Virus record (IMG/VR): IMGVR_UViG_3300032163_000106
Span: 1-23,532 of that record
DNA from: a virus
DNA: 23,532 nucleotides
Strand: one strand, 5' to 3'
Shown here: positions 1 to 23,532 of the stretch, piece by piece
Layout: the number at the start of each line of letters is the position of its first letter
Position numbering within the stretch: the stretch's first letter is position 1
Program-made: the position numbers and the translations under genes
Notes under the pieces: model-generated
Told to the model about the DNA's origin: nothing
Seen by the model: only the letters and a program-made list of their open reading frames with translations
Database searches by the model: none

Positions 1-1
1 A

Positions 2-406
2 AAAGGACTCTCAAACAAGCAGATTGCTGACATCTTCAACAACATTCCGAAAGCTCTAGTCAAAGCCGATAGCGCCGAGCCAAAGAGCATTGACGAGCTC
101 AAACTCTACGGCATCAACGTAATGGGTGTTGAGAAGGGTGCCGACAGCGTCAGACAGGGCATACAATACGTTCAAGCCCAGCGCATCTCTGTCACGAAGC
201 GCAGTCTTAACATCATCAAAGAATACCGCAACTATATGTGGAAAACTGACAAAGATGGCAACATCATCAACGAGCCAGACCATCTATATTCTCACTCGAT
301 GGATGCTGTCAGATACGGCCTGGAGACCCTACGTGACACCACAGCGAAAGATAAGCAGGTTAAGAATATACTGGCTCAAATACAGACGCGCGGCGAGCAT
401 TGGTAG
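2..406 (+). CDS. terL: Terminase large subunit, C-terminal part (partial)
   Basis: This is the 3' end of the packaging motor gene; the frame is open from the left edge and the ATPase half lies outside the window. Terminase translocates DNA into the prohead through the portal and cuts concatemers with its C-terminal RNase H-like nuclease. The visible 134 residues match that nuclease domain: the segment VKADSAEPKSIDEL carries the second acidic motif (D..EP), and HSMDAVRYGLETL is the typical final motif with its metal-binding Asp. Between them is the usual basic strand-helix stretch (QRISVTKRSLNIIKEY). The portal gene follows directly, as is normal. An internal ATG at 122 lies in the middle of the domain and is not the true start. 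Confidence 0.88.
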   Translation, partial: KGLSNKQIADIFNNIPKALVKADSAEPKSIDELKLYGINVMGVEKGADSVRQGIQYVQAQRISVTKRSLNIIKEYRNYMWKTDKDGNIINEPDHLYSHSMDAVRYGLETLRDTTAKDKQVKNILAQIQTRGEHW

Positions 407-451
407 TATCCATCCTTGACATTGTTGCTTGATAGTTTGATGATAGAATCA

Positions 452-2296
452 ATGACAAAAAAGAAACTCATCAATGAAGTCGTTGACCAATATAAGGCCT
501 CGCGCAAAGTAGTCGAGCCGTTGATTGATAGACGCAAACAGCATCTAGAACTCTACACAGGTAATTTTTCGTCTTCTAGTGGCTCACGAGTTGAGAATGC
601 TGACAACATCTCTAGCCACGTGCCCTACGTCAAAACGCTACTTGACAACACTCACCCGCTTTTAACAGCTAAACTGCCAGAGAGCAAAGTATCGCCACGT
701 AACACAACGAAGTATTACACCAATGCCAAGTTAATGAACGCGTTAGTTGATTATACGTTTGACGCTAACAACTTTCAATTGAAGTTCTTGTCGAATCAAA
801 AAGAATCAATGCTCAATGGCGACCACTTCACTAAAGTTGTCTGGTCACCGGACACTGCTAAAAATCATCCACTCTTAACTTCGATTGATGCCAACAACAT
901 CAGTGTTCACGTCAACAAACTTGACTTAGAAGATGAGTGGCCAATGTTCTGCCGGCGCGAGATGTCAAAAAAGCAGATGAAAGAGGAGACCGGTTGGGAC
1001 AAAGAGATGATTTCAAGTCTTGCTCGCTCAAAGCTTGGCACCAAATCGTATCGCAGAACACAGATGATAAAGTTAGGTCTAGCGTCGGCTGAAGATTACA
1101 AGTCAGGTGATGAGCCAGAAGACGATTTGTATGAGGTTGTTGAGCGCTGGGGTATGATGGACTTCAAAGGCGGCGATTCAAAGATGGGCTGTGTTGTTGT
1201 CGCCAACGAAGAACAAATCTTAAATCCTGACCCGTATTACAAAGACCAAGAGCCCTACGAGAGCCCATTTGCTAACAACGTAATGCCGTTTGCACAACTC
1301 TCCTACGACCCACTGCCGTATTCTTTTTATTCAATGTCTTTCATTGACCCAATTGCTGATTTGCAGATAGAACTCAACGATTTAGAGAATATGAAGAAGT
1401 CGAATTATTACCGCCGAAATAACCCGCCTATAATAGTAGACAAAAACGCTGATGTTGACATTACTTCTCTGCGCTTCTTGTCAGGTTTGCCCTGGATTGT
1501 TAGTGGTGGTGAAAAGTCTGTTGCTCCTTACATCTTGCCCGACTTGTCTGTTTCGATTGATGCTACTCAAATGATGATTAGACGGACAATGCAGAACGTT
1601 ACCGGCTCACAAGACATCTTGATGACAGCGCCAGAGGCACAGCCACAAGGCGCGAATAGAGTGAACTCTGCAGCTCACGCGCAACTCTTGTCGCAGCAGA
1701 TTAAGACACGCTTTATGCCACAAGCAGTTTTGATTGATAAATACATTGAGCGCATCGGCAAACTCTTAATCAACTTGTGGCAAGACGAGAAGTATTGGGT
1801 TGGGATGAAAGGTAATGAGGTTGCTATCGCTATTGCTGATGATGAGGGCAACAACTCACAAACTAAAATTAAGATGCAAGATATTCAAGGTGAGTTGGAT
1901 TTTATTGTCACTTCAGCTACTTCAATTGCAATGCCTGACCAAGCGCTAGTAACACAAGCAGTCAACCTGCGTCAGCTTTATGCTCAAGACCCAACAAAAA
2001 ATATGGAAGAATTAGATAGAGTGATATTTGATAAAAGTGGCTTTGACTACAACAAGATTCAGAAGCCAAAAGCTTCATATCTGCCCCAACTGCAACAGAA
2101 ACTTGAGCAGTTGATAACGATTGCCAAGCAGCCGGACTTTAAGAAGATGCCGCCAGTTGAGCAGCAAAAGATAATGCAAGGGATTCAGCAGATACAGCAA
2201 CAGATTCAAGAGTTGAGCAAAGGCCAAGCCGGCGGTGAGCCGACACAGCCAGAACAGACAGCGCAGGGTCAGCAGTTACAACCACAAGGAGCTTGA
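452..2296 (+). CDS. Portal protein (head-tail connector, P22/SU10-like)
   Basis: The portal forms the dodecameric ring at the head vertex, docks terminase and nucleates assembly. Position after terL, the length of about 614 residues and the content fit. The N-terminal part has the typical stem entry (SSHVPYVKTLLDNTHPLLTA), the middle has long helices around LQIELNDLENMKKSNYYRRNNPP, and later come TGSQDILMTAPE and the helical QLLSQQIKTRFMPQAVLIDK of large portals. The C-terminus is Gln/Pro-rich (QQIQQQIQELSKGQ), resembling the barrel or tail of P22-type portals. The frame is open from a TTG at 416, and ATGs occur at 440 and 452. None has a strong Shine-Dalgarno sequence. I chose 452 because MTKKKLINEVVDQY begins a normal amphipathic helix, but 440 is possible. 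Confidence 0.85.
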   Translation: MTKKKLINEVVDQYKASRKVVEPLIDRRKQHLELYTGNFSSSSGSRVENADNISSHVPYVKTLLDNTHPLLTAKLPESKVSPRNTTKYYTNAKLMNALVDYTFDANNFQLKFLSNQKESMLNGDHFTKVVWSPDTAKNHPLLTSIDANNISVHVNKLDLEDEWPMFCRREMSKKQMKEETGWDKEMISSLARSKLGTKSYRRTQMIKLGLASAEDYKSGDEPEDDLYEVVERWGMMDFKGGDSKMGCVVVANEEQILNPDPYYKDQEPYESPFANNVMPFAQLSYDPLPYSFYSMSFIDPIADLQIELNDLENMKKSNYYRRNNPPIIVDKNADVDITSLRFLSGLPWIVSGGEKSVAPYILPDLSVSIDATQMMIRRTMQNVTGSQDILMTAPEAQPQGANRVNSAAHAQLLSQQIKTRFMPQAVLIDKYIERIGKLLINLWQDEKYWVGMKGNEVAIAIADDEGNNSQTKIKMQDIQGELDFIVTSATSIAMPDQALVTQAVNLRQLYAQDPTKNMEELDRVIFDKSGFDYNKIQKPKASYLPQLQQKLEQLITIAKQPDFKKMPPVEQQKIMQGIQQIQQQIQELSKGQAGGEPTQPEQTAQGQQLQPQGA

Positions 2297-2562
2297 TGGA
2301 GAGTGAAGAAATAAAACAAGCTGACGAATACCGGCGCAAGATAGAAAACACGCTAAAAGAGCGCGCCATTAAAGTCAAAGCATTTTTCAATTCTGATGGC
2401 TTCAAGATAATTCAAGAGGACTTCGTTGCTGACAGCAAAAGATTAACGACAGAGTTGCTTGATGCAACCGATTTAGTCGAAGTCCAACGTCTGCAAGCAG
2501 AAATAAAAGCATTGCAGAAGTTCTTTGACAAGATTGCGCATTACGGGTCAATTAAGACTTAA
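2296..2562 (+). CDS. Small charged coiled-coil protein between portal and scaffold
   Basis: An 88-residue protein starting at ATG 2296, overlapping the portal stop by one base (TGATG). AAGGA at 2286-2290 is the ribosome binding site; an in-frame TTG at 2293 is unlikely to be used. The sequence is almost entirely charged helix (IKQADEYRRKIENTLKERAI, then VEVQRLQAEIKALQKFFDKI) with coiled-coil heptads in the last third. Small helical proteins are common at this position in podovirus head modules, and a role in head assembly or scaffolding is inferred from position only. No enzymatic motif or membrane segment is visible. Confidence 0.75.
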   Translation: MESEEIKQADEYRRKIENTLKERAIKVKAFFNSDGFKIIQEDFVADSKRLTTELLDATDLVEVQRLQAEIKALQKFFDKIAHYGSIKT

Positions 2563-2668
2563 CGATAGGTGGTATGACTGCTTAGAGTAGTTTCACCCCA
2601 CCTATTGCTAGTTCTTAATCACGTGCTTAGCCCTCACGTCCAACAAAGGGGCATTAGATTGGAGAACA
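2563..2668 (+). other. 106-base gap with two hairpins before the scaffold gene
   Basis: This is an unusually long gap for this block. ATAGGTGG at 2565-2572 is the exact complement of CCACCTAT at 2598-2605 (8-bp stem, 25-base loop). A second stem pairs ACGTG (2621-2625) with CACGT (2635-2639) around a 9-base loop. Neither is followed by a T-run, so they do not look like intrinsic terminators. No promoter is evident. GGAGA at 2660-2664 serves the next gene. Confidence 0.5.
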
Positions 2669-3436
2669 ATGGCAGATGAAGTAGCGGCTCAAAACAATGA
2701 CGTTGCCGACCAGCCGCAGGCAGTCAAAAGTGATGACACACTTGATAGCTTCTTGGGTGAAGCCGATGCAGTTGATAAACAGGGCGAAACACCCGATTTA
2801 TCACCTGAAGCGAAAGAAGCCAAGAAGGAGAGAGATTTTGAAGCAGGGATGCACAAGTTCCGCGATGAAGCTAAACGTTTGAAAGCTGAAAACGCAGAAT
2901 TGAAAGCAAAACTGCCTCCACCTCTAGCGGGGCAAGAGGGTGAGAGGGTGGGTCAGCCCGACCTAGCAAATGACCCGGGCGTTAAGATTCTTCGCGGTAT
3001 TATCCGAGAAGAAGTTGATAGCGCCATAGCTCCAGTGGCAGAATCCACCAGGGAGGAGAGAGAGGCAAAAGTTTGGACTGACTTTCAATCGAAAGAACAC
3101 GTCAACGCTCTTTTGCCACAGATTCAAGAAACATACGCCAGTATGTCCAAGAGTGGAAATCTGGCAAACGATTTGGAGAACGCTCGCTTGATAACGGTTG
3201 GTAGGTTTCATAAAGAGATTACAAGAGCTGCTGCTGAAGTTGGCGAAGAAGCTGGCTTTGCCGGCAGAACACTGAAACAATCTCAAGCTGGAATAACTTC
3301 ACGGCCTGCTGATGCAGGTGCGAAGGACGACTTTGCTGCTAGATACAAAAGCGGCACGGCAACTACCGAAGAAATCAAAGAGCGGATGGACGAGGTCGAA
3401 CAAATCGAAAAAGAAGAAAGAAATAATGCAATATAG
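2669..3436 (+). CDS. Probable scaffolding protein
   Basis: A 255-residue, highly charged, mostly helical protein directly upstream of the capsid gene, which is the classical scaffold position. The N-terminus is acidic and disordered (VAAQNNDVADQPQAVKSDD). A coiled coil follows at about residues 48-81 (KEAKKERDFEAGMHKFRDEA, then KRLKAENAELKAK). The middle is helical (VKILRGIIREEVDSAIAPVA). The end is a charged helix (EEIKERMDEVEQIEKEER). This matches scaffolds that coat the inside of the prohead and bind the shell through the C-terminal helix. A Pro/Gly island at residues 83-97 (PPPLAGQEGERVGQ) interrupts the coiled coil and looks foreign. GGAGAACA precedes the ATG. Function is inferred from composition and position; sequence conservation is low in this family. 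Confidence 0.75.
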   Translation: MADEVAAQNNDVADQPQAVKSDDTLDSFLGEADAVDKQGETPDLSPEAKEAKKERDFEAGMHKFRDEAKRLKAENAELKAKLPPPLAGQEGERVGQPDLANDPGVKILRGIIREEVDSAIAPVAESTREEREAKVWTDFQSKEHVNALLPQIQETYASMSKSGNLANDLENARLITVGRFHKEITRAAAEVGEEAGFAGRTLKQSQAGITSRPADAGAKDDFAARYKSGTATTEEIKERMDEVEQIEKEERNNAI

Positions 3437-3443
3437 GACATCT

Positions 3444-3477
3444 CGGCGTCAACGCTAGACACAGAACTAGCTTGCCG
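3444..3477 (+). other. Compound hairpin between scaffold and capsid genes
   Basis: CGGC (3444-3447) pairs with GCCG (3474-3477), and GCTAG (3454-3458) pairs with CTAGC (3467-3471) closing an 8-base loop; AA (3451-3452) can also pair with TT (3472-3473). The result is a bulged hairpin entirely within the 73-base intergenic gap. No T-run follows, so a terminator is unlikely; RNA stability, processing or ribosome spacing are possible roles. Confidence 0.4.
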
Positions 3478-3489
3478 TAAATTACGATG

Positions 3490-3506
3490 AGTCCTTAAAA
3501 AGGACT
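3490..3506 (+). promoter_or_regulatory. Hairpin enclosing the capsid ribosome binding site
   Basis: AGTCCTT (3490-3496) is the exact reverse complement of AAGGACT (3500-3506), with a 3-base AAA loop. The 3' arm contains the Shine-Dalgarno AAGGA (3500-3504), five bases before the capsid ATG at 3510. When folded, the stem hides the ribosome binding site of what should be the most highly made protein. The base pairing is seen directly; translational control is inferred. Confidence 0.5.
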
Positions 3507-3509
3507 TAT

Positions 3510-4385
3510 ATGGGTTTTGGAACAAACCAGATGAACACAGGCGTGCTTTCGGGCGCAGTCTTTGTTCCTGAAAACTGGTCGTCCAAGATTGAACTTGCAC
3601 GAGAATCGAATAAAGTTATGGCTGGACTTATAAATAGACGTGATTCAGATGGAGCCGCAGGTGGCTCAATTGTCCACGTTCCGTTTGTGTCCAACCTAAC
3701 GACATCTTCAATTGCTTCTGGCGGGACAGCAAACTTTCAGATGCCTCAAGAGGCAACCGTTGCGGTTAATTTGAACCGTTACTGGGAATCCTCTGTGATG
3801 ATTGAAGATAGACTATCAGTGCAATCCAAGTATGACTTGGTTCCGCAGTATCAAGGTAAAATTGCCGAAGCTTTGGATAAATTGGTTGAAACCGATTTGA
3901 CCGGGCTTTACTCATCCGCTTCGCAGCTTGTTGGTGGCGGTTCAGTTGCAATTACTGAAGCTAACATTGTTAGAGCAGAGCAGTATTTGAACGATGCAAA
4001 CGCACCGCTAGCTGACAGACATTTAGTTGTTTGCCCGGCTGGTATGGCGAATATGGTTCAAATATCACGCTACACCGATTACCAGACGACTGGTGAAAAG
4101 GTTGCTCCACAAGTTGGTGGCAATAATGGCCTAGTAGGCCGCGTCAACACTTTTGATGTTCATATGACTACGAACATCTTAGGTCCGGCGTCTACTGGCA
4201 CCGTGATACATCACAACCTCGCTTTTCACAAAGATTTCGCTACTCTGATAATGCAGAAGCAAATCACCGTGAAACGTGAGGAGCGGCCATCATACTTTGG
4301 CACAGCTTACATCGCGACAGCACTTTGGGGCTTCGCCTTGCTTCGCCAAGACCACGTGGTTGATGTTCAGTCGAAAGACAACTAA
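3510..4385 (+). CDS. Major capsid protein (HK97 fold, P22 coat-like)
   Basis: A 291-residue protein that would form the head shell. The order (after the scaffold, before small head proteins) and sequence fit HK97-fold coat proteins of podoviruses. MNTGVLSGAVFVPENWSSKI is an N-arm, followed by the spine helix (ARESNKVMAGLINRR) and the E-loop-like strand (VPFVSNLTTSSIASGGTANF). EALDKLVETDLTGLYSS is another helix, and VSPAG-like LVVCPAGMANMVQIS belongs to the A-domain. The ending strand is ALWGFALLRQDHVVDVQS, typical of this family. The start at ATG 3510 has AAGGA five bases upstream, inside a hairpin. Flanking gaps of 73 and 85 bases are long for this genome and both contain hairpins. Confidence 0.87.
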   Translation: MGFGTNQMNTGVLSGAVFVPENWSSKIELARESNKVMAGLINRRDSDGAAGGSIVHVPFVSNLTTSSIASGGTANFQMPQEATVAVNLNRYWESSVMIEDRLSVQSKYDLVPQYQGKIAEALDKLVETDLTGLYSSASQLVGGGSVAITEANIVRAEQYLNDANAPLADRHLVVCPAGMANMVQISRYTDYQTTGEKVAPQVGGNNGLVGRVNTFDVHMTTNILGPASTGTVIHHNLAFHKDFATLIMQKQITVKREERPSYFGTAYIATALWGFALLRQDHVVDVQSKDN

Positions 4386-4412
4386 AAATATATTGAATAA
4401 GATTCGGCGCTT

Positions 4413-4442
4413 GTGGGTTGGCGTGTCAACAGAACAGCCCAC
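4413..4442 (+). other. Hairpin after the capsid gene
   Basis: GTGGGTTG (4413-4420) pairs with CAGCCCAC (4435-4442) with one G-T wobble: an 8-bp stem and 14-base loop in the 85-base gap downstream of the capsid gene. It is followed by TTCG rather than a T-run, so it is a poor intrinsic terminator. It could protect the capsid mRNA 3' end or lower read-through. Confidence 0.45.
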
Positions 4443-4470
4443 TTCGTAATGAGATGTTTGGAAAGGTTTT

Positions 4471-5046
4471 ATGGTAGGAAAAGAGAACTTTATCAAGAAG
4501 TTACAGCGTGAGAACGCTGAAATGAAAGCCGAGTTAGCAGAGCAGAAAACAATGCCAACGCCGCCACCGGTTGAACGTGTCATTGTAGATGATTACAGGG
4601 ACAAACCCTACACAATTGTCTACGGCCGGACTAACAACTGGACGAGTGAAACACTGCCGCTGCGTGATGGCTTTCAAAAGTTGATTGATTATTACTCTCA
4701 ATTCGACTTGTCAACAAACAGAAATGTCCCACGTGAGATTTCAGACACGCAAGCAAACTCTGAATCAGTGAATAGTATCACCGTGTTTGCTCGCAAGATT
4801 GTCCGGGACAAGCGACAGAAAAAAGAGGTTTCATTGATACGCGATATGCCTCTTTGGCTGGCGGTTGACAGCGTAGTCCAGCAGGGACAGCAAGTTGAGC
4901 TCATCAGCAAAGAGGAGTTTGACGAGTGGTATAAAGAGGAAGAAATCAAGGACTTAAAAGCTGACCGCTCAACGCGTGAGATTATCCGCAAAGAGCGAAT
5001 CAGGAAGCAGATGTTAGAAGAAGAAATAGCTAAAGTTAAGGAGTAA
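4471..5046 (+). CDS. Unknown head-module protein with terminal coiled coils
   Basis: 191 residues, not recognised. The N-terminal 25 residues form a charged helix (FIKKLQRENAEMKAELAEQK), followed by a Pro patch (TPPPVERV). The middle contains YRDKPYTIVYGRTNNWTSET and VPREISDTQANSESVNSITV. The C-terminal 45 residues are a long charged helix (RSTREIIRKERIRKQMLEEE). GGAAAGG at 4459-4465 sets the ATG at 4471. It sits between the capsid gene and a small beta-rich protein, so a structural or head-completion role is likely from position, but no domain proves it. No membrane segment or catalytic motif is seen. Confidence 0.75.
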   Translation: MVGKENFIKKLQRENAEMKAELAEQKTMPTPPPVERVIVDDYRDKPYTIVYGRTNNWTSETLPLRDGFQKLIDYYSQFDLSTNRNVPREISDTQANSESVNSITVFARKIVRDKRQKKEVSLIRDMPLWLAVDSVVQQGQQVELISKEEFDEWYKEEEIKDLKADRSTREIIRKERIRKQMLEEEIAKVKE

Positions 5047-5047
5047 A

Positions 5048-5314
5048 ATGTCAATGCAATCGAACAATTACAAACATCTGACGGTTGCTGGAACTTATCC
5101 TCTAGCTGCAAATAGTTGTTCGCTAGAAGCAGTTCTTGTCAATACTGCCGCTGGCAGCAGCACAATTACGGTGACCGAGGGAACATCGGCTCAAGTGATT
5201 GCAGTCATTGATTCGACTGCTGTTCACAAACACGATTTCGACTTAACAAATCTAGATGGTTTGCGAGTTGTGATTGCTGGCGGCAACCCTGATGTGACGG
5301 TTATTTTCCAGTAA
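5048..5314 (+). CDS. Small beta-rich virion protein, possible head decoration
   Basis: 88 residues starting one base after the previous stop, with AAGGAG at 5038-5043. The sequence alternates short hydrophobic and Thr/Ser/Val strands: HLTVAGTYPLAANSCSLEAV, then VNTAAGSSTITVTEGTSAQV, DFDLTNLDGLRVVIAG and PDVTVIFQ. This pattern is seen in small beta-sandwich phage proteins encoded near the capsid gene that are often annotated as hypothetical or decoration-like. The fold is inferred from the strand pattern; binding to the shell is a guess from location. Confidence 0.7.
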   Translation: MSMQSNNYKHLTVAGTYPLAANSCSLEAVLVNTAAGSSTITVTEGTSAQVIAVIDSTAVHKHDFDLTNLDGLRVVIAGGNPDVTVIFQ

Positions 5315-5315
5315 G

Positions 5316-5873
5316 ATGTCGGACGAGAAGACCACAATTAAGGGCTTGGAGAGGACTTTAGTCAAAACAAAAGTTGACCAGGTTTTCCAAGTTCTTACAT
5401 TGCGCTGTTCTCACTGCGGCCACAAAGACGACTACAAAGATAACGAGTTCGGCGAAAGCAAAGGCAAGAAGACTTTCATTTGTAATAGTTGCCACGAAGA
5501 AAACACAGAGTTTCATCAGACGCGCAAGCCGGTAACTAAAACTCAAGTAGCTGAAATCCTTTCAAATGAAGTTGCTTGGAAGTGCAAGACTTGCGGCAAG
5601 ATTTACAAGAAGCCACAACTCTGTTGCAACAAAATATCAATGGAAGCGATTGGCAAAGATGATATTCACTTGCTGGATAGGCAGCGCCGGCCAAGCAAAG
5701 ATGAACCCTACCTCGGTTATATGTGCGATGGCTGTAAGACAATTTATCGCTCACCCTGCATCTGCTGTTCCGGTTCGATGATGTTCAAAGGTATGGTTTA
5801 TCCCAAGCCAACAATTGAGCAAATAGGGAAATTAAATGCACTCAATGTGCCAATAATAGGAGTAGTCCAATGA
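5316..5873 (+). CDS. Protein with three zinc-ribbon-like Cys clusters
   Basis: 185 residues with three successive paired-cysteine knuckles. Cluster 1 is C31-x2-C34 with C56-x2-C59 (RCSHCGHKD and ICNSCHEE). Cluster 2 is C90-x2-C93 with C103-C104 (KCKTCGKIYKKPQLCC). Cluster 3 is C137-x2-C140 with C148/C150/C151 (MCDGCKTIYRSPCICC). Clusters 2 and 3 look like repeats of one unit. Such ribbons bind zinc and often nucleic acid or protein. The C-terminus (PTIEQIGKLNALNVPIIGVV) is a separate small hydrophobic segment. The gene sits between head proteins and the adaptor and overlaps the next gene by ATGA, so it belongs to the late operon. Its role is unknown: a virion component, an assembly factor or a late transcription factor are all possible. 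The ribosome binding site is weak. Confidence 0.78.
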   Translation: MSDEKTTIKGLERTLVKTKVDQVFQVLTLRCSHCGHKDDYKDNEFGESKGKKTFICNSCHEENTEFHQTRKPVTKTQVAEILSNEVAWKCKTCGKIYKKPQLCCNKISMEAIGKDDIHLLDRQRRPSKDEPYLGYMCDGCKTIYRSPCICCSGSMMFKGMVYPKPTIEQIGKLNALNVPIIGVVQ

Positions 5874-6580
5874 AAGATTTACAAACAATTCAATCTAGCG
5901 TTATTGCAAGAGCTAAAATTGACCCGTCAGATACGACTTCTATCGGCTTGATTCTGTCTGATGCCAATGATGCCATTGGAATTGTCGCCGCACAGATGAG
6001 TTTTGAGGAACTTTGGCGCTCTGCCAGTATTTCTTTGGCTCTGGCTGATGGCGACAAGCTTTATTCATTGGCGGCTGATGTGGATAAAATAGAAACGGTT
6101 GGCATTTCAGCACCAACTAACTTTGCAAAGCAACTCATCAATGTTCCAAGAAAAAACATCTTAAATATCACTTTGCAGAAGACAATCGGTGGCACATCAA
6201 CACCAACTTACTGGTATCTAGCTATGCCGACAATTGATTCAGTGACTAACACTGAAACTAAAAACATCTCTTTTGATTTGATGCCAGACCAAGCATATAC
6301 AATTCTCTACACTTATAAGGCCTACGCGCCGCTACTGGCTGCTCCTACAAGCTTTCCGTTCTTTGACCCTAACTACCACTACATTATTGAATACTATTGC
6401 TTGTGGCGCTACGCAGAACGCAACCCTGACCCGACACTCTCTCCTGATTATTTCAGAGGCGAGTGGGAAAATGGCGTCAAAGAGCTAGTGTCGAACTACA
6501 AAATGAAGACAATTGACGCTGTGCCAATCGGGACGCCAATAATTTCAAAGGGAAACGCACCAATTAGCTGGAGGCCTTAA
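5870..6580 (+). CDS. Head-tail adaptor-like protein (podovirus SU10-type)
   Basis: 236 residues starting in an ATGA overlap, with TAGGAG at 5858-5862. Residues 1-50 form two helices (LILSDANDAIGIVAAQMSFE, ELWRSAS), then come strands with a typical adaptor pattern (DKLYSLAADVDKIETV) and a later helical part ending YHYIIEYYCLWRYAERNPDP and YFRGEWENGVKELVSNYK. The pattern of N-terminal helix pair, beta insert with YTY-type strands and C-terminal helices with a WRxAxRxxD-like stretch is that of adaptor proteins sitting beneath the portal in podoviruses. Position directly before the nozzle-like gene supports this. Identification is by pattern, not by a strict motif. Confidence 0.6.
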   Translation: MKDLQTIQSSVIARAKIDPSDTTSIGLILSDANDAIGIVAAQMSFEELWRSASISLALADGDKLYSLAADVDKIETVGISAPTNFAKQLINVPRKNILNITLQKTIGGTSTPTYWYLAMPTIDSVTNTETKNISFDLMPDQAYTILYTYKAYAPLLAAPTSFPFFDPNYHYIIEYYCLWRYAERNPDPTLSPDYFRGEWENGVKELVSNYKMKTIDAVPIGTPIISKGNAPISWRP

Positions 6581-8970
6581 TGTTTGCACGGCCGCGAACT
6601 AACTTCTTTTCCAAAGACAAAACAACCGATTTTGTAATTAGGGGACTGACCGGCGAACTCAACACACGAGATTCAGACTTTGATATTCAAGACAATCAGC
6701 TCTCTGGCGGGCAGAATATGATTTCTGCCTCTGCAACAACACTAAAAAAGCGCGATGGCGTCAATTTATATGGTAGCTTCTTGGGCACAGGTATTGGCCT
6801 TGATGGCGGCTGGAGTTTTGTTGGTCAAAATGGAACGCAAGAAGAAATATGTGTTTGGAATGGCTCTCTTTATAGATTAGTTGGCTCAACTTGGACAGCA
6901 GTCACCGGCGTAACGCTGACAGCCGGCCTGCCCTGTTCTGGTGTTTATTTCGCTGACACAAACAAGTTCTATATCGTCAATGGCACAGATTACGTTGTCA
7001 AATATCAAGCTGGCAGTGCTTCGGGTGACCAATCAGACACAAACTTTCCGAAAGGCAAATACATCTGTTCATTTCAAGGCAGATTAATTGTCGGTTGTAT
7101 CACTGGCTACCCTAATCAATTTGATTATTCGGCAGCAGGTTTGGACACTTTCAATACAGGCGTTGATTTTGTTGTCTTGCCCGGTGAGTTTAACATTGCA
7201 ATTACTGGCGTGTATAATTTCAATTCTGTTGCTGTCTTGATTTCAACTAGACGCAGATTGTATCGCCTGCAGAACTTTACTTTTGATGGCACTAGAAGTT
7301 GGGTTGAAAATCTTTACGAACTACCAGCTAACTTTGGTGCAATTTACGAAAGAACTTTTGCGATTGTTAATGGCAATGGCTACTTTTTGGGTCAAGATAT
7401 GTCCAATGTCGCGGCAATTTATATGACTGATGGCTACAACGCTTACAACATTTCATACTCAAAGATTTTAGTTACAACACAATCGCTCAATCCTGCCCGC
7501 TTGCAATACGCTTGCGCTATTACTGATTCTGTTTTTTATCGCTTGTATGTGGCTGAAAACACTCAAACTACAAACAATTTAGGCATCATTTATGACACTG
7601 GCAAATCTATTTTCTTGACACCAGAGCGCAAATGGGTCAACGGGATTGATGACTACGCTTGCTTGTGGAGTTCAGAGATTTCTGGCGTCTGGCAGATTTA
7701 TGCCGGCTCGGCTGTTACAGGCCAGGTCTACAAGATACACGGCAACGCTGGCTTGTATGATGAGTTTCCCGAGGAGCAATACAACAAAACAGCCGCTTCG
7801 AGCCAAGCAGTTAATTTAGCTGTGGATGCTAATCCATCCAAGCGTGTGTCGCAGGGTTTCAAGATGTCAAACTACAACATCACAAACTTAGCTGTTCCGA
7901 TTATACGGATTGGTATCTATGTCAAGAAGAACGCCGGCACAAACACTGATTTAGTTGTTAGGGTTGAAACTGATAATGCCGGCCAACCATCAGGAACTTT
8001 AGCTGATGCTTCAGCGACAGCAACGATTGCTGCTGGAAGTATCGGCTCTGGTTATTCTTGGATAATGTCAACATTTAGCTTTACTCTTGCTGGCAATACT
8101 TTGTATTGGATTGTTGTTAAGCACGCAGTCGAAGACACAGGCAACTCACAATACTACTTGCTAGGAAACACCTCTGGCACTTACGGCAATGGCCACGTTG
8201 ATACTTACACTACTGGCTATATTACTGCTGGCGCTGGCACTACGGCTGTAAATGGCAGTTGGGCTCTTGGCGGAACAAATGAGGGCAAAGCTTATTATAC
8301 TCACGGCATTTACTATTTATACTACGCGACAAACCCCGCTGGTTATGGTGCGTGGCGCATCTCTCAATCATTGCAGCCAAACGGAACGCCACTCAACACT
8401 TCGCTGTATTACAATTTAACTGATGATAATCCTGCTGTTGGTAGTTGGGTTACATTCAACGGCAATGTTCCGGCACCAACCGTTACCTATACCTCGTGGA
8501 CTACTGGCACGACAACAACTAATTTAGTTTTCATAGTTTATGCACGTGCTCCAATTGACGCTTACGCTGACACAAAAGCGTTTTTAGTCAACAAAGGCAG
8601 AGAGTTTGTAATGAAGAAATATCAAACTATCTTTTCAAATATGTCCACTTCGCCGGTAACAATGTTGATTGGTTTCTCTGATACAAAGTTGAATACTTTT
8701 GCCAGTGATACTTTGACTTTGACTACGGACTCTGGCGGCATTTACGGCACGACAGCAGAATTAGGTTCAAACAAACTTTACGGCACGACAGCAGAGGGCG
8801 GCGACAACACTATATTTGGCGTTGAAGAAGTCAAGAACTATACTTTCAAAAATGTGTCGTCCTTTACAGGTCGCATACTTAAGGTCAGAATAAGGAATAA
8901 TCAGTATGGTCAGCAATTTGAGTTTAACCAACTAAATGCAATCGTAACGCCACGTATGAGGGATTTCTAA
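6580..8970 (+). CDS. Tail nozzle / tubular protein B-like beta-propeller with inserted beta-sandwich
   Basis: 796 residues, starting in a TAATG overlap with GGAGG at 6570-6574. The N-terminus (GLTGELNTRDSDFDIQDNQL, then SGGQNMISASATTLKKRDGV) is the signature opening of podovirus nozzle proteins: genes that open with declarations of the ring of strands and then the KR-G motif. Repeated blade-like segments follow (VCVWNGSLYRL, YFADTNKFYIVNGTDYVVKY, GRLIVGC, VAVLISTRRRLYRLQNFTFD). Around residues 405-570 an extra domain (KRVSQGFKMS, IRIGIYVKKNAGTNTDLVVR, NTLYWIVVKH) resembles the choice-of-anchor R beta-sandwich. The end (GRILKVRIRNNQYGQQFEFN, TPRMRDF) again fits nozzle proteins. Role: the channel or tip of the short tail beneath the adaptor. 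Confidence 0.68.
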   Translation: MFARPRTNFFSKDKTTDFVIRGLTGELNTRDSDFDIQDNQLSGGQNMISASATTLKKRDGVNLYGSFLGTGIGLDGGWSFVGQNGTQEEICVWNGSLYRLVGSTWTAVTGVTLTAGLPCSGVYFADTNKFYIVNGTDYVVKYQAGSASGDQSDTNFPKGKYICSFQGRLIVGCITGYPNQFDYSAAGLDTFNTGVDFVVLPGEFNIAITGVYNFNSVAVLISTRRRLYRLQNFTFDGTRSWVENLYELPANFGAIYERTFAIVNGNGYFLGQDMSNVAAIYMTDGYNAYNISYSKILVTTQSLNPARLQYACAITDSVFYRLYVAENTQTTNNLGIIYDTGKSIFLTPERKWVNGIDDYACLWSSEISGVWQIYAGSAVTGQVYKIHGNAGLYDEFPEEQYNKTAASSQAVNLAVDANPSKRVSQGFKMSNYNITNLAVPIIRIGIYVKKNAGTNTDLVVRVETDNAGQPSGTLADASATATIAAGSIGSGYSWIMSTFSFTLAGNTLYWIVVKHAVEDTGNSQYYLLGNTSGTYGNGHVDTYTTGYITAGAGTTAVNGSWALGGTNEGKAYYTHGIYYLYYATNPAGYGAWRISQSLQPNGTPLNTSLYYNLTDDNPAVGSWVTFNGNVPAPTVTYTSWTTGTTTTNLVFIVYARAPIDAYADTKAFLVNKGREFVMKKYQTIFSNMSTSPVTMLIGFSDTKLNTFASDTLTLTTDSGGIYGTTAELGSNKLYGTTAEGGDNTIFGVEEVKNYTFKNVSSFTGRILKVRIRNNQYGQQFEFNQLNAIVTPRMRDF
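8741..8795 (+). repeat. Two 19-base direct repeats coding YGTTAE
   Basis: TTTACGGCACGACAGCAGA occurs at 8741-8759 and again, unchanged, at 8777-8795, a period of 36 bases (12 codons), in frame within the nozzle-like gene. It encodes two YGTTAE units separated by LGSNKL. Identity at the DNA level suggests a recent duplication of a loop or hairpin. Confidence 0.8.
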
Positions 8971-9245
8971 TGCAAAGCAAAAACTTCGCAACCAGTATAG
9001 CTAAATACCAGGGGCCAGACTTTGACACTAAAACAACTTTGCTTAACTTGATTCAAGAGTTTAACCAGCCGGTAGGGATTAACAAAATACTCAATCGCTA
9101 CGAAGAACAAACTGGCGCTTGGGCTTCACCTTCTTATCCATCACCTATAAATGGGACAATGGTTGTTGTCTACAATTCAACTTCGGTCACTTCGAGATTG
9201 TATGTATATTCAAATGCTGGTTGGCATTACGTAGATTTAACATAA
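8970..9245 (+). CDS. Small unknown tail-module protein
   Basis: 91 residues, overlapping the previous stop by one base (TAATG), with GAGGG at 8958-8962. The N-terminal half is helical (FDTKTTLLNLIQEFNQPVGI, NKILNRYEEQTGAW). The C-terminal half is beta-rich (INGTMVVVYNSTSVTSRLYV, YSNAGWHYVDLT) and resembles short strands found at the ends of fibre or collar proteins. It lies between the nozzle-like gene and a collar-domain fibre, so it probably belongs to the tail tip. No family was recognised. Confidence 0.7.
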   Translation: MQSKNFATSIAKYQGPDFDTKTTLLNLIQEFNQPVGINKILNRYEEQTGAWASPSYPSPINGTMVVVYNSTSVTSRLYVYSNAGWHYVDLT

Positions 9246-9254
9246 GGAGATTCT

Positions 9255-9968
9255 ATGGCTTTTCAAACTATGACTTTTGTTGCAACAAACACACCAGTTA
9301 ACGGCGTGACTTACGTTACCGCTGAATCTGTTTCAACTGACTTGCTCAACTTGATAAACGATTACAACTTACAGATTCCTTCTGCTAAACTACCCAACGG
9401 TGTTATAAAAGCCGCACACGTAACTGCCGGCATCATTGACGCAACTAAACTGACTGCTGCTGTTGCGGCGGGATTGAACCCAGCCGGAACAATACTTGCT
9501 TATGGTGGCGTGACTGCTCCTACTGGCTATTTGCTCTGTCAGGGTCAAGTTGTGTCACAGACAACCTACGCCGCGCTTTTTGCAGTAATTTCAACAGCTT
9601 ACAACACAAGCGGTGAGGGCACCGGCAACTTCAGACTGCCTAACTTACAAGATAATGTTCCAGTAGGTAAATCAGGAACAAAAGCTCTTGGAACGACTGG
9701 TGGTGAGGCGACACACGCCCTGTCAACAGCAGAACTGGCTTCACATACTCACGCTGTAACCGACCCGACCCACGGCCACAATTTGAAATATGACACAAAC
9801 GGAACTGCAACAGGTGGCAGCACAATAATTGGTGGCGGTAACTTTAGTAATTTGGCTGGCTATGTTCAAGCTGCTGCAACTGGCATTTCAATTGTTGCTG
9901 CTGGTTCTGGCACAGCTCACAACAACTTACAGCCCTATCAAGTAGTCAACTATATTATCAAGACATAA
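9255..9968 (+). CDS. Short tail fibre with phage tail collar domain
   Basis: 237 residues with AAGGAG at 9243-9248. Residues about 75-135 are a clear phage tail collar domain: NPAGTILAYGGVTAPTGYLL, CQGQVVSQTTYAALFAVIST, EGTGNFRLPNLQDNVPVGKS. After it come His-containing loops (ELASHTHAVTDPTHGHN) and the usual HNNLQPYQVVNYIIKT ending, the microcystin-dependent-protein style terminus in which His residues can bind metal in a trimer. The first 70 residues (AESVSTDLLNLINDYNLQIP) are an attachment region. It probably forms a trimeric fibre or tail tip used in receptor contact. The family call is strong; the receptor is unknown. Confidence 0.85.
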   Translation: MAFQTMTFVATNTPVNGVTYVTAESVSTDLLNLINDYNLQIPSAKLPNGVIKAAHVTAGIIDATKLTAAVAAGLNPAGTILAYGGVTAPTGYLLCQGQVVSQTTYAALFAVISTAYNTSGEGTGNFRLPNLQDNVPVGKSGTKALGTTGGEATHALSTAELASHTHAVTDPTHGHNLKYDTNGTATGGSTIIGGGNFSNLAGYVQAAATGISIVAAGSGTAHNNLQPYQVVNYIIKT

Positions 9969-9977
9969 GGAGTAACT

Positions 9978-10718
9978 ATGGCAAGCGTTTCAAAAGACCA
10001 AATAAATGCCTGGTATCAGCAATATCTAGGCCGCGCACCTTACGCTACGGAAACAGCTCCTGGCGGCTGGGTTGATAAGTGGATAGCTCAAGGCAGCGCT
10101 GCCGAAGCCGGTATTGCTAATTCAGATGAGGCGAGAACCAGAAAAGCAGGCGGAGCAGCCACAGGCGGAGCAGCCACAACACCCGCTGGTCCCGCGCCAC
10201 TACCCAGCACAACCGATTTACTCAACAAATCAGTCACAGATGCAAAGGGCGTTTATGACCCACTGATGAAAGCGCAAAACGAATTGACACAAAAGCAGTT
10301 TGATACTTTGAAATCGAACATCTTGACTTCAAAAGACCAAGCGAAAGAGGGTGTAGCGACAACGCTAGCTTCAAGAGGTCTTGAGCGCTCTGGCGAGCTT
10401 GGCTTTGACACTGCGCAAATCGAAAAGACAGCGATGGACCAGATTGGCACTGCTGATTTAGCCCAGACGGTTGCTCAAGCAGAGAACGTAGTTGCTAACT
10501 GGCAAAATGTCACCGGCGCGGCGTCAACTATGGAACAACAACTATTTTCACAAGCGTTGCAAACTCACCAGCAAGCGCTAACAGATTTAGGGTTTCCGAT
10601 TTCACAATATACGAGTGTTGGTCAGTTGTGGGAGGGTTTCTTAAACGCCAACATTGACCCGTCACAATACCAGTGGATTTATGAGGGACTAAAAGCTTCG
10701 ATGGATAAATTAGGATAA
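9978..10718 (+). CDS. Probable internal/ejection protein with DUF4214-like N-terminus
   Basis: 246 residues with AAGGAG before ATG 9978. Residues 5-50 (INAWYQQYLGRAPYATETAP, GGWVDKWIAQGSAAEAGIAN, SDEAR) resemble a DUF4214 repeat (Y..YLGR.P...G...W...G....I..SDE). An Ala/Gly/Pro linker follows (GGAATGGAATTPAGPAPLP). The rest is long helix with few hydrophobic breaks (AQNELTQKQFDTLKSNILTS, GLERSGELGFDTAQIEKTA). It is the first of three consecutive helical, Ala/Gln-rich proteins between the collar fibre and the tail lysin, the place where podoviruses encode ejection proteins that enter the cell with the DNA. Function is inferred from this context. Confidence 0.68.
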   Translation: MASVSKDQINAWYQQYLGRAPYATETAPGGWVDKWIAQGSAAEAGIANSDEARTRKAGGAATGGAATTPAGPAPLPSTTDLLNKSVTDAKGVYDPLMKAQNELTQKQFDTLKSNILTSKDQAKEGVATTLASRGLERSGELGFDTAQIEKTAMDQIGTADLAQTVAQAENVVANWQNVTGAASTMEQQLFSQALQTHQQALTDLGFPISQYTSVGQLWEGFLNANIDPSQYQWIYEGLKASMDKLG

Positions 10719-10727
10719 GGAGTGACT

Positions 10728-11402
10728 ATGGCAATGCCAGATTTCTCGCAATTACAACAACAATGGAAAGACCGCCAAGCAAAGATTGACGGCGATATTA
10801 CATCTCTAAACGGTCAGATTGAAGCTTCGGGCTCGAAGTATGTCAGAAATCCAATGAATCCTAATCAGTTGATGCTGATAAATACAGGAGTTGACCCTAA
10901 AGCGGGAGTTGACTATGCAAAATCATTGGTTGATTTGCAAACTTCAGAACTTGGTTTGCAAGAAAAAACAACACAAGCATCTACTGGTTTGACGGCGGCT
11001 GAATTGTCAAAATTAAAGCAAGGTTCATCAGCAGCCGAACAGATTTACAATCGAATATCATCATTATCAAAAGACGTAAATAAAACAAATCTTGGACCGA
11101 TTTCAAGACTTTCCGGTTTGTCACGCAGTATAGCTGGTTGGGCAGGTTTTGACCCACAAGCCCGCGCTCTTGAATCACAAAAAGGCCAACTCGTAGTTTT
11201 GCTTAAAAGTTTGACTGGAGTTGGACGTTTGAGTGCCGGCGTCATTGACCAGATTCAATCTTCGTATTTGCCAACACCCTACGACACAAAAGCTGAAGCT
11301 GAAGACAAGCTTGCAAACTTAAAAGGCGTCATTGACCAGATGAAGCAAGATTCAGGACAAACACAAAATAGCGACCCACTTGGTATTTTAGGCGGAGGTT
11401 AA
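10728..11402 (+). CDS. Probable internal virion protein, helical
   Basis: 224 residues. The frame is open from a GTG at 10722, but AAGGAG at 10717-10722 places the true start at ATG 10728 with normal spacing. The sequence is helical and Gln/Ser/Leu-rich: MAMPDFSQLQQQWKDRQAKI, DGDITSLNGQIEASGS, DYAKSLVDLQTSELGLQEKT. A weakly hydrophobic stretch lies at about residues 132-170 (IAGWAGFDPQARALESQKGQ, LVVLLKSLTGVGRLSAGVI). It closes with LGILGGG. It is the middle member of the three-gene helical block and could be an ejection protein. No enzyme motif is visible. Confidence 0.68.
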   Translation: MAMPDFSQLQQQWKDRQAKIDGDITSLNGQIEASGSKYVRNPMNPNQLMLINTGVDPKAGVDYAKSLVDLQTSELGLQEKTTQASTGLTAAELSKLKQGSSAAEQIYNRISSLSKDVNKTNLGPISRLSGLSRSIAGWAGFDPQARALESQKGQLVVLLKSLTGVGRLSAGVIDQIQSSYLPTPYDTKAEAEDKLANLKGVIDQMKQDSGQTQNSDPLGILGGG

Positions 11403-11403
11403 A

Positions 11404-12909
11404 ATGTCACTACAAGATTTAGGACAATTAGTTAAGCAAAAACACCCTGGCGCTTACGACAATATCCCGGATGAACAATTGGGACAGCAAGTCTATACCA
11501 AATACCCGCAATACAAAAATATAGTTGAACAGGGACAGCAACCAGCGAAATCACCAGTTCAACCGGGTGGCTTTTTAGAAACGATACTTCAACCAATAAT
11601 GAACGCATTAGGAGCCACAAAAGCTGGTGGAACTTTAAGGGAGGGACAAGCAGGACAAACTGAAGAACAACAAAGATTGCAAGCGAGCTCTGAAACTGCT
11701 AAAAACCGAGAAATTGGTGGCGCTGCGGAAATTGCCGCACTGACAACAGGCGCACCAGAGTTGAAAGCTGGCTCAAAGTTTTTGCAGGGTTTGTTGCCGG
11801 GTGCAGCTAGAGGTGTTGCTTATGCGACTGGCAAGGGCGTTGAACAAAAGAAATCATTTGTAGATACGCTTAAAAGTATGCCGCTTAATGCTGCATCTTT
11901 TGCCCTGCTTGAGGGAACTCTTAATGAGGCCGTGCCTGCAATTGCTGATTTATTTAGGAGCGGTGGTAACGCTTTATCGCGAGCTTCAGAGTTGGCTGAT
12001 GTTCCCAAAGGAGTGCAAAAAGCTAATTTTGCAAAAGATACTTTCAACAAAATGCTTGAATATGGCGCGACAACCCTTGAAAAGGCGAAATCAATGGCCG
12101 AAAGAGTTACTGGTGCCAATGGGATAATTAGTAAAATCACCAGAGCCGCAGTTGGTAAATCAGAACCGGTTGATACTTCGGGCGTTATGGATTTAGTTCA
12201 GCAAGAGCTAGGTTTAGCAAATAGACCAACAAAAAATGAGTTCTCGGCATTGGGAACTCAAGAGCGAAAGCTTTATCAAAAAGTATTGTCTGGGATAACA
12301 CAAGCAATGGGCAGAGGGACGCCAGAGGGTCCCGCGCAAGCAGCAAACCCGTCTGAATTGTTTGGTTTAGTCCAAGACTTAGAGGCGCGTTCAGCAGAAT
12401 TAAGCAAGAGCTTTAGGCGCTCTGGTAATCAAGATGTCGGCGATATGGCCGGCTCTTACAAAAGAGTGGCTGATGAGCTGAAAGACCGATTATATTCTAG
12501 CGCAGACCAAATCTTGACTTCCGGCGTCAAAGAGCCATTTGCCAACGAACTAAAAGCAATATCGCCTAAATTGCACGATGCTGTAATGGCAACAAACACG
12601 GTTGGTGAACTACGTTCACTTGCAGCACCATTTGTAAAAGCCGGCATAATGCACGATGCCGTTGGAGAATTAGGTCAAGTTTCGAAAGGCGGTTTAGATG
12701 TTTCAAGTATATTACCAGCAGTTACTGGTAAGGGCAGCTTAGCTAATATAGTTTTAGGTGTTGTTAATGATTTGCTAATCAAAGGTAGTGGCGGCGCGAT
12801 GCGTGGAACAGGAAAAGCAATCGAAGTAGTTGATAAGTTTGGTGGTGGTGCAATTACAAAAACACTTTCAAGATTAGGGCTTGGAAAACTTATCAACAGA
12901 GGGCAATAA
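11404..12909 (+). CDS. Large internal/ejection protein with KYP-repeat N-terminus
   Basis: 501 residues, GGAGG at 11395-11399. The first 40 residues carry two related units (LGQLVKQKHPGAYDNIPDEQ and LGQQVYTKYPQYKNIVEQG): the LG..V..K.P.Y motif common as a short N-terminal module in phage virion proteins. The rest is Ala/Gly-rich helix with amphipathic or mildly hydrophobic stretches (LLPGAARGVAYATGKGVEQK, MPLNAASFALLEGTLNEAVP) and a repeating ALGTQERKLYQKVLSGITQA-like pattern. The C-terminus (VVDKFGGGAITKTLSRLGLG) is basic and amphipathic. Size, composition and place suit a podovirus ejection protein that crosses the envelope during infection. There is no transglycosylase motif, but a CHAP lysin gene lies next. 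Confidence 0.65.
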   Translation: MSLQDLGQLVKQKHPGAYDNIPDEQLGQQVYTKYPQYKNIVEQGQQPAKSPVQPGGFLETILQPIMNALGATKAGGTLREGQAGQTEEQQRLQASSETAKNREIGGAAEIAALTTGAPELKAGSKFLQGLLPGAARGVAYATGKGVEQKKSFVDTLKSMPLNAASFALLEGTLNEAVPAIADLFRSGGNALSRASELADVPKGVQKANFAKDTFNKMLEYGATTLEKAKSMAERVTGANGIISKITRAAVGKSEPVDTSGVMDLVQQELGLANRPTKNEFSALGTQERKLYQKVLSGITQAMGRGTPEGPAQAANPSELFGLVQDLEARSAELSKSFRRSGNQDVGDMAGSYKRVADELKDRLYSSADQILTSGVKEPFANELKAISPKLHDAVMATNTVGELRSLAAPFVKAGIMHDAVGELGQVSKGGLDVSSILPAVTGKGSLANIVLGVVNDLLIKGSGGAMRGTGKAIEVVDKFGGGAITKTLSRLGLGKLINRGQ

Positions 12910-12910
12910 T

Positions 12911-13054
12911 TTATTTTCTATGGTCAATAAGACTATGCCACTTTCGAGAAACTTCATCGTAAATATCAGCGACAACAATAAGAAAAGCACCGATGAGCGT
13001 CAGCACAACGTAGATTGCGAACAAGATACCAACAGCCCATAAAATTAAAGACAT
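12911..13054 (-). CDS. 47-residue antisense single-pass membrane protein (moron-like)
   Basis: This is the only minus-strand gene I recognise in the window. It runs from ATG (complement of 13052-13054) to TAA (12911-12913) and encodes MSLILWAVGILFAIYVVLTL followed by IGAFLIVVADIYDEVSRKWH and SLIDHRK. Residues 3-28 are one strong hydrophobic helix; the C-terminal 18 residues are charged and soluble. The start has a good ribosome binding site (complement of TCCTT at 13060-13064, five bases away) and a perfect sigma70 promoter just upstream, giving a leader of about 14 bases. Its stop lies one base from the stop of the convergent ejection gene, so the gene fills the gap exactly. A lone opposite-strand membrane gene with its own promoter within late genes is typical of morons, some of which block superinfection. 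Function is unknown. Confidence 0.75.
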   Translation of the reverse strand: MSLILWAVGILFAIYVVLTLIGAFLIVVADIYDEVSRKWHSLIDHRK

Positions 13055-13074
13055 TTTGTTCCTTTCTTTCATTA

Positions 13075-13103
13075 AGTATAGCATATCTTAAATAATTTGT
13101 CAA
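13075..13103 (-). promoter_or_regulatory. Perfect sigma70 promoter for the antisense membrane gene
   Basis: On the minus strand, TTGACA (complement of 13098-13103) is followed by a 17-base spacer (13081-13097) and TATACT (complement of 13075-13080). The -35 matches consensus at 6 of 6 positions and the -10 at 5 of 6. Predicted transcription begins near 13068, about 14 bases before the ATG at 13054. The -35 overlaps the ribosome binding site region of the divergent lysin gene (AGAGG at 13103-13107). Confidence 0.85.
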
Positions 13104-13113
13104 GAGGTAAATG

Positions 13114-13872
13114 ATGGTTAGCGTAAATCAAGTAATGCAGACAGGCACGGCGACTGCAAACAACCCAACTTCGCCAACAGCATACGAAACACCAACCGCA
13201 GCGCCAACAAATCCCACTCAACAAGTGATGGAGGGTTTTAAGCAAAACGTTCAAAGTCAAGTTGCCAGTCAGCCACAGCCAAAGCAAGCGCCAACGACTA
13301 ATCTATCAGAGCAGTTTCACCCAGCTAATACACCCTCGCCGCTACAAGACGTCCAGACGATTGATTTGAAGACTGCATCAGGCATCAGTGCCGTTGCTAC
13401 TGCTGGCGCATCTGGTGAGCTTCCTAGCACAATAGATGTCAACAATCTTGGAACCTATATGCACACACTTAACGCTGGCAAACTAGGCAATCAAGGCGAA
13501 GTATCTGCCGGCGAAGTGCCCAAAGGGTTTGATGTCAACAAGGGCTACTATGGCTTCTTGCCAAAACAATGCACATCTTACGCTGCTTGGTATTTGAATA
13601 ACGTAGAGGGCAAGACATTTGTTGATACTGGCAATGGCAACGCCAAGAACTGGGGCGAGCTAGCGAAGAAGCAGGGCTTCAGTGTTACTGGCGCGCCGGC
13701 TGTTGGTTCTGTTGCTGTCTGGCCGACAATGGGCAGCTACGGACACGTAGCAGTAGTTGATAGCGTTAATTCAGATGGAACGATAAATGTATCAGAGATG
13801 AATTACCAACCAGGGAAATACACGAAAAGGTCGAGTGTGTCTACCTCTGGCGCGCAGTTTATAAATAAATAA
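13114..13872 (+). CDS. Virion-associated CHAP-domain peptidoglycan hydrolase
   Basis: 252 residues. Two ATGs are adjacent (13111 and 13114); AGAGG at 13103-13107 has better spacing to the second. The first 110 residues are a Thr/Ala/Pro/Gln-rich linker. A CHAP amidase/endopeptidase domain occupies about residues 140-252: GYYGFLPKQCTSYAAWYLNN carries the catalytic Cys (about residue 153), GSYGHVAVVDSVN the catalytic His (about 211), and GTINVSEMNY the third polar position. It cleaves peptidoglycan peptide bonds or crossbridges. Being among ejection and tail genes, it probably acts locally at the cell wall during entry, in contrast to the second CHAP gene in the lysis region. No signal peptide is seen. 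Confidence 0.87.
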   Translation: MVSVNQVMQTGTATANNPTSPTAYETPTAAPTNPTQQVMEGFKQNVQSQVASQPQPKQAPTTNLSEQFHPANTPSPLQDVQTIDLKTASGISAVATAGASGELPSTIDVNNLGTYMHTLNAGKLGNQGEVSAGEVPKGFDVNKGYYGFLPKQCTSYAAWYLNNVEGKTFVDTGNGNAKNWGELAKKQGFSVTGAPAVGSVAVWPTMGSYGHVAVVDSVNSDGTINVSEMNYQPGKYTKRSSVSTSGAQFINK

Positions 13873-13880
13873 GGAGCAAA

Positions 13881-14024
13881 ATGCCCAAAAAGAAATCAAT
13901 GCCAAAGTTCCACAAAACAGGTCAGCCAGTCGGCGGAGTAGCAGCAGTTGGCAAAAGCGCAACATCGGGTCCAAAAATAGCCGTCAAGGGTGGACACGGA
14001 AAACATCTTAAAAAGAAAAAATGA
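13881..14024 (+). CDS. 47-residue very basic protein
   Basis: The reading frame from ATG 13881 gives MPKKKSMPKFHKTGQPVGGV, AAVGKSATSGPKIAVKGGHG, KHLKKKK. AAGGAG (13871-13876) overlaps the previous stop and is well placed, and the stop overlaps the next gene by ATGA, so the frame is very likely used. It has about a dozen Lys, clustered at both ends, with His and Gly between, no acidic residue and no hydrophobic helix. Such a peptide could bind nucleic acid, packaged DNA or an acidic partner. No family was recognised. Confidence 0.72.
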   Translation: MPKKKSMPKFHKTGQPVGGVAAVGKSATSGPKIAVKGGHGKHLKKKK

Positions 14025-14551
14025 AAGAGATTGCCGAAGTAATAGACGAACAAGCTGCGGACCAGCAAAAGGAGCAGGACCGACAGGGTCTTGCTTCTGA
14101 TATTGGTTCTCATTTTGACGGTGCTTCAATGAAAATGTCTGGCGATATGCAAAAGTTTATGTCAGAGTTCACAAAACAGATTGTCGCCGTCTTGAGCAAG
14201 AAGTTAGACGTTAAAATTGACAAAATAGAGTTTCCTGGGATAAATATGCCGGATGTTCACGTGTTACCAATTGAAACCGATAGAATTATCAAAGCAATAC
14301 AAAACACTAAAGTTTCGCCAATAATCAAGGTGGCCGCGCCAGATGTCAACGTCAACGTGCCGGCAGCAAAAGTAGTTGTTAAGCCACAAGTAACACAATC
14401 AGCGCCGGCTGAAGTTCCTAGTCGCATTACTGAAGAAAAAGAGTTATATCGCGATGGCTTTTATGATGGCTTTGAAGAAAAGTTTTCTGATGGCACCCTG
14501 CATACCGTCACTGGCTACTCGCGAGGAAGGATAAAACACAAATGGGCTTAA
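14021..14551 (+). CDS. Unknown tail-module protein, coiled N-terminus, beta-rich centre
   Basis: 176 residues, starting in an ATGA overlap with the basic peptide; the ribosome binding site is weak, so translation is probably coupled. The N-terminus is charged helix (EIAEVIDEQAADQQKEQDRQ). The middle has a Val-rich repeated pattern (IKVAAPDVNVNVPAAKVVVK), common in short linker strands of fibre-attachment proteins. The end (YRDGFYDGFEEKFSDGTLHT, VTGYSRGRIKHKWA) is aromatic and looks like a small folded domain. It lies immediately before the big fibre gene and overlaps it by ten bases, so a fibre anchor or connector is a reasonable guess. Confidence 0.7.
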   Translation: MKEIAEVIDEQAADQQKEQDRQGLASDIGSHFDGASMKMSGDMQKFMSEFTKQIVAVLSKKLDVKIDKIEFPGINMPDVHVLPIETDRIIKAIQNTKVSPIIKVAAPDVNVNVPAAKVVVKPQVTQSAPAEVPSRITEEKELYRDGFYDGFEEKFSDGTLHTVTGYSRGRIKHKWA

Positions 14552-17500
14552 TGTCAGAGGAGTTTGCTGTCCGTAAAGTTATTGACCGGTTGAAAATACC
14601 GGCTCGAATTAACAAACTCGAAAGCTTGCAGATTTGGACTTACAAGTCGGTGCGCTCAATAGATGGTGTTCTACCTGATGACCAAGGCAACGTTGACATC
14701 AATCCAATCACTACGACCGGTTTCGTTCCTTATGTTGGTGCGACTAAAAATGTTAATTTAGGAACTAAAAATCTAACTACTGACGCGCTGTTTGTCAGCA
14801 AGTCGGCTCAAGCCAGCACAGGCGAAACCGTTGCCACTTTCACCGTTTCTGATGATGCACTATCTTACTTGAAAATCTCAAACAACACTTCACAAAATGG
14901 TTTGTTCTCGCCTGGGATTCAAGGTTTTTCGGATAACACGACAATAGTTCGCTCAGCATTGATACTTCTGGGTCAGACAAATGTTGACACTGGTGCTTTA
15001 ACCGTGATTGCTATTGATGGCAGGACTTTAGCTGGTGCTTCGTTAGTCAACAAACCAATTCTTGAAATTAGAAACTTTGCCGCCCCAAAAGCCAGGTGGG
15101 ACGCCAATGGCGATTACTCTATTACAGGTAAAATGCTTTTTGGAGCGATAACGATAAACGCCGCCAGTAGCGGAGATACTAATTTGTATCGGGCTACGGC
15201 AAACTCTCTTAAAACCGATGATGACTTCACGGCAAACTCATTGATAAAGATAGGCGGAACTTCATCTCAATTCTTGAAAGCTGATGGCTCGATTGATAGC
15301 TCAACTTATTTGACAACAGCAACTGCCGCCTCAACCTATGTTCCTTACACAGGAGCTTCAGCGAATGTTGACTTGGGAGCTCACGACTTGACGGTAGCTA
15401 ACATAGTTCTCGGTGCTAACGCCACCATCAAGCCCTCTGCCGCTTCTGGGGCTTATTCTTTCGTTGAGAACGATGGCACGACAAAAACTCTAACAATCCA
15501 AACAGCAGTTCACAGAATTGGCTGGGGTGTGTTCAATGGAAGCACTGGTTCGCCCTATTCGTATTCCGACACGACAACAGGCAAGTTCGTTATCAGCTCG
15601 TCAGTGGCAACTGGTAATATCTTGGATGTTCAGGATTCGGGCGGCAACTCTCAACTCAGCGTTGGAGCTGATGGCACTTTGACCACGATTTCGTCACTCT
15701 CTCTTGTCGCTCCTGGAAATGTCACTCTGATACACAATGGAGTGCGGACAGATTACAAACAATCAGCAGACACCGATGCGGCAAGAGGCACGGTGCTAAC
15801 TACGGCTATGTCTGCGGCGGCGGCAGGCGACACGGTAATTATCGGAGCTGGAAATTACTTGGTAACTACGGCACTTGTAATTCTTGATTATCAGACGATT
15901 AGATTTCAGTCAGCACAAGTTTATAACACAACAAACACGGCTGATGTTTTTACTGCTACCTCAAAAACAGGTTGGTCTATTGAGGGCAATGGCAGAATTG
16001 TCGGACAGGGAATCGGGTCGGGCGGAGTTTATACCGACCAGACAGGTATCAGAGTTACTGGCACAAAATACACCTATAAAATTGAAGGTGTTACAATTCA
16101 AGATTTCAAAGGTTGTGGAATCAGTCTTCAAAATACAAATACCACTCATACTGGTCCGAGAATTGCCTCGGTTTATGTCACTAACTGCACTAATGGTTTG
16201 TATGTTCCGCAACTTTCTGAATATGTCAAAGTTACGAATAGTTGTTTCTTCGCCAACACTATTGGAATTTATTTAGTTGGTGGTAACTTCCACGCTGCCA
16301 ATAATAGTATCAACGATAACACTTTATATGGAGTTTATCTTGCAACTGGAACGAATGACCTCCACGGGATATTTACTGGCTGTGCTCTAAATCACAATGG
16401 CAATCTTACAACTGGAATTTCAATTTACGCTGACACCGTAATCAATGGGATGATTTTTACTGGCTGTGATATTTATGGCGGACTTTATTTGAAAGCGTGT
16501 TCAGGAATTGTCATTGAGGGTGGTGAGGGTTACTTGTGGATTACGATGGATGGAACAATCGCTGGTATGAACTTTGTCCGAAACTTTATGTTCTCCGATG
16601 GCGACAAAACTATTACCGCTACCGCTCCGCAGAGAGCAAAACTTTCAATGGAGAATAACATTTTGGGTCACGCTGGACTTGGTGCTCCGTCAGCCAACAA
16701 TGATTTATGGTTTGACCATTCGACAAACACTCTAACTACAACAACTTTTGTCGGTGCTTTGACTGGTGCTGTCACTGGCAACGCTTCATCAGCGACTAAA
16801 CTTGCCACCGCCAGGGCGATAAACGGAGTTGACTTTGACGGCACTGCTCCAATCACCGTCACCGCTGATGCCAACACTCTTTCGGGCACGACTTTGAAAT
16901 CAACAATCCTCGCTAGTTCGCTGACCTCGGTCGGAACTTTGGCTACTTTGACCGTCACCGCTGTAATCACTGGTTCGGTTTCTGGCAACGCCGCTACCGT
17001 CACGACCAACGCCAACCTTACGGGTGTAATCACTTCGGCTGGAAATGCTACCTCTATCGCCTCGCAGACGGGCACAGGAACGAAGTTTGTCGTTGATACC
17101 TCTCCAGTCCTCGTAACTCCGAATATCGGTGTAGCGACAGCGACCTCGGTCAACAAGGTAGCGATTACCGCTCCAACAACTTCTGCGACTTTGGTAATTG
17201 CCGATACTAAAACTTTTACCGTAAATAACAGCATAACTCTAGCCACCAACGAACACTCGTATATGGAGGCGGGTGTTTATTTGAAAGAGCTGACTGCCGC
17301 TAAATTGATTATCGGCTGGCAGACCGTTCCTGCTAATGGAGCTGTTGAAAGCGACTTATCAGGTTTGGGACACAACGCTACTTATTCGGCTGACTGGGTT
17401 TCAACCGACCAGGTGACAAAGGGTTTGACCTGGACGATTAGTCCCAACGGCACGACTGATTATCTTGAGTTTGCCGATAGTGATGACTTTTCCTTCGGCA

Positions 17501-18018
17501 ATGGCACAAACGATTCAAACTTCTCAATCGGTGGTTGGTTTGAGATTTTATCTGATAGTGCAGAGAGATGTTTCATTTCAAAGTGGGATTCAACTGCTGG
17601 CTCGGAACTTCGAGAGTGGGTATTTGATAACACTTCGGGTTCTACAAGGAAACTCCGATTATATGTTTATGATGAAAGTGCCAATGCGGTTGCATATAGG
17701 ACACAGGACACAGCTTCGGCTGCGGGTTGGCACTTCGTTGTGTTAGTTTATGACACGGCTGGAGGCACGGGAGCGACATTTATGAATGGTCTTACAATGT
17801 ATGTTGATGGCGTAGTCGTGGCTTCAACGGCAACTAATAACACTAACTATGTCGCAATGGAAAATCTAGCAACGGTGGTTCGCATCGGAGCTTACGGAGG
17901 AGTGGCGTCAAGTTTTGGCAAGGGCGACTACGGCAAACTATTCATTACAAAGGAAGCTTTGACTGCGGCTTGGTGCTGGAGAGTTTTCACGGAAACAAGA
18001 GGATTTTATAACCTATGA
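14542..18018 (+). CDS. Large tail fibre/spike with beta-helix and LamG-like C-terminal domain
   Basis: 1158 residues; GGAAGG at 14525-14530 favours ATG 14542, while ATG 14551 (TAATG with the previous stop) is an alternative. Residues 1-60 are an attachment part. Two VPY.GA..NV.LG..LT units lie at about 62-80 and 266-284. About 405-715 reads as a right-handed beta-helix with pectate-lyase style opening (RGTVLTTAMSAAAAGDTVII) and repeated NCTNGLYV and GIYLVGGNFHAANNS turns. About 735-900 has shaft repeats (LTGAVTGNASSATKLATARA; TGTKFVVDTSPVLVTPNIG). About 935-1150 is a concanavalin A/LamG-like domain (FSIGGWFEILSDSAERCFIS; GLTMYVDGVVVAS; VVRIGAYGG), probably binding host glycans. It is the likely main host-range protein; a depolymerase activity cannot be confirmed. 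Confidence 0.8.
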   Translation: MGLMSEEFAVRKVIDRLKIPARINKLESLQIWTYKSVRSIDGVLPDDQGNVDINPITTTGFVPYVGATKNVNLGTKNLTTDALFVSKSAQASTGETVATFTVSDDALSYLKISNNTSQNGLFSPGIQGFSDNTTIVRSALILLGQTNVDTGALTVIAIDGRTLAGASLVNKPILEIRNFAAPKARWDANGDYSITGKMLFGAITINAASSGDTNLYRATANSLKTDDDFTANSLIKIGGTSSQFLKADGSIDSSTYLTTATAASTYVPYTGASANVDLGAHDLTVANIVLGANATIKPSAASGAYSFVENDGTTKTLTIQTAVHRIGWGVFNGSTGSPYSYSDTTTGKFVISSSVATGNILDVQDSGGNSQLSVGADGTLTTISSLSLVAPGNVTLIHNGVRTDYKQSADTDAARGTVLTTAMSAAAAGDTVIIGAGNYLVTTALVILDYQTIRFQSAQVYNTTNTADVFTATSKTGWSIEGNGRIVGQGIGSGGVYTDQTGIRVTGTKYTYKIEGVTIQDFKGCGISLQNTNTTHTGPRIASVYVTNCTNGLYVPQLSEYVKVTNSCFFANTIGIYLVGGNFHAANNSINDNTLYGVYLATGTNDLHGIFTGCALNHNGNLTTGISIYADTVINGMIFTGCDIYGGLYLKACSGIVIEGGEGYLWITMDGTIAGMNFVRNFMFSDGDKTITATAPQRAKLSMENNILGHAGLGAPSANNDLWFDHSTNTLTTTTFVGALTGAVTGNASSATKLATARAINGVDFDGTAPITVTADANTLSGTTLKSTILASSLTSVGTLATLTVTAVITGSVSGNAATVTTNANLTGVITSAGNATSIASQTGTGTKFVVDTSPVLVTPNIGVATATSVNKVAITAPTTSATLVIADTKTFTVNNSITLATNEHSYMEAGVYLKELTAAKLIIGWQTVPANGAVESDLSGLGHNATYSADWVSTDQVTKGLTWTISPNGTTDYLEFADSDDFSFGNGTNDSNFSIGGWFEILSDSAERCFISKWDSTAGSELREWVFDNTSGSTRKLRLYVYDESANAVAYRTQDTASAAGWHFVVLVYDTAGGTGATFMNGLTMYVDGVVVASTATNNTNYVAMENLATVVRIGAYGGVASSFGKGDYGKLFITKEALTAAWCWRVFTETRGFYNL

Positions 18019-18026
18019 GGATAAAA

Positions 18027-18278
18027 ATGACCGAACCAATAACCAGGAAAGAATTTCAGGAACATTGCGATTCCAATGACGTAACTGCTAAATCAGTCGT
18101 AAAGTTGGAGAAGCTTTTACCGTTGGTTGATTTAATTCCAACACTTCAGGAGATTGTCGAGAATCAAAAAGCCACTATTATTGTTGGTAGAAAAGCTTTA
18201 AGAATTATCGGCTATATCTCGGCTGCTCTTGGACTTTTGTATCTGATATTTAGATTCTGGCGTGAAGTAAAACATTGA
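18027..18278 (+). CDS. Small membrane protein, possible holin or spanin-like
   Basis: 83 residues from ATG 18027, chosen because TGAGGA (18016-18021) gives good spacing; an earlier ATG at 18015 overlaps the fibre stop. The N-terminal 50 residues are soluble helix (ITRKEFQEHCDSNDVTAKSV, DLIPTLQEIVENQKATIIVG). One transmembrane helix lies near the C-terminus (RIIGYISAALGLLYLIFRFW), followed by a short basic tail. Position between the fibre and a CHAP endolysin suggests the lysis cassette. A single helix with a large soluble N-terminus is not a classical holin, so a regulator or other membrane component is also possible. Confidence 0.65.
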   Translation: MTEPITRKEFQEHCDSNDVTAKSVVKLEKLLPLVDLIPTLQEIVENQKATIIVGRKALRIIGYISAALGLLYLIFRFWREVKH

Positions 18279-18283
18279 TTCCT

Positions 18284-18309
18284 AACTGCCAGCTTTTAGT
18301 TGGCAAGTT
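18284..18309 (+). other. Small hairpin between two lysis-region genes
   Basis: AACTGCCA (18284-18291) pairs with TGGCAAGTT (18301-18309) with one bulged base. There is no T-run after it; GGGAGG follows as the next ribosome binding site. It could weakly influence expression of the downstream 70-residue gene. Confidence 0.35.
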
Positions 18310-18321
18310 GGGAGGCATTGT

Positions 18322-18534
18322 ATGGATAAGCTGGTGATGACTTATCGGCTGGGTTCAGAGGTCATCCAGCTGACTTGGGACAAACACTCGCGCGGTTACT
18401 ACCTGTCGCACTACAAGCACGGCCGGCAACTGCTTTACGAGTTTGTCGGAGATGACCTTAGCGCTTGTTGCGCTTACTTTCAGAAGTTCATCTGCGACAC
18501 CGTTGTCTTGGTGAACCTGGGAGGACCGCTTTAG
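18322..18534 (+). CDS. Unknown 70-residue protein in the lysis region
   Basis: The start at ATG 18322 has GGGAGG at 18310-18315. The sequence MDKLVMTYRLGSEVIQLTWD, KHSRGYYLSHYKHGRQLLYE, FVGDDLSACCAYFQKFICDT, VVLVNLGGPL reads as alternating beta strands and one short helix, with three Cys in the second half (two adjacent). There is no signal peptide or obvious membrane helix. Local codon usage is more GC-rich than in the neighbours (CTG, GGC, CGG), which may indicate separate acquisition. No family was recognised. Confidence 0.6.
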   Translation: MDKLVMTYRLGSEVIQLTWDKHSRGYYLSHYKHGRQLLYEFVGDDLSACCAYFQKFICDTVVLVNLGGPL

Positions 18535-18542
18535 TTCTCCCA
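18518..18542 (+). other. Hairpin over the stop of the 70-residue gene
   Basis: TGGGAG (18518-18523) pairs with CTCCCA (18537-18542) around a 13-base loop containing the stop codon. An A/T-rich stretch follows, without a clean T-run. It may be a weak terminator or an mRNA stabiliser before the endolysin gene. Confidence 0.35.
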
Positions 18543-18575
18543 ATTTCAAAAATGTTTTATTAAATAAGGAGTGTT

Positions 18576-19208
18576 ATGACGCTTAATGAGTTCGTTCAAG
18601 CCAACGATGGCAAGTTTTTAGACTTTGACGGGGTTTATGGCAACCAGTGCGTTGATTTAGTCAAGTATTGGGAGCAGAACATCGGTGCGCCTATTACTCA
18701 CGGCAACGCCATAGACTACAAAGAGAATTGGCAACTTGGAGGTTATGTTTGGGTTGACAACACACCAACTGGTGTCCCGCGAGCTGGCGACATCGTTGTT
18801 TGGAGCATTAAACCCAACGGTCACGTAGCGATATTCTTATCGGGCGACACTAATTCGTTTGATTCATTTGACCAGAACTGGCCGGTTGGCAGTCCTTGTC
18901 ATTTTCAGCATCACAGCTACACTAATGTTAGTGGCTGGTTACATCCGATGGTTCTTGACCCGTCACTTGACCTGGCACCAGCTGAACCTACTCCAACACC
19001 TGTGCCAGAACCTACCCCGCCACCACTACCACAGCCAGAACCCGTCACGCCGCCACCGGTTGACGTTCCGCCACTCGACACGATACACGTCCCGGTAACA
19101 GAACCGAAAGCGCCTGTGTTTTCAGCTAGCGTCTGGGATACAATAATGGTAATAATTATCTTTGTAATCGTAGGAATAGTTATTGGCGTTTTATTAGTTC
19201 ATAAATAG
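18576..19208 (+). CDS. CHAP endolysin with Pro-rich linker and C-terminal membrane anchor
   Basis: 210 residues, AAGGAG upstream. The CHAP domain covers about 1-125: DFDGVYGNQCVDLVKYWEQN has the catalytic Cys25, GDIVVWSIKPNGHVAIFLSG the catalytic His83, and SFDQNW (about 97-102) the third site. Together with SGWLHP this is the standard phage CHAP endolysin layout. Residues about 130-178 are a Pro-rich linker (PTPTPVPEPTPPPLPQPEPV). Residues about 186-208 form a clear transmembrane helix (WDTIMVIIIFVIVGIVIGVL) ending VHK. A C-terminal anchor is unusual for an endolysin, which is normally free in the cytoplasm until the holin opens the membrane. The anchor may tether it to the membrane. There is no N-terminal signal. 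Confidence 0.86.
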   Translation: MTLNEFVQANDGKFLDFDGVYGNQCVDLVKYWEQNIGAPITHGNAIDYKENWQLGGYVWVDNTPTGVPRAGDIVVWSIKPNGHVAIFLSGDTNSFDSFDQNWPVGSPCHFQHHSYTNVSGWLHPMVLDPSLDLAPAEPTPTPVPEPTPPPLPQPEPVTPPPVDVPPLDTIHVPVTEPKAPVFSASVWDTIMVIIIFVIVGIVIGVLLVHK

Positions 19209-19220
19209 GAAGGAGCTGTT

Positions 19221-19379
19221 ATGGTTTGGCTAACTGGAAAGAAAACCTACATCGTGGCGATTGTTGCGGTTCTGGCTGCACTTGTTGCTGCTTGGAACGG
19301 AACGATTAGTTGGATTGATGCTACCGGTGCAATTTTAGCGGCGCTTGGATTTAGTGGCTTGCGCGCTGCAATAAAATAA
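19221..19379 (+). CDS. Holin-like 52-residue membrane protein
   Basis: The frame from ATG 19221, with AAGGAG in AGGAAGGAGC just upstream, encodes MVWLTGKKTYIVAIVAVLAA, LVAAWNGTISWIDATGAILA, ALGFSGLRAAIK. There are two hydrophobic segments (YIVAIVAVLAALVAAW and ATGAILAALGFSGL) separated by a short polar turn, with charged ends, which fits a small two-helix holin. The G-K-K-T-Y opening and LG..GLRAAI closing are frequent in small phage proteins next to endolysins. It directly follows the endolysin gene and is the better holin candidate of the two membrane proteins here. Confidence 0.7.
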   Translation: MVWLTGKKTYIVAIVAVLAALVAAWNGTISWIDATGAILAALGFSGLRAAIK

Positions 19380-19386
19380 GGACAAA

Positions 19387-20613
19387 ATGAAGTTTCTTGT
19401 ATTTGACTACGGCTTGTTCGCTACCCACGCGGATAAATTAGCTGACAAGGGGAAAAACAAGGTCTGGTATTATACGCAGTGGGAGAGTGGTTTTCCTTGC
19501 TACGATAAATATATTGTCGGCGAGGGCACTGAAGTCGAGAAAATAAAATACTTTTGGGATAAAGTTGACGAAGCTGATTGCGTTGTCAATTTTGATGTCT
19601 ACGGCAACGACATCATTGAATATCTGCGGAAAAAAGGAAAACGTTGTTTTGGCAGTGGCAAAGGTATGATGCTAGAAAACGACAGAGAGCTAATGAAGAA
19701 GCTTTTGGCTAAACTAGGGCTGCCAGTCAACAAGTATGAGAAAATCATCGGCACAACAGCGCTACGCGAGTATTTGAAAACTCACAAAGACAAATACATC
19801 AAGATTGATTTGTTTCGTGCCAATTTAGAGAGCTTTCACTCAAAAGATTACACAGCTTCAGAGATGATAATTGATGAGATGGATGCGGTCTTGGGTCCAA
19901 TGAAAGACAAGTTCCCGTTTCTTGTAGAAGACGCGATTGACGCTAAAACTTCAGTCGAGCCCGGTCAAGATGTTTTCTTCAATGGCAAAGCTTTTGTTAA
20001 GCCATATCTGTATGGCTACGAGATTGCCAAAGCGTTTTACATTGGCAAGTTTGTTGATAAGCTGCCGCCTCAACTTCAGAACACTCTTGATAAAATGACG
20101 CCAGTTTTGCAGAAGCTTGACTATCGTGGCGCAATTTCATTTGAAGAAAAGGTTGTTGATAAAAAGACCAGTTACTTACTTGATGTCAGCGCAAGGCAGC
20201 CGGCACCATTATCGGCCGGCTATGTTGAGTGGATAAAAAACTATCCTGAACTTATCTACAAGGTTGCCGGCGCTGAAGACGTTGAAATCAAGTCAATCGC
20301 TAAATATGTTGGCGCTCTGCCATTACAATGCGGCCACGCCAAAGACCACTGGGTTCGCATATTACTAGAGGACAAATACAGAAAAGTCGTCAAGTTCCGT
20401 CAGTTTGTTAAAAACAAGTATTACTACGCAGTGCCCGGCCTTGATGAGATTGTAGTTCTGATAGCGTGGGGCGATACGATTGAGCAGGTCTTTGATAGAA
20501 TTGCTAAACTAAACGATGTTGTTGACGCTTACGGCTTGCAAAAGGATTTGACTGGTTTAGAAGAAGCGCGGGAACAGATAGAAAAAGGAAAAACTCTTGG
20601 AATTGACTTCTAG
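19387..20613 (+). CDS. PurD-like ATP-grasp ligase
   Basis: 408 residues, starting seven bases after the holin-like gene (weak AAGGA at 19378-19382). The layout resembles phosphoribosylamine-glycine ligase: an N-terminal Rossmann-like part (MKFLVFDYGLFATHADKLAD; VDEADCVVNFDVYGNDIIEY), then GKRCFGSGKGMMLENDRELM and KKLLAKLGLPVNKYEKI, equivalent to the segment before the ATP-grasp fold. Later come FLVEDAID (nucleotide-contact strand) and YRGAISFEEKVVDKKTSYLL with DVSARQPAP, where the metal-binding E/D..N.R motif lies. ATP-grasp enzymes join a carboxylate to an amine using ATP. Here the substrate may be a purine precursor or a phage-specific molecule such as a modified nucleotide. Several canonical PurD residues are not obvious, so PurD activity is not claimed. 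Confidence 0.7.
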   Translation: MKFLVFDYGLFATHADKLADKGKNKVWYYTQWESGFPCYDKYIVGEGTEVEKIKYFWDKVDEADCVVNFDVYGNDIIEYLRKKGKRCFGSGKGMMLENDRELMKKLLAKLGLPVNKYEKIIGTTALREYLKTHKDKYIKIDLFRANLESFHSKDYTASEMIIDEMDAVLGPMKDKFPFLVEDAIDAKTSVEPGQDVFFNGKAFVKPYLYGYEIAKAFYIGKFVDKLPPQLQNTLDKMTPVLQKLDYRGAISFEEKVVDKKTSYLLDVSARQPAPLSAGYVEWIKNYPELIYKVAGAEDVEIKSIAKYVGALPLQCGHAKDHWVRILLEDKYRKVVKFRQFVKNKYYYAVPGLDEIVVLIAWGDTIEQVFDRIAKLNDVVDAYGLQKDLTGLEEAREQIEKGKTLGIDF

Positions 20614-20616
20614 ACC

Positions 20617-20647
20617 TGTGGATAACTTGTGGATAACTTGTGGATAA
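20617..20647 (-). repeat. Three tandem perfect DnaA boxes, 11-bp period
   Basis: TGTGGATAA, the complement of the DnaA box TTATCCACA, occurs at 20617-20625, 20628-20636 and 20639-20647, with CT spacers making an 11-base unit. All three are perfect matches to the consensus and lie on the same face of the helix. They start four bases after the ATP-grasp stop and are followed by an AT-rich stretch (20648-20672). This is the arrangement of an origin or of a DnaA-controlled promoter. Confidence 0.85.
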
Positions 20648-20666
20648 CTTTACGTTATGTTATATT
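20638..20666 (+). promoter_or_regulatory. Possible weak promoter overlapping DnaA box 3
   Basis: TATATT at 20661-20666 is a good -10; the -35 position 17 bases upstream is TTGTGG (20638-20643), matching only TTG. The -35 lies inside DnaA box 3, so DnaA bound there would affect polymerase. The start would be near 20673. Confidence 0.35.
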
Positions 20667-20672
20667 GTTTTT

Positions 20673-20769
20673 GTCAGTGAGCGCACATTAACTACCCGAG
20701 AGGAGTTTGATGGTAACGCAAAAGTCTGATAGTTAAAAGCCGTTCTGGTGAAAACTGGGGCGGTTTTTG
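20673..20769 (+). ncRNA. Possible short RNA or leader with 8-codon mini-ORF
   Basis: A transcript from the weak promoter would run about 97 bases to the terminator at 20735-20769. It contains GAGAGGAG (20698-20705) and ATG 20710, encoding MVTQKSDS with the stop at 20734-20736. The stop overlaps the first base of the terminator stem. This looks like a leader peptide with an attenuator, or a small RNA. Transcription is not proven. Confidence 0.35.
20735..20769 (+). terminator. Intrinsic terminator of the late operon
   Basis: AAAA-(G)-CCGTTCTGG (20735-20748) pairs with CTGGGGCGGTTTT (20755-20767) including G-T wobbles and one bulge; the loop is about six bases, and TTTTTG follows at 20764-20769. 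A-rich on the 5' side and T-rich on the 3' side, it could work in both directions. It separates the lysis/ATP-grasp transcript from the replication module. Confidence 0.75.
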
Positions 20770-20774
20770 TTTAC

Positions 20775-20803
20775 TTGACATAAGATTTTAGTAGGACTAT
20801 AAT
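20775..20803 (+). promoter_or_regulatory. Perfect consensus sigma70 promoter of the replication module
   Basis: TTGACA (20775-20780), a 17-base spacer (20781-20797) and TATAAT (20798-20803): 12 of 12 consensus positions and optimal spacing. Transcription should start near 20810, giving a leader of about 119 bases before the initiator gene. It lies directly after the terminator, so expression here is independent of the late genes. Confidence 0.92.
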
Positions 20804-20809
20804 TAAAAA

Positions 20810-20928
20810 TGTAAAGCGGTTTATTGGGCAGACATTTTTATAAAAAGACTATTGCAATAATCTTTGCCCCGAAAGTAACTGCCTAAACCGCTTTGCTTCG
20901 GGGCATTTTGGTATAAGAGAGAGGTTAT
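20810..20928 (+). promoter_or_regulatory. Structured leader with two interleaved helices (switch- or pseudoknot-like)
   Basis: Helix 1 pairs AAAGCGGTTTA (20813-20823) with TAAACCGCTTT (20884-20894) and GGCAG (20827-20831) with CTGCC (20879-20883): 16 pairs with a 3-base bulge. Helix 2 pairs TGCCCCGAA (20865-20873) with TTCGGGGCA (20897-20905): nine pairs, followed by TTTT (20906-20909). The arms alternate 1-2-1'-2', so the helices interlock. The links are only five and two bases, so full-length helices would fit together poorly and alternative folds are more likely. Helix 2 resembles a weak terminator. GAGAGAGG (20917-20924) is the initiator's ribosome binding site. I do not recognise a known riboswitch or ribozyme class. 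Confidence 0.6.
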
Positions 20929-21651
20929 ATGAAAACAAGAGTAGTCCACACAAAATTTTGGCAAGATAATTTTATATGTTCATTAAACCACAAAGAAAAA
21001 TTGTTGTTCTTGTATCTTATAACTAACGACCGAGTGAATATATCCGGAGTTTATGAATTACCGGACAAGACGATTAGAAATGATGTTGAGATGACAGAAA
21101 TAGAATTAGAAAAAGCCAAAGAAAAATTTCATAACAATAAAAAGTTTGTGTTTTTTAATGGTTGGATAAAAATTATAAACCTAGAAAGATACCAAAATTA
21201 CACCGGTGAGAAAAATGATGTTTGTAGAGCCAAAGAACTAGAAAAAGCACCACCAGAGCTACAAACAGATACCCTATCGATACCCTATCGATACCCAACC
21301 GATAGTCCTAGTAATAAGAAATCAGTAATAAGAAATCAGAAACTAGTAATAAGTAATAAGAAAGAAGTAATAGAATTAACTGAATTATTATTTAATTTAG
21401 TTTGTAATAATTATCCGTTTGTTAAAAAGAAAGAAATAGTTCAAGCAAATTATGATGATATAGAAAAATTGAATAGTTTAGATGGTTATAGTTTCGATAT
21501 TATAAGGGCTGTAATTGATTGGTCACAAAAAGATGACTTCTGGAAGCAAAATATTCGGTCAACTAAAAAACTACGAGAAAAATTTGAACAATTATTAGTT
21601 AAAGTTAGCGGTAAATTAAACGAAAGAAAGGTGGTGAATTTTGACAACTGA
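20929..21651 (+). CDS. Phage replication initiator (winged-helix, O/replisome-organiser-like)
   Basis: 240 residues, GAGAGAGG upstream. The N-terminal ~95 residues (FWQDNFICSLNHKEKLLFLY, LITNDRVNISGVYELPDKTI, FFNGWIKIINLERYQNYTGE) match the winged-helix DNA-binding domain of phage replisome organiser/DnaD-like proteins. A basic, low-complexity linker (about 110-145) follows, whose DNA contains iterons. The C-terminus (FDIIRAVIDWSQKDDFWKQN, IRSTKKLREKFEQLLVKVSG) is the helical helicase- or loader-interaction part with the usual DDFW..NI.S..KLR..FE pattern seen in O-type replication proteins. It probably binds the iterons and recruits the host helicase. No phage helicase or loader gene is visible in the window. 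The codons are markedly AT-rich compared with the structural block. Confidence 0.8.
   Translation: MKTRVVHTKFWQDNFICSLNHKEKLLFLYLITNDRVNISGVYELPDKTIRNDVEMTEIELEKAKEKFHNNKKFVFFNGWIKIINLERYQNYTGEKNDVCRAKELEKAPPELQTDTLSIPYRYPTDSPSNKKSVIRNQKLVISNKKEVIELTELLFNLVCNNYPFVKKKEIVQANYDDIEKLNSLDGYSFDIIRAVIDWSQKDDFWKQNIRSTKKLREKFEQLLVKVSGKLNERKVVNFDN
21268..21360 (+). repeat. Iterons and purine-rich repeats inside the initiator gene (candidate origin)
   Basis: Three tandem 11-base units: GATACCCTATC at 21268-21278 and 21279-21289, and GATACCCAACC at 21290-21300, followed by a partial GATAG. Next come two 14-base repeats AGTAATAAGAAATC (21310-21323, 21324-21337) and further AGTAATAAG at 21345-21353 and 21352-21360. 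The first set is GC-mixed, the second A/G-rich and easily melted. Binding repeats followed by an A-rich strand inside the linker of an initiator gene is the layout of the lambda origin in gene O. Confidence 0.75.
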
Positions 21652-22021
21652 AATATCTAAACAACAATTAGTGTTGCGGATGAAAAGTGGAATTGAAATT
21701 TGGATTGATAGCGACAAAGCGGATAAAGTTATGAGTTATTTGCAAACACAAAAGACAGGTTTCGGAACGATTGAAAACCGATTGATAAATTTAGTAGAAA
21801 TTGAGGGGATATTCTCGCCGGTTGATTTAGAGGAACTTTCATATCGAAAACAAGGTATATGGAAGTGTAAATTTAATAAGTGGCATAATAAAAATGAAGA
21901 TTGTTCTTGCTCAAAACCGAGAGACAATTATCCCGATATAAAAATTACTCAAGGGAGTGAAAAGTCAAAAGAGTATCTCGACAATTTAAGAAAAGATTTA
22001 TTAGCTAAAAAAATAATTTAG
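21641..22021 (+). CDS. Unknown early protein with Cys/His cluster
   Basis: 126 residues from TTG 21641, chosen because AAAGGTGG (21627-21634) has good spacing and no ATG nearby has a ribosome binding site; it overlaps the initiator gene by 11 bases. MSYLQTQKTGFGTIENRLIN and LVEIEGIFSPVDLEELSYRK lead to GIWKCKFNKWHNKNEDCSC, a C-x5-H-x6-C-x-C cluster likely to hold zinc. The end is charged (KSKEYLDNLRKDLLAKKII). Similar short WKC..G.WH....C.C motifs occur in small phage proteins of unknown function. It may bind DNA or RNA in the replication module. Confidence 0.7.
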   Translation: MTTEISKQQLVLRMKSGIEIWIDSDKADKVMSYLQTQKTGFGTIENRLINLVEIEGIFSPVDLEELSYRKQGIWKCKFNKWHNKNEDCSCSKPRDNYPDIKITQGSEKSKEYLDNLRKDLLAKKII

Positions 22022-22045
22022 AAACATAATTTAAAAGGAATTGAA

Positions 22046-22129
22046 ATGACTACTGAAATGACTGAAGAACGAAAAGTCTGGATATTAAAGTTTCCTTCCG
22101 CTAGAAGTCTTGACAAGATAGAACACTAA
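22046..22129 (+). CDS. 27-residue mini-protein
   Basis: ATG 22046, with AAAAGGAA (22033-22040) at good spacing, encodes MTTEMTEERKVWILKFPSAR SLDKIEH and stops at 22127-22129. The gap 22022-22160 contains no other gene. The N-terminus MTTE and its codons resemble the start of the preceding protein (MTTEISKQ), so it may be a duplicated and truncated copy. Only the ribosome binding site supports expression. Confidence 0.4.
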   Translation: MTTEMTEERKVWILKFPSARSLDKIEH

Positions 22130-22137
22130 GGTATAGC
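22110..22137 (+). promoter_or_regulatory. Possible promoter before the HTH gene
   Basis: TTGACA (22110-22115, perfect) with a 16-base spacer and TATAGC (22132-22137, 4 of 6). It lies at the 3' end of the mini-ORF, about 24 bases before the ATG of the HTH gene. The -10 is imperfect, so this is a moderate candidate. Confidence 0.4.
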
Positions 22138-22160
22138 ATAAACACAAGGAGAATAAAAAT

Positions 22161-22346
22161 ATGGAAATCAAAGATTGTCGAATGTACACAGTTAAAGAGT
22201 TGGAAGAGATACTTAATTTGGAACGCCGGCAGGTTTACCGTTTAATTGATAGAGGGTTATTGCACGCTGTTCCAACAAGATTCAAAGAAAAAAGACGAGT
22301 TATCGGTAAGTTTCTTAAGCAATATATTAACGGAGGGAGAAAATGA
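22161..22346 (+). CDS. Excisionase-like helix-turn-helix DNA-binding protein
   Basis: 61 residues with AAGGAG at 22146-22151. MYTVKELEEILNLERRQVYR LIDRGLLHAVPTRFKEKRRV is the classic small winged HTH_17/excisionase pattern: a first helix with K-E-L-E-E-I-L, a turn at N-L, a recognition helix R-R-Q-V-Y-R-L-I, the D-R-G-L-L wing and a basic wing strand, then a closing helix (GKFLKQYING). Proteins of this class act as excisionases, transcription regulators or recombination directionality factors. No integrase is visible, so a regulatory role in early expression is just as likely. Confidence 0.75.
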   Translation: MEIKDCRMYTVKELEEILNLERRQVYRLIDRGLLHAVPTRFKEKRRVIGKFLKQYINGGRK

Positions 22347-22489
22347 AATTAAATGAAAAGCAATTTATCAAGGATGTTCAAGAACTACACAAAGCAAAAC
22401 TAGAGTATGAGACACCGGAAGAACAAGCGGCATTTATGGCTGGTGTTATCTGGCAACAAAATCAGCAATTTAAAGAAATGGGGTTTTAA
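22343..22489 (+). CDS. 48-residue unknown early protein
   Basis: ATG 22343 overlaps the HTH stop by ATGA, with GGAGGGAG (22332-22339) upstream, so translation is coupled. The protein MKLNEKQFIKDVQELHKAKL, EYETPEEQAAFMAGVIWQQN, QQFKEMGF is a charged helix with one semi-hydrophobic stretch, no membrane segment and no recognised domain. Its stop overlaps the next start by one base (TAATG). Confidence 0.65.
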   Translation: MKLNEKQFIKDVQELHKAKLEYETPEEQAAFMAGVIWQQNQQFKEMGF

Positions 22490-22713
22490 TGTTATACAAA
22501 ATTATAATCAAGAGCCATTGTGATGCGCCGGATTACGAAGATAGTGTTGAAGCAATAAATTTAGAAGAAGCAACTGATTATTTTCACGCACAATTAAAAG
22601 GTGAAGTTGAAAGAAGATTTATAAAAGAGAACATTTATTGTGAAGAAGAAGATGTTGAAACTGAAAAAGCTGATTGGTTAGACAGCCATAATGGAGAGGT
22701 AAAGACACTATGA
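22489..22713 (+). CDS. 74-residue acidic unknown early protein
   Basis: Starts in a TAATG overlap at 22489; GGGG just upstream is a weak ribosome binding site. MLYKIIIKSHCDAPDYEDSV and EAINLEEATDYFHAQLKGEV give a beta-strand then helix, followed by ERRFIKENIYCEEEDVETEK and a charged end. It is strongly acidic (Glu/Asp-rich) with two Cys. Small acidic early phage proteins sometimes mimic DNA or block host factors, but nothing specific supports that here. Confidence 0.65.
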   Translation: MLYKIIIKSHCDAPDYEDSVEAINLEEATDYFHAQLKGEVERRFIKENIYCEEEDVETEKADWLDSHNGEVKTL

Positions 22714-22859
22714 GCAGAGGGATACAAAACGATCACATAATGGCTACTAAAGAGATAATCGCACTAGAGACCGATGATTTTAGATATTTCTTGGCCAGGA
22801 TACGCAAAGACGCCAGAGAGTTTAAAGAAAGTGGAAAGAATAAAATAATAGAGGAGTAA
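22710..22859 (+). CDS. 49-residue unknown early protein
   Basis: ATG 22710 overlaps the previous stop by ATGA; GAGAGG (22694-22699) is slightly distant. MSRGIQNDHIMATKEIIALE, TDDFRYFLARIRKDAREFKE, SGKNKIIEE is a charged helical protein without Cys or membrane helix. The overlaps on its 5' side and GAGGAG of the next gene at its 3' end show it belongs to the same packed operon. Confidence 0.6.
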   Translation: MSRGIQNDHIMATKEIIALETDDFRYFLARIRKDAREFKESGKNKIIEE

Positions 22860-22860
22860 T

Positions 22861-23430
22861 ATGTTTTTACCAGAAAATTATCGTGAACCGGTAACGGACA
22901 ACTATATGAGATTTGCTGACGGAAAGAACGTCTTTAGAGTTTTATCTGAGGCGATTGTCGGTATGGAATACTGGAAAACCGAAACTAATGAAAATGGCGA
23001 GGAGGTTAGAAAACCGGTAAGAATTAAAGTTGATGAGCGGATTCCGACAGAAGAGTTGGGTTTTGATAAATGGGGAAATCCCGAATTTCCTAAACACTTC
23101 TGGGCTTTTGTTGTTTATAATCGTGCCGCAGAGAAAATTCAAATACTTGAAATCACTCAAAAGAAAATCCAGAGAGCAATTAAGTCGTTAGTAGATGACG
23201 AAGATTGGGGTGATCCGAAAGACTATGATATTTGTGTAACTCGTAGCGGTGAAAAGTTGGAAACGGAATATATCGTTCAGGGAAAACCGAAAGCAAAACT
23301 GGATGAGAGTATTTTGGAAGAGTACAAAGTGTTGAATATAAACTTAAAAGCTTTATTTAGTGGCGCTGATCCTTTTGCGAAGAAAAACGACGACGAAATT
23401 GACATTGAAGAAATTGCTAAAGAACTTTAA
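22861..23430 (+). CDS. Probable phage single-stranded DNA-binding protein
   Basis: 189 residues, GAGGAG at 22851-22856. MFLPENYREPVTDNYMRFAD, GKNVFRVLSEAIVGMEYWKT is a characteristic opening of a phage family with HFWAFVVYNRAAEKIQILEI, TQKKIQRAIKSLVDDEDWGD and PKDYDICVTRSGEKLETEYI in the core, which reads as an OB-fold-like set of strands. The C-terminus is acidic (AKKNDDEIDIEEIAKEL), as in SSB and gp2.5/gp32-type proteins, where the acidic tail contacts replication partners. Position in the replication module fits coating of ssDNA. The SSB call rests on this pattern and not on a diagnostic motif. Confidence 0.6.
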   Translation: MFLPENYREPVTDNYMRFADGKNVFRVLSEAIVGMEYWKTETNENGEEVRKPVRIKVDERIPTEELGFDKWGNPEFPKHFWAFVVYNRAAEKIQILEITQKKIQRAIKSLVDDEDWGDPKDYDICVTRSGEKLETEYIVQGKPKAKLDESILEEYKVLNINLKALFSGADPFAKKNDDEIDIEEIAKEL

Positions 23431-23446
23431 TAATTAAGGAGAGAAG

Positions 23447-23532
23447 ATGAAGATGACGAAAGAAAAGGCATTAGAGAAGATCGAAGAATTAAAGAAGTAT
23501 GTTGCTGATGAAGAGAAAACCGAGACTAAATG
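23447..23532 (+). CDS. Start of an early protein (partial, runs off the window)
   Basis: ATG 23447, with AAGGAGAG (23436-23443) upstream, opens a charged helix, MKMTKEKALEKIEELKKYVA then DEEKTETK, that continues past the right edge; ATG 23453 is an alternative start. Coiled-coil character only; no identification is possible from 28 residues. Confidence 0.6.
   Translation, partial: MKMTKEKALEKIEELKKYVADEEKTETK

Follow-up and report, generated by a model that had tools for sequence, protein, structure and literature searches.

The window analysed here is the whole stretch of 23,532 nucleotides of the viral record IMGVR_UViG_3300032163_000106, and the feature under study is the untranslated leader of its replication initiator gene. 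This gene, which encodes a replication initiator or DnaD-like helicase loader (phrog_2514, E = 2e-22; phrog_4880, replisome organizer, 2.3e-15), lies directly behind the leader, as an earlier note on this DNA had proposed. The promoter that the same note had called consensus-perfect matches the sigma-70 consensus at 12 of 12 positions, and transcription is predicted to start at about 20810, giving a leader of 119 nt up to the initiator open reading frame. The features of the locus are as follows.

20775–20803, plus strand: sigma-70 promoter, TTGACA (20775–20780), 17 nt, TATAAT (20798–20803)
20811–20831, plus strand: segment 1 (1a, 20811–20823; 1b, 20827–20831), the extreme 5' end of the RNA, pairing with segment 1'
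20844–20865, plus strand: hairpin P3 (AAAGA C TAT TGCA ATA A TCTTT), flush against segment 2, from the minimum free energy (MFE) fold
20865–20873, plus strand: segment 2, 5' arm of the terminator-like hairpin P2, nine contiguous pairs with 20897–20905
20879–20896, plus strand: segment 1', within the P2 loop and abutting segment 2', pairing with segment 1
20897–20905, plus strand: segment 2', 3' arm of P2, pairing with segment 2
20906–20909, plus strand: short U-tract after P2, a weak terminator tail by its sequence
20920–20924, plus strand: AGAGG, probable Shine-Dalgarno site by its sequence, 4 nt 5' of the ATG at 20929
20929–21651, plus strand: replication initiator or DnaD-like helicase loader gene

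Three tandem perfect DnaA boxes (TGTGGATAA) at 20617–20647, in the gap that separates the upstream gene from the leader, are likely to be a replication origin. A second short transcription unit occupies 20660–20769; its possible promoter overlaps the third of these boxes, and it closes with a strong terminator hairpin (20734–20769), 5 nt ahead of the leader's promoter. Further upstream, a large open reading frame (19387–20613) looked ATP-grasp-like by eye and had no Pfam or PHROG match, while a small HTH_17/excisionase-like gene 3' of the initiator (22161–22346) may hint at a temperate phage.

Interlocked helices in the window's leader

Helix 1 (P1) has a core of 13 contiguous pairs between GTAAAGCGGTTTA (20811–20823) and TAAACCGCTTTGC (20884–20896), extended by five pairs between GGCAG (20827–20831) and CTGCC (20879–20883), so that in the MFE fold it totals 18 pairs with a 3-nt bulge and not the 16 pairs first counted. 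Helix 2 (P2), for which the original count of nine pairs was correct, joins TGCCCCGAA (20865–20873) to TTCGGGGCA (20897–20905). The segments follow one another in the order 1-2-1'-2', as had been described, directly 3' of the promoter, with links of 5 nt between segments 2 and 1' and of 0–2 nt between segments 1' and 2'. A descriptor of this topology scored 53.8 for the leader, which was its sole above-threshold match on the plus strand of the window, while the best score in dinucleotide-model shuffles equivalent to two copies of our 853-kb locus set, on both strands, was 47.4. These results confirmed that the interlocked layout is real and far above chance.

The MFE fold of the leader (-32.0 kcal/mol, z = -2.1) contained helix 1 together with P3, a third hairpin overlooked in the earlier note, and lacked helix 2. 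Forced-fold energies favoured P1 over P2 in the window (-31.6/-26.6), and in cotranscriptional MFE folding helix 1 was complete by 20897, before segment 2' was exposed from the polymerase. Behind P2 the tail reads UUUU and then GG. A further helix between segments 1b and 2 (P = 0.0175 in the window but 0.15 in L003, the related phage described below) was not retained.

No minus-strand promoter-like site was found in 20810–20928 at the scan threshold, and the search for a trans complement to the leader elsewhere in the window gave nothing above ordinary best matches. Rfam returned no match in the window at gathering threshold, its best sub-threshold matches being at chance level, nor any in the leaders of 12 loci, in line with the original remark that the leader belongs to no recognised riboswitch or ribozyme class. 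Attenuation of the trp type, through a leader peptide, was not supported: the frames present began with TTG or GTG, apart from a single ATG frame in L170, and no clear ribosome-binding site was shared among them.

Leaders of like architecture in other phages

A search for near relatives of the window phage through its portal, SSB-like and ATP-grasp-like (assigned by eye) genes led to one phage, L003, which carries the single relative of ORF 19387–20613 in the viral collection (65% identity); despite this 65%-identical neighbour gene, the two phages have no similarity in most of their structural genes. L003 too has a promoter at the equivalent position, with a leader of 117 nt, followed by an initiator of a different, O-like type. 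Its elements come in the order promoter, P1, P3, P2, 1', 2', and its helices (AGCGGAAG..GGAGC with GCTCC..CTTCCGCT for helix 1, GCCCGTAGAG with CTCTGCGGGC for helix 2) are unrelated in sequence to those of the window. The hairpin flush against segment 2 repeats the 5-1x1-3-tetraloop shape of the window's P3, including the C.A mismatch, in other letters. Its forced P1 and P2 folds were near-equal (-37.5/-36.0), and P2 is followed by UUU only. L003 also has, at about 5890–6035, a structured, terminated unit analogous to the one at 20660–20769 of the window. A DNA similarity search of phages and plasmids returned only DnaA boxes and noise, and nothing closely related to the leader of the window itself turned up, hence no alignment was available for a count of base-pair covariation; L013 and L014, whose initiators are the most similar to the window's, lacked a leader of this kind over the 350 nt on the 5' side of the gene.

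The topology was also scanned for, on both strands, in 80 viral loci that encode the N-terminal domain of the initiator. The strongest unbiased matches were L040/L041 and L043, all of them 5' of initiators. The L040/L041 leader has a P1 and a P2 of 16 bp each and a T7 run (forced folds in L040 near-equal, -27.7/-28.0), while that of L043 has a P1 of 8 bp, a P2 of 13 bp and a T-run 6 nt 5' of a gene; in these loci P2 is an unmistakable intrinsic terminator whose loop is paired to the 5' segment. Descriptor matches in L059 and L061 were judged unconvincing. Two loci with O-like initiators carry further versions: L170, with a consensus-like sigma-70 promoter, a 17-bp P1 adjoining P2 and a T5 run, and L171, with a 7-bp pairing. 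In L170 as in L043, P2 was the more stable forced fold. When the criterion was generalised to any terminator-like hairpin with complementarity between its loop and the 75 nt before it (668 distinct hairpins), such complementarity was present in 9 of 48 hairpins within 1.5 kb upstream of an initiator versus 7 of 620 elsewhere (Fisher, 2e-7); at P ≤ 0.02, and leaving out the window and L004, the figures were 10/47 initiator-proximal versus 14/620 elsewhere (1e-6).

A further scan covered 71 viral loci and four bacterial contigs, including Polaribacter sp. IC073, and gave 27 distinct candidate leader terminators, from which three unconvincing ones were dropped by eye. All 24 distinct Bacteroidota-phage leaders that were kept had a pairing of 6–14 bp, built from 22 different X sequences of 6–14 nt; X lies in or beside a 5' hairpin, usually in its apical loop, and its complement X' within the terminator loop. 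In a swap test, the pairing total of cognate partners was 486 versus 349 ± 14 for swapped ones (maximum 421 in 20,000 permutations), the cognate score being somewhat inflated by the choice of the best-pairing terminator at each locus. A leader of this kissing type also occurs in a bacterial contig of Polaribacter sp. IC073 (NZ_VORS01000015.1, L164) identical to the viral locus L162, which suggests a prophage in a cultured host. One phage contig that carries such a leader, L032, also holds at 71–144 a Type-P3 twister ribozyme (Rfam RF03154, 48.9 bits).

Near-identical phages in this set differ in their leader cores. Between L095 and L096, a 306-nt initiator segment is 100% identical, the 200 nt downstream 97% and the 40 nt upstream 90%, while the leader cores are only 49.5% identical (48.8% for random sequence), each keeping the architecture with its own X/X' pair. 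The core is likewise replaced between conserved flanks in L098/L099 and seems to be, less cleanly, in L121/L124, and L096 and L099 have a common core although their initiators differ by 3.6%. This pattern suggests that the pairing sequence is a specificity determinant.

As read from these sequences, what defines the group is an intrinsic terminator, placed before genes, whose loop is complementary to a segment or a hairpin loop at the 5' end of the RNA, an architecture conserved among phages of otherwise unrelated sequence, with different letters in the helices. The window's leader fits on two counts, having a promoter-adjacent segment complementary to a terminator-like loop and an initiator downstream.

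A putative switch on transcription of the replication genes

The arrangement found in these many phages is probably an RNA switch on the reading of their replication genes. Our preferred reading, to which we give a probability of about 0.6, is that the leader acts as a transcription attenuator, its own 5' end binding the terminator loop and thereby controlling entry into the replication operon. From the strong promoter, the polymerase would make segment 1, P3 and then the terminator-type hairpin P2 with segment 1' in its loop; on emerging, just ahead of the completion of 2', segment 1' would pair with segment 1, and this contact would set how easily P2 forms at the U-tract and thus how frequently the polymerase reads on into the initiator gene. 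In the window, since the links measure only 5 and 0–2 nt, the full 18-pair helix 1 and P2 should be mutually exclusive on geometric grounds, and since helix 1 would be finished before 2' is exposed, it should favour read-through, the pairing in cis lowering termination. Were segment 1 occupied, by a protein or by an RNA acting in trans (possibly leader present in the cell beforehand), P2 would be favoured and the choice would shift towards termination.

Two proposals of the earlier note thus held only in part. Simultaneous pairing is probably strained in the window, as it had argued, but this does not extend to the group, L170, L040 and the kissing-loop members having links long enough for both helices to coexist; in the kissing-type members geometry therefore leaves the sign of the effect unfixed. 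Its suggestion that a choice of folds decides transcription gains from the unmistakable terminators that form helix 2 in relatives, but the U-tracts of the window and L003 are short (T-runs are longer in L040, L043, L170 and the Bacteroidota set), and the termination it placed near 20909 is not assured. With its weak UUUU-GG tail, the effect in the window could be partly translational.

Purely translational control, in which ribosome access to the initiator start is governed by the pseudoknot or, with P2 open, by 2' pairing to the ribosome-binding region, and no termination occurs, seems to us rather unlikely. It would account for the weak U-tracts of the window and L003, for the short distance from P2 to the Shine-Dalgarno site (15 nt in the window and less in L003) and for the P1 fold of L003, where 2' pairs with the GGAGG region; most other members, however, have their terminator 12 to >500 nt 5' of the initiator and a strong T-run, and they often come from Bacteroidota phages that lack clear Shine-Dalgarno sites. 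The placement directly ahead of replication-initiator operons, consistent across unrelated phages, also weighs against a stable small RNA, that is, a compact pseudoknot freed by its own terminator and acting elsewhere against the host or its defences, with read-through as an incidental event. Promoter-hairpin-terminator units of about 100 nt, a coaxial or kissing geometry suited to a stable fold and the exchange of cores as units are what such an RNA would predict, but in the window and L003 the leader continues into the gene and has no good tail for termination, and we consider it doubtful. Origin-like features do lie close by, namely the three DnaA boxes, as would be expected if the complementarities were fortuitous or, as inverted repeats, belonged to a replication origin at the DNA level and had no function as RNA; the result for cognate versus swapped partners, the enrichment against other terminators and the recurrence in unrelated sequences of the fixed order promoter-1-2-1'-2'-T run make this highly improbable.

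The attenuator might also work in trans, as an RNA-only, protein-free immunity or copy-control switch in which a resident leader, by pairing with either segment 1 or segment 1' in a freshly made leader that shares its specificity, forces termination of the latter. We regard this extension as tentative and on balance unlikely, and keep it mainly because leader cores are replaced between near-identical phages. If true, it would block the replication of identical phages and account for the wholesale exchange of matched-loop cores between near-identical ones.

Comparison with known systems

In ZTP and fluoride riboswitches a pseudoknot competes with the terminator, and pairing of upstream RNA with the terminator loop or arm decides termination; the leaders described here differ in having no conserved aptamer core or sequence and no Rfam match, and in serving phage replication rather than metabolism. 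HK022 put exemplifies the structured antitermination RNAs that open a phage early transcript and affect termination, but it consists of two hairpins without terminator-loop pairing and acts on distant terminators. In phage P4 immunity, complementary leader segments (seqA, seqB and seqC) and the CI RNA terminate transcription before the replication genes (PMC4825925). The likeness is that a phage replication operon is preceded by a single untranslated leader whose own segments are complementary and govern premature termination; in P4, however, the CI RNA is processed and trans-acting, whereas here segment 1' sits inside the terminator hairpin's own loop, and what we observed in sequence is cis complementarity and core replacement only. 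The pIP501 RNAIII/repR system, in which an antisense RNA attenuates a plasmid initiator gene through loop pairs (PMC4981023), likewise combines attenuation in a replication initiator leader with loop-loop contacts, but the complement in the window's leader is in cis, on the same strand, and no antisense promoter was found. Neither P4 nor pIP501 has the complement within the terminator loop of the same leader, and the literature that we searched, with partial coverage, yielded no description of this arrangement of 5' end and terminator loop.

Being conserved by architecture and not by sequence, leaders of this kind are invisible to sequence-based RNA databases. With the phage pairs whose cores have been replaced, an immunity-type role can be tested directly. 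Repressor proteins are usually credited with the control of phage replication; if our reading is true, these leaders would represent a new, easily missed class of RNA control at a key lytic decision point.
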